A stretch of 64,000 nucleotides of DNA, taken from NCBI RefSeq assembly GCF_002742445.1, contig NZ_NJNQ01000002.1, positions 248,001 through 312,000 on the forward strand, given 5' to 3'. Below, piece by piece: positions 1 through 64,000 of this stretch. The stretch is from Bifidobacterium sp. N4G05 (GTDB lineage: Bacteria; Actinomycetota; Actinomycetes; Actinomycetales; Bifidobacteriaceae). A program made the translations under genes and the position numbers. Position 1 is the first letter of the stretch. Every line of letters begins with the position of its first letter. The notes beneath the pieces are model-generated. The model did not search any database, was not told the origin of the DNA, and was given only the letters and a program-made list of their open reading frames with translations.

Positions 1-636
1 CACCAACTTCGATTTGACAATGTTTCAGTCCAATATTCCCCATACTCCCCTGCTGTATTTCAAGCTATGTCTTTTGAGCTTCCCGAGAACGGGCTTGTTT
101 CCGTAACTGGGCCGTCTGGCTCGGGGAAAACAACCCTCGCTCTGACTGCCATCGGAATCATCACCCCTTCCGAAGGGCAAATCCAATATGGGACACAAAC
201 CATCGAACAACTTGGAGGAAAATTCATTCGCGAACATCTTGTGTCCCTTGTCCTGCAGGAGTCTCCCCTATATGGAAGAACCTTACGCGAATCCTTAACG
301 CTCGGTCGTAACATCTCAGACAGTACCGTGCTTCGCTGGTTTGAACCATTTGGTTTGACATCGTTCTATCGCAAGCTGCCCGATGGGTTGGACTCAGCTC
401 TTTCTGATCTGATTTCCGACGCATCTGCCGGAGAAATGCAACGATTAAGTATCATCCGAGGTTTTCTACGGAATACACCCATCATCATCTTGGATGAGCC
501 GACCTCTCATCTAGATGCGGAATCAGAGAGAAAAGTATCCAACGCAATACAAATGTTTGCCAAAGATCACACGGTCGTAGTCATTTCTCACCGTTTGGAG
601 CCGATTCAAAACGCTGTCTTCAACATTCAACTATAG
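1..636 (+). CDS. ABC transporter ATP-binding protein, 5' end outside window
   Basis: The reading frame is open from base 1, so the gene starts upstream; 211 residues are visible. It carries Walker A (GPSGSGKTT, about residues 33-41), a signature region with SAGEMQR in place of the usual LSGGQ, Walker B followed by the D-loop (IIILDEPTSHLD) and the switch histidine (VVISHR). This is the nucleotide-binding domain of an ABC transporter; whether a membrane domain is fused upstream cannot be seen. It lies 93 bases before a response regulator-kinase pair on the same strand, an arrangement typical of exporters controlled by their own two-component system. The substrate is unknown. Confidence 0.9.
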   Translation, partial: HQLRFDNVSVQYSPYSPAVFQAMSFELPENGLVSVTGPSGSGKTTLALTAIGIITPSEGQIQYGTQTIEQLGGKFIREHLVSLVLQESPLYGRTLRESLTLGRNISDSTVLRWFEPFGLTSFYRKLPDGLDSALSDLISDASAGEMQRLSIIRGFLRNTPIIILDEPTSHLDAESERKVSNAIQMFAKDHTVVVISHRLEPIQNAVFNIQL

Positions 637-729
637 TTCTCGCAGACAATGCAATGCATCCGATACAAATGAAACCTATCCTTTTATAAAAGGTTTGCTT
701 TCAAATCGCTTCGGAAGAATCGAGGAGGC

Positions 730-1392
730 ATGACGGTTTCAGCGGACAACCCAAGCAAGTCGTTTTCATTCTGCCGTATCGCCGTGGTGGACAACGATCC
801 TATGGCGTTGGCGGCACTCACACAACTCATCAAAGAACAAGCAACGTTTGCTTCACTACTTTGGACGTCCATGGACGCTCAGCACGCCCTTGAACACTGC
901 TCCCGTTTCGAAGACATACCAGACATCCTAATCACAGACATGTCCCTCGAAGGTATTCAAGGAGATTCGCTATGCAGAAGAATAAGACTAACCAACACAA
1001 AGACACGGCTGCTGGCAGTCACCAGCTTTTCCTTATCCTCGTATGAGCATAAGTCACGGCGAGCAGGAGTGCAAGGCCTAGTGAGCAAGAATGACGAGAA
1101 AGCCATCATTCAAGCCATCGCCACGTTACAGAGAAGTGATTCCTTACCGGGATTCGAAACACCAATCCTGGCACAAACTCGGCTCAAACATGAAAAAACT
1201 TCACCTTTATTGACCGTACGAGAGGAAGAGGTTATCGGCCTGGTATCCGAAAAGGGGCTTACCGACCGCGAGATAAGTGCTGTAATAGGAGTCAAGGAAG
1301 CGACCGTACGCAGACATATGCACAACATCATGAAAAAAATGAAGGCGAAAACCGCTCGACAAGCCGTCGCCATATGGCTCGGCGGAAGATAA
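730..1392 (+). CDS. NarL/LuxR-type response regulator
   Basis: 220 residues. The receiver domain (about 15-135) has the acidic pair near D21/D23, the phospho-acceptor D70 (ILITDMSL), T98 and K120. The C-terminal LuxR-type helix-turn-helix (about 160-215) contains LTVREEEVIGL and TDREISAVIGVKEATVRRHM. It should be phosphorylated by the kinase encoded 4 bases downstream and bind DNA, probably controlling the ABC transporter upstream (inference). A purine-rich GAGGAGG ends only one base before the ATG, too close for a normal Shine-Dalgarno site, so the start is moderately certain. No clear alternative start was found upstream. Confidence 0.9.
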   Translation: MTVSADNPSKSFSFCRIAVVDNDPMALAALTQLIKEQATFASLLWTSMDAQHALEHCSRFEDIPDILITDMSLEGIQGDSLCRRIRLTNTKTRLLAVTSFSLSSYEHKSRRAGVQGLVSKNDEKAIIQAIATLQRSDSLPGFETPILAQTRLKHEKTSPLLTVREEEVIGLVSEKGLTDREISAVIGVKEATVRRHMHNIMKKMKAKTARQAVAIWLGGR

Positions 1393-1396
1393 TCTC

Positions 1397-2563
1397 ATGC
1401 ATCGTCAAATCATCTCCCGGTGTCCACTATCCCCGATTACGATAACCATCATTCTCATAGCAGAATCAATGGTTTTATGCACTTGGGCCTTTCATCCTTC
1501 CAACTCACCATATGTTTGGGTACTGACGATTTCTCAGATCGCATGCATCGCATTTTCCCCGGCTTATCCTCGTGCCGCATTCGGAACGGCTTTACTTATC
1601 AATCTATGCGGCACACTGCTTCAGAACGATTCCGGACCGACATCGTTGTATTCCTTGCTTGTCGCCTTTGGTTTCTTATGTTTTCGCAACAGCAATATCA
1701 CCTCCTTGATAGCATCAGTACTGATCTGCGGAATCCAAACAATCGGAATGCTCTGGACACATTCCTGGAACGATATAAGAACTTTGTCGTCTACCTTAAT
1801 TGCTCTAGCGCTTACAGCATTGCTGGGATGCGGTTTGCGTTGGCAAGAGGACGCATTGCGGCGGCGCCGCGAAGCGGAGCATTTACACATGCTGCTTAAC
1901 AATAGAGAACGAGATATCAATACTGCGACACAGTTGCATGACGCAATCACCAATAGCTTGTCGCTCATTGCTCGAACGGCTCAACGTCAAATGAGGTTGA
2001 ATCAATCAGATTCCAACCAATCTTGGGACTTCATCAATCAAGAAGCCTTGAATGCTTTGAAACAGACTCATCTCATCATTGAAAACCTTCAGCATCACGA
2101 AAAAAACGTAACCACTGCATCGGCATCGGAAACACCGTTTAACCAGTATCTCCATACGCTGCTAAAACACCATGACGACAATTTGCATCGCTTAGGATTC
2201 TCAGGCAAAAGCATACTTGATGACTCGATAGCGATTCGCTTCAACGAGTCGGAACAACACTTATTTGTCATGCTACTGAACGAGATTTACGCCAATATAG
2301 CACGCCACGCACCAACTGGATGCCGTTATGATCTTTCCATCCTGTCTAATGAACGAACCTTGGAAATCACACAAATCAATCCCCTATATAATTCGTCGCA
2401 CAATGATACTCAGCCAACCACAGAACTTCCGAAAAGCCAATATGGCTTATCAGCATTATCAGCGCAACTGAAAACTATTCATGGAACCCTTACTGTCGAA
2501 AAGGATGATATGTGGATTCTTTTTGCCACGATGCCAAATGAGAGCAATCTGACATTGCTCTAA
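1397..2563 (+). CDS. Membrane sensor histidine kinase (NarL-partner type)
   Basis: 388 residues with four to five hydrophobic segments in residues 12-145, a linker helix, then a HisKA_3-like dimerisation region with the phospho-acceptor H181 in TQLHDAITNSLSL. The C-terminal ATPase domain has an N-box-like LLNEIYANIARHA (N300) and a terminal YGLSALSAQL segment. The usual DxGxG nucleotide-binding loop is not recognisable; ITQINPLYNSS stands in its place. The start lies 4 bases after the regulator's stop, so the two are probably translationally coupled. The signal sensed is unknown. Confidence 0.85.
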   Translation: MHRQIISRCPLSPITITIILIAESMVLCTWAFHPSNSPYVWVLTISQIACIAFSPAYPRAAFGTALLINLCGTLLQNDSGPTSLYSLLVAFGFLCFRNSNITSLIASVLICGIQTIGMLWTHSWNDIRTLSSTLIALALTALLGCGLRWQEDALRRRREAEHLHMLLNNRERDINTATQLHDAITNSLSLIARTAQRQMRLNQSDSNQSWDFINQEALNALKQTHLIIENLQHHEKNVTTASASETPFNQYLHTLLKHHDDNLHRLGFSGKSILDDSIAIRFNESEQHLFVMLLNEIYANIARHAPTGCRYDLSILSNERTLEITQINPLYNSSHNDTQPTTELPKSQYGLSALSAQLKTIHGTLTVEKDDMWILFATMPNESNLTLL

Positions 2564-2658
2564 TAACTCATTTGCTGCTCATAGTCAGGCAAACACGTGC
2601 AGCATCGCCACAAAGCCCGAATAGTATGAGCGTCCAATCAAACAGAAGCTACGACCAC

Positions 2659-2695
2659 GCGTGGTATCAGCGAAAAACCAACGCCGATACCACGC
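2659..2695. other. 14-bp hairpin between convergent genes
   Basis: Bases 2659-2672 pair with 2682-2695 (13 of 14 pairs) around a 9-base loop. It sits between the kinase gene and the converging Maf-Nudix gene. Neither side has a T tract, so it may be a factor-dependent or non-canonical end structure rather than an intrinsic terminator. Confidence 0.6.
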
Positions 2696-2715
2696 ACCAA
2701 AAGAGACTCTGGAAG

Positions 2716-4191
2716 CTAACAGTTCCGAGCCAAGCTGCGCAACCGCGACGCGAAATTGGGCCAGTCGGTACGCATGGCGGTTAACAGTTTACGATTGGGG
2801 ACTTCCTCAATCGGCACCCATTCGATTTCCATGCTTTCGTCGTCATTCGGCTTGGGATTGACATGATGCCCCGGCTTTTCGAAAGCGAACACGGTGGTGT
2901 ACGCCCACGGTCCGTGGTCTTCGCAGTACGATCCGACCACGTCAATATCTTCAGGGGTAATGTTGGCTTCCTCATAGGATTCGCGCAGTGCACCCTCGAT
3001 CGGGCTTTCACCGTCGGCGGTGGCACCTCCTGGAATGCCCCACGTACCGCCTTCCGCACTCCATACCGCACGATGCTGCATGACCACATGCGTCACCTCA
3101 CCGGTCTGTTCGCTTCGGCGGGCCAGCAGCACGCCGGACGCGCCGTTCATGCCCCAATGCTTGCGGCCGCAATCGCAATCAATCCAACCATCACCCGGCT
3201 GATGCACGTTTTCCTTGGGAGGAAGCGGTTTTGCAGCACCGGTTCGCGAATCGTGTTCAACGTTCGGTTCTTGATCGGCTCGCGTCACATTCCACAGATC
3301 GGTCCATTCCACGCCAAGCTCGGCGGCCAAACGGCGCGCCAGCGGAAGGCTCAAGCCGATAATGCCGTGCGGATCGCCTTCGATGGAGTCAATGAACGCT
3401 CCACCGAAGCCCTCAAGCGTGAAGGAACCAGCCACTTCCAACGGTTCTCCAGTAGCGATGTACCGTTCGATATCGGTGTCGGAATATTCGCAGAAGTGCA
3501 GCGTGGCCCTGCTCGCGCCTCGCGCGAAACGCCCGGTGGCAAAGTCGATCAGGCAATGGCCCGTCCACAACTCACCGGTGGCACCACGCATGGCACGCAG
3601 TCGTTTCCGAGCCACCTCAGCGCTATGCGGCTTGCCGTAACATTCGCCGTCAAGCAGGAACATGGAATCGCAGCCAAGAATCAGCGGACCGACTTTCGCA
3701 CGGGTCAGGCTCGGCTTGCCATCAACGAAATCAGCAATCGATTCAGTGATCGTAGGAATGGTGATTCCAGAAAAATCGCGGGTATTTACGTCGGAGGCGG
3801 ACTGCACTTCGTCCGCACGCAATGTAATACGAGGATGTTCTAAAGATGCAGAATCTCCAGTATTTTCAGCATTATCTGAATGTTCGGAAGATTCGGCAAC
3901 GGCTTTCAGCGGATATCCGATCACGCGATCGCCGTGCGCAGCCGCGGCGGTGGAAGCAACGTTACGATACGCCTGATGCACGGCTTCGGCTTTGGCCGTA
4001 GCGAGAATCATCACCCGCTGTTCCACGCTCAGATCGCTTACGGCAACGCCCCTGACAGCCGCTTCGCGCTCAAGCGCTGCCGGCTCGTCCACGTTTGATA
4101 CGCGAATCGTAGGGCAAATGCCCGCCGAGAAGAGCACGTCACGGCGGGGCTTGGATTTGGAGGCGAGAATCAGCGGAATGGGATTGCTCAT
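2716..4191 (-). CDS. Maf-type nucleotide pyrophosphatase fused to a Nudix hydrolase
   Basis: 491 residues. The N-terminal part is a Maf domain (LILASKSKPRRDVL at residues 7-20; LGCDSMFLLDG and YGKP further on), a family that hydrolyses non-canonical or modified nucleoside triphosphates. It is lengthened by a non-conserved insertion around residues 90-165. After a linker with a CDCGRKHWG segment, the C-terminal third is a Nudix domain whose box is complete (GGATADGE, seven residues, then REsyEEanI). The ATG at 4191 overlaps the thrB stop as ATGA, so the two are translationally coupled. The frame extends further upstream inside thrB but without family similarity. The two domains suggest a nucleotide-pool sanitising enzyme; the exact substrates cannot be read from the sequence. 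Confidence 0.88.
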   Translation of the reverse strand: MSNPIPLILASKSKPRRDVLFSAGICPTIRVSNVDEPAALEREAAVRGVAVSDLSVEQRVMILATAKAEAVHQAYRNVASTAAAAHGDRVIGYPLKAVAESSEHSDNAENTGDSASLEHPRITLRADEVQSASDVNTRDFSGITIPTITESIADFVDGKPSLTRAKVGPLILGCDSMFLLDGECYGKPHSAEVARKRLRAMRGATGELWTGHCLIDFATGRFARGASRATLHFCEYSDTDIERYIATGEPLEVAGSFTLEGFGGAFIDSIEGDPHGIIGLSLPLARRLAAELGVEWTDLWNVTRADQEPNVEHDSRTGAAKPLPPKENVHQPGDGWIDCDCGRKHWGMNGASGVLLARRSEQTGEVTHVVMQHRAVWSAEGGTWGIPGGATADGESPIEGALRESYEEANITPEDIDVVGSYCEDHGPWAYTTVFAFEKPGHHVNPKPNDDESMEIEWVPIEEVPNRKLLTAMRTDWPNFASRLRSLARNC

Positions 4192-5192
4192 ACGCGTTCC
4201 ACCTGCACACCCTTGGTGTCGATGCCCAAATGCAGCACACGCCAATGGCCGGAAGCGAGCTCTTCGGAAGCAAGCTGTTCCAACTGTTCGCGGGCGTCGC
4301 CGTGATGAAGCACCAGCACGCATGGGCCGGCACCGGAAACAGTGGAAGCGAAACCGCGGGAACGCAGCTTTTGGATCAGCGCCCACGACGGCTCCATCAA
4401 AGGAGCGCGATACGACTGATGCAGGCGATCCTGCGTGGCAGCGAACAGCAATGCGTTGGCGTTCTGACGCTGGCCAGTCGCCAGCATCGCAGGATTCATG
4501 GCAGCCGGCAGCAGGCTCACGCGAGACACGTTGTGCACGGCATCCTTGAACGCCAGCTGTCCCGGCAGCGCCTGACGCGCCTTTTCGGTGGACAGTTCAT
4601 AATCCGGTACGAACACGGCGGCTGTCAGATCGTCGGCAACACGATAGTTGATGGTATGGAAGCCATTGTGCAGCGGCTCGCCGCCTGGAATCGGCACGGA
4701 ACCGACACCTTCGGGGGTTTCCATGTCCCAAGACATGGTCAGGCCGCCATACACGGCAGGAGCCACGTTGTCCGGATGGCCTTCGATGGCGGCGGCAAGC
4801 TCGAACACGGCATCACGGTTGAGTTCGTCATCCTGCGCGAAAGCGGCCGCGGCGGCAATGCCGGCCACAATGGCTTCGGCGGAAGAGCCCATGCCTCGCG
4901 CCTGAGGAATGTTGTTGTGAGCCTGAAGAATGAAGCCCACACGCCCCAGACCGAAGGTCTGGCATGCGCGGCGGAACGTGGAAACCACCAAGTGGGTTTC
5001 GTCACGCGGGAGGGTATCGGCGCCTTCGCCTTCGATCATCACCTGAGCCGCAGTGTTCACCGGATCGGCGCTCAGTGTGAATTCAAGTTCGTCGTGGTAG
5101 TCCAGAGCAAGTCCGACCGTATCGAAGCCAGAACCAAGGTTGGCGCTGGTGGCCGGAACACGTACGCGTACTTTACGAGTAACTGGAGTCAT
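4188..5192 (-). CDS. thrB: Homoserine kinase
   Basis: 334 residues of the GHMP kinase family. It phosphorylates L-homoserine with ATP on the way to threonine. The GHMP ATP-binding motif is seen as PQARGMGSSAEA, with an N-terminal RVPATSANLGSGFD that matches the family start. It follows hom on the same strand but is separated from it by an intrinsic terminator and has its own candidate promoter (TTGACT, 16 bp, TATACG). Its 3' end overlaps the Maf-Nudix gene by 4 bases. Confidence 0.95.
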   Translation of the reverse strand: MTPVTRKVRVRVPATSANLGSGFDTVGLALDYHDELEFTLSADPVNTAAQVMIEGEGADTLPRDETHLVVSTFRRACQTFGLGRVGFILQAHNNIPQARGMGSSAEAIVAGIAAAAAFAQDDELNRDAVFELAAAIEGHPDNVAPAVYGGLTMSWDMETPEGVGSVPIPGGEPLHNGFHTINYRVADDLTAAVFVPDYELSTEKARQALPGQLAFKDAVHNVSRVSLLPAAMNPAMLATGQRQNANALLFAATQDRLHQSYRAPLMEPSWALIQKLRSRGFASTVSGAGPCVLVLHHGDAREQLEQLASEELASGHWRVLHLGIDTKGVQVERV

Positions 5193-5234
5193 CTCTCGTC
5201 GTCCTTCGTCACATATTTTTTACAAATGTAGCAC

Positions 5235-5262
5235 CGTATACCCGAAAGGGTACAAGAGTCAA
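5235..5262 (-). promoter_or_regulatory. Candidate thrB promoter
   Basis: On the minus strand, TTGACT (5257-5262) and TATACG (5235-5240) are separated by 16 bp, about 43 bases upstream of the thrB start and downstream of the hom terminator. It would allow thrB to be transcribed independently of hom. Confidence 0.5.
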
Positions 5263-5342
5263 ATTCAAGCCCATAATCGGCAGGTAATTCAGCAAACAAT
5301 CGGCAAGCAATTGCCCAACACAGCAGCCGGAATATGAACAAA

Positions 5343-5382
5343 GAGACGGCTGCCCAATCGCAACGATTTGAGCAGCCGTCTC
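5343..5382 (-). terminator. Intrinsic terminator after hom
   Basis: A 10-bp perfect stem (5343-5352 with 5373-5382) is followed on the minus strand by TTTGTT. It lies directly after the hom stop codon and before thrB. Confidence 0.8.
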
Positions 5383-5389
5383 ATAACTG

Positions 5390-6706
5390 TTAGTTAAGCA
5401 CGCGGAGGATGGAAGGCTCTCCGACCACGCAGTCGAGTGCACACACGTCTTCCACGGTTTCGCGCAGGGTCAATTCGTCGGTCATGTGCGTGACCAAGCG
5501 CAGCTGCTGCAGTTCGCCATCATAACCCGGATCCTTCAGCGTAGGCTTGAGGTCTTGGTTCACACCATTGATGGACACGCCATGCTCGGCGAACTTGGCC
5601 GCAATGGCTGCCAGCACGCCCGGATTGTCGTGAATCACGAAACGCACGGCAAACTCGGCCTTGGAAGCTTCGATCGGAGCCTTCTTCAAATCCTTATACA
5701 GCGGAATGGCCGGGCCGGTGCAGCCCTGTGCGATGTGACGCGCCTCGGTCACCACATCGCCGACCACCGCGGAAGCGGTCGGAGCGCCGCCAGCGCCACG
5801 GCCGTAGAACATAAGATCGTCGGCCGCTTCGGCCTTCACAAACACCGCGTTGAAAGAGCCGTGCACGGAAGCCAGCGGATGATCGTTGGAAATCAGCGCC
5901 GGATACACGCGGGCAGACACGCCGGCCTCGCCGTTCTCCACCACGGCCAGCAGCTTGATGACCTTGTTTTCGGAGGTTGCGGCGGCAATATCGTCGGCGG
6001 TGATCTTGGTGATGCCCTCCACAGACACATCGTCGATGGTCACGTTGGTGTGGAAGCCAAGCGTGGCCATGATGGCCGCCTTGTTGGCCGCATCGTAGCC
6101 CTCGATGTCTCCGGTCGGATCGGCTTCGGCATAACCCTTGGCCTGAGCGTCCTTCAACACGTCGTCAAAGTCGAGGCCCTTGGTGGTCATTTCGTCAAGA
6201 ATGTAATTCGTAGTGCCGTTGACGATGCCGAGCATACTCGTCACCTTGTCTCCGACGAGGGATTCGCGCAGCGGCTTGAGGAACGGAATCGCACCGCCCA
6301 CGGAGGCTTCGAAGTAAATGTCAACGCCCTTGGCTTCGGCGGCCGCATAGATTTCCGGACCATACTTGGCCAGCAACGCCTTGTTGGCGGTGACCACGGA
6401 AGCGCCGGATTCGATGGCCGCAAGCACGAACTTGCGGGCCACGCCGGTTCCACCGATCAGCTCGACTACAATGTCGGCATTGGTGGCCACGCTCATGGTG
6501 TCGGTGGTCACCACGGACTTGTCGATCCACGGGAACGGGTCGGTTTCCGACGGATCAAGGCAGGCGACGCCGGTCAGTTCGATCGGTCGACCGATGCGTG
6601 CGGCAAGCTCTTCCTTCTGCTCCACCAGCAGGCGTGCGGTCTGAGAGCCGACCGTGCCCGCGCCCAACAATCCAACGCGAATCGGCGCAACATCTTCCTG
6701 TGCCAA
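5390..6706 (-). CDS. hom: Homoserine dehydrogenase
   Basis: 438 residues. It reduces aspartate semialdehyde to homoserine with NAD(P)H, the branch point to threonine and methionine. The N-terminal dinucleotide-binding motif is GLLGAGTVG, the catalytic region is DPTGDIEGYDAANK, and a C-terminal ACT domain (VRFVIHDNPGVLAAIA onward) indicates feedback control, usually by threonine in this family. The start is taken as the TTG at 6706 because it has a GGGAGG ribosome-binding site 5-6 bases upstream and matches the family N-terminus; the frame stays open upstream for a further 49 codons without similarity. Confidence 0.93.
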   Translation of the reverse strand: MAQEDVAPIRVGLLGAGTVGSQTARLLVEQKEELAARIGRPIELTGVACLDPSETDPFPWIDKSVVTTDTMSVATNADIVVELIGGTGVARKFVLAAIESGASVVTANKALLAKYGPEIYAAAEAKGVDIYFEASVGGAIPFLKPLRESLVGDKVTSMLGIVNGTTNYILDEMTTKGLDFDDVLKDAQAKGYAEADPTGDIEGYDAANKAAIMATLGFHTNVTIDDVSVEGITKITADDIAAATSENKVIKLLAVVENGEAGVSARVYPALISNDHPLASVHGSFNAVFVKAEAADDLMFYGRGAGGAPTASAVVGDVVTEARHIAQGCTGPAIPLYKDLKKAPIEASKAEFAVRFVIHDNPGVLAAIAAKFAEHGVSINGVNQDLKPTLKDPGYDGELQQLRLVTHMTDELTLRETVEDVCALDCVVGEPSILRVLN

Positions 6707-6793
6707 GGCATCCTCCCTTGAATGTGAAGTATTGGTGTAACCCTGCCTATTGTACGGTCCCGATATGACGTAAGACCGCGAAATCATACGAAA

Positions 6794-6831
6794 ATGGACG
6801 GTTTCTGAGCTTTGCCCCGAAAACCGTCCAT
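6794..6831 (-). terminator. Intrinsic terminator after lysA
   Basis: An 11-bp perfect stem (6794-6804 with 6821-6831) is followed on the minus strand by TTTTCGT. It lies about 90 bases past the lysA stop codon and before the hom start. Confidence 0.7.
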
Positions 6832-6861
6832 GCTGCATCCATGCTGCATCCATGCTGCGTC
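6829..6861. repeat. Three tandem 11-bp repeats
   Basis: The unit CATGCTGCATC occurs three times in a row (last copy with one change), overlapping the arm of the lysA terminator. It lies between lysA and hom and may be a slippage-prone short repeat. Confidence 0.8.
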
Positions 6862-6920
6862 CGCAATTTGAGACGAATCGCCATGAACAATACGAAACAC
6901 GAGCGAAACGCCACGAATCG

Positions 6921-8495
6921 CTATTCGCTCACATCCCAATCCAGCAGATCGTCGACCGTCTGACGGCGGATCATCACATGCGCGTCTTGCTCGGATACGG
7001 CAACAACCGCAGGAATCAGCGCCTGATTGTAATTGCTGGCCATCGTGCGACCGTATGCGCCCGTAACAGGCACCGCAAGCGCGTCACCGCGCTGAATGTC
7101 GGCAGGAAGACGCGCCTCGTTGACGAGGATATCGCCCGATTCGCAATGCATGCCGACCACACGGCACAGCTTGGTTTCGCTGGAACCCTCACGATTGGCG
7201 ATTTTCGCAGTGTAATCCGATCCGTACAATGCCGGGCGAATATTGTCGCTCATACCGCCGTCAACAGACACGTACACGCGTTCCGTAACCGGATTTCCGG
7301 CCTTGTCTTTCGCGTTTCCGGCAAGCTGAACCGGCTTGACCGTGCCCACGCGATACAAGGTGACGCCGGTCGGGGCGACCGTCCAACGGCCCGGTTCGAA
7401 CGAAATGACCGGAGCGGGCATGCCAAGCGCGCGATTCACGGCGGTGACCGCATCGGCAAGGCGGGCAAGTTCCGTATCGAGATCCATGGAATCCTCGCCA
7501 TCGGTGTAGGCCACGGAATAGCCGCCGCCCAAGTCAACCTCCGGCAGTGTGTATGCGTCGGTGGCGTAGAAGGTCTTGCGCAGCAGCATCATGCGCTTCG
7601 CGGCCTGAATGAAGGCGTCCGCATCGTGAATGTTCGAACCGATATGCGAATGCACGCCGACCAGTTCGAGCACGTCCTGATGGCGGTAGATCTCCTTCAA
7701 TACGGCGAGCGCGGGACCATCAGCCACCATGGTCATGGCTTCGGCGAGTTGGCGGTCGCCTTCGGAAACCTTCTCGTGGCTCATGTCGTACGGGTATTTG
7801 ATGTCGTACTGCAGCTGGCGTTCTGCGCTTTCGCTTTCGCCTAGGCGTGCGTTCGAACCTGCGGGGGTCACGTCGGTCAGATCGTCAAGCACGTTCAGCT
7901 TGCTCGCATCGGCACCGGCCGGCAGCAAGGCGACGCCGAACTTCTGGTCTTCGTGCGCGGTAGACACGAACTCGTGACCGCCCGCATGAATGCCGGACGT
8001 AACACGCAACATCACGCGAGCGCGCTTGCCGAGACGCTTGGCGATTTCGGCGATACGGGCCGGCTCGTTCGGCTCGTCCACCACGATTTTGGCGAAGCCT
8101 TCGGTAATGGCGAGTTCGATTTCCGCATCGGACTTGTTGTTGCCGTGCAGCACGAGTCGTCTTCCGGGAACGCCTGCGGCAAGCGCGATACGCATCTCGC
8201 CCATGGTGCAGGTGTCGATCAGCATGCCAGATTCGGTGACGATGCGGCAGATTTCCTTGGAAAGCAGTGCTTTCCCGGCGAAACTGACGTGGGTTACGGT
8301 GTTGTTGAACGCATTTGCCGCGGACTTGACGAATTTAGTGGCACGGGCTCGCACGTCATCAGTGTCGATAACGTAGAGCGGCGAACCGAATTCGTTCAGT
8401 AGGCTTTCGGCAGTGCGGCCATGGAACGTGATTTCACCTTGCTCGTTCACGTCGGAGCCGGCCGGCCAGATGGGGGTGACTGCCATGGCGATCAC
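6921..8495 (-). CDS. lysA: Diaminopimelate decarboxylase
   Basis: 524 residues if translated from the GTG at 8495, 521 from the ATG at 8486. A PLP enzyme that decarboxylates meso-diaminopimelate to lysine. Visible family features are the PLP lysine region (SFAGKALLSKEI), the HIGSN motif, DLGGGYSVAY, the phosphate-binding EPGRW and the conserved VVGMHCESGDIL (cysteine at the dimer interface). The GTG start overlaps the argS stop as GTGA, supporting an argS-lysA operon; this gene order is also known from Corynebacterium. Several surface loops make it longer than the usual 420-450 residues. Confidence 0.93.
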   Translation of the reverse strand: MIAMAVTPIWPAGSDVNEQGEITFHGRTAESLLNEFGSPLYVIDTDDVRARATKFVKSAANAFNNTVTHVSFAGKALLSKEICRIVTESGMLIDTCTMGEMRIALAAGVPGRRLVLHGNNKSDAEIELAITEGFAKIVVDEPNEPARIAEIAKRLGKRARVMLRVTSGIHAGGHEFVSTAHEDQKFGVALLPAGADASKLNVLDDLTDVTPAGSNARLGESESAERQLQYDIKYPYDMSHEKVSEGDRQLAEAMTMVADGPALAVLKEIYRHQDVLELVGVHSHIGSNIHDADAFIQAAKRMMLLRKTFYATDAYTLPEVDLGGGYSVAYTDGEDSMDLDTELARLADAVTAVNRALGMPAPVISFEPGRWTVAPTGVTLYRVGTVKPVQLAGNAKDKAGNPVTERVYVSVDGGMSDNIRPALYGSDYTAKIANREGSSETKLCRVVGMHCESGDILVNEARLPADIQRGDALAVPVTGAYGRTMASNYNQALIPAVVAVSEQDAHVMIRRQTVDDLLDWDVSE

Positions 8496-10282
8496 ATCCG
8501 GTCTGGGGCTGCGACGCCAAGCAGGTCAAGACCTTCGGCGATAACCGTCTTGACTGCGTCATTGAGCTTCAAACGTGCAGCCGCACGAGCCGGTTCCGGA
8601 GCCTTGGCAATGCGCAGAGCTTCGGCCTGTTCACCGCGAGCTTCCGGATCGGTGAGTTCCATAGGCACCACGCGTTCCACGTTGTACCACTTGTGGTAGG
8701 TGGCTGCGAGATCTTCCAAATAGTGGGCCACACGATGTGGGGCGCGCAGGTCGCCGGCTTCGCGCAGCAGGGCCGGCCACTGGGCGAGCGCGGCAAGCAC
8801 TTCGCCGTCGGCGGCGGTGTCGAGCAGACTCACGTCGGCACCCTCGTAGGTGATGTTTGCGGCGGCTGCATTGCGGTCCACATTGCAGGAGCGGGCGTGC
8901 GCGTACTGCACGTAGTACACCGGATTCTCGTTGGAATGCGAAGCGAGCAGATTCAGGTCGATATCGACCGGGGAATTGTAGTCGGTGCGTGCCAACGAAT
9001 AACGAGAAGCATCCACGCCGATAGCGTCGGTCAGATCGTCAATGGTCACCACATTGCCGGCACGCTTCGACATGCGCACTGCCTTGCCGTCCTTCAGCAC
9101 GTTGACAAGCTGTCCGATAAGAATCTGCATGTTTTCGCCAGGTTCGTCGCCGAATGCGGCGCACATGGCCATCATGCGGCCGATATAGCCGTGATGGTCG
9201 GCACCCAGCATGTAAATGGCGATGTCTGCCGGATCATTGTCACGATGGCGCTTGTTGCGATAGTAAGCAATATCAGCTGCGAAATACGCGTAGTTGCCGT
9301 CGGATTTGATGATCACACGATCCTTATCGTCACCATGCTTGGTGGACTCGAACCAGGTTGCGCCATCCTTTTCGTAAATATCGCCGCGTTCACGCAGATC
9401 AGCAATGGCCTTGTCGACTTCGCCGTCGGAATACAGGCTGTTCTCATGGAACCACACGTCGAAGTTCACACGGAAATCCTTCATGGATTTGCGGATTTCG
9501 TTGAACATCATCGGCACTGCACGCTTGCGGAATTCCTCACGTTGTTCGGAATCGCCTTCACCCAACGGATTGCCATCGTTGTCAGCGCCACCGTCGACGC
9601 GCGGCAGGTCGAGAATCGCAATGCCGTCGGCATTGGCCTCATCGATAACGCGACGCGCGATCTCATCGATATAAGCACCCTTGTAACCGTCGATCGGGGT
9701 TTCCTCACCGTGAGCGGCCGCAACCAGCGACTTCGCGAAACGATTGATCTGCTCGCCATGATCATTGAAATAGTATTCGCGCACCACCTTGGCACCGTTC
9801 GCCTCAAGCACGCGGGCCATGGAATCGCCGACCGCAGCCCAACGGGTGCCGCCGATATGGATCGGACCGGTCGGATTGGCGGAAACGAACTCAAGATTCA
9901 GGGTCTTGCCGGAAAGATGGTCGTTCTTACCGTAGTTCGTACCCTCGTTGAGCACGGTGTCAACCACGGCAGCAGCGGACGCGGAATCAAGCACAATGTT
10001 GATGAAGCCGGGGCCGGCCACTTCCACGGACTTGATGCCATCGGCATTGGCAAGTTCCGCAGCGAACAATTCAGCGAAATCATGAGGCTTCATGCCGGCT
10101 TTCTTAGCCAGCTGCATGGCCGCGTTCGACGCCCAATCGCCGTGCGCGCGGTCCTTCGGACGCATGACGGCGAATTTGGCCTGTGGAGGGATGAGATCGG
10201 TGGTCAAGGTGCCAGCCTTGCCTTCATTCACAAGGTTGTTGGCAATATTGAAAATCAGTTCACTAAGCGCTTCTGGACTCAT
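8492..10282 (-). CDS. argS: Arginyl-tRNA synthetase
   Basis: 596 residues. Charges tRNA-Arg in an ATP-dependent reaction. The class I signature appears as PTGPIHIGGTRW and the KMSKS equivalent as RMSKRAGN; the C-terminal anticodon-binding domain carries the conserved Y-x-H-A-R (YAHARS). The start is the ATG at 10282. It has GGAGG only one base before the ATG but also a TAGACT hexamer ending 7 bases before it, so the mRNA is probably leaderless. lysA overlaps its stop codon. Confidence 0.95.
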   Translation of the reverse strand: MSPEALSELIFNIANNLVNEGKAGTLTTDLIPPQAKFAVMRPKDRAHGDWASNAAMQLAKKAGMKPHDFAELFAAELANADGIKSVEVAGPGFINIVLDSASAAAVVDTVLNEGTNYGKNDHLSGKTLNLEFVSANPTGPIHIGGTRWAAVGDSMARVLEANGAKVVREYYFNDHGEQINRFAKSLVAAAHGEETPIDGYKGAYIDEIARRVIDEANADGIAILDLPRVDGGADNDGNPLGEGDSEQREEFRKRAVPMMFNEIRKSMKDFRVNFDVWFHENSLYSDGEVDKAIADLRERGDIYEKDGATWFESTKHGDDKDRVIIKSDGNYAYFAADIAYYRNKRHRDNDPADIAIYMLGADHHGYIGRMMAMCAAFGDEPGENMQILIGQLVNVLKDGKAVRMSKRAGNVVTIDDLTDAIGVDASRYSLARTDYNSPVDIDLNLLASHSNENPVYYVQYAHARSCNVDRNAAAANITYEGADVSLLDTAADGEVLAALAQWPALLREAGDLRAPHRVAHYLEDLAATYHKWYNVERVVPMELTDPEARGEQAEALRIAKAPEPARAAARLKLNDAVKTVIAEGLDLLGVAAPDRM

Positions 10283-10289
10283 TCCTCCA

Positions 10290-10295
10290 AGTCTA
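10290..10295 (-). promoter_or_regulatory. -10 hexamer of a probable leaderless argS promoter
   Basis: TAGACT on the minus strand, 7 bases before the argS ATG. No convincing -35 was seen. Initiation about 7 bases past the hexamer would begin the mRNA at the start codon. Confidence 0.55.
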
Positions 10296-10313
10296 CCGAT
10301 TATGCAGACAGAA

Positions 10314-11771
10314 TCAGCCTTGCGTATCATCCTGCAGTTTGCCATGCTTCCTATGCCAGGCCACTGAAGCGTAATAGCCGATATAGCAGATCGCAACGAA
10401 CGGAATCATATACAGCAATGTGGAGCGCTGCGACGGATCGCAAATCACCAAAACCAATGCGCCAATGCACATCACAATCGCAGCGATCGGCACGAACGGA
10501 AAACCGGGGGCACGATACTTCAAATCGTCAACCGAATGGCCTTGAGCAAGCCACTGCTTGCGGAAACGCAGGTGGCAGACGGAAACCGACGCCCACACCA
10601 CCAGCGTGGCCAAGCCGGAAACCGCAACCAACGCCAAATACACCGTCGAAGCGGCAACCACGGAAGACAGCAACGCCAACAGCGATCCGGCCATACTGAA
10701 AAACACCGCGAACACGGGCACACCATGGAAATTCGTCTTGCCGAGCGCGCGCGGAATCATACCCTCCTGCGCAAGCGACCAAACCATACGCGAGCACACA
10801 TACAAGCCGGAATTCGCAGCGGACAGCACCGCCGTCAACACCACGAAATTCATCACATCGCCGGCAAACGGCATGCCGATCGACTGGAACACGAGCACAA
10901 ACGGACTCGCGTCGACACCCGACTGATGCCACGGAATCAGCGCGGACATCACCGCGATCGAGCCGATGAAGAAAATCGCAAGACGCAACACCGTAGTATG
11001 CACGGCCTTCGGAATCGCCTGCGCCGGATCCTTCGTCTCCCCCGCCGCAACACCAACGACCTCAGTGCCCGAAAACGCGAACACCACCGTCAGCAGCGTC
11101 GAGAAAATCGGGATCACACCATTCGGGAGCCAGCCGTCATCATAGAAATTCTCAAACAGCGGAGCATGATCGTAACCGGCAATCGGAATCGCACCAAACA
11201 TGGCGAGCAAGCCGACCACAATGAACGCGATAATCGCGAACACCTTGATGGACGCAAACCAGAATTCCGACTCGCCATACAGTCGCACCGACAGAATATT
11301 GAGCATGAACACCACTGCAATGAACGCGGCGGACCAAATCCACGCGGGCGAATCAGGAAACCAACGTTGCATCAGCAGACCAGCGGCCGTGAATTCCGAA
11401 GCGAGCGCCACCGCCCAATTCAGCCAATACAGCACGGCGATGGTGAACGCGGTGCCGGGGCCGATGAAACGCTTCGCATACAGGTGGAAACTGCCGGCAT
11501 ACGGCATAGCCACCGACAGTTCGCCGAGGCTGAGCATCACAAAATACACAAGTATGGATCCGATGCCATACGCGATGATCGCGCCAAGAGGGCCGGCTTG
11601 GTGAATCGTGTAGCCGGAGCTGAGAAACAAGCCAGTGCCGATCACGCCACCCAGCGAAATCATGGTCAGATGGCGGGTTTCCATCTTACGTTCAAGACCG
11701 CCCTGCTCGACTTCAGCGGATTCAGCGGCGTCAGTGCCTGCAGTAGATGCGTTGACTTGCGATTCGGTCAT
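10314..11771 (-). CDS. Amino-acid permease (APC superfamily, AAT subfamily)
   Basis: 485 residues with about twelve membrane segments. The first helix carries the family motif LGGVIGTGLFLSSG and is followed by a glycine-rich AGPLGAIIAYGIGS, as in lysine, proline and aromatic amino-acid permeases of this subfamily. The start is the ATG at 11771, which has AAGGAG 9 bases upstream; an ATG 18 bases earlier lies within that ribosome-binding site. It ends 31 bases before argS. Its position beside argS and lysA fits a basic amino-acid substrate, but this is only inference. Confidence 0.87.
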   Translation of the reverse strand: MTESQVNASTAGTDAAESAEVEQGGLERKMETRHLTMISLGGVIGTGLFLSSGYTIHQAGPLGAIIAYGIGSILVYFVMLSLGELSVAMPYAGSFHLYAKRFIGPGTAFTIAVLYWLNWAVALASEFTAAGLLMQRWFPDSPAWIWSAAFIAVVFMLNILSVRLYGESEFWFASIKVFAIIAFIVVGLLAMFGAIPIAGYDHAPLFENFYDDGWLPNGVIPIFSTLLTVVFAFSGTEVVGVAAGETKDPAQAIPKAVHTTVLRLAIFFIGSIAVMSALIPWHQSGVDASPFVLVFQSIGMPFAGDVMNFVVLTAVLSAANSGLYVCSRMVWSLAQEGMIPRALGKTNFHGVPVFAVFFSMAGSLLALLSSVVAASTVYLALVAVSGLATLVVWASVSVCHLRFRKQWLAQGHSVDDLKYRAPGFPFVPIAAIVMCIGALVLVICDPSQRSTLLYMIPFVAICYIGYYASVAWHRKHGKLQDDTQG

Positions 11772-11919
11772 GCGCGACTGCTCCTTCATATTTGGCTGGG
11801 CGCGTTCTTGCGTTTGCATGCGTTTGCACAATACCCAAACGCATTACTATACGGAAATCGGTGGAAACATGTTGCCTGCTGTTCACTTTTGCGGCAATCA
11901 TGAGGTTGCATAAACAAAA

Positions 11920-11958
11920 CAGGCTCGCATGCAGCGTAAGAAACCGCATACGAGCCTG
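11920..11958 (-). terminator. Intrinsic terminator after ridA
   Basis: A stem of 13 pairs out of 15 (11920-11934 with 11944-11958) is followed on the minus strand by TTTTGTTT. It ends the ridA transcript ahead of the permease gene. Confidence 0.75.
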
Positions 11959-11998
11959 AAAAGGAATTCCCTGGAGATTTGCAATCAGCGCACTGAAA

Positions 11999-12388
11999 TC
12001 AGAGCACAGCGATGGCGTCGATCTCGACGAGAGCGCCCTTCGGAATGTTATTGCCGCCGAACGCGACGCGGGCCGGCTTCACGGAACCGATGAAGGCCTG
12101 CGCGTACACGTCGTCGATCTCATGGAAGTCTTCGACGTTCTTCATGTAGATGGTGGCACGGCAGACGTGCTCGATGCCTGTGCCTGCTGCGTCAAGAATG
12201 TGCTTGATGTTCTTCAGCGCCTGGGATGCCTGCTCGCCGGCAGTTTCGCCAGCCAGTTCGCCGGTGGCCGGGTCGATGCCCAGCTGGCCGGAGACGAACA
12301 CGAAACCGTTGGCCTTCACAGCCTGGCTGTAAGCGCCCAGCGCCGCCGGGGCTTCAGAAGTCGCAACCTCTTCCATCTTCTCGCTCAT
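11999..12388 (-). CDS. ridA: RidA family enamine/imine deaminase
   Basis: 129 residues, the usual length. RidA proteins hydrolyse reactive enamine/imine intermediates released by PLP enzymes. Family features are GAYSQAVKANGFVFVSGQ at the N-terminus and, at the C-terminus, PARVAFGGNNIPKGALVEID with the substrate-binding arginine. AAGGAG stands upstream of the ATG at a good distance. It is a single-gene unit with its own terminator. Confidence 0.93.
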   Translation of the reverse strand: MSEKMEEVATSEAPAALGAYSQAVKANGFVFVSGQLGIDPATGELAGETAGEQASQALKNIKHILDAAGTGIEHVCRATIYMKNVEDFHEIDDVYAQAFIGSVKPARVAFGGNNIPKGALVEIDAIAVL

Positions 12389-12551
12389 AATGTTTCTCCT
12401 TTGAAGAATGTGTTATTGCATCTTGCTTGCGTTCAGGCCGCGGCAAACCACGACAACGCAATCTCAAACAATCACTGTACCCATGGAATCGACGCGCATT
12501 GTCCCATGTTCCAAATACCGGCTCAGCGCCCCGGCCCTTCACATGTCTTTG

Positions 12552-12627
12552 TGGTGGGCTTGATGGGGATCGAACCCACGACCTTCTGTTCCGGAGACAG
12601 ACGCTCTATCCACTGAGCTACAAACCC
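12552..12627 (-). tRNA. tRNA-Arg (anticodon CCG)
   Basis: A 76-nt cloverleaf: acceptor GGGTTTG pairs with CAAGCCC (one G-T), D stem GCTC/GAGC, anticodon stem TCTGT/ACAGA with loop CTCCGGA, T arm with GTTCGATCC. The anticodon CCG reads CGG. The 3' CCA is encoded. Confidence 0.96.
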
Positions 12628-12845
12628 GTGCGTCAACCTACTTTACACTGCCTTGAGGTGAGAGCGACACTTTTTACGGAAAAATGGTCTTTGAATCTTA
12701 ATCATCATGTTGGCAAAGTAAGCCTGAATGGGTTTTCGGCAACATACCCAACTATGAAGGGGAGGTGACGGGTATAGAACGGGGAACGAAGAGTATTACG
12801 TCATAATTTGCGGCACAATAACGTCATTTACCGCGTATTTTCCAC

Positions 12846-12851
12846 TAGACT
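12846..12851 (+). promoter_or_regulatory. -10 hexamer of a probable leaderless promoter for the CYTH gene
   Basis: TAGACT ends 6 bases before the ATG at 12858. There is no Shine-Dalgarno sequence in between. Confidence 0.55.
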
Positions 12852-12857
12852 GAGAAT

Positions 12858-13496
12858 ATGGTTGAGGATTCAGGCAGAAATATAGGCGATTTCGAATACA
12901 TGCGCCGTTTTTTCTGCCGTGCTTTGCCAACGCAGTTGGATGACAGCGACAGTCCGACATTAATCGTGCAAAGTTATTACGTTCATCAGGATAATTACGC
13001 GTTGCGTGTACGATTGAAAACAAAGTCCGTTCGCATCGCCATGACTCCGGACCTCGACCCGCTGGCCGTGCTCGAAAAGTATCGCGACGAATTCCAGCTT
13101 GGATCAGTCACCGTGAAGGGGCCGTCCGTAGGAGGCACGCGCTATGAGGCGAGCCGAGACTTGGATTCGCGCATCGCAGGAGAGCTCATCAAACGCGGCG
13201 GACACGTAACCATCAAAAACCGTTTCACCGACTGGATCGACGAAGATGGCTGGAACATCGACGTATTCGGCGGCACCAACGCTCCCCTGATCATTGCAGA
13301 AGCGGAACGTATCGGACCCGTCACCAATCTGGTGATCCCGAAATTCTGCACCACCGAAATCACCGACCAATCGCGGTTCAGCAATGAAGGACTTGCAGCG
13401 AATCCATATTCACGATGGAAATCCGAATTCGAAGCCGAACTGGAAGCGTACGGACCGCAATTCCTTGACTATTTCGGCACCAATCGTATGGAATAA
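12858..13496 (+). CDS. CYTH-domain protein
   Basis: 212 residues. The C-terminal half has the CYTH pattern: basic and acidic strands ending in FCTTEITDQSRFSNEGLAA, preceded by WNIDVFGG and LIIAEAE. CYTH proteins form a triphosphate tunnel that binds organic or inorganic triphosphates with metal ions; members include class IV adenylate cyclases, thiamine triphosphatases and inorganic triphosphatases. Which activity this one has cannot be told. The N-terminal EXEXK triad typical of the family is not obvious, so the first strands may be divergent. No operon partner; it faces the YbbN-like gene. Confidence 0.72.
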   Translation: MVEDSGRNIGDFEYMRRFFCRALPTQLDDSDSPTLIVQSYYVHQDNYALRVRLKTKSVRIAMTPDLDPLAVLEKYRDEFQLGSVTVKGPSVGGTRYEASRDLDSRIAGELIKRGGHVTIKNRFTDWIDEDGWNIDVFGGTNAPLIIAEAERIGPVTNLVIPKFCTTEITDQSRFSNEGLAANPYSRWKSEFEAELEAYGPQFLDYFGTNRME

Positions 13497-13515
13497 GTCT
13501 TTTTTTTTAAAAAAA

Positions 13516-13560
13516 CAACCGTAGGCCGTAAAGAACGATTTGGTTGTCAGCCTACGGTTG
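13516..13560 (-). terminator. Intrinsic terminator after the YbbN-like gene
   Basis: A 10-bp perfect stem (13516-13525 with 13551-13560) is followed on the minus strand by seven T. The T8 run on the plus strand at 13501 also lies just past the CYTH gene. Confidence 0.85.
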
Positions 13561-13597
13561 AACGGTACCCAAAACGGTATCTAAGTCAATAAACGTA

Positions 13598-14557
13598 TCA
13601 GTACATAAGCGTGGCGAGGCGACGGCGGGCGCGCTTCAAACGCTCGTCAGTCGACTCGGGAATCGTGAAATATTCCAGCAGACGCTTGCGCACCGGTTCA
13701 ATATCAGCCTTGTGACCGGCCGCAACGAAATCCAGCAAACGGTCGAACGCATCCTGAATCTGACCGCCGATCATATCAATGTCAGCAACGGCAAGCTGCG
13801 CTTCAACATCATCGGGATTGTCGGCAGCGGCGGCACGTACCTCACGCACGTTCGCATTGGCGGAACGGGCCAACAGCAACGCCTTCGCACGCTCGCGGGC
13901 TGCGCGGGCATCGTTCGGATCGGCTTCAAGCACCTTCTCGTACGCGGCTGCGGCACCAGCGTAATCGCCCTGCTGTGCCAGCATATACGCCTCCTGATGC
14001 TCCGGAGGCACCTCCTGAGCGCCGGCGGCGGAATTTGCCGCATCGGAATCCGGATCGCCCGAATACGGCGCGGAACCGGTCACGCCAGCCTGCTGTGCGG
14101 CAGCAACCAGATTCGGAATCGCCGCGTCCACGATCTGCTGCATTTCCTCGGCAGACGGCAAGCCCTGCAGAATCGGCATCGGGCGGCCGTTGATCAACGC
14201 GAACAACGCGGGAGCACCCTGCACTTGGAACGCTTGCGCGATTGACGGATTCGACGCGATATCAATACGAGACAGCTGAATCTGGCCGTTTAACTGGTTC
14301 ACGGCATCGCCCAACTGGCGTGCCATGTCGAACAGGCGATCATCGGTCGGCACCCACAGCAACAGCAGAATCGGGAACGTGGCCGACGTCTGCACCATGG
14401 CCTGGAACGTGTTCTCCGTGGTGTCGATCACGTAACCCCCAGCGGCCGGAGCGCCTCCAGCCTGCCCCGGTTCGGCCTTCACCTGATGCTTCAACGCTTC
14501 AAGATCGACGGCCCCCGCCAAGGAAACTCCCGGATTAAACGGCCTTTGACCTGCCAT
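13598..14557 (-). CDS. YbbN/CnoX-like thioredoxin-fold protein with TPR repeats
   Basis: 319 residues. An N-terminal thioredoxin fold (about 40-160; LLLLWVPTDDRLFDMARQL and the conserved cis-proline segment GAPALFALINGRP) is followed by an Ala-rich linker and tetratricopeptide-like repeats (about 185-300). The CXXC redox centre is missing; VPTD stands there, so it is not a disulfide oxidoreductase. By analogy with E. coli CnoX (YbbN) it may act as a co-chaperone. AGGAGG is 5 bases before the ATG. Confidence 0.82.
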   Translation of the reverse strand: MAGQRPFNPGVSLAGAVDLEALKHQVKAEPGQAGGAPAAGGYVIDTTENTFQAMVQTSATFPILLLLWVPTDDRLFDMARQLGDAVNQLNGQIQLSRIDIASNPSIAQAFQVQGAPALFALINGRPMPILQGLPSAEEMQQIVDAAIPNLVAAAQQAGVTGSAPYSGDPDSDAANSAAGAQEVPPEHQEAYMLAQQGDYAGAAAAYEKVLEADPNDARAARERAKALLLARSANANVREVRAAAADNPDDVEAQLAVADIDMIGGQIQDAFDRLLDFVAAGHKADIEPVRKRLLEYFTIPESTDERLKRARRRLATLMY

Positions 14558-14652
14558 GCTTGCCTCCTAAATATCAACAATCAACAACATTAAGCGCCCA
14601 GCGCAATACGCATCGCAAACGTTCGCCCCAAGCTTACGCGCAATCGCGACGA

Positions 14653-15654
14653 TTACAGCGCCTCAACCCTGACCGGCTGGCGTTCGGAACCGACTGAGGT
14701 AATCTTCTCACCGGAATTTGCCGGAGGCACGTACAGCGCGATCACATTTACATACGTGGTTTTCATGGTGCTGGTGGCTTGACCGTTGCCAAACAGCGCT
14801 TTTTCCGCATCGGAAGCGGGCTGCGATTCACGTCCGGCACCAGCGGAACGCGTCCATTCGGAATTGATCTGCGCCACTACCAAGTCGCCACCATCCGCGG
14901 AACGCATGACGCTGATGGCACCGTCAACCGGCGTGAACACCTGCTGCTGCGATCCCTCGTTCAGCTCCATGGCCTTCTGCACCTGTTCGGTCAGATCGGC
15001 AAGCTTCGTACGCAAATCATCGTCGGCGAACTGCTGCGCATACTGGCTGGCCGCACCATTCTGCAACACGTCGGCATATGCAGCGACCGCATCCTTCGGG
15101 GTCATGACCAGACCGGTGTCTTTTTCCGTACCCTGCTCGCTGCCGGTCTTGGAAATCTCGAAACTCGGCATCTTCACGCCCGAAAACAGTCGCGCCACAC
15201 CCCACAGCTTGTAGTTCTGGCGTGCGGAATCCTGACGGAACACCAGCAGACGCTTGGATTGCTGGTCGTCCGTGGTGGAAGTAATGGAAAACACCGAACG
15301 TGGCCATCCACTATCTGTGGAGATCACAGCCTGCGCCAGACCGGTTGGAATCGTGGTCTTGCGGTCAAGATTGCCCGTGACCTGCGCCACATGAAGTTCG
15401 CTTGTGCGAATCTCAAGTTCCGGCCCCTCCAAAATCGAGCCGAGGGCGTCGATATTGCGGTCGTTATTGCACTGGTCAAGCGTTGTGAGAATATCCGTAC
15501 GGATGGTTTTCTCCTGCTTGGCGGTCAGATTCGGCGCATCCTGACGTTGCGTGGTTTTCGGCTGCGGCAGCTGCCCCTCGCATCCGCACATGCCAACGAC
15601 CATTCCCAATGCGAGCACGGCCGCCGCGATTGCGTTGAAACGCTTCTTCATCAC
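14653..15654 (-). CDS. Putative lipoprotein of unknown function
   Basis: 333 residues. It starts with a basic n-region and hydrophobic helix ending in MCGCEG, a probable lipobox with the modified cysteine after MCG. The rest is soluble and would lie outside the membrane. No catalytic family was recognised. Its ATG overlaps the stop of the upstream membrane-protein gene by 4 bases (ATGA), so the two are one operon and probably work together. Confidence 0.75.
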   Translation of the reverse strand: MMKKRFNAIAAAVLALGMVVGMCGCEGQLPQPKTTQRQDAPNLTAKQEKTIRTDILTTLDQCNNDRNIDALGSILEGPELEIRTSELHVAQVTGNLDRKTTIPTGLAQAVISTDSGWPRSVFSITSTTDDQQSKRLLVFRQDSARQNYKLWGVARLFSGVKMPSFEISKTGSEQGTEKDTGLVMTPKDAVAAYADVLQNGAASQYAQQFADDDLRTKLADLTEQVQKAMELNEGSQQQVFTPVDGAISVMRSADGGDLVVAQINSEWTRSAGAGRESQPASDAEKALFGNGQATSTMKTTYVNVIALYVPPANSGEKITSVGSERQPVRVEAL

Positions 15655-16862
15655 TTGGCCTCCTCGTTGTCAGATTCGTCTGATTCGTTGTTTTCGGATG
15701 TTTCGTTGGATTCGACCGGCTCGGCCGTTCCGGCCGTTTCGTTGACTTCGTTGGACACGTTAATTTCGCCGGATACCGCGAATTCTGAAGATCCCGAGGA
15801 CGCTACGGACGCACTGCTTTCCTCTTGTGCGAGACGTGCGAAATATGCGGCAAGCTCGTCTGGCGAGATCACGGAAGTCTGTTCGAAATCGTCGTTTTCG
15901 TCAACGCCATCAGTGGCAGCATTCTGCTGGTCGGCAACCAAATTTCGAGCGGAAGGATCGACAATCGTAGGTTGCGCCGTCTCGTTCTGCGTGTTTTCCG
16001 AAACGGTCGCACGATGGCTCGCATGGCGACGACGCGTACGCTTCGACCCGCTCTTTTCACTACGGGCGGCACTCGCTTCGGCGTTCTTCACCCATGCGGC
16101 AACCTCATCATCGTCTCCCTGCGTGGAACCGATGCCATCAACCATGGCAAACGCGCGCTTATTGCGACGCTTATGCGGAGGCATGGCGAACACGGAAGCC
16201 GAAAGTACCGCAAGTATTGCCAGTAATCCGCCGGAAAGATAGAACGGCATGGCGAAATTCAGCAGCGAACGACGGGTCCAGTCAAGCACGACCGAGCCTC
16301 CCTTGCGATCGCCGTAATCGATGATCGCAACGGAATCCTCGGCATTATTCGTATTAGCACCCTTGATCTGTATGTCAACGGAACCGGCATTGCATTTGAC
16401 TGTGCGCCACATGTCGGAATCTTGGAACGCGACCTGGCCTTCGGAATTATCGGCGGTGCCCTGAGCCGTGGCCTTCAGCGTGGACAGGGTGGACCAGTCC
16501 GACAATCCGGTAACGCGCGTGTATTTGGATCCCGCAATCCAACCAGCAACATCGCGGGCGGAACCGATGGCGATGCACACGTTCGCGGATTTGTCGCGGG
16601 ACTTCGTCGAAATGTTGACGTGATCGTCAACCAACTGCAACACATTCGGATCAGTGACCACATACTGCGATCCCGTAACCGCAGCGGACGCCGTGACCTG
16701 CGTCGAAGGCTTCCAAATCGTCGCGTTCAAGACGCCAAGTACGATGCAAGCAACGGCAAGCAATCCGAAAATAGGAGTGACAATGCCACGCATGATCTTA
16801 GCGTGTCGCGTAGGACCCGCCTTGGACTGCGGTTTTTCCTGTTCATCCTGCAATAAAGTCAT
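15651..16862 (-). CDS. Two-helix membrane protein of unknown function with acidic C-terminal tail
   Basis: 403 residues: a transmembrane segment at about 27-47, an outside domain of about 140 residues, a second transmembrane segment near 195-220, then a basic patch (PHKRRNKR) and a long cytoplasmic Ser/Asn/Glu-rich tail that looks disordered. The outside part has no enzyme signature that I recognise. Coupled to the lipoprotein gene downstream. The candidate promoter TAGAAT ends 10 bases before its ATG. Confidence 0.72.
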   Translation of the reverse strand: MTLLQDEQEKPQSKAGPTRHAKIMRGIVTPIFGLLAVACIVLGVLNATIWKPSTQVTASAAVTGSQYVVTDPNVLQLVDDHVNISTKSRDKSANVCIAIGSARDVAGWIAGSKYTRVTGLSDWSTLSTLKATAQGTADNSEGQVAFQDSDMWRTVKCNAGSVDIQIKGANTNNAEDSVAIIDYGDRKGGSVVLDWTRRSLLNFAMPFYLSGGLLAILAVLSASVFAMPPHKRRNKRAFAMVDGIGSTQGDDDEVAAWVKNAEASAARSEKSGSKRTRRRHASHRATVSENTQNETAQPTIVDPSARNLVADQQNAATDGVDENDDFEQTSVISPDELAAYFARLAQEESSASVASSGSSEFAVSGEINVSNEVNETAGTAEPVESNETSENNESDESDNEEAK

Positions 16863-16872
16863 AGCATTCTCT

Positions 16873-16878
16873 ATTCTA
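16873..16878 (-). promoter_or_regulatory. -10 hexamer for the two-gene envelope operon
   Basis: TAGAAT on the minus strand, 10 bases before the ATG at 16862; the leader would be only a few bases. It is divergent from the FKBP promoter. Confidence 0.45.
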
Positions 16879-16930
16879 CATTGCCCCTCTGCAAAAGCCT
16901 GAAAAAACTATGAAAATCAATGATTGACGC

Positions 16931-16936
16931 TAAGGT
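16931..16936 (+). promoter_or_regulatory. -10 hexamer for the FKBP lipoprotein gene
   Basis: TAAGGT ends 7 bases before the ATG at 16944, so this is another possible leaderless start. The same bases include AAGG, which could instead serve as a weak ribosome-binding site. Confidence 0.4.
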
Positions 16937-16943
16937 TGAGCCT

Positions 16944-17906
16944 ATGCGCAAATCTACTCTTTTCAAAGCCGTCGCAGCCGCTTGCACAACGATCATGTGC
17001 CTGGGTTTCGCAGCATGCGGAAGCTCCGACACGAAGTCTAATACCTCCTCCGATTCATCTTCATCTTCCTCTTCCTCCAAATCCTCGTCGAAAATGAACC
17101 AGATCGCCGGAGTGACCGCCACAGGCAAGCCCGGAGAGAAGCCGGCCGTCTCCTTCAAAACCCCTATGACGGTGGAAGACAACAGTTACGTCGTACTGCA
17201 GAAAGGCAATGGCGACCAGATCGAAGAGGGCGACCGCATATGCACGCAAGGCATCGCCATCAACGTCAAGGATGGTTCCGAATTGGCGAGCACATGGGAG
17301 AAAAACACCCCCGATTGCTCTACTGTGGTCACCTCCAACACCAGTCAGATGACTGAGAGTTATTACAACATTTTCAAGGATCAGAAGATTAATGCCACGC
17401 TTGCGTTCGGCGTGAACGATTCGAATTCCGCTGGCACATCGTATTTGATGGTGCTCACGATCGTGTCGAAGTCGAAGGATCTGACGAAGGCCACGGGCAC
17501 GAAGGTGCTTGACGTACCTGCCGATTTGCCGAAGGTCACGCTTGCGAAGGATGGCAAGCCGTCGATCGACATGAATGGTTATAAAGGTTCCGACACATTG
17601 GTTTCGCAGGATTTGATCAAGGGTAAGGGTGCCGAGGTCAAGGATACGCAAACCGTGGTCGCTCACTATACCGGCTGGCTGCTTGACGGCACGCAGTTCG
17701 ATTCCTCGTGGGATCGCGGCACTTCGTCGAGCTTCTCGCTTGACGAAGTGATCGCCGGTTGGAAGCAGGGCCTGGCAGGCCACACCGTTGGCTCGCAGGT
17801 GCTGCTGGTAGTGCCGCCGGACCTTGGCTACGGAAACAAGGATTCCGGTAAGATTCCGGCGAACTCCACGCTGGTCTTCGTGGTCGACATTCTCGCCGCC
17901 TACTAA
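16944..17906 (+). CDS. FKBP-type peptidyl-prolyl isomerase lipoprotein
   Basis: 320 residues from the ATG at 16944, chosen because MRKSTLFKAVAAA begins a standard lipoprotein signal ending in the lipobox GFAAC. After a serine-rich linker (about 27-50) comes a non-catalytic domain, then a C-terminal FKBP domain (about 205-320) with VVAHYTGWLLDGTQFDSSWDRG, VIAGWKQGLAG and PPDLGYG. It should catalyse proline isomerisation during folding of exported proteins at the outer face of the membrane. An in-frame ATG 24 bases upstream is less likely. Confidence 0.9.
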   Translation: MRKSTLFKAVAAACTTIMCLGFAACGSSDTKSNTSSDSSSSSSSSKSSSKMNQIAGVTATGKPGEKPAVSFKTPMTVEDNSYVVLQKGNGDQIEEGDRICTQGIAINVKDGSELASTWEKNTPDCSTVVTSNTSQMTESYYNIFKDQKINATLAFGVNDSNSAGTSYLMVLTIVSKSKDLTKATGTKVLDVPADLPKVTLAKDGKPSIDMNGYKGSDTLVSQDLIKGKGAEVKDTQTVVAHYTGWLLDGTQFDSSWDRGTSSSFSLDEVIAGWKQGLAGHTVGSQVLLVVPPDLGYGNKDSGKIPANSTLVFVVDILAAY

Positions 17907-17968
17907 AACACCACGTTTCGTGGGCCAAAGCCTTGCCCACGAGGAGCGAATGCGGCAATGCATGTGTG

Positions 17969-18094
17969 GCAAGGCGTACCGCGGAAAGGCGTGCAAAAGT
18001 ACGTCGACCGAGGTACCGCCTTGCGCGGCCTTCGCAACAAGTTGCTCACTTCGTCTACGGGCAATCCTCCGGATTGTCCGTTATACGGCTCAGC
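17969..18094. repeat. Structured intergenic element with two conserved hairpins (copy A)
   Basis: Lies between the converging FKBP and nucS genes. The part from 18025 to 18094 is similar to 40324-40395. Hairpin 1 is GCAAC-AA-GTTGC at 18034-18045; hairpin 2 is a 9-bp stem (18059-18067 with 18071-18079, loop TCC). The second copy has compensatory changes in both stems and the same 13-base spacer. An additional long stem joins 17969-17980 with 18012-18024 in this copy only. Confidence 0.7.
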
Positions 18095-18130
18095 GCGACG
18101 ACACTCCGTTGCCGCTCGCTAGGCTTGCAT

Positions 18131-18835
18131 CTAAAAGAGTCGTAAGGAGTCGTCTTCAGTGCCCTTCATTTCGTCATAGTCGAGGATCAGACAGTCGAAG
18201 CCGCGGTCTTGGGCGAGCACGCGGGCTTGCGGGGTGATGGTCTGCGCGGCGAAAATACCACGTACGGGGGCTAGCAGAGGATCGCGGTTGAGCAGTTCGC
18301 AGTAGCGGGTGAGCTGCTCAACGCCGTCGATACCACCATTTCTCTTGATTTCGATGGCAACATGCTTGCCACTGGCGTCAATAGCCATGATGTCGACCGG
18401 CCCAATGGCAGTCGGATATTCACGGCGCACGAGCGTCGCCCCCTCACCGATGCGTTCGATCTGTTCAGCCAAGTATTTTTGCAGATGGTCTTCGACGCCA
18501 TCTTTGATCAGTCCTGGATCTTCGCCCAAATCGTACGTTTCATCGGAATAAATATGTTGTAAGGTCACTTCGAGCACGTCATTGGATTTGTCTGCAGAAG
18601 CACGGATGACTTTCTGTGGCACTTCCGTTTCGACATCATCATCGGCATGATCCGGAGTGATGTCTTTGATGGTGCAGGGCGCCGCCATCCAATTAAGCGG
18701 CTTGTACGATCCGAGTTCGGAAAAAATCAGCAGACTGTTGTCGGCTTTGATGAGCAGCACTCGCTTGGCGAGCGGTAAGGACGCATTCAAACGTCCGGAA
18801 TATTCGGCAGAGCAATCAGCAACAATAATTCGCAC
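18131..18835 (-). CDS. nucS: Mismatch-specific endonuclease NucS (EndoMS)
   Basis: 234 residues, the family length. NucS cuts double-stranded DNA at mismatches and is the core of the non-canonical mismatch-repair pathway of actinobacteria lacking MutS/MutL. The nuclease core is seen as GPVDIMAID (D148), VAIEIKRNG (E162, K164) and the helix EQLTRYCELL; the N-terminal DNA-binding part begins MRIIVADCSAEYSGRL. Translation starts at a GTG; a TAGGGT hexamer lies 8 bases upstream, so it may be leaderless or nearly so. Confidence 0.92.
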   Translation of the reverse strand: MRIIVADCSAEYSGRLNASLPLAKRVLLIKADNSLLIFSELGSYKPLNWMAAPCTIKDITPDHADDDVETEVPQKVIRASADKSNDVLEVTLQHIYSDETYDLGEDPGLIKDGVEDHLQKYLAEQIERIGEGATLVRREYPTAIGPVDIMAIDASGKHVAIEIKRNGGIDGVEQLTRYCELLNRDPLLAPVRGIFAAQTITPQARVLAQDRGFDCLILDYDEMKGTEDDSLRLF

Positions 18836-18922
18836 GAGGCACTACCCTACCATGATTGCCGTAAGCCCCGAATCTGTGATAAATGCAATCTTTTTTGATC
18901 AATACCGTTTTTGAAAAGAAAA

Positions 18923-18990
18923 CGGCCTGTCTGCCGCAACTGCATCAATCGCAATCATATGCGATTGCTGCAATCACAACAGACAGACCG
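18923..18990 (-). terminator. Intrinsic terminator of the atp operon
   Basis: The arms 18923-18933 and 18980-18990 pair (10 of 11) around a loop that contains a further short stem; the minus strand continues TTTTCTTTTC. It lies just past atpC. Confidence 0.75.
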
Positions 18991-19011
18991 TCAGAAGTAT
19001 GCTACCGAGTG

Positions 19012-19289
19012 CTACTCGGCCATCTTGACGTCACGTCCACGCTCAACCGCAACGGTGAGCTTGTTCGAATCGAAGGAGATGAAACCGTCGGTCACTTCGA
19101 AGGAGCGACGGCTGCCATCCGGATCCACCACAACGATGGTTCCTTCCTTGATTACGGTCAATACAGGCTCGTGGTTGGGCAGGATGCCCATTCCGCCTTC
19201 AGAAGCCGGAATGGTGACGGACTTCGCCGTACCGTGCCACACGGGATGGTCGGCGGCGACGATGTTCACCTGCATTGTCAATCCGGCCA

Positions 19290-19290
<1 letters not shown>
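19012..19290 (-). CDS. atpC: ATP synthase epsilon subunit
   Basis: 92 residues: essentially only the N-terminal beta-sandwich of epsilon (MQVNIVAADHPVWHG, GGMGILPNHEPVLTVI). The C-terminal two-helix inhibitory domain is missing, as in other short actinobacterial epsilon subunits. The ATG at 19290 shares one base with the atpD stop (TGATG). Last gene of the operon. Confidence 0.92.
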
Positions 19291-21700
<2,410 letters not shown>

Positions 21701-21703
21701 GGA

Positions 21704-23332
<1,629 letters not shown>

Positions 23333-23403
23333 GATCACTCCTTATTGTTGTTTATAAATTCAGTCAAGTCTTGTTTCAGGCTTGTTCACCGTGCGGCGAA
23401 CCG

Positions 23404-24231
23404 TCAGGCGGTTGCCTTCACCGTGCGCTGAAGATGCTGCAGCTGTGCGACCACCGTGTTGTCGGTGACCTCGTCGCCCACCTGGATGCGCATGCCACCC
23501 ATGACGGTCGGATCGACCACAGAGTTGATGTGCACCGGATGGTCGGTCTTCGCCGTATAGATGGCGATGAGCTTTTCCACCTGCTCCTTGCTCAACGGCG
23601 TTGCCGTGGTAACAGTGACCATCGATTCGCCCATATGGCGGGAGAACTTGTTGATCAGCCACTGAATGGTCTGCAGGTAGCGGCGATTGCGCAGATTGCA
23701 GGTCGCGTGCTCGGCCAGGCGCTTGGTCACCTTGGTGAAATCCGCGTCACCAATCAGGCTGTACAACAGCTTGACACGGGCTTCACTGGAAACGGTTGCG
23801 TCATACAGCTTGGTGCGCACGACCGGAAGGTTGAGCAGTGCGGAATGCAACTCGGCAAGCTCGACGGAGACCTGCAAAGTCGTATTGGTGTGGTCCGCGT
23901 AGTACATCATGCCGTCAACGCCGAAATCCTCAACGGCATTGGCGATATCAGACACGCGGCTCCAACGGCGGGACACCAGATCGGACATAATCTCCATCAC
24001 CAGTGGATGGGCTTGATCCCCAATCAGAGTCTTGACTACCGCAACCTTGTCTTCGACTGGGCGCGACGGGTCGGTGAGGGCACGTTCAAGCTGGATGTTG
24101 TGGTCAAGCGCGCTGGTAATCGTGAACAGCTCGTTCCCGATACGCCATGCGTCCTCACCGCTGTTACGCAGCTTGGGGGCCAGCGAGTCACGCGAAACGC
24201 GATCTGCGATACGCGATGCTTCTCCTCGCAT
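23404..24231 (-). CDS. atpH: ATP synthase delta subunit
   Basis: 275 residues, about 100 longer than the E. coli protein, as is usual in actinobacteria. It joins F1 to the peripheral stalk. The C-terminal part (VTVTTATPLSKEQVEKL and DPTVMGGMRIQVGDEVTDN) is the conserved region. It sits between atpF and atpA as expected. Confidence 0.94.
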   Translation of the reverse strand: MRGEASRIADRVSRDSLAPKLRNSGEDAWRIGNELFTITSALDHNIQLERALTDPSRPVEDKVAVVKTLIGDQAHPLVMEIMSDLVSRRWSRVSDIANAVEDFGVDGMMYYADHTNTTLQVSVELAELHSALLNLPVVRTKLYDATVSSEARVKLLYSLIGDADFTKVTKRLAEHATCNLRNRRYLQTIQWLINKFSRHMGESMVTVTTATPLSKEQVEKLIAIYTAKTDHPVHINSVVDPTVMGGMRIQVGDEVTDNTVVAQLQHLQRTVKATA

Positions 24232-24260
24232 TGGTCACCTCCCTTTCTTGAAGGTTTCGA

Positions 24261-24782
24261 TCACTTCTTGTCGCTGTCCATGTCGGCGATCATCTGGTCG
24301 ATCATCGACGACTGCACATCGTCATTCTCGAGCTTGCTACCCAGGATCTTGCCGGCCAGTGCCGTTGCCAGCACGCCGACTTCACCCTTGAGGCTCACCA
24401 GAGCCTGCTGCTGCTGCGATTCGATGGAACGCTGGGCGGTAGCGGTGATCTGCGCCGCATCGCTTTCGGCACGGGTACGTGCGTCCGCGATGATGTGCGA
24501 TGCCTCCGTACGTGCGTCGTCACGGATCTTGGATGCCTCGACGCGCGCCTTGCTCAGCTGAGCCTCATACTTCGCCTTGGCTTCATCGGCATCTTTCTGG
24601 GCCTGTTCGGCCTTGGCGATGCCACCTTCGATCTTGGCAGCGCGCTCATCGAACACGGCCTGGAACTTCGGCAGGAAGAACTTGTAGAAGAACACGGCGA
24701 CGATGATCAGAATGACCAACGACCAGAAAATGTCGTAGCTTTTCGGAAGGAACAATTCCATTTCGCTAGCTGCGGTCACCAT
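24261..24782 (-). CDS. atpF: ATP synthase b subunit
   Basis: 173 residues. One N-terminal membrane helix (FWSLVILIIVAVFFYKFFLP) followed by a long charged helix forming the peripheral stalk; the composition (Ala, Lys, Glu, Gln) fits a coiled coil up to about residue 140. Confidence 0.96.
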   Translation of the reverse strand: MVTAASEMELFLPKSYDIFWSLVILIIVAVFFYKFFLPKFQAVFDERAAKIEGGIAKAEQAQKDADEAKAKYEAQLSKARVEASKIRDDARTEASHIIADARTRAESDAAQITATAQRSIESQQQQALVSLKGEVGVLATALAGKILGSKLENDDVQSSMIDQMIADMDSDKK

Positions 24783-24838
24783 AGTGTCTTCCTCCTTTCA
24801 TGTTCGTTTGCGTCTTCGGTGTTACCTTGAATCAAGTC

Positions 24839-25932
<1,094 letters not shown>

Positions 25933-25961
25933 TCACGCCTCCTGCTCTTGTGTCAGCTGTT

Positions 25962-25967
25962 AGTTTA
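25962..25967 (-). promoter_or_regulatory. Candidate -10 of the atp operon promoter
   Basis: TAAACT on the minus strand, about 29 bases before the atpB ATG. The -35 is weak. Initiation here would give a leader of about 20 bases containing the ribosome-binding site. Confidence 0.4.
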
Positions 25968-26058
25968 GCCCAACAACCGAGTCGAATGTGACGTTCTGGT
26001 TACTTAACCAAAGCGTACTTCGAAGTATGCATCGACGCGACCGGAGTCCCGTGCGACG

Positions 26059-26245
26059 CATTCGACTCCGAATGGCTGGATAGGATTATTAGCCCGTGTC
26101 TAGACAACGTCCACACACTTGGAGTTTTCCTTACGGCCATTTAGTTTTTCCGGCGTTTCGCTTCAAGCTGGACTAACTAGACACGGCTCTGTGATTCGTC
26201 GGATAGTCGACGCTATCCAGCATACCGCACGTTTTCAGTAAAACG
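26059..26245. other. Nested long-range inverted repeats upstream of the atp operon
   Basis: The 498 bases between atpB and metA hold no gene. Within them, 26075-26083 pairs with 26213-26221 (9/9), 26094-26103 with 26177-26186 (10/10), 26109-26113 with 26169-26173 and 26118-26121 with 26164-26167, all properly nested. GGATAG also occurs at 26201-26206 and can pair locally with 26213-26218, excluding the outer stem. Perfect short hairpins flank it at 26059-26074 and 26228-26245. It may be an RNA gene, a structured leader or the remnant of a small palindromic element. Confidence 0.5.
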
Positions 26246-26336
26246 TTTCACCATATCTATCGAGTGTCGGAGATCTTTTAGACCAATTCAGCCAACACCG
26301 ATAAATCACAGACGAATGCGATTGATACAAACAAAA

Positions 26337-26385
26337 AAGATGCACACAATCACGCGATTCGTATCACGCGGATTATCTGCATCTT
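26337..26385 (-). terminator. Intrinsic terminator after metA
   Basis: Outer arms 26337-26344 and 26378-26385 pair perfectly and an inner CGCG/CGCG stem extends the hairpin; the minus strand continues TTTTTTG-like. It lies about 45 bases past the metA stop. Confidence 0.8.
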
Positions 26386-26430
26386 CAGCACATCGACGGC
26401 TTCCGCAATGTTACGGAAGGGACCTTGGAT

Positions 26431-27465
26431 TCAGTCGTGGATCACGCCGTAGCCGTCGCGCACGAACGGCGCGAACGCATCGACACGCGGCGAACCCGGC
26501 TGATGGCGAATCGAACGATCCGTGCCAAGACGCTTCTGCGCACGAAGCTGCGGAACCTCGCTCAAATCGTATGGCGTGGTCTGATACACCCAATTCAGCC
26601 AATTACGCCACAACAGATTCGCGTGGGCACGCCACGCGAACACCGGCTCAAGCTGTGGATCGTCATGCGGGAAGTAGTTTTCGGGGAACGGCACGTTCGT
26701 CATCCCCTTCTTCATATCGCGCTCATACTCCTCGGCCAAGGTGTACTTGCCGTACTCCCAGTGTCCAAGCGCGAACACCTCCGAAAAATCGCGGGTGGCG
26801 ATCAGACCAGGACCGGATTTCGGACCCCACGTAAGCACCTGCAATTCGGGATTGCGGGCGACATCACCCTCGCTCACCCCTGCAAGGCGAGAATGCGGCT
26901 GCAGGCAGATCTCGTCGAAACCGTTCGTCAGGAAGCAGTATTCATCCTGCAAATACTGCGGAAACACACCGAAAATCTTCTCCGGAAGATTCTCTTTGCG
27001 CACGTTATAGCGGTAATTGAGCGCACCCATCGCACCCCAGCACAAATACATGGTGGAAAACACATGCGTGGAAGCCCAGTCGAGAATCTTTTTGAACTCA
27101 TCCCAATAATCGACCTGCTCGAAATCAAGATGCTCGACGGGAGCACCCGTCACCACGAAGCCGTCGTAATAGTTGTCTTGGAACGCGTCGAGGGTTTCGT
27201 AAAACTTTACTAAGTGGTCGGCGCTCACATGCGTACCCTTATGCGTGGAGGTCTTCATGAAATCGATCTCCACCTGCAGCGGACTCTTCGAAATCAGGCG
27301 CAGCAGCTGAGTTTCCGTTTCAACCTTCTTAGGCATGAGATTCAAGATCACCAGCTTGAGCGGGCGCACACGCTGACGCTCCGCTTCGGGCTTTTCCAGC
27401 GCGAAAATGCGCTCGGAGTCGAGAATGTCTCTGGCCGGAAGGCCGCTGGGAATCTTGATAGGCAT
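26431..27465 (-). CDS. metA: Homoserine O-acyltransferase (MetA family, predicted O-acetyltransferase)
   Basis: 344 residues. Acylates homoserine in the first committed step of methionine synthesis. The catalytic cysteine is C142 (YLCWGAMGAL) and the His/Glu pair lies in GHWEYGKYT. Position 111 is glutamate (TGAPVEHLDF), where the succinyl-CoA-using E. coli enzyme has glycine; work on MetA enzymes has linked Glu here to acetyl-CoA use. So O-acetylhomoserine is the predicted product. A CATAAT hexamer ends 6 bases before the ATG and no ribosome-binding site is visible, so the mRNA may be leaderless and a SAM-sensing leader is excluded. Confidence 0.93.
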   Translation of the reverse strand: MPIKIPSGLPARDILDSERIFALEKPEAERQRVRPLKLVILNLMPKKVETETQLLRLISKSPLQVEIDFMKTSTHKGTHVSADHLVKFYETLDAFQDNYYDGFVVTGAPVEHLDFEQVDYWDEFKKILDWASTHVFSTMYLCWGAMGALNYRYNVRKENLPEKIFGVFPQYLQDEYCFLTNGFDEICLQPHSRLAGVSEGDVARNPELQVLTWGPKSGPGLIATRDFSEVFALGHWEYGKYTLAEEYERDMKKGMTNVPFPENYFPHDDPQLEPVFAWRAHANLLWRNWLNWVYQTTPYDLSEVPQLRAQKRLGTDRSIRHQPGSPRVDAFAPFVRDGYGVIHD

Positions 27466-27471
27466 GCTTCT

Positions 27472-27477
27472 ATTATG
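27472..27477 (-). promoter_or_regulatory. -10 hexamer of a probable leaderless metA promoter
   Basis: CATAAT on the minus strand ends 6 bases before the metA ATG. Confidence 0.45.
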
Positions 27478-27600
27478 GTGCGGGGTCGGATATGGCGCAC
27501 TCCCCTGCGCCGGCGATCGGTCGAAACGGGTATAGGAAAAATGGATAACGCGCTATTTGTGACGCTATTTCGCACGGTCGAACGAGTACGACACGCCGAT

Positions 27601-27628
27601 TTGACATATTTGGAAGTAATCGTAGAGT
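27601..27628 (+). promoter_or_regulatory. Promoter of the initiator tRNA gene
   Basis: TTGACA (27601-27606), 16 bp, TAGAGT (27623-27628), about 28 bases before the tRNA. The -35 is a perfect consensus match. Confidence 0.65.
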
Positions 27629-27656
27629 TAATAGAGCTGTCTTGAAGACAAGCCGA

Positions 27657-27733
27657 CGCGGGGTGGAGCAGCTCGGTAGCTCGCTGGGCTCATAACCCAG
27701 AGGTCCATGGTTCAAATCCATGCCCCGCTACCA
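27657..27733 (+). tRNA. Initiator tRNA-fMet (anticodon CAT)
   Basis: A 77-nt cloverleaf. The first base C does not pair with T at position 72, and the anticodon stem has three consecutive G-C pairs next to the loop, both marks of an initiator tRNA. The loop CTCATAA gives anticodon CAT. CCA is encoded. Confidence 0.97.
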
Positions 27734-27739
27734 ATGAAA

Positions 27740-27770
27740 GTCAGGAACCATAGTGGTTCCTGACTTTTTT
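27740..27770 (+). terminator. Terminator of the initiator tRNA
   Basis: An 11-bp perfect stem (27740-27750 with 27754-27764) with a 3-base loop is followed by TTTTTTG. Confidence 0.93.
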
Positions 27771-27953
27771 GTTTTCTTACCGGATCTTGGCCAAGCCGAT
27801 CGCTTAATAGAATCCGGGCAAAATCTGGACATGGCAGCTGGTCGGACTGTTCACAGGTTTCGAATTTCGCCACGTTCTTTTCGCTGGCTTCCTTCAGCAT
27901 ATTCAGCCAAGTTTCGCAAACTCGCCTCCATGAAGCAGCATCATCGCCGCATA

Positions 27954-28889
27954 TCATCGTCGCCGTACCGCATATAGCATGAACGCCCCGCAGAACATCA
28001 CGGCAGCCGCCAAACCCAACACCAGCCCCATCGGACTTCCTGTCTGTGGCATTTCCTGCTCAGGAGCATAAAGGTTGTCGACATTGAACGTCAGCAGGCT
28101 ATCCTCACGTTCCACCACATCGTTCAGCACCATCATTTTCTGCGCGGTGACAGCCTCATCCAATCCCACGGACTGGTATCCGACCTTGATATTGACCTCG
28201 CCGGCGCCCGTTGCATGCCAATACACGGTGGTTCCCTCCGGTTCGGCCCAGCCGACTGCCGTGGGCTCATCATCTTCGTCGAACACGGCCGGTCCTTCGA
28301 TCGTCGCCGTGAATATGCCCTCGACCGGCTGGCCACTCGCATCCAGCAACTGCACGAACAGGCTTCCGGACCGCAATCCCTGCCGATCATCACGCGTCAC
28401 CCTCGAAGAAACCGGCAGCTTGTTCGCGGCCTCCTCCCAAAGCTCGTTGACTTTGCTTTCCAGCTCGTCCATCACTGAGAAGAGGTATCGCTCATGCCTG
28501 GCCCACACCTTTTGGTCATCATAGTTGCGGTGCACCAGCACGCCGATCGCCGCATACGTAAGCACCGGCTCCCCGTCATATTGATATTCGGACAGCAGCC
28601 ATGCGAGGCGCCGCGCCGCTTCCGTATTTTCCACGGTGGTGGTTTCAGTCACCTTATAGTCGGTCACGCTTTCGATTTGCCGGCAATAATAGAATTTGCC
28701 CGATTTCGATTCCGCGTTCACCCCGATCACATACGGTTTTCCATCAAGAAAATATTCGTAATGCTTGCCGTTCGCACGTAGCAGCTGTTCGGCGGCCAGC
28801 GCTGCCGGGCATGTCATCGCCACGATGATGGCGCAGACCGCCAATACCGCGGCCTGAATCGCAAGCATACGTCGCTTCATCGCATTCAT
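27954..28889 (-). CDS. Sortase-anchored surface protein with a thioester-domain-like region
   Basis: 311 residues: a Sec signal peptide (about 1-32, ending ALAAE), a soluble region, and a C-terminal sorting signal of MPQTG, a hydrophobic helix and RRR. MPQTG is a variant of LPXTG, so attachment to peptidoglycan by a sortase is expected; no sortase gene is nearby. Residues about 60-150 resemble the TQXA/thioester adhesin fold: a YYC segment, then RRLAWLLSEY, then a TYAAIGVLVHRNYD segment. The glutamine of TQXA is tyrosine here, so a Cys-Gln thioester could not form in the standard way. AAAGGA lies about 8 bases before the ATG. Ligand unknown. Confidence 0.75.
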   Translation of the reverse strand: MNAMKRRMLAIQAAVLAVCAIIVAMTCPAALAAEQLLRANGKHYEYFLDGKPYVIGVNAESKSGKFYYCRQIESVTDYKVTETTTVENTEAARRLAWLLSEYQYDGEPVLTYAAIGVLVHRNYDDQKVWARHERYLFSVMDELESKVNELWEEAANKLPVSSRVTRDDRQGLRSGSLFVQLLDASGQPVEGIFTATIEGPAVFDEDDEPTAVGWAEPEGTTVYWHATGAGEVNIKVGYQSVGLDEAVTAQKMMVLNDVVEREDSLLTFNVDNLYAPEQEMPQTGSPMGLVLGLAAAVMFCGAFMLYAVRRR

Positions 28890-29006
28890 TGCATCGTCCT
28901 TTCGATATGCACGTCGTTGTTGCCGTGATTCAACAGACTTGCATACTTGCGATTACCACATGGTCTTTTTCAAGGGTTGTGGTCGGAGGACGTATTTTTC
29001 GGCATT

Positions 29007-29087
29007 TTGTGGATAACTTTGCCTGTTGGAAACCACGACTTATCCACAAAAAACGTTTTACCAAAATTAAGTAAAGAAGTTATCCAC
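29007..29087. other. Cluster of three DnaA boxes upstream of glgE
   Basis: The 9-mer TTATCCACA occurs at 29007-29015 (reverse), 29039-29047 and 29079-29087 (forward). All three are exact matches to the DnaA-box consensus. They lie 58-150 bases before the predicted glgE transcription start, away from any oriC gene set. Confidence 0.75.
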
Positions 29088-29144
29088 AAAGGGTGGAAAA
29101 TCGCTGGTCGGAAGATAGTTCACCCAAATCCACCTTTTCTCCTC

Positions 29145-29150
29145 TATAAT
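29145..29150 (+). promoter_or_regulatory. -10 hexamer of a probable leaderless glgE promoter
   Basis: A perfect TATAAT ends 7 bases before the ATG at 29158; there is no Shine-Dalgarno sequence between. Confidence 0.65.
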
Positions 29151-29157
29151 CGGCGGT

Positions 29158-31425
29158 ATGGCAGAAGAAGATAAGAGCGCAGAACCGCGCACCACAACCA
29201 AACAATCAACCGTCAAGAAGACGACCGCCAAGGCGGAGTCATCAACATCTCAGATGCCTCACAAGCGCACTGCCGCCAAAAAACCTACGGCATCCACCGC
29301 TCGCAAGCGCACCACTAAGGCGAAGGCCGCCGCATCGCAAGTCGTAGGTGAAGCCCCAGCCCCCGTCATCGAACGTACCAGCCCCGAACAGTTCGGCCGT
29401 GTGAACGTGCTCGACATCACCCCGAACGTTGAGAACGGCCTGTTCCCGGCACGCGTGGAGCTCGGTGAAGCATTCAACGTCACCGCCCAAGTATTCATCG
29501 AAGGCCGCACCAAGGCCGGAGCGACCGTATCCGTGCGCAGCGCACGCGGCCGCGAAGTTGGACGTTTCGCCATGACCTGCACCAATCCGGGTCTCGACCG
29601 TTGGGAAGCCATGGTCAAGATCGGCGAGCACAGCGATCTGAAGCCGTGGGATTCCGACTATGCCGCCGTCAAGCGCCAGCTGGGTGAATGGCAGATCGTG
29701 GTTGAAGGCTGGGAAGACACCTACCAATCCTGGCTGCACGACGCCGTCATCAAGGTTGAAGTGAACGACGACGTGGAGAACGCGCTGGAATCCGGCGCAC
29801 GACTGCTCGCACGTTGGGCCGATGCGAAGGATTCCAAACTTTCCGCAGCCGACAAGAAGGTGCTGCGCGACGCCTCCAAGACCATGGGAGACAAGTCGCT
29901 GAGCGCCGAAGAGCGTCTCGCCGCAGCCCAGAGCAGCGACATCGAGCAGCTGCACGAAACCAACCCGCTGCGCGACGGCCTGTCCGAGTCGAATCCGCAG
30001 CGTTTCCGCGTGGAACGCCCGAAGTCCAGCTTCGCTTCCTGGTATCAGTTCTTCCCGCGTTCCGAAGGTGCCTACTACGGCGAAGACGGCAAGATCGTTC
30101 CCGGCAACCTCAAGACATCAATCGCCGGCTTGGAACGTGCCGCAGCCGAAGGCTTCAACATTGTGTATTTGCCGCCGATCTTCCCGATTGGCGTAACCAA
30201 CCGCAAGGGACGTAACAATTCCCTGGTAGCCGGCCCGAACGATCCGGGCTCTCCGTTCGGCATCGGTTCCGAACTGGGTGGCCACGACACCGTTGACCCG
30301 CAGCTTGGCACCATGGACGATTTCAAGGCATTCTGCGAGCGTGCCCACGAGCTGGGCTTGGAAATCGCGCTTGATTTCGCTCTGCAGTGCTCTCCTGACC
30401 ACCCGTGGGTTAAGGCGCATCCGAACTGGTTCCGCACCAAGCCGGACGGCACCATCGCATTCGCCGAGAATCCGCCGAAGAAGTATCAGGATATTTACCC
30501 GATCGATTTCAATGCCGACATGGAAGGCATCGAAAAAGAAGTCGAACGCATTATGGACCTGTGGGTCAAGGCGGGTGTGACGATCTTCCGCGTTGACAAC
30601 CCTCACACCAAGCCGGTGCGTTTCTGGCAGGATGTGATCGCCGCCGTCACGAAGAAGCACCCGGAAGTGCTGTTCCTCGCCGAGGCGTTCACCCGTCCGG
30701 GCATGATGCGCGCGCTGAGCTATGCGGGCTTCACGCAGTCGCACTGCTACTTCCCATGGCGTAACACCAAGGAAGAGCTCGAAGAGTACTTCGAAGAGAC
30801 CAACGGCGATGGCGGCTTCTACCAGCACAACACGTTCTGGCCCACCACTCCGGATATTCTCACCGCCTACGTGCGCGACAACGGCATCGCCGGTCACGCA
30901 GTGCGTGCGGTGCTCGCCGCTATGGGCAGCCCGAGCTGGGGTATTTACAACGGCTACGAGCTTATCGAAAACAAGCAGCGTCCGGGCTTCGAAGAGCAGA
31001 TTGACAATGAGAAGTACGAAGTCAAGGTGCGCGACTGGGACAGCACCGAAAAGTACGGTATCGCCGAACTGCTGACCTCGCTCAACAAGATTCGTGACAC
31101 TCACCCGGCATGCCGCAGCTACCACAATCTGCACATTCTGCCGAGCGACGATGCGGGCGTGATCGCATTCCTGCGCCAGACCCCGGCCGAGCTGACCGGC
31201 ACCGGCAAGGCAGACACGGTGATTGTGATCGTGAACCTTGACGGCCACAACGCGCACCAGTCCATCGTGCATGTGGAGCTTGGCGACTTCGGTTTCGCCA
31301 CCGACAAGCCGCTCAAGGTGCATGACGAGCTGACCGGCCACGACTTCGAATGGGGTTACGACAACTACGTTTCGCTCGCCCCATGGGCCGACGTGGCACA
31401 CGTGCTCACCGTTGTCGAAGACTGA
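29158..31425 (+). CDS. glgE: Alpha-1,4-glucan:maltose-1-phosphate maltosyltransferase
   Basis: 755 residues. GlgE (GH13_3) extends alpha-1,4-glucans with maltose from maltose-1-phosphate. The catalytic domain shows the nucleophile D480 (FRVDNPHTKP), the general acid E509 (LFLAEAFTRP) and MGSPSWGIYNGYE. The first 65 or so residues are a Lys/Ala/Thr-rich tail (TAAKKPTAS, ARKRTTKAKAAAS) that resembles the basic tails of bacterial histone-like proteins and is not part of the GH13 fold. It stands alone on the plus strand; treS, pep2 and glgB are not in the window. Translation appears leaderless. Confidence 0.93.
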   Translation: MAEEDKSAEPRTTTKQSTVKKTTAKAESSTSQMPHKRTAAKKPTASTARKRTTKAKAAASQVVGEAPAPVIERTSPEQFGRVNVLDITPNVENGLFPARVELGEAFNVTAQVFIEGRTKAGATVSVRSARGREVGRFAMTCTNPGLDRWEAMVKIGEHSDLKPWDSDYAAVKRQLGEWQIVVEGWEDTYQSWLHDAVIKVEVNDDVENALESGARLLARWADAKDSKLSAADKKVLRDASKTMGDKSLSAEERLAAAQSSDIEQLHETNPLRDGLSESNPQRFRVERPKSSFASWYQFFPRSEGAYYGEDGKIVPGNLKTSIAGLERAAAEGFNIVYLPPIFPIGVTNRKGRNNSLVAGPNDPGSPFGIGSELGGHDTVDPQLGTMDDFKAFCERAHELGLEIALDFALQCSPDHPWVKAHPNWFRTKPDGTIAFAENPPKKYQDIYPIDFNADMEGIEKEVERIMDLWVKAGVTIFRVDNPHTKPVRFWQDVIAAVTKKHPEVLFLAEAFTRPGMMRALSYAGFTQSHCYFPWRNTKEELEEYFEETNGDGGFYQHNTFWPTTPDILTAYVRDNGIAGHAVRAVLAAMGSPSWGIYNGYELIENKQRPGFEEQIDNEKYEVKVRDWDSTEKYGIAELLTSLNKIRDTHPACRSYHNLHILPSDDAGVIAFLRQTPAELTGTGKADTVIVIVNLDGHNAHQSIVHVELGDFGFATDKPLKVHDELTGHDFEWGYDNYVSLAPWADVAHVLTVVED

Positions 31426-31569
31426 TTGAGTCTCAATCGATCTGATTAATCTCGGTCAGCTCGACTAGAAATTCGTTTCGATTCATGCCACAATACCGGT
31501 TCCGCTTCGGTGGAAAGCGGTATTGTGGTTACTGGTAATGTAAACTGCCCAATCTCAAGGAGAAATGAC

Positions 31570-32067
31570 ATGGCAGAAACCTTCAACGTCGTGGTGGAAA
31601 TTCCGCGCGGCTCCAAGAACAAGTACGAAGTGGATCACGAGACCGGCCGCGTGTTCCTGGACCGCACCCTGTTCACTTCCATGGGTTACCCGGATGACTA
31701 CGGCTACATCGACGGCACTCTGGGCGAGGACGGCGATCCACTCGACGCACTCGTCATGATCCCGAACTCCGTGTTCCCAGGCTGCGTGGTGGAATGCCGC
31801 GCCGTTGGCCTGTACCACATGGTCGACGAGGCTGGCGGAGACGACAAGGTGCTGTGCGTGCCGGCTGACGTGCGTTTCGACGACATCAAGGATGTCGAAG
31901 ACGTTTCCGAGTACCACAAGGCTGAAATCAAGCACTTCTTCGAGCAGTACAAGGCTCTGGAGCCGGGCAAGGAAGTGCTGCCGGGCGATTATTGGACCGG
32001 CGTCGAGAAGGCTGAAGCTGAGATCGTGGCCGCCCGCAAGCGCCTCGCTGAATCCGAAGCTGAGTGA
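31570..32067 (+). CDS. ppa: Inorganic pyrophosphatase (family I)
   Basis: 165 residues. Hydrolyses pyrophosphate to phosphate, driving biosynthetic reactions. The metal-binding signature is DGDPLDALVM, preceded by GYPDDYGYI. The ATG at 31570 was chosen for the AAGGAG 7 bases upstream and for the family N-terminus (FNVVVEIPRGSKNKYEVD). Confidence 0.97.
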   Translation: MAETFNVVVEIPRGSKNKYEVDHETGRVFLDRTLFTSMGYPDDYGYIDGTLGEDGDPLDALVMIPNSVFPGCVVECRAVGLYHMVDEAGGDDKVLCVPADVRFDDIKDVEDVSEYHKAEIKHFFEQYKALEPGKEVLPGDYWTGVEKAEAEIVAARKRLAESEAE

Positions 32068-32098
32068 TTTCGCACCTTTCTAAGTAACGACTTTACAT

Positions 32099-32149
32099 AA
32101 GAAGCCCGTTGATGTACGCATTCACGCACGTCAACGGGCTTCTTGTTTT
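32099..32149 (+). terminator. Terminator after ppa
   Basis: A 14-bp perfect stem (32099-32112 with 32131-32144) is followed by GTTTTT. Confidence 0.92.
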
Positions 32150-32164
32150 TGCATACCTTTCAAC

Positions 32165-32377
32165 GTCCGGATTTTCCCACCCACTGGAAGAATCACCCCA
32201 CAAACCAGCCCCTCAGCGGGCAAAAACCTCCACCCACTGGAACAATCACCCCAGCAAAAGCCATCTCAACGTCCCAAAAACTCCAGATACTGGAAGAAAA
32301 CGGACATAACCATACCCTCCAAGTGTCCGGATTCCTCCAGCGACTGGAAGAAACAGCCCGCAGGCGGGATACACTCA
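32165..32377 (+). repeat. Array of four 53-bp hairpin units (array 1)
   Basis: Four degenerate units, each with the core TCCA-NNNNN-TGGAA, have their TGG at 32185, 32238, 32291 and 32345: spacings 53, 53 and 54. Upstream of the core is GTCC(C/G)(A/G)AAA-like sequence, downstream AATCACCCC in two of the four. It fills most of the 505-base gap between ppa and mntP; the rest is the ppa terminator and the mntP promoter and leader. The period is not a multiple of three, arguing against coding. Confidence 0.85.
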
Positions 32378-32406
32378 TACCGCACGCGCATATTCGCCGG
32401 GGCCAC

Positions 32407-32412
32407 TATAGT
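32407..32412 (+). promoter_or_regulatory. -10 hexamer of the mntP promoter
   Basis: TATAGT about 160 bases before the mntP ATG. Initiation here would give a leader of roughly 154 bases. Confidence 0.5.
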
Positions 32413-32418
32413 GGAACA

Positions 32419-32572
32419 AGTAATTCACGGCATGCGAACAGTATTCGCAGAATTCAAAGCCCGCTGGCTGGCGCGGCAGTTCTATGTCGGTACCCCTAGG
32501 CGTAGGCGGAAGTGAGACTCCGTCGAGGCCCATCCCGTGGGGAAATCGACGGGATGAACCTATATACCAGCT
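32419..32572 (+). promoter_or_regulatory. Structured mntP leader with two exclusive folds
   Basis: Fold 1: GCTGG (32463-32467) with CCAGC (32567-32571), and GTCG+CCCC (32486-32496) with GGGG+CGAC (32539-32550). Fold 2: CATCCCG (32531-32537) with CGGGATG (32550-32556), whose loop holds the GGGG and CGA of fold 1. CCAGC ends one base before the start codon and no ribosome-binding site is seen at the usual distance. This suggests a metal-responsive leader; the known yybP-ykoY (manganese) consensus was not recognised. Confidence 0.5.
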
Positions 32573-33139
32573 ATGTTGATTCAAACATTACTTATTGCCA
32601 TTTCCGTATCTATGGACGCATTCGCCGTTTCCATCGGCAAAGGCCTCACCGTCAAGAAACTACGTGACCTCGACGCGTTCAAAACCGCCCTCTGGTTCGG
32701 CGGATTCCAAGCGCTTTTCCCACTGCTCGGCTATTTCGCCGCGTCCACGTTCAGCAAATACGTGACCGCAGTCGACCATTGGATCATTTTCGGTCTGCTC
32801 GCCTTCATCGGCGGCAACATGGTGCGTGAAGCATTCGAAGAGGATGAGGAGAACGCCAAGGAAACCGCTGATTTCGATTGGAAGCACATGCTTCCGCTCG
32901 CCGTGGCCTGCAGCATCGACGCATTCGCCGTTGGCGTCAGTTTCGCATTCATGTCGCTGAACATTTGGATTTCAGTGATCATCATCGGCATCACCACCGG
33001 CCTGTTCTCCGCAGCCGGCCTGTATATCGGCCGCGCATTCGGCTCGCACTGGCAGAAGCCCGCACAGATCGCGGGTGGCATCGTGCTTATTCTGATCGGG
33101 GTGAAAGTACTGCTGGAACATCTCGGATTCCTCGCATAA
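32573..33139 (+). CDS. mntP: Manganese efflux pump MntP
   Basis: 188 residues, six membrane helices in two repeats of the family, each with the metal-site signature: SMDAFAVSIGKG near the N-terminus and SIDAFAVGVSFA after residue 110. MntP exports Mn2+ when it is in excess. A charged cytoplasmic loop (EEDEENAKETADFD) separates the halves. It stands alone behind a long structured leader. Confidence 0.94.
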   Translation: MLIQTLLIAISVSMDAFAVSIGKGLTVKKLRDLDAFKTALWFGGFQALFPLLGYFAASTFSKYVTAVDHWIIFGLLAFIGGNMVREAFEEDEENAKETADFDWKHMLPLAVACSIDAFAVGVSFAFMSLNIWISVIIIGITTGLFSAAGLYIGRAFGSHWQKPAQIAGGIVLILIGVKVLLEHLGFLA

Positions 33140-33178
33140 TAATCGCAAATCAGATATACAATAAATATACAAACTACA

Positions 33179-33216
33179 GCAAAAGCCCATAATCACACAT
33201 GATTACGAGCTTTTGC
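33179..33216. terminator. Hairpin between mntP and the converging membrane-protein gene
   Basis: Arms 33179-33194 and 33201-33216 pair at 13-14 of 16 positions with a 6-base loop. Neither side has a good T tract, so termination here is probable but not canonical. Confidence 0.5.
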
Positions 33217-33288
33217 ATTACGAATTATTGCAAACGATTATTTTCTTACGACTATTTTCCCATGATTGAAGGAATCGTAAGAATCGCA

Positions 33289-34050
33289 TTACCAAAGCAT
33301 GACGTTCGCATACGACGCAAGGCCGACCACAATTCCGGAAATCATAACCGGCAACAGCGCGATGCCAATCCACGGATTCTTGGATTGCGGATCAGGATCG
33401 GCATTACGATTCCACCAATACGAGCACGCATCGAGCGCAACAATCAGCAACAGCGACACGATTACGGAGACAATCCACGCAGGATTCACGGCAAACTCGG
33501 TGGAAGCCGCGTTTTCACCGGAACGAATCGGCAGCAGCGCCGACAAGAAACACCAGCCCGCGCTGCCAATCATGGCAACGCCTTCCACAACATTGTGTGA
33601 CAGCGAACGAATCAGATGCGTACGGTTCTCACGCGCCATCTGACGTCCGAACGAAACCACAATCAGCAGGATCAACAGACCACCAACACCGGCAATCCAA
33701 CCTTCCTGCATCCAAAATGTGTCTTCGCCACCCAAATCGGCGGGGAAAATCGTGCGACCAAGCATCACCGTCGTGGCGCACATCACAGAAAGCAATCCCG
33801 CAACCACGGAAATCGCATGCCCCGCAACACCATCGCGGAACGGGTTGAACACGGCAAGCAGCGCAATCATCGCCACGGAAGCCGCAACAGTGAACGACAC
33901 GATCGCAGGCTCTTCCGTATTCCCATAGGAAATGCCGGGAATCAGCGCAAGCACAACCAGCACCACATATGCGGCGATTTGGATGGCAAGCACCTTGCCG
34001 AACGAGGCTTTCTGAGCCGACTTGACGGCAACTTTTTCAGAGGCGGTCAT
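33289..34050 (-). CDS. Polytopic membrane protein of unknown function
   Basis: 253 residues with about seven hydrophobic segments and no recognised family motif. AAGGGGAC precedes the ATG. The N-terminal 17 residues are polar and cytoplasmic. It is convergent with mntP and divergent from the GlnR-like gene; nothing indicates a substrate. Confidence 0.75.
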   Translation of the reverse strand: MTASEKVAVKSAQKASFGKVLAIQIAAYVVLVVLALIPGISYGNTEEPAIVSFTVAASVAMIALLAVFNPFRDGVAGHAISVVAGLLSVMCATTVMLGRTIFPADLGGEDTFWMQEGWIAGVGGLLILLIVVSFGRQMARENRTHLIRSLSHNVVEGVAMIGSAGWCFLSALLPIRSGENAASTEFAVNPAWIVSVIVSLLLIVALDACSYWWNRNADPDPQSKNPWIGIALLPVMISGIVVGLASYANVMLW

Positions 34051-34224
34051 TTCGTCCCCTTTTCATGATTTTCCATAATGTGGTCATTACGTATGCAATA
34101 CCATTAAATGTAGCCGCAAGTGTCCACATAGTTCAGATAAAATTAACGAAACGCCGATAACACACAACAAGAGTACAATCGCGGCAACAACGCAAAACCA
34201 ACACAAGAGACAAAGGGAGCTAAC

Positions 34225-34986
34225 GTGACGGATCTGACGCTTATGACGTTCGCTAGCGACCCAGCTACCGTGCTTCCTTCTCTGGCGTTGCTTTCCCACC
34301 GCGTGCGCGTTCTGCCGATGGATGCGGCGAGCCTGGTGAAAATGCCGGAAAACACCGTTCTTTTCCTTGACGCGCGAGACGACCTGGCCACGGCGAAAAC
34401 GCTGTGCCGCCTAATTCACGCTTCTGGACTTTCCACGCCGATCGTGCTTATCCTCACCGAGGGCGGGTTCACCGTGGTCAATTCGCAGTGGGGCATCGCC
34501 GACGTGGTAGTGGCATCCGCCTCTCCGGCCGAGGTCGAGGGGCGCCTTCGCCTGGTGTCGGAGCGCGGCAACTCGCCGATCAACGCAGTGTACGGTTCCG
34601 GCGAATCGGGCGTGCAGAACGAAGACGGCATGATCCGCTCCGGAGACTTGGTGGTGGACACCAACGGCTACACGGCAAGTCTGCACGGGCATCCGATCGA
34701 CTTGGCATACAAGGAGTTCGAGCTTCTCAAGTATCTCGTGCAGCATCCGGGGCGCGTGTTCACCCGCGCGCAACTGCTGCAGGAGGTGTGGGGCTACGAC
34801 TATTACGGCGGAACCCGTACGGTTGACGTGCATATCCGTCGCCTTCGTGCCAAGCTGGGCGGCGAATACGAGCATGTGATCGGCACTGTGCGCAATGTCG
34901 GCTATCGTTTCGACCCTCCCGAAGAGGAAGAGAGCGAAGCTGCAGCCAAGGATGCCGCAGCCCGTAACGCTTCGGAAGAAGACTGA
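34225..34986 (+). CDS. GlnR-like orphan response regulator (OmpR/PhoB fold)
   Basis: 253 residues. The C-terminal winged helix (about 130-230) has ELLKYLVQHPGRVFTRAQ, EVWGYDYYGGTRTVDVHIRR and GTVRNVGYRF, very close to the nitrogen regulator GlnR of actinobacteria. The receiver domain keeps D49 (LFLDARDD) and ILTEGG but lacks the N-terminal acidic pair, so phosphorylation in the usual way is doubtful. No kinase lies beside it. Translation starts at a GTG with AAAGGGAG upstream. A role in nitrogen control is inferred from family membership. Confidence 0.8.
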   Translation: MTDLTLMTFASDPATVLPSLALLSHRVRVLPMDAASLVKMPENTVLFLDARDDLATAKTLCRLIHASGLSTPIVLILTEGGFTVVNSQWGIADVVVASASPAEVEGRLRLVSERGNSPINAVYGSGESGVQNEDGMIRSGDLVVDTNGYTASLHGHPIDLAYKEFELLKYLVQHPGRVFTRAQLLQEVWGYDYYGGTRTVDVHIRRLRAKLGGEYEHVIGTVRNVGYRFDPPEEEESEAAAKDAAARNASEED

Positions 34987-35106
34987 TTTTTCTTACTATC
35001 CGTTTGCTTTGCAGACGGTTTGCAATATTCGCTTTTTGCAATTGCCTGCGGTTTGACTGTCGGCCGTTTTGCTTTCGTGCGTGCGATTGTGTTGCTCATA
35101 CGACGG

Positions 35107-35112
35107 TAGACT
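35107..35112 (+). promoter_or_regulatory. -10 hexamer of a probable leaderless nth promoter
   Basis: TAGACT ends 6 bases before the GTG start of nth. Confidence 0.5.
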
Positions 35113-35118
35113 GGTAGC

Positions 35119-35784
35119 GTGCCCAAGGAATCGAAACAAGCGCGACTGTCACGCATGCATCAGGAATACGCAGTGTTGTGTGAGGAGATTCCGCATCCGA
35201 AATGTGCGCTGAATTTTTCGAATCCTTTTGAATTGCTGGTGGCGACCGTATTGAGCGCGCAAACCACCGACAAGCGGGTGAATATGGTCACGCCGGAATT
35301 ATTCGACGAATATCCGGGTCCAGACGCACTTGCGAGCGCCAATCCCGAACATGTGGAAAGCATCATTCATTCCATCGGATTTCATCATACGAAAGCAAAG
35401 AACATTATCGGACTTTCTTACGCATTGTGCGAACGGTTCGATGGCGAAGTGCCGCAAAATATGGACTCTTTGACAAGTCTGCCGGGCGTGGGGCGCAAAA
35501 CCGCGAATGTGGTGCTTGGGAACGCTTTTGGCGTGCCGGGTTTTCCTGTTGACACGCATGTGATTCGTGTGACCGGTCGACTGCGCTGGCGTTCGGATTG
35601 GGCGAGCAGCTCTCCTGATCCCAAGGCCATTGAGCGTGAGATCACCGCATGCTTCCCGCCCGAGGAGTGGACGGATCTGTCTCACAGGCTGATACTGCAC
35701 GGTCGTGCCATATGCCATGCTCGTAAGCCGGACTGCCTGAACTGCCCGCTTAACGACACCTGCCCCAGCGCATTCGCAGCATAG
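35119..35784 (+). CDS. nth: Endonuclease III
   Basis: 221 residues. DNA glycosylase/AP lyase for oxidised pyrimidines. The helix-hairpin-helix with the catalytic lysine is LPGVGRKTANVVLGNAFG, the catalytic aspartate is in PVDTHV, and the iron-sulfur ligands follow C-x6-C-x2-C-x5-C (CHARKPDCLNCPLNDTC). GTG start, probably leaderless. Confidence 0.96.
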   Translation: MPKESKQARLSRMHQEYAVLCEEIPHPKCALNFSNPFELLVATVLSAQTTDKRVNMVTPELFDEYPGPDALASANPEHVESIIHSIGFHHTKAKNIIGLSYALCERFDGEVPQNMDSLTSLPGVGRKTANVVLGNAFGVPGFPVDTHVIRVTGRLRWRSDWASSSPDPKAIEREITACFPPEEWTDLSHRLILHGRAICHARKPDCLNCPLNDTCPSAFAA

Positions 35785-35805
35785 TTCCGTATCGACCCTC
35801 CCAAT

Positions 35806-35858
35806 GGGGTGATTCTTCCACTCACTGGAATAATCATCCCGTAGATATGGCACCCGCT
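35806..35858 (+). repeat. Solitary 53-bp hairpin unit
   Basis: One unit of the same family as the arrays, with its TGG at 35826. Here the hairpin is long: 35807-35820 pairs with 35826-35840 at about 13 positions. It lies between nth and the binding-protein gene and overlaps the upstream part of the latter's promoter region. Confidence 0.7.
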
Positions 35859-35873
35859 GTAGCACGTGTCAAC

Positions 35874-35879
35874 TAGACT
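35874..35879 (+). promoter_or_regulatory. -10 hexamer of a probable leaderless promoter for the binding-protein gene
   Basis: TAGACT ends 7 bases before the ATG at 35887. Confidence 0.55.
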
Positions 35880-35886
35880 CGGCAGC

Positions 35887-37437
35887 ATGGAAGAAGAAAA
35901 CGGGCGGGAAGCCAAGCTGAAAGCCGAAATCACGCGGTGGCTGATCTTTTTCGGCGTCGCCATCATGCTCAGCGTCATGACCTGGCTGGGCTGGTTGCTG
36001 ACGAACCGCAAAAGCCCGATCGCATCATTCACCACGCTCGTTTCCGACTCCTCCGTCGCCATCGGCATCCAAGGCAGCGCGCCGGAATCGCTTGACATCC
36101 GCAGCGAACAGGGCACTGCAATAGAGCAGGCACTGCTCGAAAACGTGTACGAAACCTTGGTGTCACGCAGCGAAACCAACAAACTGCAGCCGTCAATCGC
36201 CAAATCATGGCAGATTTCCGACGACGGACTGACCTACACGTTCACGCTCAACACCAACATGACCTTCGCCAACGGTCACAAACTCGACTCGTCGGACGTG
36301 GTCTGGTCGCTGCAAAACGTCATCAACAACAATTACGTGGACGCCGACCAGCTCGGCGATCTCAAGGAAATCACCAATCCCGACGAAAACACAGTAGTCA
36401 TCACTCTTAATCAGCCAAATCCAAGGCTTTTGCGCGCACTCAGCGGGCGCGCCGGCATCGTCTACGACGAGGAAAGCAAGGCGAATTACAGTAAGAAGGC
36501 CGTGGGATCGGGCCCGTTCACCGTGGCGAGCACGTCGAAATCGCAGATCGTGCTGCAACGCAACGACTCGTATTGGGGCACCAAAGCCGCAGCATCACAG
36601 GTAATCCTGTATTACTACTCTTCCGAAGATTCCCTGGTCAGCGCCATGAAAGCCAAGAAAATCAGTATGGCGTTGCCGTTGAGCGCATCGACGGCGGACG
36701 AGCTCAACCAGCAAAGCGGCATCAATTCCGACAGCGGCATCAGCTTCGACAAAGTGATGCTCGCCTTCAACAACGGCACTGAAAGCCCATTCTCCGACGA
36801 GCAGATCCGCAAAATGACACGGTACGCCATCGACGCCCAATCCATCGCCAAAGACGCTCCGGACGCCTATTCGCCGCTCGGCGGTCCGATCAGCCCGCTG
36901 GAAGACGGCTATGAGGACTTGAGCGAACTGTTCCCCTACAATCTTGAGCAGAGCCAGCAGATGCGCAGCTATTTCGGCGCCAACTATATCGCAGACATCA
37001 ATCTGTTGGTACCCAAGGAATACGAGCAGATCGGCAATACCGTGAAATCGGCGATCGAACAGCTCAATGTCGGCGTCAATATGGAAGTGCTTGATTCCGC
37101 GGCACAAGTCACGGAACGTATGAACGCCGGCACGTACAATATCGCGCTCACCACCATGAGTGGCGAAAACGATGCGAGCGTATTCACCGACGGACAAAGC
37201 GTGTTCCATTTCGAAAATGGCGATGCGCAACAAGCATATGCGAATGCGATGGCGGCCACCAACGACAACGATTATCAGGATCGCATGCGCACGTATGCAC
37301 GCACCGTCAGCGAGAGCGCGGCAAGCGACTGGCTGTACACACGTAAGAATTTCATTGCGGTAAGCGGCCAGTTGCAGGGATATCCGAAAAATCTGACTGA
37401 CCGACTGCTTCCGTTGAGCAGAATAAAACTGCACTGA
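35887..37437 (+). CDS. Family 5 (oligopeptide-type) substrate-binding protein, membrane-anchored
   Basis: 516 residues. An uncleaved-looking N-terminal membrane helix (about 18-41) rather than a lipobox is followed by an SBP_bac_5 domain: LLENVYETLVSR, LQPSIAKSWQISDDGLTYTF and VGSGPFTVAS. Such proteins deliver peptides or nickel to ABC importers, but no permease or ATPase gene is next to it. The ATG at 35887 is chosen because of the TAGACT 7 bases upstream; a frame extension of 7 codons lies before it. Confidence 0.85.
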   Translation: MEEENGREAKLKAEITRWLIFFGVAIMLSVMTWLGWLLTNRKSPIASFTTLVSDSSVAIGIQGSAPESLDIRSEQGTAIEQALLENVYETLVSRSETNKLQPSIAKSWQISDDGLTYTFTLNTNMTFANGHKLDSSDVVWSLQNVINNNYVDADQLGDLKEITNPDENTVVITLNQPNPRLLRALSGRAGIVYDEESKANYSKKAVGSGPFTVASTSKSQIVLQRNDSYWGTKAAASQVILYYYSSEDSLVSAMKAKKISMALPLSASTADELNQQSGINSDSGISFDKVMLAFNNGTESPFSDEQIRKMTRYAIDAQSIAKDAPDAYSPLGGPISPLEDGYEDLSELFPYNLEQSQQMRSYFGANYIADINLLVPKEYEQIGNTVKSAIEQLNVGVNMEVLDSAAQVTERMNAGTYNIALTTMSGENDASVFTDGQSVFHFENGDAQQAYANAMAATNDNDYQDRMRTYARTVSESAASDWLYTRKNFIAVSGQLQGYPKNLTDRLLPLSRIKLH

Positions 37438-37504
37438 TTTTCCTGCGATTATTTCGCGATTTCGGCATTCGGCTGCAGTGCCGTAAGTTGTCACATTCGC
37501 TTTC

Positions 37505-37510
37505 TAGACT
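37505..37510 (+). promoter_or_regulatory. -10 hexamer of a probable leaderless valS promoter
   Basis: TAGACT ends 7 bases before the valS ATG. Confidence 0.55.
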
Positions 37511-37517
37511 AGCGTCT

Positions 37518-40304
37518 ATGACTGAAAGCCAAGATAATACCATCAACGCGAACCTCACGCCGCTGCCCGATAAGGTCGGCGTGGACGGTCTCGAAGACAA
37601 GTGGCGCGAAGTCTGGGACGAAAACAAAGTCTACAAGTTCCAGGGCACCCGCGACCGCAAGGCCGTCTATTCCATCGACACCCCGCCGCCCACCGTTTCC
37701 GGCCACCTGCACGTGGGCCACGTGTTCTCATACACGCATACCGATGTGATCGCGCGATTCAAGCGCATGAACGGCTACGACGTGTTCTACCCGATGGGCT
37801 GGGACGACAACGGACTGCCGACCGAACGCCGTGTGCAGAACTATTATGGCGTGCGCGTGGACACCTCCCTCAAGTACGATCCTGATTTCGTGCCGCCGTT
37901 CGAAGGCACCGATGGCAAGAAAATCGACGCCAAGGATCAGGTTCCGATCTCCCGTAAGAACTTCATCGAACTGTGCGAAAAGCTCACCGCTCAGGATGAG
38001 AAGCAGTTCGAGGCGCTGTGGCGTTCCCTCGGCCTGTCCATCGACTGGACGCAGACCTACCACACCATCGGCGAGCACCCGCAGCGCGTGGCCCAGAAGG
38101 CATTCCTGCGCAATCTGGCCCGCGGCGAAGCGTACCAGAAAGACGCTCCGGGCCTGTGGGATGTGACCTTCCAGACCGCAGTGGCTCAGGCCGAACTGGA
38201 ATCCCGCGAATACCCGGGCTTCTACCACAAGGTGGCCTTCCGTTTCGAAGACGGCACTCCGATCTACATCGAAACCACCCGTCCGGAACTGCTGGCGGCC
38301 TGCGGCGCACTGATCGCGCATCCGGACGACGAGCGTTACAAGTCGTATTTCGGCCAGTACGTCTACTCGCCGCTGTTCCATGTCAAGGTTCCGATCCTCG
38401 CCCACAAGGCCGCGGAAATGGACAAGGGCGCCGGCATCGCCATGTGCTGTACGTTCGGCGACGTGACCGACGTCGAATGGTGGCGCGACCTGAACCTACC
38501 GTTGCGCTCCATCATCCAGCGCAACGGACGCATCGTCATGGACACCCCGGATTGGATCGAAGACGAGGAAGGCCAGCGCATCTTCCAAGAGACCGCCGGC
38601 AAGACGACGTTCTCCGCACGCAAGGTCATCGTCGACGCACTGCGCGAATCCGGCGATCTTGACGGTGAGCCGACTCCAACCAAGCGTATGACCAACTTCT
38701 ATGAGAAGGGTGACAAGCCGCTCGAAATCGTCACTTCCCGCCAGTGGTACCTCAAGAACGGCGGCACCGACGAGAAGCTGAACGCCGAACTCATCGAACG
38801 CGGTAAGGAACTCAACTTCCACCCCGACTTCATGCGCGTGCGCTACGAGAACTGGGTGCACGGCCTGAACGGCGACTGGCTGATTTCCCGCCAGCGCTTC
38901 TTCGGCGTCCCGTTCCCGCTATGGTACCCGGTGAAGGAAGACGGTACCCCGGATTACGATCACCCGATCACCCCGAGCGAAGACATCCTGCCGATCGATC
39001 CGACCGACGATGTGCCGGAAGGCTACACCGAGGACCAGCGTGACGTACCCGGCGGTTTCACCGCCGAGCCCGACATCATGGACACCTGGGCCACTTCCTC
39101 CCTCACCCCGCAGATCGTGACCCGTTGGGAAGAGCCAGGCGAAGAGAACCAGGCGATTTTCAACGCCACGTTCCCAATGGATCTGCGCCCGCAGGGTCAG
39201 GACATCATCCGTACCTGGCTGTTCTCCACCGTGGATCGCGCGCATCTTGAAAACAAGTGTCTGCCGTGGTCCAACGCCACCCTGTCTGGCTGGATTCTCG
39301 ATCCGGACCACAAGAAGATGTCGAAGTCCAAGGGCAACGTGGTCGTGCCAGACAAGCCGATCAAGCAGTTCGGCGCCGACGCGGTGCGCTATTGGGCCGC
39401 TGCGGCACGTTTGGGCCTGGATGCCACCTACGACGAAGGCCAGATGAAGATCGGCCGCCGTTTGGCCATCAAGCTGCTCAACGCCACCAAGTTCGCACTG
39501 GCCATCGGACGTGAGGATGAGAACCATCATGTGGGCGCTCCGGCAACCGCAAGCTGGAACCCGGCCGACGTGACCGAGCCGCTGGACCGCGCAGCCATGG
39601 CCAAGATGGCTCTCGTGGTGCGCGAAGCCACCGAAAACCTCAACAACTACGAGCATTCCAAGGCTTTGGAAGTCATCGAGAACTACTTCTGGCAGTTCTG
39701 CGACGATTACATCGAACTGGTCAAGAACCGCGCGTACGGCACCGCCGACGCCACCGGCCGAGTGCCGAGCGAGAAGGCCGTGAAGTCCGCCCGCACCGCA
39801 CTGGGACTGGGCTTGGATGCCTTCGCACGCCTGCTGGCACCGTACCTGCCGTACGCCACCGAAGAAGTGTGGAGCTGGATGCATGAGGGCGAAGGCTCCG
39901 TGCACCACGCCGCATGGCCGAAGGCTGAAACGTACGATGCGGCCGCCGCAGCCATCTCCCCGGAGCTGCTCACCCATGCCGGTGAAGCGCTGGCCGCGCT
40001 GCGTGGCATCAAGTCGAAGGCCAAGGTTTCGATGAAGACCCCGATCCTTTCCGTGCAGCTAGGCGTTTCCGACGAGGCGCGCAAGTCCATCGAAAGTGCA
40101 TTGGGCGATATTGCCGAAGCCGGTCGCGTGGTCGGACGCATCTCCTTCATGGGAGCGGCCGCCGCATTGAAGGCCGCCAAGGAAACCGCCGAGGCAGCCA
40201 AGGAAGCCATCAAGGAAGCCAAGGCCGACGCCGAAGCCGCCATCGACGTGATCGTGGCCGACAGCGAACTTGGAGAGCCGCCGGCTAAAAAGCCAAAGAA
40301 CTGA
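37518..40304 (+). CDS. valS: Valyl-tRNA synthetase
   Basis: 928 residues. Class I synthetase with the HIGH motif in PPPTVSGHLHVGHVF and KMSKS in DHKKMSKSKGNVV; WGDDNG-like FYPMGWDDNGLPTERR is also present. The C-terminus is an Ala/Lys/Glu-rich helix typical of the ValS coiled-coil arm. The last codons lie inside a 48-bp segment that is repeated 115 bases downstream. The start is the ATG at 37518, probably leaderless; no T-box leader can therefore exist. Confidence 0.96.
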   Translation: MTESQDNTINANLTPLPDKVGVDGLEDKWREVWDENKVYKFQGTRDRKAVYSIDTPPPTVSGHLHVGHVFSYTHTDVIARFKRMNGYDVFYPMGWDDNGLPTERRVQNYYGVRVDTSLKYDPDFVPPFEGTDGKKIDAKDQVPISRKNFIELCEKLTAQDEKQFEALWRSLGLSIDWTQTYHTIGEHPQRVAQKAFLRNLARGEAYQKDAPGLWDVTFQTAVAQAELESREYPGFYHKVAFRFEDGTPIYIETTRPELLAACGALIAHPDDERYKSYFGQYVYSPLFHVKVPILAHKAAEMDKGAGIAMCCTFGDVTDVEWWRDLNLPLRSIIQRNGRIVMDTPDWIEDEEGQRIFQETAGKTTFSARKVIVDALRESGDLDGEPTPTKRMTNFYEKGDKPLEIVTSRQWYLKNGGTDEKLNAELIERGKELNFHPDFMRVRYENWVHGLNGDWLISRQRFFGVPFPLWYPVKEDGTPDYDHPITPSEDILPIDPTDDVPEGYTEDQRDVPGGFTAEPDIMDTWATSSLTPQIVTRWEEPGEENQAIFNATFPMDLRPQGQDIIRTWLFSTVDRAHLENKCLPWSNATLSGWILDPDHKKMSKSKGNVVVPDKPIKQFGADAVRYWAAAARLGLDATYDEGQMKIGRRLAIKLLNATKFALAIGREDENHHVGAPATASWNPADVTEPLDRAAMAKMALVVREATENLNNYEHSKALEVIENYFWQFCDDYIELVKNRAYGTADATGRVPSEKAVKSARTALGLGLDAFARLLAPYLPYATEEVWSWMHEGEGSVHHAAWPKAETYDAAAAAISPELLTHAGEALAALRGIKSKAKVSMKTPILSVQLGVSDEARKSIESALGDIAEAGRVVGRISFMGAAAALKAAKETAEAAKEAIKEAKADAEAAIDVIVADSELGEPPAKKPKN

Positions 40305-40442
40305 CCGCACCTGTAGATGAAGCCGGCGGCCCTCGCAGCACAGCTGCTCACTTCACCTACAGACAGTCCACCGGACTGTCTGCCTAACGGTTCAGCCGGC
40401 TAAAAAGCCAAAGAACTGACCGCACCTGTAGATGAAGCCGGC
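40280..40442. repeat. 48-bp duplication of the valS 3' end around the two-hairpin element (copy B)
   Basis: 40280-40327 is repeated exactly at 40395-40442; the first copy includes the valS stop codon. Between them lies a copy of the element seen at 18025-18094. Hairpin 1 is GCAGC-ACA-GCTGC at 40335-40347; hairpin 2 is a perfect 9-bp stem (40361-40369 with 40373-40381, loop ACC). A third stem joins 40311-40322 with 40351-40362 (11 of 12). Confidence 0.85.
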
Positions 40443-40449
40443 TAAAACC

Positions 40450-40484
40450 AAGGAGGGGTCTTCCAGTCTGGAAGACCCCTCCTT
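40450..40484. terminator. Strong hairpin between valS and the converging secreted-protein gene
   Basis: A 15-bp perfect stem (40450-40464 with 40470-40484) with a 5-base loop. The minus strand continues TTGGTTTTAG, the plus strand has no T run, so it most likely terminates the minus-strand gene and may help end valS. Confidence 0.75.
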
Positions 40485-40512
40485 GCATATCCGAATCCTG
40501 TTTTATGGAATT

Positions 40513-42723
40513 TTATAAAACAGGAACTGCAAGCAAATATTGAGATTGCGTAGTCGCACTGCTCTGCAACTGCACAGAATCGTCCGGATAGAGCTTCTGC
40601 AGAGCTTGCTGCAGTATTTCAGCGGCGGTGGCAATTTTGACGGTCTCATCAATCAGATCACTATTGTCAGGCACAATCAGCGTGCGATTGCCGGAACCTG
40701 CAATACCGTATGCGGCAATCGGCAAAGCATCCGTCAACGACGTTTCGGAAGAAGCGGAATCTCCCGCTTTTCCAGTATTTTCAGTATTTCCAGATGCGGA
40801 ATCTGCCGAACCGCCGTCACTGGATTTCTTTGAATCCACTCCCCCGACTTTCGCAACATTCTTCGAAGTTGCGTCAGCGGCCGCACCAAACGACGATCGC
40901 AATCCACCCGCGTAACTCATCACATCATCCATGCTGATGGCGTTCTTGTCGTCCACCAAACTGACCATGGCACCGTCAGAAGCGTTCTGCTGATTGGCGG
41001 CATCGGCCTGTGCGCGCTCCGCCTTACGCTGGGCCTTGATGCGCGTCTGCTCGGCACGGCCAGCAAGCGACGTCTCCGCAGCCGACGCAAGCCCAACAGA
41101 ACCCCTCAACGTAACTTCCGAACCATCGGAAGCATATGAACCGTCGGAAGCGGTCGAATCATCGCCCGCATTAAGCTGATCCGCAAACCGAAGCACGATC
41201 TGGTGGAGCGCACTGGCCTGACCCGTATGTTCGCTCGCATCCGCCAACGCGCGCATCGCATCATCAACCTTGTCTGAAGCCGTCTTCAATTTCTCATTAC
41301 CATCAATATTGTTGCGCACATCCGCAATCGCTTGAGATTCCAAGCTTTGCGCGGAACCAGCGGAGGCCCCCAATTCCTTGAGACGGGCCGTGTACGCGTC
41401 GGTGAAATCCATGGAATACGGAATCATAGCCGAAGAAAGCTGCGACTGGCCGGCACTGTAATCCTTGGCTCCGTGTTGTTGCTCTTCGCCCGCACGCTTG
41501 CTGAGCTCGGCAACCAAACCGGAGGTTCCGCGCTGTTCGATGGTGCGGATCACCTCGTTTACCGCGTCAGCGGCACCCGTATGCCGATACGCGGCGCTTA
41601 CATCGTTTACCGCATTGGCGAGATCGACCACGGACTGTGCCACCGGAGTATCGCCGTTCAACTCGGCCGCGGTGCCGAGAATGGCGGTAAGCTGCGTGGA
41701 CGTGCCGATCGACCCGGAAAGATGCGTAGTATACGAGCCGACATACGCGTCGATATACCCGTCGAACGCCTTCTGATGTTCCTGCTCGCGCTGGGCGATG
41801 GTTGTTTCGGCAAGCTCCTTTTCATGGTCGCGCAACTGCTCGAGCTGTGCGATAAGCTCATAATTACGTTGCGATCCGACATTCGTCAGACCGTCCACCA
41901 AATTCGACGCACGGTCGGTCAAACTGGTGAGATTGCCAGCAATACCCGCTATTTGCACAGAAGAATCCTGAATGGAATCTTGAGAAGATTCTTGAGCAGT
42001 ATCGGAAGATTGCGTACTTTCGACGGCTGCGACAGACAGCGAGCTCATCGTGAAATTCTTCGCCGTCACATACGTATGAACCGTAAGATCCTCGCCCGGC
42101 TTGCCCACCATGGCGACCAATGTCGACGAATTGCCGGCAGACACGAGCACACCCTCGTCCGAAGTCACGTCATTGCCGACGCGATTGGGAATGGTGAACG
42201 CGACGATCGGCGTCAAATCCGCTGTTCTCTTCGGCTGTTCGGACTTCAGATCGATGCGGATGCCGACCACGCCCGACGCTCCGGCAATCTCGGATGCGCT
42301 GACGGTCGGACCGTTCAGAGTGAAGGTCGCCGTTATATTCCACGGAAGTTTCACGCGCTCTTGCGGAATGCGTTGCGAAGACGCCGCATTATCATCCGAA
42401 CTTTCATCCTCATTCGTATCCGCGTCCGCATCAGAAGAGGCACCACTCGTCAAATACAAGCGCCCCGGCTCATCAACGGCCTCATACGCGCTCATCACAT
42501 CGTGTGAAACCACCGCCGAAGCGTATTCGCCGTTCCGACGCACGGCATCAACCACATTCGAAACCCCGACCGCACATACGGGAACCGCCGTAACCAGCGT
42601 CACCGCGATGGCCGCAGCCAGCATACGTCGCAGGTGGACATTCGCCCCACGCATATCGCGCCCGTCACGCACTTTACCGGTGTGATGGGCGCAAGATGCA
42701 CGAAACGCAACAGAACGATGCAT
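40513..42723 (-). CDS. Large membrane-anchored extracellular protein of unknown function
   Basis: 736 residues from the ATG at 42723, chosen for GAGAGG 6 bases upstream. One N-terminal hydrophobic helix (about residues 35-58) after a basic segment, then an extracellular region with Ser/Asp-rich linkers and long Ala/Gln/Glu-rich stretches likely to be coiled coil (about 265-370 and 440-560). There is no sorting signal or lipobox, so the helix is probably an anchor. No family recognised. Its position after the chorismate mutase gene gives no functional hint. Confidence 0.75.
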   Translation of the reverse strand: MHRSVAFRASCAHHTGKVRDGRDMRGANVHLRRMLAAAIAVTLVTAVPVCAVGVSNVVDAVRRNGEYASAVVSHDVMSAYEAVDEPGRLYLTSGASSDADADTNEDESSDDNAASSQRIPQERVKLPWNITATFTLNGPTVSASEIAGASGVVGIRIDLKSEQPKRTADLTPIVAFTIPNRVGNDVTSDEGVLVSAGNSSTLVAMVGKPGEDLTVHTYVTAKNFTMSSLSVAAVESTQSSDTAQESSQDSIQDSSVQIAGIAGNLTSLTDRASNLVDGLTNVGSQRNYELIAQLEQLRDHEKELAETTIAQREQEHQKAFDGYIDAYVGSYTTHLSGSIGTSTQLTAILGTAAELNGDTPVAQSVVDLANAVNDVSAAYRHTGAADAVNEVIRTIEQRGTSGLVAELSKRAGEEQQHGAKDYSAGQSQLSSAMIPYSMDFTDAYTARLKELGASAGSAQSLESQAIADVRNNIDGNEKLKTASDKVDDAMRALADASEHTGQASALHQIVLRFADQLNAGDDSTASDGSYASDGSEVTLRGSVGLASAAETSLAGRAEQTRIKAQRKAERAQADAANQQNASDGAMVSLVDDKNAISMDDVMSYAGGLRSSFGAAADATSKNVAKVGGVDSKKSSDGGSADSASGNTENTGKAGDSASSETSLTDALPIAAYGIAGSGNRTLIVPDNSDLIDETVKIATAAEILQQALQKLYPDDSVQLQSSATTQSQYLLAVPVL

Positions 42724-42829
42724 GCCGAGCCTCTCAATCGCAATTACAAATGCCTGAAATACTTTCCAAAGCATTCAATGTAGCGCCCGGCATGCCCCGA
42801 AATACTTGTTTTTGCCGAAAACAGACAGG

Positions 42830-43243
42830 TCAGGCGAATACGTCGAGCACGCCCGGATCTCCACCGTTTTCGGCGATGCGCTTATGCCTACGCTTGGCTT
42901 CGGTCACCACGAATTCGCGGTACATTTCGGCGATATCAGGGTCAAGACCCGCGTCGACGGCATTGCGATGCAGACGCTCGATCTGGTAGTCTTCACGCTT
43001 GTAATCGGCCGGCGCGAAGCCCGCACGCGCCTTCAGCACGCCCACTTGGGACGTGTATTTGAAGCGTTCCGCCAGCAGGGAGACGATGGCCGTGTCGACA
43101 TTGTCGATCGACTGGCGCAACGCGGCGATTTTCGCCACGGCGTCGGCAACCTCAGGATTGTTTTGCGCGGTACCCGCGTCGATGATGGTTTCGGTTTCGT
43201 GTTCTTCTTCTGGCCGAAGCCAGTCGTGTTCGCTATCGCTCAT
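42830..43243 (-). CDS. Chorismate mutase (AroQ class)
   Basis: 137 residues. Converts chorismate to prephenate for Phe/Tyr synthesis. The all-helical AroQ fold is recognised by LRQSIDNVDTAIVSLLAERF, VGVLKARAG and the final helix EAKRRHKRIAENGGDP. An N-terminal acidic extension of about 35 residues is not conserved. A TAGTCT hexamer ends 7 bases before the ATG, so the gene appears leaderless. Confidence 0.9.
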   Translation of the reverse strand: MSDSEHDWLRPEEEHETETIIDAGTAQNNPEVADAVAKIAALRQSIDNVDTAIVSLLAERFKYTSQVGVLKARAGFAPADYKREDYQIERLHRNAVDAGLDPDIAEMYREFVVTEAKRRHKRIAENGGDPGVLDVFA

Positions 43244-43250
43244 GCGTACA

Positions 43251-43256
43251 AGACTA
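43251..43256 (-). promoter_or_regulatory. -10 hexamer of a probable leaderless chorismate mutase promoter
   Basis: TAGTCT on the minus strand, 7 bases before the ATG at 43243. Confidence 0.5.
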
Positions 43257-43267
43257 CCGCGCGAATG

Positions 43268-43744
43268 TCACTTGGAGAAGTACCGTTGCAGCACAATCGA
43301 GGTTTCCGTGCTCACCGGCACCGTCTGATGAATGACATTCAGCAGATCCTCAAGCTTGCTTGGCGAGGCCGCGCGCACCGTCAGCATGTAGCTGGGAGAA
43401 CCGGCAACGGAATCACACGACATAATGCCGTCGATATCCTGCAATTTGCAGGGAATCTCGGATTCCTTGGAATAGTCGATCGGGGTCACCGCAATGTAGG
43501 CGCGCACGCCGAGCCCACGCTTTTCATCATCAATGACGGCCTTGTAGCCGAGAATCACATCGCGACGTTCCAGCTTCTGTACGCGCGACTGCACCGCGGA
43601 AATCGACAGTCCCGTAGCGTCCGAAAGCTGGGATAGCGTGGCGCGACCATCCTCCTCCAACATGCGGAGGATGGTCTCGTCGATGTCGTCAAGTTGACCC
43701 ACGTTAGCGTACGTTGTGTCGGGTTCGTTGCCGTTGCCTGTCAT
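43268..43744 (-). CDS. Lrp/AsnC family transcriptional regulator
   Basis: 158 residues. N-terminal helix-turn-helix (DDIDETILRMLEEDGRATLS, TGLSISAVQSRVQKLE) and a C-terminal RAM domain that usually binds an amino acid (YIAVTPIDYSKES, CDSVAGSPSYMLTV). The ATG at 43744 has AAAGGGG 5 bases upstream. It lies 24 bases before the chorismate mutase start, but that gene appears to have its own promoter. Its effector and targets are not visible. Confidence 0.92.
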   Translation of the reverse strand: MTGNGNEPDTTYANVGQLDDIDETILRMLEEDGRATLSQLSDATGLSISAVQSRVQKLERRDVILGYKAVIDDEKRGLGVRAYIAVTPIDYSKESEIPCKLQDIDGIMSCDSVAGSPSYMLTVRAASPSKLEDLLNVIHQTVPVSTETSIVLQRYFSK

Positions 43745-44124
43745 ACATACCCCTTTCCAACAAGCATTCTGCATCGGCCCGGCAGGACCGACTCCCCTAT
43801 GCAGCTCACAGTTCGTCCATTACGATACCCACCCCAACACACAAACCGTCAACCGCATTTCCGTAACGCTTCCGACGAATTTCGATTTTCAATCACTTAT
43901 CTTTTAATATTTACACATACCCCCTTATATGGCAATACATTTTTCGACTTTCAACTTTTGATTTCGTATTTTTTAGGATGTCAGAATTTATGTATCGCAT
44001 GTCCACAACGTGATCATCCATACATCTGCAATGCCTTGCGGATATACGAAAGGGTCGTATGACGATTGCCATACGACCCTTGGCTTGCTTACCGCAAATT
44101 GCGATCACTCGCGACTAATTGCGA
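43745..44124. other. AT-rich intergenic region between the Lrp gene and rho
   Basis: 380 bases without a gene. The part from about 43870 to 44010 is markedly AT-rich compared with its neighbours and presumably holds the promoter of the Lrp gene; no hexamer pair stands out. The rho terminator is at 44050-44081. Confidence 0.6.
44050..44081 (-). terminator. Intrinsic terminator after rho
   Basis: A 12-bp perfect stem (44050-44061 with 44070-44081) is followed on the minus strand by TCG-rich then weakly T-rich sequence. It lies 43 bases past the rho stop. Confidence 0.7.
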
Positions 44125-46248
44125 TCAATTGTTGCCATTATTCGCGTTATTGCCGCTCTGCTGAATCAGCGACGCCATGAAATCACGGTTGGTCGCGGTC
44201 TTCTTCAGACGTGGCACGAGCGTCTGGTAGGCCTGCTCAGGCTCGAGACCGCCAAGCAGTCGGCGCAGACGGTAGATGATCGGCAGTTCCTGCGGATCGG
44301 TGATGAGCTCCTCGCGGCGGGTGCCGGAAGCGTTCACGTCGATGGCTGGGAACAGGCGCTTGTCCGCCAGTTCGCGGCTCAGACGCAATTCCATGTTGCC
44401 GGTGCCCTTGAACTCCTCGAAAATCACCTCGTCCATCTTGGAACCGGTTTCCACCAGAGCGGAGGAGATGATGGTCAGGGAACCGCCGTTTTCGATATTG
44501 CGGGCGGCACCGAAGAACTTCTTCGGCGGATACAGCGCCTGAGCGTCAACACCGCCGGAAAGGATACGCCCGGAAGCCGGAGCCGCGACGTTGTAGGCGC
44601 GTGCCAGACGGGTCATGGAGTCAAGCAACACCACCACGTCCTGGCCGAGCTCCACGAGGCGCTTCGCACGCTCGATGGCGAGTTCGGCGACGGTGGTGTG
44701 GTCGGAGGCCGGGCGGTCGAAGGTGGAGGAAATCACTTCGCCCTGCACCGTGCGTTCCATATCGGTGACCTCTTCCGGACGTTCGTCCACGAGCACGACC
44801 ATCAGGTGGACTTCCGGATTGTTGGTGGCGATCGCATTGGCGATGTTCTGCAGGGTGATGGTCTTGCCGGCCTTCGGCGGAGACACGATCAGACCACGCT
44901 GGCCCTTGCCGATCGGCGCCACAATGTCGATGAGACGGCCGGTGAGCTTGTTCGGCGCGGTCTCCTGCTTCAGGCGCTCCTGCGGGTACAGCGGGGTGAG
45001 CTTGTTGAACTGCGGGCGGTTCTGCGCTGCCTCGACGGTCATGCCGTTGATAGAGTCGATGGACTGCAGGGGCACGAACTTCTGACGCTGGTTACGGCGG
45101 TCGCCCTCACGCGGAGTGCGGATGGAGCCGTGCACGGCGTCGCCCTTGCGCAGGCCATACTTCTTGACCTGGCCCATGGAAACGTACACGTCGTTCGGCC
45201 CCGGCAGATAGCCGGAAGTACGCACGAAAGCGTAGGAATCGAGCACGTCAACGATGCCTGCGACTGGCACGAGATCCTCTTTCGACTCCTCGTGGCGCTG
45301 TTCGCGTTCGACACGTTCGACATTGCGATCCGTGCGATCGTTGCGTTCGACGCGATCGTTGCGTTCAGTGCGGTCATTACGCTCGCTGTTACGACCACGA
45401 CGATCGTCACGCTCGTCATAATCGCGGTCACGGCCACGCAGACGGCGTCCGCGACGATCCATACGATCGCCGCCCCTGTCACTGGCACGGCCACGGCCAC
45501 GACGTGTGAAATCGCCATCCTCGGCTTCGTCATGGCGCTCGTCGCCCTCGTTGCCTTGCGAAGGCAGCGTGGCGAGAATATCGTCGAGATCACGCACGAC
45601 ATCCTCATCCTTCAGCTCCTCCACCGCACGGCGACGGCGACGCGGCTCGGCATCGGCCTCATCATCCTTGCGATGGCGACGACGGTCATCCTGCTTCGGC
45701 GAAGCATCATCCAGTCCCAATTCGGCGAGCAGATCGGCGGCTGCTTCCGTATCACGGCGACGACGGCGCTTCGGAGTCTCGTCGAGGCTGTCCAAAGCGT
45801 TCACAGCGACCATGACGCCCACGGCATCCTCGCTTGCCGGCGCTTCGGCCTGCTTACGGCGGCTGAAGCGCTCGGAACGCTCAGTGCGCTCGACGCGGGT
45901 CCTCCTAGAGGTTTTGGAAACCGATTTTTCAGAATCCTCAGCATCATCGGCCTTGACCTCGGCAACCTCAGCAGGCTTGCCGGCATTCTCGGCCCTACCA
46001 GCCGCGACCTCAGCGTCTGCGGATGGAGTTGCGACCTGAGCTGCCGGGTCAGCCGAAGCTGCGGACGCTGCGGACTTCGGGGCTCGAACGGTCACGCCGG
46101 CCGGCGCCTCGCCGCCGGAACGAGCAGCCTGAAGCGTCGCGATAAGTTCCGGCTTACGCATGGTGGAGGTGCCACGAAGGCCCATCTGCTTGGCAAGCTC
46201 CTTGAGCTCAGGCAGTTTCATATCTTCAAGATTCGGGCTGGTTGCCAC
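44125..46248 (-). CDS. rho: Transcription termination factor Rho
   Basis: 707 residues, far longer than the 419 of E. coli. The N-terminal Rho_N helices ([15 protein letters not shown]) are followed by an insertion of about 270 residues, rich in Arg, Asp and Glu and including a repeated [12 protein letters not shown] pattern, before the RNA-binding domain ([14 protein letters not shown]) and the ATPase (Walker A SPPKAGKT, then [12 protein letters not shown] and [12 protein letters not shown]). Such insertions are typical of high-GC Gram-positive Rho proteins and bind RNA. The last residues (NNANNGNN) are an Asn-rich tail. GTG start with AAAGG 8 bases upstream. Confidence 0.97.
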
Positions 46249-46422
46249 TAGTTTTGCCTTTCCCTAGCTTCCCGCAGGCACACGCCCACGACAGCTGTAA
46301 AAAAGAGATACGGAAATGTTCCGCCACTGAAAGTTCGCCGCGAAATACCACGGTTTTCGAACTTTTCTAACCATACAACGTTATCCAGACCAACGCAACG
46401 CAGGCGTGCCAACGTATTCGCG

Positions 46423-46458
46423 CCAATCAAGCATTGCAAGTCAATCAAGCATTGCAAG
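46423..46458. repeat. Tandem 18-bp duplication
   Basis: The unit (T/C)CAATCAAGCATTGCAAG occurs at 46423-46440 and 46441-46458. Confidence 0.9.
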
Positions 46459-46480
46459 TCAATCGCAAATCGCAATGCAA

Positions 46481-46512
46481 AAGACCCGCCATGCAATCAC
46501 ATGACGGGTCTT
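46481..46512 (-). terminator. Hairpin after the flavin oxidoreductase gene
   Basis: Arms 46481-46493 and 46500-46512 pair at 12 of 13 positions; the minus strand continues TTTGC. It lies about 70 bases past the stop codon. Confidence 0.65.
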
Positions 46513-46583
46513 CGCTGGCAAACAACGCGAGCGTCGCACTAAAACAACGGTTTGCCGATCCTACCGAGAGATCCTACCGAAAC

Positions 46584-48173
46584 CTACTTTTCCTCGTGAT
46601 AGCTCTTGTCGGTATTGACGGACCACACGTTCTTCTTGGACGTCTTGCCATTCTTGATATTGCCGACGGCCTCGATGGCGGTGGCCATGGAATGATCCAT
46701 GTTGTTGTAGCGGTGCTGTCCGTTACGTCCGACGCAGTACAGATTACCGAAGGAATCGAGGTATTCCACGAGCTCAGGCATGCGGTCGTACGTGTCGAAG
46801 TAGGCCGGATATGCCTTCTTCACGCGCTCGCGATGGGAATCGATCACATCCTGAGGGCCGTTGATGACCTGCATGCGGGTGAGCTCCTGGATGGCGAACT
46901 TCTTCGCCTCCTCGTCAGACATGTTCCAGAAGGAATCACCCTCCTCGCAGAAGTATTCAAGACCGATCCACACGGTGTTATCAACATCCTTGACCAGATA
47001 CGGGCTCCAGTTGTTGAAGATCTGCAGGCGGCCGACCTTATAGCCCGGATCCTGCACGTAAATCCAGCAATCAGGCACGATCGGCGGATTACCAAGGGTG
47101 GGAATGTCGGTGGTGTTCGGCAAGCGCAGATGATTGACGAGCAGACCGACGGTCACGAAATCACGGTACGGCAGGCCGTTGGCGATTTCGGTCATATCCT
47201 TCGGCGCGGGCTTGCTGGAAGCGTCCACTGCGTTGATGAGGTCCTTGACCGGCATGGAGGAGATGAAATCGTCCGCAGCCATTTCGTTGCGATTACCTTC
47301 GGAATCCTCATACACCACGGAAGCGATCTTGCCATCAGACTGGCGGATCTCCACCACATTGGCGTCGGTAATGACCTTCACGCCCGCGGCCTCGCAGTTA
47401 GCCTCCACGGTTTCCCACAGCTGGCCCGGACCATACTTCGGATACCAGAATTCCTCGATCAGCGAGGTTTCAACCTCGGCATTGCTGCGCTTCTTCGGCA
47501 GGAGCTTCTGGAACGCATTCTTCAGCACGCCCATAATGCTCAGGCCCTTGACGCGCTGTGCACCCCAATCGGCGGAAATCTGAGACGGATGACGTCCCCA
47601 CAGCTTCTCGGTGTACCCCTCGAAGAACATGGAATACAGCTTGCGGCCGAAACGATTGATGTAGAAGTTCTCCAGATTGTCTTCCGGCAGCTTGTGCACC
47701 ATGGACTTCAGATAGCTGAAACCGGCAACCAACGTAAGCTTCGGCCCCATGGCCTTCAACGTATTGGCACTCAGGGAAATCGGGTAGTCAAAGAAGTGTC
47801 GGTTCCAGTAAATACGAGACACACGATGGCGCTTGAGCATCACCTTGTCTTCGACTTCCGGATCCGGCCCGCCCGGTTCCATATCGTGCTCACGACCGAG
47901 CTTCTTGTCATCATAGCTTGGCGCGCCCTGCAGCGGCAGGACCCCCTTCCACCAATCCATGATGCGTTCGTCCTTCGAGAAGAAACGATGGCCGCCAATA
48001 TCCATACGGTTGCCATCATGCTTGACGGTGCGGGAGATGCCGCCGAATTCGCGGGTCGCTTCCAGCACGGTCACATCGTAGTTCTCGGAGCCACCGTCCT
48101 TGACGAGCTCCCAAGCGGCAGTCAGGCCCGCAGGGCCACCGCCGATAATCACCACGGATCGCTTTTGCGTCAC
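46584..48173 (-). CDS. FAD-dependent oxidoreductase (amine-oxidase / UDP-galactopyranose mutase-like)
   Basis: 529 residues. The N-terminal FAD-binding motif is [17 protein letters not shown], followed by [14 protein letters not shown] and [10 protein letters not shown]; the C-terminal segment [15 protein letters not shown] closes the flavin site. NAD(P)-binding proteins of this type act on nucleotide sugars, phytoene-like lipids or porphyrins; the GGHRFFSK pattern is common in enzymes near cell-wall glycan genes. The substrate cannot be assigned. GTG start with AAGGAG 8 bases upstream. No operon partner. Confidence 0.8.
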
Positions 48174-48361
48174 TTTGAGGTCTCCTTATGAAAACAAAAA
48201 TCCCTGATAGTCTACCCGATGGTAGGGAAACGAACATCGCAACTTGTGCGAATGCTTACAAAATCAAGCCAAGTCAGGCAATACCAAGCCGAACGGTCTA
48301 AAACAAGCAAGACAATATCAGGCCGAGCAAAACGATACGCGACCACATACGACCATATCGA

Positions 48362-48673
48362 CTATATGGAATCAGGAATGTCGATATCGGTTTTCTGCAC
48401 TTCCTCGACATTGACGTCCTTGAAAGTGACGATACGCACATTCTTGACGAAACGACTGGAACGATAGACGTCCCACACCCACGCGTCGGTCAAACGCACG
48501 TCGAAATACACATCCTGACCGGCGGAACGCACATTGAAATCGACTTTATTTGCCAGATAAAAACGACGTTCCGTCTCAACAACGTAAGTAAATAATTTAA
48601 TAACGTCGCGATATTCCTTATACAGAGCCAGTTCTGCGTCGGTTTCGTAATTATCGAGATCCTCGGCGCTCAT
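48362..48673 (-). CDS. DUF2469 family protein
   Basis: 103 residues. MSAEDLDNYETDAELALYKE and YRDVIKLFTYVVETERRFYL match the actinobacterial DUF2469 family, whose function is unknown. The ATG at 48673 shares one base with the stop of the GNAT gene (TGATG). Confidence 0.87.
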   Translation of the reverse strand: MSAEDLDNYETDAELALYKEYRDVIKLFTYVVETERRFYLANKVDFNVRSAGQDVYFDVRLTDAWVWDVYRSSRFVKNVRIVTFKDVNVEEVQKTDIDIPDSI

Positions 48674-49776
48674 CACTTACCTTCCACATCACGCTTGCGA
48701 CCACGCCCAAGCGTACGCCACCAAGCTTCCTTCGACGTCTTGCGCTCGCCAGCCGTATACGGCCAGCTGTTTTCGACATCGGCATCACCATTAACAGACT
48801 TGCGGTCGTCACGCTCGCTTTGCCGCGCAGCATCCACGCTTTCGACGTTCTTCTGCTGGGACGCAGCCACATCATCCATACCGTCAGAAGGAACTTCCCG
48901 CACGGATTGCGCAGCCGCCGCAGCATCGTCGGCGCCCACGCCTTCCGCATCAGGTTTCGTGGCATTCTTCTCATTCAGTCGAATGGCAATCGAATGCTCG
49001 CGTGCACTCAAAGCCTCCTTGACGCCCGGATTGTCTTCGATCACGTGCATGCCGAACGCGTCAAGCGAGCGGATCGGATCAAACTCGTCAACCAGCGTGT
49101 CCATAACGATCAGATCCTGGTAACGGTTCTGCGAGTCGTTCCACAGGGCGTCGCGGGAGCGACCGGAAGGCACGAATCCCAACGACTGGTACACGGACAC
49201 GGAACGCGTGTTCTGTTCGGGCACTGCGACCCAAATGCGATGCATGCCAAGGCCTGCCGGCTCCGGAGCAAGACCGTACGTCATCACGCGCGGCATGATG
49301 TCTCGCGAATAGCCACGGCCCCTGTAATCCTTTCCAAGCACCACCTGAATGCGGGCGGAACGGGCCCAACCGTCAATATCGATCAGGAAAATCATGCCGA
49401 TCACATTGTCGGAATTCGCGGCATCAATCCTACCATCGCCATCATGGTCGGCTTCGGTGATGATGGACCATGCGATTGTGCGACGTGATTCCGGGTCCCC
49501 CACACCGGATTCGGACGGAGCCTCGCCTTGGGACCATGCCACGGAACGACGTACCCACGCACGCACCGCGCCACGCTCGGCGACTCGGTCCTTACCAGTG
49601 ATTCCGGAAGCGCCGACGTACGCCTCGATGGCGTCCATGCGGTCGAGATCCCCGATCACGGCCGGGCGTAGATGCACCATCTCGCCTTTGATAGGCGGCA
49701 CAACGATACGTTTCGGCAGCTCACGCGACTGCCGGTCCGACTGCTCCTGTGTTACAGCCTCAAGATTCTCTGGCAT
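48673..49776 (-). CDS. GNAT family N-acetyltransferase with a long C-terminal tail
   Basis: 367 residues. The GNAT fold is in the first 220: VHLRPAVIGDLDRM, the acetyl-CoA loop YRGRGYSRDIMPRVM and PEQNTRSVSVYQSLGF, closest to RimJ/RimL-type enzymes that acetylate protein N-termini or small amines. An EF-hand-like DHDGDGRIDAAN lies inside the domain around residue 110 and may be only a loop. The last 110 residues are charged and low in complexity. It is translationally coupled to DUF2469. Confidence 0.85.
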   Translation of the reverse strand: MPENLEAVTQEQSDRQSRELPKRIVVPPIKGEMVHLRPAVIGDLDRMDAIEAYVGASGITGKDRVAERGAVRAWVRRSVAWSQGEAPSESGVGDPESRRTIAWSIITEADHDGDGRIDAANSDNVIGMIFLIDIDGWARSARIQVVLGKDYRGRGYSRDIMPRVMTYGLAPEPAGLGMHRIWVAVPEQNTRSVSVYQSLGFVPSGRSRDALWNDSQNRYQDLIVMDTLVDEFDPIRSLDAFGMHVIEDNPGVKEALSAREHSIAIRLNEKNATKPDAEGVGADDAAAAAQSVREVPSDGMDDVAASQQKNVESVDAARQSERDDRKSVNGDADVENSWPYTAGERKTSKEAWWRTLGRGRKRDVEGK

Positions 49777-49985
49777 TTTTCCCGCCCCCTACGTCATTGC
49801 AGGTACGACCGTCGCCGCACCTGTACCGAGGGTATTGTACCCGACTGTACGTCAGCTGTGAATTAGCGCGGCGGCAATCGTTATAAATCTTCCTCTACCA
49901 GCATAACTTGATATTGAAAGACACGTCGGTAATCGTAAGAAAAACAACTGGTGATTAGCTCTTTCCCTTTCTTTTGGAAAGATAA

Positions 49986-50023
49986 GAAAACACACGTCCC
50001 AAGTTTTTGGAACGTGCGTTTTC
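49986..50023 (-). terminator. Terminator after gatB
   Basis: A 17-position stem with two mismatches (49986-50002 with 50007-50023) and a short loop; the minus strand continues TTATCTTTCC. It lies 37 bases past the gatB stop. Confidence 0.75.
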
Positions 50024-50059
50024 GTGCGATTCAGCAATCGCGAGTAATCGTTGTAAACG

Positions 50060-51556
50060 TTACTTAATCTTGCTCATCACGATCTTGGTGACGGCTTTCG
50101 CGTCAGCCTGACCGCGAGTGGCGCGCATGACGGCACCAATGATGGCGCCCATCGGCTTCATGTTACCGCTCTTGAGCTTTTCAACGATGTCAGGATTGGC
50201 TGCGAGAGCCTCATCCACGGCCTTTTCGAGAGCACCGTCATCAGACACGACCTGGAAGCCATGCTTCTTGACGACCTCATCCGGAGTGCCCTCGCCGGCG
50301 AGCACACCTGCGACGGTCTGCTTGGCCAGCTTGTCGTTGAGCTTGCCATCGGCGATCAACTTCTCAACTTCAGCCACATCGGTCGGAGTGATCGGCAGCT
50401 CTTCGAGGCTCACGCCCTTGTTGTTGGCTTCGCGGCTCAGCTCGCCCAGCCACCACTTCTTGGCGCCGGCTGCAGTGGCACCGGCCTTGACGGTTTCCTC
50501 AAGCAGGTCCAGAGCGTCGGCGTTAAGCACGTCGCGCATCTCCAGATCGTTGAAGCCCCACTCGCCCTTCAGGCGGTTGCGGCGCTCACGCGGCATTTCC
50601 GGCATCTGGGCCTTCATCTCTTCGATGTGCTCCTTGGTGATGTGCAGCATCACCAGATCCGGATCCGGGAAGTAACGGTAATCGTCGGCGTCGGACTTCA
50701 CGCGGCCGCCGGCGGTGGTCTGCGAAGCCTCATCCCAGTGTCGGGTTTCCTGCAGAATCTCGCCGCCTTCGCTCAGAATGGCCGCCTGACGGCGAATCTC
50801 ATACTGAATGGTCTTTTCAATGCCACGGAACGAGTTCACGTTCTTGGTTTCGGAACGAGTGCCGAACGGGTCGGACGGGCTGTTGCGCAGCGACACGTTC
50901 ACATCGGCGCGCATATTGCCCTGCTCCATACGAGCGTGGGAGATGTTCAGCGCACGCACGATGTCGCGGATGGCGCGCATATAGGCGCCTGCGATTTCGG
51001 GGGCACGGTCTCCGGCGCCTTCGATCGGCTTGGTCACGATCTCAATCAGCGGCACGCCTGCACGGTTGTAGTCGACCAAGGAGTGATCGGCACCTTCGAT
51101 ACGGCCGTCAGCACCACCGACGTGGGTGTTCTTACCGGCGTCGTCTTCGATGTGGGCGCGTTCGATCGGCACGCGGAACACGGTGCCGTCTTCAAGTTCC
51201 ACATCAAGATAGCCGTTGCCGTTGGTCGGCTTGTCGTACTGCGAGATCTGGTAATCGCGCGGCATGTCCGGGTAGAAGTAGTTCTTACGTGCGAACTGAC
51301 TCCATTCAGCGATTTCGCAATGCAGGGCAAGACCCAGCTTGATCGCGTAATCGACGGCGGTCTTGTTGACTACCGGCAGAGAGCCCGGCAGACCAAGGCT
51401 CACCGGGGTGAGCTGGCTGTTCGGATCGCCACCGAACGAGACTTCGGCCGGGCAGAACAGCTTCGTGGTGGTGCTCAGCTCAACATGGGTTTCCAGACCG
51501 ATGACCGGGTCGAACTTCTTGACGGCATCGGCGTACTTCATCAACTTTTCAGCCAT
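50060..51556 (-). CDS. gatB: Asp/Glu-tRNA amidotransferase subunit B
   Basis: 498 residues. Binds and activates mischarged Glu-tRNA-Gln (or Asp-tRNA-Asn). The family signature is seen as [38 protein letters not shown] and the tRNA-binding C-terminal YqeY-like domain. GGAGGAAAG lies upstream of the ATG. Last gene of gatCAB. Confidence 0.97.
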
Positions 51557-51581
51557 TTTGTTTTCTTTCCTCCGATGCTTC

Positions 51582-53111
51582 TTACTTGTTCAAGCCGTCG
51601 AGCCACGGGGTCTTCAGGGACTGCCAGATCGGGCCGTTCCAGTCTTCCTCGAGAGCTGCTTCAAGAGCTGCGGCAGGCTTGTACATGGCCTCGTCGCGCT
51701 GCTGCGGAGCGAGGAACTGGAAGCCGACTGGCAAACCGTCGTCGCTCAGACCAGCAGGAATGCTCATAGCCGGAACGCCGGCAAGGTTGGCCGGAATGGT
51801 GGTGATATCGATGGCATACATAGCCATCGGATCCTCAGTCTTCTCACCGAACTTGAATGCGGTGACCGGGCTGGTCGGGCCCACAAGCACGTCGACCTTG
51901 TCGAAAGCCTTCTTGAAGTCATCGATGATCAGGGTGCGCACCTTCTGCGCAGAACCGTACCATGCATCGTAATAGCCAGCGGACAGGGCGTACGTACCGA
52001 GGATGATACGGCGCTTGACCTCGTCGCCGAAGCCGGCTTCACGAGTGTAGGCCATCATGTTGGCAGCGGTCTGAGGAACACCCGCCGGCGGCATGACGCG
52101 CAGACCGTAGCGCATGCCATCGTAACGGGCCAGGTTGGAGCTGACCTCGGATGGCATGATGATGTAGTACGCGCCAAGGGAGTACGGCAGGTGAGGCAGA
52201 GACACCTCGGTGATCTCAGCACCCATTTCCTCGAGCTTCTTGACGCCTTCGTTGAAACGTGCCATAACGCCCGGCTGGAAGCCTTCGCCGCCGAGCTCCT
52301 TGATCAGACCGACCTTGAGGCCCTTCAGATCACGCTTCATACCTTCGCGGGCGGCCGCCACCATCGGGCGCGGGCCTTCCGGAATGGACGTGGAATCACG
52401 CTTGTCGTGGCCGCCGATCACTTCCTGGAGCAGGGCCGCGTCGAGCACAGTGCGCGAGCACGGGCCGATCTGGTCGAGCGAGGAAGCCATGGCGATCGCG
52501 CCAAAGCGGGAGACGCCGCCGTAGGTCGGCTTGACGCCGACGGTACCGGTCAGCGAACCCGGCTGGCGGATGGAACCGCCGGTATCGGTACCCAAAGCGA
52601 GCGGGGCTTCGAATGCAGCCACGGCAGCTGCAGAGCCACCGCCGGAACCGCCCGGGACGCGCTCGGTATCCCACGGATTGTGGGTGGTCTGGTAGGCGGA
52701 GTGTTCGGTGGAGGAGCCCTGCGCGAACTCATCGAGGTTGGTCTTGCCCAGCAGCGGCATGCCTGCGGCCTTGAGCTTCTCGATGACGGTGGCATCGTAC
52801 GGGGGCACCCAGCCTTCGAGGATCTTGGAGGCTGCGGTGGTTTCGATGCCCTTGGTGACGATCATGTCTTTGATGGCGATCGGCACACCGGCGAGTTCCG
52901 GCAGTGCAGCCTTTTCCTCATCGGACTTGGCGTCGAAGGCGTCGGCCTGTTCGAGGGCCTGTTCGCCGGATACCTTCAGGAAGGCCTTGATGCTCGGTTC
53001 GGCGGCTTCGATGACTTCGAGGTGCGCTTCGACCAGCTCGCGGCTGGAAACTTCCTTGGTCTTGATCTTGGCCGCCATCTCAGCGGCGGAAAGCTTGACG
53101 AGTTCGCTCAT
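51582..53111 (-). CDS. gatA: Asp/Glu-tRNA amidotransferase subunit A
   Basis: 509 residues. The amidase that releases ammonia from glutamine. The catalytic Lys is in [11 protein letters not shown] and the serines in [13 protein letters not shown] and [13 protein letters not shown]. The ribosome-binding site (GGGGAGGAG) is inside the end of gatC, whose stop is one base before the ATG. Confidence 0.97.
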
Positions 53112-53112
53112 G

Positions 53113-53409
53113 TCACTCCTCCCCTAGAATGCGCGGCGCAACAAACATGCCGGCTTCAGAAACCGGGGCGCCCGCAGTTGCTTCTTCCTGAGTCAGCGGG
53201 GTTTCCGGCACATCCGGGCGCAGGTAGGCTTCCAGCGGAATCGGGTTTGCAGTCGGTTCCACATCGTCGGTAGCGACTTCCTGGACCTTGTTGATGGATT
53301 CTGCGATGACGTTCAGATCGCCCTGCAGACGGGTAATCTCCTCGTCAGTGAGTGCAATTCGGGCCAAATCGCCCAGATGCACGATTTCTTCTTTGGTGAA
53401 AGTAGGCAT
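53113..53409 (-). CDS. gatC: Asp/Glu-tRNA amidotransferase subunit C
   Basis: 98 residues. Small subunit that holds GatA and GatB together ([26 protein letters not shown] and the C-terminal [13 protein letters not shown]). First gene of the operon. The ATG has no clear ribosome-binding site; TAATGT ends 7 bases before it, so the operon mRNA may be leaderless. Confidence 0.96.
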
Positions 53410-53416
53410 GTCCCTA

Positions 53417-53422
53417 ACATTA
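53417..53422 (-). promoter_or_regulatory. -10 hexamer of a possible leaderless gatCAB promoter
   Basis: TAATGT on the minus strand ends 7 bases before the gatC ATG. Confidence 0.4.
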
Positions 53423-53522
53423 ACGCGTCTGTGTGACTAGCGCCCCACCCATTTCGCCTATCGCCCCAGCCTCACGCTCCAGCCGCACCAGCCCAGCCGG
53501 AACAGCCTCGCCGCACCAGCCG

Positions 53523-53591
53523 CCGCAGTCCAGCCAGACCAGTCGCCGCAGTCCAGCCGCACCAATCGCCGCAGTCCAGCCGGACCAGCCT
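53523..53591. repeat. Three tandem 23-bp repeats in a C-rich tract
   Basis: The unit CCGCAGTCCAGCC, then two variable bases, ACCA and a TCG-like end, occurs three times in a row. It lies in a 250-base tract (about 53440-53690) of CCAGC/CCACC-rich sequence with very few G-rich stretches on this strand. The 742 bases between gatC and the next gene hold this tract, array 2 and the DnaA-box cluster. Confidence 0.75.
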
Positions 53592-53688
53592 GGCCACACC
53601 AACCCAGCCCACCAGCCTCGCCGCAGCCACACTAGCCCAGCCCCACCAGCACACCGTCCCGCCAAAGTCTCACCAGAAGCACACCGCA

Positions 53689-53953
53689 GTCCCAAATCCC
53701 CCAGTCGCTGGAATAATCCACCCACAAACCAGCCACTCACAATCCCAAAACTTCCACCCACTGGAACAATCACCCCGCTGACAGGCCTCCAATCGTCCCG
53801 ATTCCTCCACCCACTGGAGAAATCACCCCGCTAGACGCCCCACAGGAGACCAAAATCCTCCACCCACTGGAGGAATCTACCCGCCGACAAGCCATTCACA
53901 GTCCTAAAACCTCCATCAACTGGAACAATTCGGACTCTAAGCAGTATCTCAAT
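53689..53953 (+). repeat. Array of five 53-bp hairpin units (array 2)
   Basis: The TGG of the core CTCCACCCACTGGAA lies at 53709, 53762, 53815, 53868 and 53921: four consecutive spacings of exactly 53. The upstream part of each unit is close to GTCCCAAAAT, the downstream part to AATCACCCCGC. Units are 60-80% alike, so this is not a CRISPR. It lies between divergent gatC and the AbiEi-like gene. Confidence 0.92.
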
Positions 53954-54136
53954 ACTCAAAATACCCAGTTAACAGAAGAAACAGCCTAAATTCATATGGA
54001 ATAAGGTGACATTAACCTTTATCTACAAAACAACCAACCAGTTATCCACAAAAATCGTAAGTTATCCACAGACACGCCCGAAACGGCATCCTTTATCCAC
54101 ATTTGTCAATCGCGCTTCCTTAGCAGTATCTCAATA
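53940..54136 (+). repeat. 15-bp direct repeats bracketing the DnaA-box region
   Basis: AGCAGTATCTCAATA occurs exactly at 53940-53954 and 54122-54136. The first copy begins inside the last 53-bp unit, the second lies just before the AbiEi-like gene. Confidence 0.9.
54019..54101 (+). other. Cluster of DnaA boxes upstream of the AbiEi-like gene
   Basis: Exact TTATCCACA at 54042-54050, 54062-54070 and 54093-54101, and TTATCTACA (one mismatch) at 54019-54027, all in the same orientation. Confidence 0.75.
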
Positions 54137-54151
54137 AGGTAGCGTCAAACC

Positions 54152-55108
54152 ATGAAAGCATATCCTCAAATCGATACGCTGCTCGATCAAGCAGAAAATG
54201 CGCGACGATGCGCACATAGCAGCGACCCTCTCATCCAGAAGGGCCTGTACCGCAGGTACCGCGCGGGCGATCTTGCGCGCCCATATCCGGGGCTCTTCAC
54301 CCGCGCCGAATATTGGCATCAGCTCAACGAGCCAGAGCAATCGTTACACATGGCCAGAGCCCTTAGGGATCTCCACCCCAACTGGGTTTTCTCAGGAATA
54401 ACAGCCGCCGCAGCCCATGGATTCGATCATCCGCGAATCTTGCACCGGCAAGGACTGACCATAACATTGCCCAGTCACGGATCATACCGACCGCACGAAA
54501 AACTCAATATCATATACAGTCCATGTCCCAGAGAAAAAGCGGTAATCGCAAATGGAATTGCCGTCACGAATCCCTCTCGTACGCTGCTAGATTGCGGACG
54601 CACGATAGATTTCGTCCATTCTCTACCGATTTTTGACGATGCAGCTTCGAATGGAATCGAAGAAAAGCAGATTTTGCAAGAATGTGCGCGCACGACTCTC
54701 GACTGCTCACGCATCTTCAAATTACTGAGATATACCGATGCGAGAAGCGAGAATGGCGGCGAATCTTTTGCTCGTGCGGTCATGATTGAAAATGGATTTT
54801 CGGTTCCCCAATTACAGGTTCCCTTTACTGATCCCCTTACAGGAAAACAGTTCAGGGTCGATTTTTTATGGCGCACAGCCGATGGACGAATCATTGTTGG
54901 GGAACTTGACGGCACCGCGAAATACGTTGATCCGCAAATGACCGATCGTAAGAGCATACAGGAAACCGTGCAGGCCGAGAGAGAACGCGAACAGGCGCTT
55001 TTTCGCGCAGGAGTTACGGAAATCGTCAGATTTACTTTTGACGATGCAGTCCGGCAAAAACCGCTGATTGCGAAACTGCGGCGCGCTGGGGTTCCTTGCG
55101 TTTCATAG
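54152..55108 (+). CDS. AbiEi-like protein with a C-terminal PD-(D/E)XK nuclease-like domain
   Basis: 318 residues. The N-terminal half resembles the AbiEi antitoxin-type proteins of actinobacteria: a small winged-helix region (KGLYRRYRAGDLARPYPGLF), VFSGITAAAAHGF and NPSRTLLDCGR. The C-terminal part has a DUF559/Vsr-like nuclease pattern with E204, D237 (RVDFLW), E251 and K258 (GELDGTAKY), the residues expected of an active site. No AbiEii-type nucleotidyltransferase lies beside it, so it is not a standard toxin-antitoxin pair. Codon use is more AT-rich than in neighbouring gat genes. It is flanked by inverted 53-bp repeat arrays; the right array starts at its stop codon. Start: ATG at 54152, TAAGGT 11 bases upstream. 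Confidence 0.75.
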   Translation: MKAYPQIDTLLDQAENARRCAHSSDPLIQKGLYRRYRAGDLARPYPGLFTRAEYWHQLNEPEQSLHMARALRDLHPNWVFSGITAAAAHGFDHPRILHRQGLTITLPSHGSYRPHEKLNIIYSPCPREKAVIANGIAVTNPSRTLLDCGRTIDFVHSLPIFDDAASNGIEEKQILQECARTTLDCSRIFKLLRYTDARSENGGESFARAVMIENGFSVPQLQVPFTDPLTGKQFRVDFLWRTADGRIIVGELDGTAKYVDPQMTDRKSIQETVQAEREREQALFRAGVTEIVRFTFDDAVRQKPLIAKLRRAGVPCVS

Positions 55109-55368
55109 GGTGATCTTCTGCGGGAAGATTCCTCCAGTAAGTGGAAAAGTCGGGACGCTGAGAAGTTCGCCACCGGGAAAATCCCTCCAGAGAGTGGAGA
55201 AATCTAGACTCTAGCAAGGCACTCAGCGGAAGGATTGTTCCAGTAGGTGGAGGATTTGGGTCTCTGGTGAGGCTTTCTGCAGGAAGATTCCTCCAATCGC
55301 TGGAGAAATTGGGACGTTGAGTAGTCTGCCAGCAGGAGGATTCCTCCAGTGACTGGAGGATTTGGAAC
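55109..55368 (-). repeat. Array of five 53-bp hairpin units, inverted (array 3)
   Basis: In the plus strand the CCA of the core lies at 55134, 55187, 55240, 55293 and 55346, again spaced exactly 53. Read on the minus strand each unit matches array 2 (for example TCCTCCAGTCACTGGAGGAA). It fills the 272 bases between the AbiEi-like gene and the converging methyltransferase gene almost completely. Confidence 0.92.
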
Positions 55369-55380
55369 GATAGGAGCCGG

Positions 55381-56331
55381 TCAGGACTGGGGTGCGGCGT
55401 GCTGGGCGATCCAGGCGTGCATGGAAACCGCGGCGGCAGCTCCGGCGTTAATGGAACGCACCGAACCGAATTGGGAAATGTAGACCACGTCATCCGCCAG
55501 CTCAAGTGCCTTTTCGGACAGTCCCGGACCTTCCGCACCAAACAACATAAGACATCGCTTCGGAAAGCGATATGTTTCCATCGGCACCGCACCCGGAATG
55601 ATGTCAAGCGCAATCACCCGCGCAGCCTTCAACTCGGCAATGCGCTGATCAATCGCTGCCAGCTGCGTCATATAGGACAGCTTGTTCCCATTTTCAGCGC
55701 CACATGCGGTTGAAGTATCCATTGAATTGCCAGCTGGAGCACACTCAGTAGCACGGCCCTCATTCAGCGAAGCAGCATCGTTCATACCGGTACCGTGCCC
55801 ACTTTTCGCGTTTTCGTGCATATGTAATGCGATTGCGGAGGCTTGCGATCGCGCCGCCGCGATTTCTCCGGCAATGCGCAGCTTCCAGCATTCGACCAGT
55901 TCGGTTATGGAAGGGTGGTTTTCGACGTGCTGGTACAGTTCCGTCATCAACGCGCCCTTGCGATTCCATTTATGCGGACCGACGATATGCACGCGTTTTG
56001 CCTGAAATGCGTTGGCAGTGCGCACCATCGATCCGATATTGAAATCGTGCGTCCAGTTTTCCACGGCAACCTCAAAATCATGGCGACCATGAGCGTCAAG
56101 ATCATCTTTGATGGCCGAAACCGTCCAGTAACGATACCGGTCAAGCACGTTGCGGCGATCACCCTCATCAAGCAGAGACGAATCGAATCGACGATCATAA
56201 TTCGGCGATTGCGGATCATCCGGACGGGGCTCGCCAAGATGCGCTTCAGCCCACGGACCTACGCCCACTTCACGAAAGACCGGCTCTCCGGATGCTTTCG
56301 CCGCAATATCGATGGGATTAGGCTGATGCAC
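55381..56331 (-). CDS. TrmH/SpoU-family RNA methyltransferase
   Basis: 316 residues from the GTG at 56331, chosen because GAGGAGG lies 6 bases upstream. The SPOUT knot motifs are NIGSMVRTANAFQ (motif 1), LMLFGAEGPGLSEKA (motif 2) and SVRSINAGAAAAVSMHAW (motif 3); they bind S-adenosylmethionine for 2'-O-ribose methylation of tRNA or rRNA. A non-conserved insertion rich in Ala, Gly and Ser (about residues 160-215) separates motifs 1 and 2. The target RNA is not known. Confidence 0.88.
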   Translation of the reverse strand: MHQPNPIDIAAKASGEPVFREVGVGPWAEAHLGEPRPDDPQSPNYDRRFDSSLLDEGDRRNVLDRYRYWTVSAIKDDLDAHGRHDFEVAVENWTHDFNIGSMVRTANAFQAKRVHIVGPHKWNRKGALMTELYQHVENHPSITELVECWKLRIAGEIAAARSQASAIALHMHENAKSGHGTGMNDAASLNEGRATECAPAGNSMDTSTACGAENGNKLSYMTQLAAIDQRIAELKAARVIALDIIPGAVPMETYRFPKRCLMLFGAEGPGLSEKALELADDVVYISQFGSVRSINAGAAAAVSMHAWIAQHAAPQS

Positions 56332-56471
56332 GCGATTCCTCCTCACAACTCATTAATTGATCCAACTAGACGCAAAGTCGTAAAACGTTCCGTGAAACAC
56401 GCTATTTAGCGTTACCGAACCACCAATGCAACCGAAAAGCTGCGACACTTCGATACTCAGTGTTGTGACAC

Positions 56472-57122
56472 TTAATGAAGTTCCGATTCCTTGAATACTT
56501 CCACAAACGGCAGATCGGATTCGCTTCCGTCAACCGGATTGATGACCTTGATAGAAGGCGACGCCATATCGACGCCACCAATCAGCGATGCGACGGCAAG
56601 CACTTTAGCACCCTCGTTTTTTACCACGGAGAAGTCAAGGCTCAACTCGTTGCCATTGCGCAACGTAACCAACGAGGACGTCTGCACATACGACTTTTCA
56701 GATAACCAGGAATCCAACAAAACCACGCGCTTGCCTGCGATCGAAGGCCCCTTGATGGACGGATACACGAAATCCATCACGAAACCGTTCAGGTTCTCCC
56801 CACGAGAAGCGGCCGCCTGAATCATGGCGGACACCAGCGGAACCGAGGCCGCGGTCAACGCACCCACCGCGTCGAAATCATCCACGGAATAACCGGCCTC
56901 TTCCAACGTGTCCAGCAGGATATGCCCAACGATCGAAGCGCCACGATGGTCGAACAGTACGGAGGAAAGCTCCGAGAATGGCTTGTCTGCCATTTCAGCC
57001 TGCAACAGCGACTTCAGCTGGTCACGCGGCTCAAGCATGGCGAAATCGATGTCGCTATGCGTGGAAGTATCGGCAGGCGCAGCAACCGACTTGGTCTTAC
57101 GGAAAGTCTTCTCTTCGGTCAT
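56472..57122 (-). CDS. Phosphoribosyltransferase-like protein with a degenerate PRPP loop
   Basis: 216 residues resembling orotate phosphoribosyltransferases: a hydrophobic VGALTAASVPLVSAMI segment in place of the VGGxxxGGxPLA motif and RVVLLDSWLSEKS where active enzymes have VVLVDDxxTTGxS. The PRPP-binding acidic pair and threonines are thus changed, so transferase activity is doubtful; a regulatory or binding role is possible. A TAGGCT hexamer ends 6 bases before the ATG. Confidence 0.65.
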   Translation of the reverse strand: MTEEKTFRKTKSVAAPADTSTHSDIDFAMLEPRDQLKSLLQAEMADKPFSELSSVLFDHRGASIVGHILLDTLEEAGYSVDDFDAVGALTAASVPLVSAMIQAAASRGENLNGFVMDFVYPSIKGPSIAGKRVVLLDSWLSEKSYVQTSSLVTLRNGNELSLDFSVVKNEGAKVLAVASLIGGVDMASPSIKVINPVDGSESDLPFVEVFKESELH

Positions 57123-57128
57123 GTTCCT

Positions 57129-57134
57129 AGCCTA
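57129..57134 (-). promoter_or_regulatory. -10 hexamer of a probable leaderless promoter for the PRTase-like gene
   Basis: TAGGCT on the minus strand, 6 bases before the ATG at 57122. Confidence 0.45.
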
Positions 57135-57185
57135 TCCTTTCGGCTCGTCAAACCTTATCCCCTACCGACACGTATCAGGCAGAGG

Positions 57186-58520
57186 TTACTGTGCACTGGT
57201 TTCGGGAGCGTTGAGTTCGCGGACATCGGCCTTTTCGGGCGCGATCATGTTCACGGGTTCGATAATTCTGCTCTGGTCGACGCGCTGCAGCTTGCGTGCG
57301 GTGACCAGCACACGCGATTCCAGTGACGAGGCGAACGCATTGTAGGCGCCGACCGTTTTGGTGATAGCGGATCCCAGCTTGGTGGCACGGTCCCCAAGCA
57401 CGGCGAACCGTTCATACAATTCGCGAGACAGGTCGAACAGCATTTTTGCGTCATCGGTCAGGCTTTGCTGCTGCCATGCGTAGGCCACGGACTTCAGCAC
57501 CGCCCATAAGGTAATCGGCGAAGTCAAGGCAACCTTGCGCGCAAACGCGTCGTCCATCAGCGTCGGATCGGTTTCCAAAGCCGCCTGCAACAAGGATTCG
57601 TTGGGAATGAAGGCGATCACGAAGTCCGGCGCGTCGTCGAACGCATTCCAATAGGCCTTGTCGCCCAAGGTTTTCACATGATCGCGCACCGCTTTGGCAT
57701 GCGCATGCAGCAATTCCGACTTTCGTGCCAACTCCTCAGGCGTGGCGGTGTCGGGAATTTCACACGCTTTCTGATAGTCGGCATACGGGGCCTTTGCGTC
57801 GATCGGAATGGTCTTGCCGCCCGGCATGTGGATGATCATATCCGGACGCTGCGCGCGACCGTCCGCATCGGTGACGACCACCTGCGTATCGAAATCCACG
57901 TGTTCCAGCAGCCCGGCGGATTCCACGATATTCCTCAACTGCGCCTCACCCCACGCGCCGCGCACCTTGTTGTTGCGCAACGCGGACGACAGGGCGTTGG
58001 TCTCGCGGTCAAGACGGGCCTGCTGCTCGCCAAGCCCCTTGAGCTGCTCGCCAAGCGCACCCATTTCTCGCTTGCGACCCTCTTCGATTTGCGAAACCTT
58101 CTGCTGCAGGGCATCAAGATTCTTCTGCACGGGCGCGAGCGCTGACAATACCTTGCTCTGCTCCTGCAGTTTTCGCTCGTTTTCGGCCTGTTTGCGTTCC
58201 GCTTCGGCTGCGGCACGCTCACGCTCACGCTCCACACGTTCCTGTTCGGCCCGCTGGGCCTGCGCGAGCTGCGATTTGAGATAGGTCAACTGTTGGGCCA
58301 ACCCTTCCGCCTGCGTACGGTATTGGGTCACCGATGTGGACAATTCGCTGATTTCCTGCCGATCAGCTTCGATCTGCGCTTTTGCCTCGTTAAGATCAGC
58401 AGTTTTCGCATCACGGGCCATTTCCTGCCCTTTAGCGCGGCCCGCAAAAAAGCCGGCCGCAGCTCCAAGCGCGGCCACAACCACCAGAAGAATCACCACA
58501 AACACAGGATTGTCGAACAT
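57186..58520 (-). CDS. rmuC: DNA recombination protein RmuC
   Basis: 444 residues. An N-terminal membrane helix (VFVVILLVVVAALGAAAGFF), a long coiled coil of Ala/Gln/Glu/Arg (about 40-170) and the RmuC nuclease-like domain (VRGAWGEAQLRNIVESAGL, GKTIPIDAKAPYADYQ, FVIAFIPNESLL). RmuC limits DNA inversions at short inverted repeats. The ATG at 58520 gives the expected membrane-first N-terminus; the frame continues 10 codons upstream. Confidence 0.93.
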   Translation of the reverse strand: MFDNPVFVVILLVVVAALGAAAGFFAGRAKGQEMARDAKTADLNEAKAQIEADRQEISELSTSVTQYRTQAEGLAQQLTYLKSQLAQAQRAEQERVERERERAAAEAERKQAENERKLQEQSKVLSALAPVQKNLDALQQKVSQIEEGRKREMGALGEQLKGLGEQQARLDRETNALSSALRNNKVRGAWGEAQLRNIVESAGLLEHVDFDTQVVVTDADGRAQRPDMIIHMPGGKTIPIDAKAPYADYQKACEIPDTATPEELARKSELLHAHAKAVRDHVKTLGDKAYWNAFDDAPDFVIAFIPNESLLQAALETDPTLMDDAFARKVALTSPITLWAVLKSVAYAWQQQSLTDDAKMLFDLSRELYERFAVLGDRATKLGSAITKTVGAYNAFASSLESRVLVTARKLQRVDQSRIIEPVNMIAPEKADVRELNAPETSAQ

Positions 58521-58692
58521 ATGTTCTATGTAACAGTATGCCCAGGACATCTTGAAAGATCAAGGTTCGCAAGACAACCGCGCCCAGCTGCATTATGCTT
58601 GGAGCCGAAGCGTGCTCACGAACATGGCGGCAACGCGAGCACGCTGAATATTCGAGAGGTATTCAAGAGGCAATCCGGGGGTTCGGAAACAC

Positions 58693-59574
58693 ATGGGATT
58701 CGATTTGTTCATGACGGTGGCGGCAATTGTTGCGGCGGCCGTGGCCACTTGGGCCATCCTCAGGCTATTCCTAAGAGAAAACGATGTCACAGCCCCCTCC
58801 CACCAGCACACCACCGATGAAAAACCCACCGAAAATCACGTCGAAAACCCAGACGAGATAGCCGGCAAAACACACAGAAGCGACATCACCAAGCGTCTCG
58901 TCATCGCAACCATATTGACCATTCCCACATTCACCGTAACCATGCTGACATTCGGCGGCATCGCACTCCCCCACTGGCTGACCAATCCATGGCTGCACGC
59001 CATCATCGCCACGCCGGTCATGTTCTATTGCGCCGCGCCGATGCACAATCATGGCACCGCCGCCCTGAAAAGCCGCACGCCTAACGCGGATTCGCTGCTG
59101 TCACTCGCCATGACCATCGTGTACGCTTACAGCCTGCTGGCGTGCGTGGTGTCGTGGCTTTCCCCCGAAAGATCACGCAACCAATGTTTCGCTTTCGCAA
59201 GCATGGTCGCCGTGCTGGCGCTTGCAATTTCGATGATCGAGCAACGCCCCACGGCAAAGAAAGCATCGGAAGGCGATATTTCGACCGCACAATTGCAAGA
59301 GACGCAGGAAATACAATCGCAGGAAACGCAAAAAACACAAGAAACACAGCAAAGCACGGATACGCTTATCCAAGCCAGCATCGTATATGAGATTCGCACG
59401 CGGGTAACGCAGATTACCGCGACCGTGACGATGGTCATCGCGGTTTGGACGTTCGCTTTGTGGCTGATTTTCGGACTTCAGCCGAAGCTTACGATTGCCG
59501 TGTTGATCGGTGCGACGGTTTTGACGGTCGCAGGCTTGGTTTTGCAGGCATACGACCGCCAACCGTCACGGTAA
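58693..59574 (+). CDS. Membrane protein derived from a heavy-metal P-type ATPase, lacking all catalytic domains
   Basis: 293 residues. After an N-terminal helix and polar linker, residues 65-150 resemble membrane helices A/B to 2 of copper-type P-ATPases (ATPVMFYCAAPMHNHGTAAL, then NADSLLSLAMTIVYAYSL). Residues 230-285 resemble helices 3-4, but the CPC metal site is absent (IGATVLTVAGLVL). There is no TGE actuator loop, DKTG phosphorylation site or ATP-binding domain; a Gln/Glu/Thr-rich repeat (QETQ, about 200-222) lies where the actuator domain would be. The frame is intact, so it may have a new role. Confidence 0.7.
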   Translation: MGFDLFMTVAAIVAAAVATWAILRLFLRENDVTAPSHQHTTDEKPTENHVENPDEIAGKTHRSDITKRLVIATILTIPTFTVTMLTFGGIALPHWLTNPWLHAIIATPVMFYCAAPMHNHGTAALKSRTPNADSLLSLAMTIVYAYSLLACVVSWLSPERSRNQCFAFASMVAVLALAISMIEQRPTAKKASEGDISTAQLQETQEIQSQETQKTQETQQSTDTLIQASIVYEIRTRVTQITATVTMVIAVWTFALWLIFGLQPKLTIAVLIGATVLTVAGLVLQAYDRQPSR

Positions 59575-59609
59575 AACGGTTTTCGCAAAAAATCGCGCAG
59601 TCGCGAAAA

Positions 59610-59642
59610 ATGGGCGGACCCGCATATGCGCAATCCGCCCAT
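59610..59642 (-). terminator. Terminator after clpB
   Basis: A 9-bp perfect stem (59610-59618 with 59634-59642) is followed on the minus strand by TTTTCGCG, 81 bases past the clpB stop. It may also end the plus-strand gene. Confidence 0.7.
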
Positions 59643-59723
59643 CGTCAACGGTTAGACCGTTTTCGCGACTCGGCCAAGCGACAGTCAGTCAGGCCAAACC
59701 GATCAGCCGAATGACTCCGACCG

Positions 59724-62429
<2,706 letters not shown>

Positions 62430-62523
62430 ATCATCCTCCATGGTTCGCGTCGAACGTCCGGTTTTCGCACGGTTGCGTCGACGCATATGTCGTTGTCTGA
62501 TATGCTCAACCGACTTCACCACC

Positions 62524-62551
62524 ATTCTATTCCCAAAAGTTGAGTCCGCAA
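62524..62551 (-). promoter_or_regulatory. clpB promoter
   Basis: On the minus strand, TTGCGG (62546-62551), 16 bp, TAGAAT (62524-62529). The leader would be about 88 bases. Confidence 0.55.
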
Positions 62552-62563
62552 CACTCAACTTTT
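62535..62563 (-). promoter_or_regulatory. HAIR element (HspR operator) of clpB
   Basis: AAAAGTTGAGT (62535-62545), 7 bases, ACTCAACTTTT (62553-62563) is a perfect 11-bp inverted repeat. The HspR consensus is CTTGAGT-N7-ACTCAAG; here only the outermost base of each consensus arm differs. It covers the -35 and spacer of the promoter, so binding should repress. Confidence 0.8.
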
Positions 62564-62597
62564 GTTCGCCGCACGGAAAGTCGTGAAAAAACGCGAA

Positions 62598-62628
62598 AAG
62601 GCCGCCATCCACGAAAGATGACGGCCTT
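62598..62628 (-). terminator. Terminator after the FAH-family gene
   Basis: Arms 62598-62609 and 62617-62628 pair at 11 of 12 positions; the minus strand continues TTCGCGTTTTTT. Confidence 0.85.
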
Positions 62629-62654
62629 CATATCCGCAATATGCCAATCGACGA

Positions 62655-63476
62655 TCAGCCGCGCACTACCACATTGCGCAGGCTGCCGATGCCTTCGACA
62701 TGCACGATTGCCTCGTCGCCCGGATCGAGATGTCCGGAAGCGTTCGGGGTGCCCGTCAGAATCACATCGCCCGGCAGCAGCGTCGTAAAGCTGGAAATCG
62801 CGGCAATCTGCTCGGGAATGCCGTGAATCAGGTTCGCCGTGGTGCCGGAAGCCAACTCGACATCCTCACCATTCAGCGTGAAGGAGATCTTCGCATCCTT
62901 CCAATCCAAGTCATCACGAGTCACAATCCACGGGCCAAGCGGGCAGGACGTGTCGAACCCCTTCGCGCGCGTCCACATCGGGTCAAGCCCCTGCAGATCG
63001 CGCAACGTCACATCGTTCACGCAGGTGAAACCGAGCACATAGTCCATGGCCTGTTCGACCGACACATTCTTGGCGATGCGTCCCATCACCACGGCCACTT
63101 CCGGCTCGAAATTCATGTCGTTCGAATATGACGGAATCACAATCGGATCATCCGGACCGATCACCGACGTACTCGGCTTGGAGAAGATCACCATGTCTTC
63201 CGGAGCATGCTTGATATCGGAATGGCCGGCTTCATGCATGAACTGCGCGTGCGCCTCATAATTTTTGGCCAGACCATACACCTTCGACGGAATCACCGGA
63301 GAGAGCAGACGGATGCCATCGCCGTCCACCGGAAAACGCTCGCCGGTCGGCTTCACGCCGGCACCGGCCAGAGGATGCCCCTCAAGCGCTACGAGATAGT
63401 CCTTACCGTCGCTTTCATCGGTCTGCACGAAAGCGTATTGCGGTACATCATTATGCGAAAAACGTGCGATTCTCAT
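62655..63476 (-). CDS. Fumarylacetoacetate hydrolase family protein
   Basis: 273 residues. The FAH fold is seen in KVYGLAKNYEAHAQFM, FSKPSTSVIGPDDPI, the metal-binding NDMNFEPEVAVVMG and TGTPNASGHLDPGDEA. Members hydrolyse or decarboxylate 2-oxo acids (acylpyruvases, oxaloacetate decarboxylases); this one's substrate is unknown. The ATG at 63476 is preceded by TAGACT 7 bases upstream and appears leaderless. Confidence 0.9.
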   Translation of the reverse strand: MRIARFSHNDVPQYAFVQTDESDGKDYLVALEGHPLAGAGVKPTGERFPVDGDGIRLLSPVIPSKVYGLAKNYEAHAQFMHEAGHSDIKHAPEDMVIFSKPSTSVIGPDDPIVIPSYSNDMNFEPEVAVVMGRIAKNVSVEQAMDYVLGFTCVNDVTLRDLQGLDPMWTRAKGFDTSCPLGPWIVTRDDLDWKDAKISFTLNGEDVELASGTTANLIHGIPEQIAAISSFTTLLPGDVILTGTPNASGHLDPGDEAIVHVEGIGSLRNVVVRG

Positions 63477-63483
63477 GCTTGCC

Positions 63484-63489
63484 AGTCTA
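63484..63489 (-). promoter_or_regulatory. -10 hexamer of a probable leaderless promoter for the FAH-family gene
   Basis: TAGACT on the minus strand, 7 bases before the ATG at 63476. Confidence 0.55.
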
Positions 63490-63562
63490 CCCGCAACAAT
63501 CGTCGAATCGTCCATATCATCGACATGCGACGCCCGACAATCAAAAACATCGAAAAAAAAAA

Positions 63563-63591
63563 ACGGGCCATCACATCATGCGAAGGCCCGT
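63563..63591 (-). terminator. Terminator after yggS
   Basis: A 7-bp perfect stem (63563-63569 with 63585-63591) is followed on the minus strand by about ten T. Confidence 0.88.
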
Positions 63592-63606
63592 CACAGGAAG
63601 AAAACG

Positions 63607-64000
63607 TCAGATAAAAGCACGCTCACCGAAAATCGCGGTGCCGACGCGCACGATAGTGGATCCTTCCGCAATCGCAAGTTCCATATCGCCGGTCATACCC
63701 ATCGACAGTTCACGGCAAGACTGCGTGCCAGGCTCCCCCGATTCGAGAATATGATCGCGAGTTCTACGCAGATGCTCGAATCCCCGGCGAATGGCGGTTT
63801 CGTCGCTCACATGCGCGCCAATGGTCATCAGACCCTGCAATTCAAGCCCGTCCAATGTGCCGATTTTCTGCGCGACGCGAATGGCATACGCCGGATTGCA
63901 ACCGGATTTCGACGCCTCGCCCGATTCATTGACTTCCAGCAGCACACCCACGGTGATGCCGCGCGCCACCGCCCTACGTGAAATCTTTTCCGCCAGATCA
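63607..64000 (-). CDS. yggS: YggS/PLPBP family PLP homeostasis protein, 5' end outside window
   Basis: The frame is open to the end of the window, so about 130 C-terminal residues are seen. DLAEKISRR, VLLEVNESGEASKSG, LELQGLMTIG, SCRELSMGMTGDMELAI and the final GSTIVRVGTAIFGER are the conserved features; the SMGMTGDME segment binds the PLP phosphate. These proteins carry PLP without known catalysis and buffer vitamin B6. In many Gram-positive bacteria the gene lies near division genes; that cannot be seen here. Confidence 0.93.
   Translation of the reverse strand, partial: DLAEKISRRAVARGITVGVLLEVNESGEASKSGCNPAYAIRVAQKIGTLDGLELQGLMTIGAHVSDETAIRRGFEHLRRTRDHILESGEPGTQSCRELSMGMTGDMELAIAEGSTIVRVGTAIFGERAFI

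Follow-up and report, generated by a model that had tools for sequence, protein, structure and literature searches.

The two repeat arrays that bracket an AbiEi-like gene in the 64,000-nucleotide stretch of Bifidobacterium DNA analysed here (the window) belong to a dispersed family of intergenic, imperfectly palindromic repeats, in which the period is locked at 53 bp. The reading we favor, to which we assign about an even chance of being correct, is that the arrays are helically phased double-stranded sites for a putative dimeric protein and work in chromosome topology in the manner of BIME-2 or plasmid centromere arrays. Special sites and the proteins that bind them are believed to give bacterial chromosomes their shape, and to our knowledge few such sites are known in bifidobacteria. 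No description of the motif, or of palindromic intergenic repeats of this kind in bifidobacteria or Kiritimatiellae, was found in the open PMC literature, outside which most subscription papers lie, and comparison with Rfam likewise gave no described family, as a preliminary description of this DNA had supposed.

The repeat unit and its period

Both arrays consist of five 53-bp units. The left array lies on the plus strand at 53685..53949, with units starting at 53685, 53738, 53791, 53844, and 53897, and the right array lies in the opposite orientation, on the minus strand, at 55108..55372, with units starting at 55108, 55161, 55214, 55267, and 55320. A repeat search together with unit extraction gave steps of exactly 53 bp throughout and bore out the ten equally spaced units, of opposite polarity around one gene, that had been described at the outset; the core positions given then fall on the TGGA (left array) or the CCA (right array) of each core, and the GTCCCAAAT-like left half reappears in the extracted units and their consensus. 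The tandem-repeat search recovered the left array and not the right one, and it also recovered a third array of four units (steps of 53, 53, and 54 bp) on the plus strand at 32161..32373, between ppa and an mntP-like gene. This third array begins directly past the end of the intrinsic terminator of ppa (32099..32150, plus strand), which has a long stem and a T-run and was recovered by our own script, as it falls outside the scan of a tool that permits short loops only. A single unit at 35792..35854 is nearly palindromic and therefore scores on both strands, so no strand is assigned to it. The bracketing of the AbiEi-like gene is real, but the family is not tied to that gene, as the third array and the single unit, both overlooked in the preliminary description, lie in the window away from it. 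The core TCCA-N5-TGGA is intact in nine of the ten units of the left and right arrays, the first left unit having CCCA. Fourteen matches to the pattern TCCANNNNNTGGA occur in the window where 1.01 are expected, a count that none of 100 shuffles reached, and the 15 window units give the 53-bp consensus CAnCGTCCCAAATCCTCCACCCACTGGAAGAATCnnCCCGCnGACnGnCnnCn. Units of the window arrays have diverged from each other at 23–39% of sites, with core and step nonetheless kept.

Scoring of 150 of 748 candidates from the genome to which the window belongs (G000, 2.07 Mb in 12 contigs) with a covariance model built on the unit yielded 141 matches at E ≤ 1, many of which represent both strands of a single, nearly palindromic unit, and a symmetric weight matrix found at least 91 units in 21 clusters at the loci examined, which supports the earlier suggestion of a dispersed repeat family. 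These unit counts are lower bounds: the model searches scored 150 candidates per genome at most (98 in one search). Some arrays contain units of both polarities. Across a genus set of 112 genomes, two exact cores with 40 bases between them were found in nine genomes, 129 pairs in total, whereas the reversed control gave 0 in 112 of 112. G000 has 41 such pairs, G099 32, G069 29, G024 13, and G083 8, followed by G062 and G068 with two each and G075 and G102 with one each; the single pair of G102, a genome with no model match, may be a chance match. A few model matches and no exact 53-spaced pair were found in G012, and most of the genus (103 of the 112 genomes) has no such pair.

The period did not prove free to vary. 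Against the 129 pairs at 53 bp, the 112 genomes hold five pairs at spacings of 22–51 bp (control, three) and six at 55–84 bp (control, seven), in pattern tests that covered every spacing from 22 to 84 bp apart from 52 and 54, and four of these 11 off-period pairs read as true units (spacings of 51, 55, 62, and 62 bp). Gaps of less than 150 bp between neighboring units of G000 measure 53 bp in 59 of 70 cases, the others being 54 (five), 52 (four), 51 (one), and 62 bp (one). In G062, a gap of 52 bp (six of nine) is commoner than one of 53 bp, and the gaps of G075 (n = 29) include 13 of 52, 12 of 53, and three of 51 bp, which amounts to a step of 51–53 bp with no strict 53. A step of 53 bp corresponds to 5.05 turns at 10.5 bp per turn, and the rare 62 bp to 5.9 turns. 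The A/T content of the unit peaks at the 10.6-bp harmonic, as expected of bent or wrapped DNA, but the test is a weak one (permutation p = 0.026).

Among 244 non-redundant units from eight genomes, Watson–Crick pairing at symmetric positions does not rise above the expectation from independent columns, the largest excess being z = 2.3 at ±17; pairing of the arms at ±6 to ±12 gives z = −1.1 to 1.6 with the units oriented by C content and −2.7 to 0.9 with the units as found, and at core positions ±3 to ±5 there is almost no variation from which covariation could be judged. Because the arms vary independently, the most fitting view of the palindrome is a double-stranded dyad made of two half-sites that are independent of each other, and “hairpin,” the term chosen in the preliminary description, is a misleading label for the units. 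Information is maximal at offsets 3–6 (TGGA), 9–11 (AAT), and 17 (C). A second dyad is seen in the linker, with its center 26.5 bp from the core. The half-sites are of two types at positions 14–16, YCC or GGA, with a mutual information of 0.63 bits; the most frequent arrangement, B-core-A, combines one half-site of each type and is seen in 119 of 393 units, against 65 with the reverse order.

Genomic setting and constraint

The neighbors of the G000 clusters, which occur outside the window as well, are diverse and include rRNA, tRNA, ppa, gatC, and other genes. Pfam confirms ppa, gatC, and the SpoU methyltransferase, and RecG-, rpmB-, dapA-, and mscL-like neighbors were recognized by reading of translations. 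An array or unit lies 51–420 bp 3′ of three 5S genes and three tRNA loci in G000, the remaining two of its five 5S genes having no array within 2 kb, and one of these arrays (L009) is also on the 5′ side of a tRNA, at 84 bp. In G099, 8 of 22 clusters are found on the 3′ side of a tRNA or 5S gene at a distance of no more than 300 bp, and in G069 4 of 18, against 1 of 22 and 1 of 18 on the 5′ side; the 3′ counts expected are 1.1–1.5 and 0.8–1.2, respectively, on the assumption that intergenic DNA makes up 10–14% of the genome, and the array positions behind all these counts are partly rounded. One of the G099 cases came from looking 3′ of 5S genes (7 of 21 remain if it is excluded), and the four rRNA-adjacent arrays of G099 are paralogous copies sharing their first unit, so that the rRNA cases of this genome are not independent. 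No array stands beside rRNA at the G024 loci examined. Intrinsic terminators within 150 bp face the array on 8 of 42 sides in G000 and face away from it on 2 of 42, with 1.45 expected from shuffles, and pooling of five genomes gives 29 and 10 of 156 sides, respectively. After ppa and after each of four rRNA operons of G099, the first unit follows the terminator at a short distance, which places the arrays beyond the terminators.

The loci are mainly origin-proximal. The part of the chromosome within 60% of half its length from the origin holds 15 of 16 loci in G069 (Kolmogorov–Smirnov p = 0.021), 17 of 18 in G099 (p = 0.0032), 6 of 6 in G068 (p = 0.0008), 6 of 7 in G024 (p = 0.61), and 9 of 10 in G083 (p = 0.11), counts from which four weak single-unit G068 matches are omitted; positions are numbered from dnaA, which was read from translations in the first four of these genomes and was not visible in G083. 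G069, G099, and G083 each have one locus very close to mid-chromosome. In addition, at 52 of 54 loci from five genomes, the strand of the array that is richer in G coincides with the leading strand (Fisher p = 0.0014 in G069, 0.00016 in G099, 0.028 in G083, 0.33 in G068, and 0.048 in G024), a tabulation that omits the mid-chromosome loci L060, L079, and L096 and two G062 loci and in which several skews are near zero. The G/C polarity of the arrays may be functional or may be plain replication skew. Since many loci are orthologous between species, the tests of position and polarity are not independent.

The core is under ongoing selection. In 86 orthologous unit pairs with no more than 10 differences, 12 of 688 sites at core positions 3–6 have changed, against 240 of 3,870 elsewhere (p = 1.7 × 10⁻⁷), i.e., the core is substituted 3.6 times more slowly than the remainder of the unit. 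Comparison of 27 orthologous array pairs, restricted to those with equal unit number and reciprocal best match, gave 788 substitutions and 16 indels in the arrays versus 1302 and 73 in 200-bp flanks, an indel deficit with an odds ratio of 0.36 (p = 1.1 × 10⁻⁴) relative to flanks that are possibly part coding, which should lower their indel rate. Overall substitution is equal in arrays (788/6308) and flanks (1302/10341), and constraint is thus confined to part of the unit; some array pairs are far more diverged than their flanks (28% versus 5% in L004–L076).

Many arrays occupy orthologous sites across species, with a copy number that varies in place. For 16 of the 21 G000 clusters, the flanks had counterparts in the 800 kb of G068 compared, and at these sites, as judged by eye from the printed middles, G068 has fewer units than G000 in eight cases, none in three, and about the same number in two, three being ambiguous. 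The length differences of G068 are often multiples of about 53 bp: 53 bp stand against 265 bp at one site, and 105 bp against a G069 array of 318 bp at another, with flanks that are 94–99% identical. At the recG-like/rpmB-like site, the lone G068 unit consists of the left part of the first and the right part of the last unit of a five-unit array, a hybrid that points to loss through recombination between units. The TetR-garK site is otherwise conserved, and its array is absent in G099 and G068. Because arrays are absent or reduced at conserved sites (11 of the 16 in G068), they are not essential; judged from these alignments, they look old, inherited in place, and subject to ongoing loss in some lineages.

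The AbiEi-like gene and the rival explanations

The AbiEi-like gene (54152..55108, plus strand, 318 aa) lies between the arrays and outside the repeat, as do three perfect TTATCCACA (DnaA-box-like) sites at 54042..54101 on the plus strand, between the left array and the gene. Its left neighbor, gatC (53113..53409, minus strand), is at the site in seven of the seven genomes checked, our own included, and its right neighbor is a SpoU-family (trmH-like) methyltransferase gene (55381..56346, minus strand); with these two as neighbors, no abiEii toxin gene is adjacent. The similarity of the protein to AbiEi is weak (PADLOC AbiEi, E = 9.8 × 10⁻⁵, 20 bits, residues 71–181 only), and it has no match in Pfam or NCBIfam. 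Of the seven genomes, G000, G069, G024, and G075 carry the gene between gatC and trmH; it is missing from this site in G099, G083, and G068, which keep two, two, and one units there. In G083, the last right unit and the end of trmH come next after the first left unit, with the 53-bp register kept. The units kept at sites without the gene indicate that the array is independent of the gene, which is gained or lost within it. The preliminary description had proposed that the arrays are tied to this gene, possibly as the substrate or attachment region of a nuclease. A role as substrate, attachment, or control region of the AbiEi-like protein could draw on the bracketing of the gene in G000, G069, and G075 and on the weak AbiEi similarity, but the link fails: the remaining G000 clusters are elsewhere, adjoining unrelated genes such as those for rRNA and tRNA, G024 has only one array beside the gene, and three of seven genomes retain one or two units without it. 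We regard such a role as scarcely credible.

Two other explanations take the palindrome for a hairpin. If the units were transcribed as hairpins for processing, stability, or attenuation, or as a small RNA, one would understand why a stem of 5–8 pairs is possible in many units, why arrays are often 3′ of genes, and why pattern scans rate two units as terminator-like on the minus strand. The RNA-hairpin sites proposed at the outset are, however, contradicted by the lack of arm covariation in the 244 units and by the absence of any Rfam match at E 1 in 53400–55500, the only matches of the Rfam 15 covariance models at gathering scores in the whole window being two tRNAs outside the arrays; moreover, wherever an array has a visible terminator facing it, the units come after that terminator. 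A function in RNA is therefore highly unlikely. The same independence of the arms weighs against mobile palindromes of the REP/BIME type, hairpins that a RAYT transposase would have spread and amplified and whose other roles would be secondary, even though intergenic arrays of imperfect palindromes in mixed orientation, with both unit polarities in one array, are as described for BIMEs in the relevant part of PMC2817692. PF01797 (Y1_Tnp, RAYT) was detected in 7 of the 112 genus genomes, not including our own and including only G099 and G068 among the nine with exact pairs, and many arrays stay at orthologous sites while their copy number changes in place. Inspection of the unit consensus shows no GTAG or CGTC end tag of REP. 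We consider this origin very improbable.

Two further explanations were weighed. A neutral minisatellite, in which tandem duplication and slippage hold the step at 53 bp without function, would produce the copy-number differences between species in steps of about 53 bp, the hybrid unit at the recG-like/rpmB-like site, the identity of two adjacent units of one array (L002), and the divergence of whole arrays at the flank rate. It sits badly with window units that differ so widely and yet keep core and step, and with the core constraint and indel deficit, and we give it a small chance of being correct. Much the same holds for sites of segregation or nucleoid occlusion, in which a centromere-like or Noc/SlmA-like protein would act on the origin-proximal arrays. 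Such sites would suit the distribution and the replichore polarity, and tandem dyads at a fixed step resemble the plasmid centromere sopC, but loci near mid-chromosome in three genomes, some 20 scattered clusters, more than a centromere needs, and the loss of units in G068 make this improbable.

Several narrower candidates were also considered. The arrays do not form a CRISPR array, as the repeats are diverged and the linkers share a consensus in place of near-identical repeats with unique spacers. Origin from a mobile element found no plasmid match and no viral_contigs match to three exactly phased cores; the “phage” records MT837411 and MT837080 do match, but Bifidobacterium chromosomal loci match the ends that carry the arrays, as well as further long stretches, at up to 99.6–99.9% identity, the remainder of each being unmatched by the chromosomal loci compared. 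A TetR gene beside a widely shared array, considered as the candidate binder, is 94–95% identical in G099, where arrays are many, and in G068, where there are fewer units; as both genomes lack the neighboring array, the comparison speaks neither for nor against this candidate.

The phased double-stranded sites that we prefer agree with the part of the preliminary description that spoke of protein-binding sites in helical phase, about five turns of B-DNA apart, a reading that the sequence comparisons appear to support. Each array would be a row of dyad-symmetric double-stranded sites for a candidate dimeric DNA-binding protein, and the 53-bp step, at about five turns, would put bound dimers on one face of the DNA, as cooperative dimers need, and would lead to cooperative binding, bending, or wrapping. 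Placed between genes, often just past a terminator at the end of a transcription unit (rRNA and tRNA operons included), and mainly near the origin, such a nucleoprotein array would organize or insulate local DNA topology, for example by holding supercoils or attracting gyrase. We infer this topological or chromosome-organizing role by analogy only, from what the sections of PMC6379681 on Escherichia coli gyrase describe: its motif has phased 10-bp G/C variation, the enzyme is enriched downstream of operons with high transcription, and BIME-2 arrays contain strong sites for it. Whatever the arrays do, a drifting sequence with fixed core and helical phase is a ready bait for finding the putative binding protein, and species with many (G000, G069, and G099), few (G068), or no units make up a natural series for testing their role.

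Comparison with other phyla and known systems

A scan for three cores at 53 bp in one genome per species, covering 84,980 species and possibly not our own genome, gave 24 stretches, nine of them in B. kashiwanohense and 15 elsewhere. Thirteen of the latter are in Kiritimatiellae, Opitutia, and Verrucomicrobia metagenome-assembled genomes with TTCCA-N5-TGGAA palindromes, and the Pirellulaceae and deltaproteobacterial matches are near-identical tandem repeats. Four such assemblies have 302, 310, 1673, and 1091 TTCCA-N5-TGGAA sites, versus 0, 2, 3, and 3 in the control, and the steps in two of them are mainly 31 and 22 bp among the sites listed (50 of 302 and 25 of 310). These palindromes share with the Bifidobacterium family the TCCA-N5-TGGA core and helically phased steps (22 and 31, with 53 and 62 as sums), a likeness to be read in the light of their having been found by searching for that very core and step, whereas they differ in phylum, in flanks, and in their hundreds to more than 1000 copies. 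Common descent does not follow from the resemblance, because 53 there is mostly 22 + 31. The Opitutus terrae genome is rich in GTAG repeats, according to the part of PMC3733652 that treats it, and that motif is unlike TTCCA-N5-TGGAA. A broader proposal, which we put forward tentatively and consider rather doubtful as a whole, is that period-locked dyad arrays five turns apart, bound by a putative protein, often just past terminators, and origin-proximal, constitute a new element of chromosome architecture and that the same logic of core and phasing occurs in Kiritimatiellae and Opitutia, either independently or by descent.

Among better-known systems, the MIRU/VNTR minisatellites of mycobacteria are short intergenic tandem repeats with locus-specific copy number, and the arrays resemble them in being repeats of that kind in an actinobacterium, but the Bifidobacterium units have kept core and step in spite of strong divergence among themselves. 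The sites of Noc, SlmA, and matS are single, dispersed, and palindromic and are unevenly distributed along the origin–terminus axis. Palindromic form and uneven distribution are common to both, whereas the sites in Bifidobacterium stand in helically phased arrays and are not known to be related in sequence. The plasmid centromere sopC of F is composed of 43-bp repeats with an inverted repeat, and centromere arrays of this type resemble ours in that dyads recur in tandem at a constant step on double-stranded DNA and serve a dimeric protein, which in our case is putative; they differ in that the Bifidobacterium family forms some 20 scattered chromosomal clusters. The BIME-2/REP arrays of E. coli, as portrayed in the pertinent parts of PMC6379681 and PMC2817692, also consist of imperfect palindromes repeated in tandem between genes, in mixed orientation and in variable copy number, and, like the arrays described here, may act on topology where transcription units end. 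The Bifidobacterium arrays nevertheless are not members of REP/BIME, given the lack of RAYT in our own genome and of arm covariation, and they are further set apart by the locked period of 53 bp and the core TCCA-N5-TGGA. If the reading as phased protein-binding sites is true, phased dyad arrays, familiar from plasmid centromeres and BIMEs, may be a wider feature of bacterial chromosomes.

Linkers and flanks of the arrays

In the linkers of the 53-bp arrays, positions 14-16 of the half-sites, the two arms of each unit's dyad, switch between YCC and GGA, and GGA is the reverse complement of TCC. The switch looks as if a 3-bp block could be turned around.

The stretch from gatC to the left array carries C-rich imperfect tandem repeats of 14, 23 and 37 bp with CCAGCC-like sequence (window positions 53467-53625), and in the related genome G068 the entire gap between gatC and trmH is only 144 bp. 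Past the left array, ahead of the AbiEi-like gene, lie three DnaA-box-like sites, TTATCCACA, all of them perfect (54042-54101); by locus comparison, G069 has two such sites at the equivalent locus, and G024 and G075 have one apiece.

Larger sequence contexts of the arrays

Three 5S genes in G099 are spaced by exactly 24,388 bp, and the 3' flanks of two of them (loci L090 and L091) are identical and both bear arrays, which may reflect a tandem duplication with rRNA operons at its borders, unless it is an assembly effect. Two GenBank records labelled Bacteriophage sp., MT837411 (L165) and MT837080 (L166), contain long stretches of Bifidobacterium chromosome, arrays included; the remainder of each had no match among the Bifidobacterium loci compared.

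Palindromes in other bacterial lineages

TTCCA-N5-TGGAA palindromes occur in MAGs of Kiritimatiellae, Opitutia and Verrucomicrobia (loci L028-L034, L039, L041, L042, L044, L047 and L049). In four of these MAGs they number 302 to 1673 per genome, versus 0-3 for the control, and in two of the four their steps, among the matches listed, are helically phased, mainly 22 and 31.
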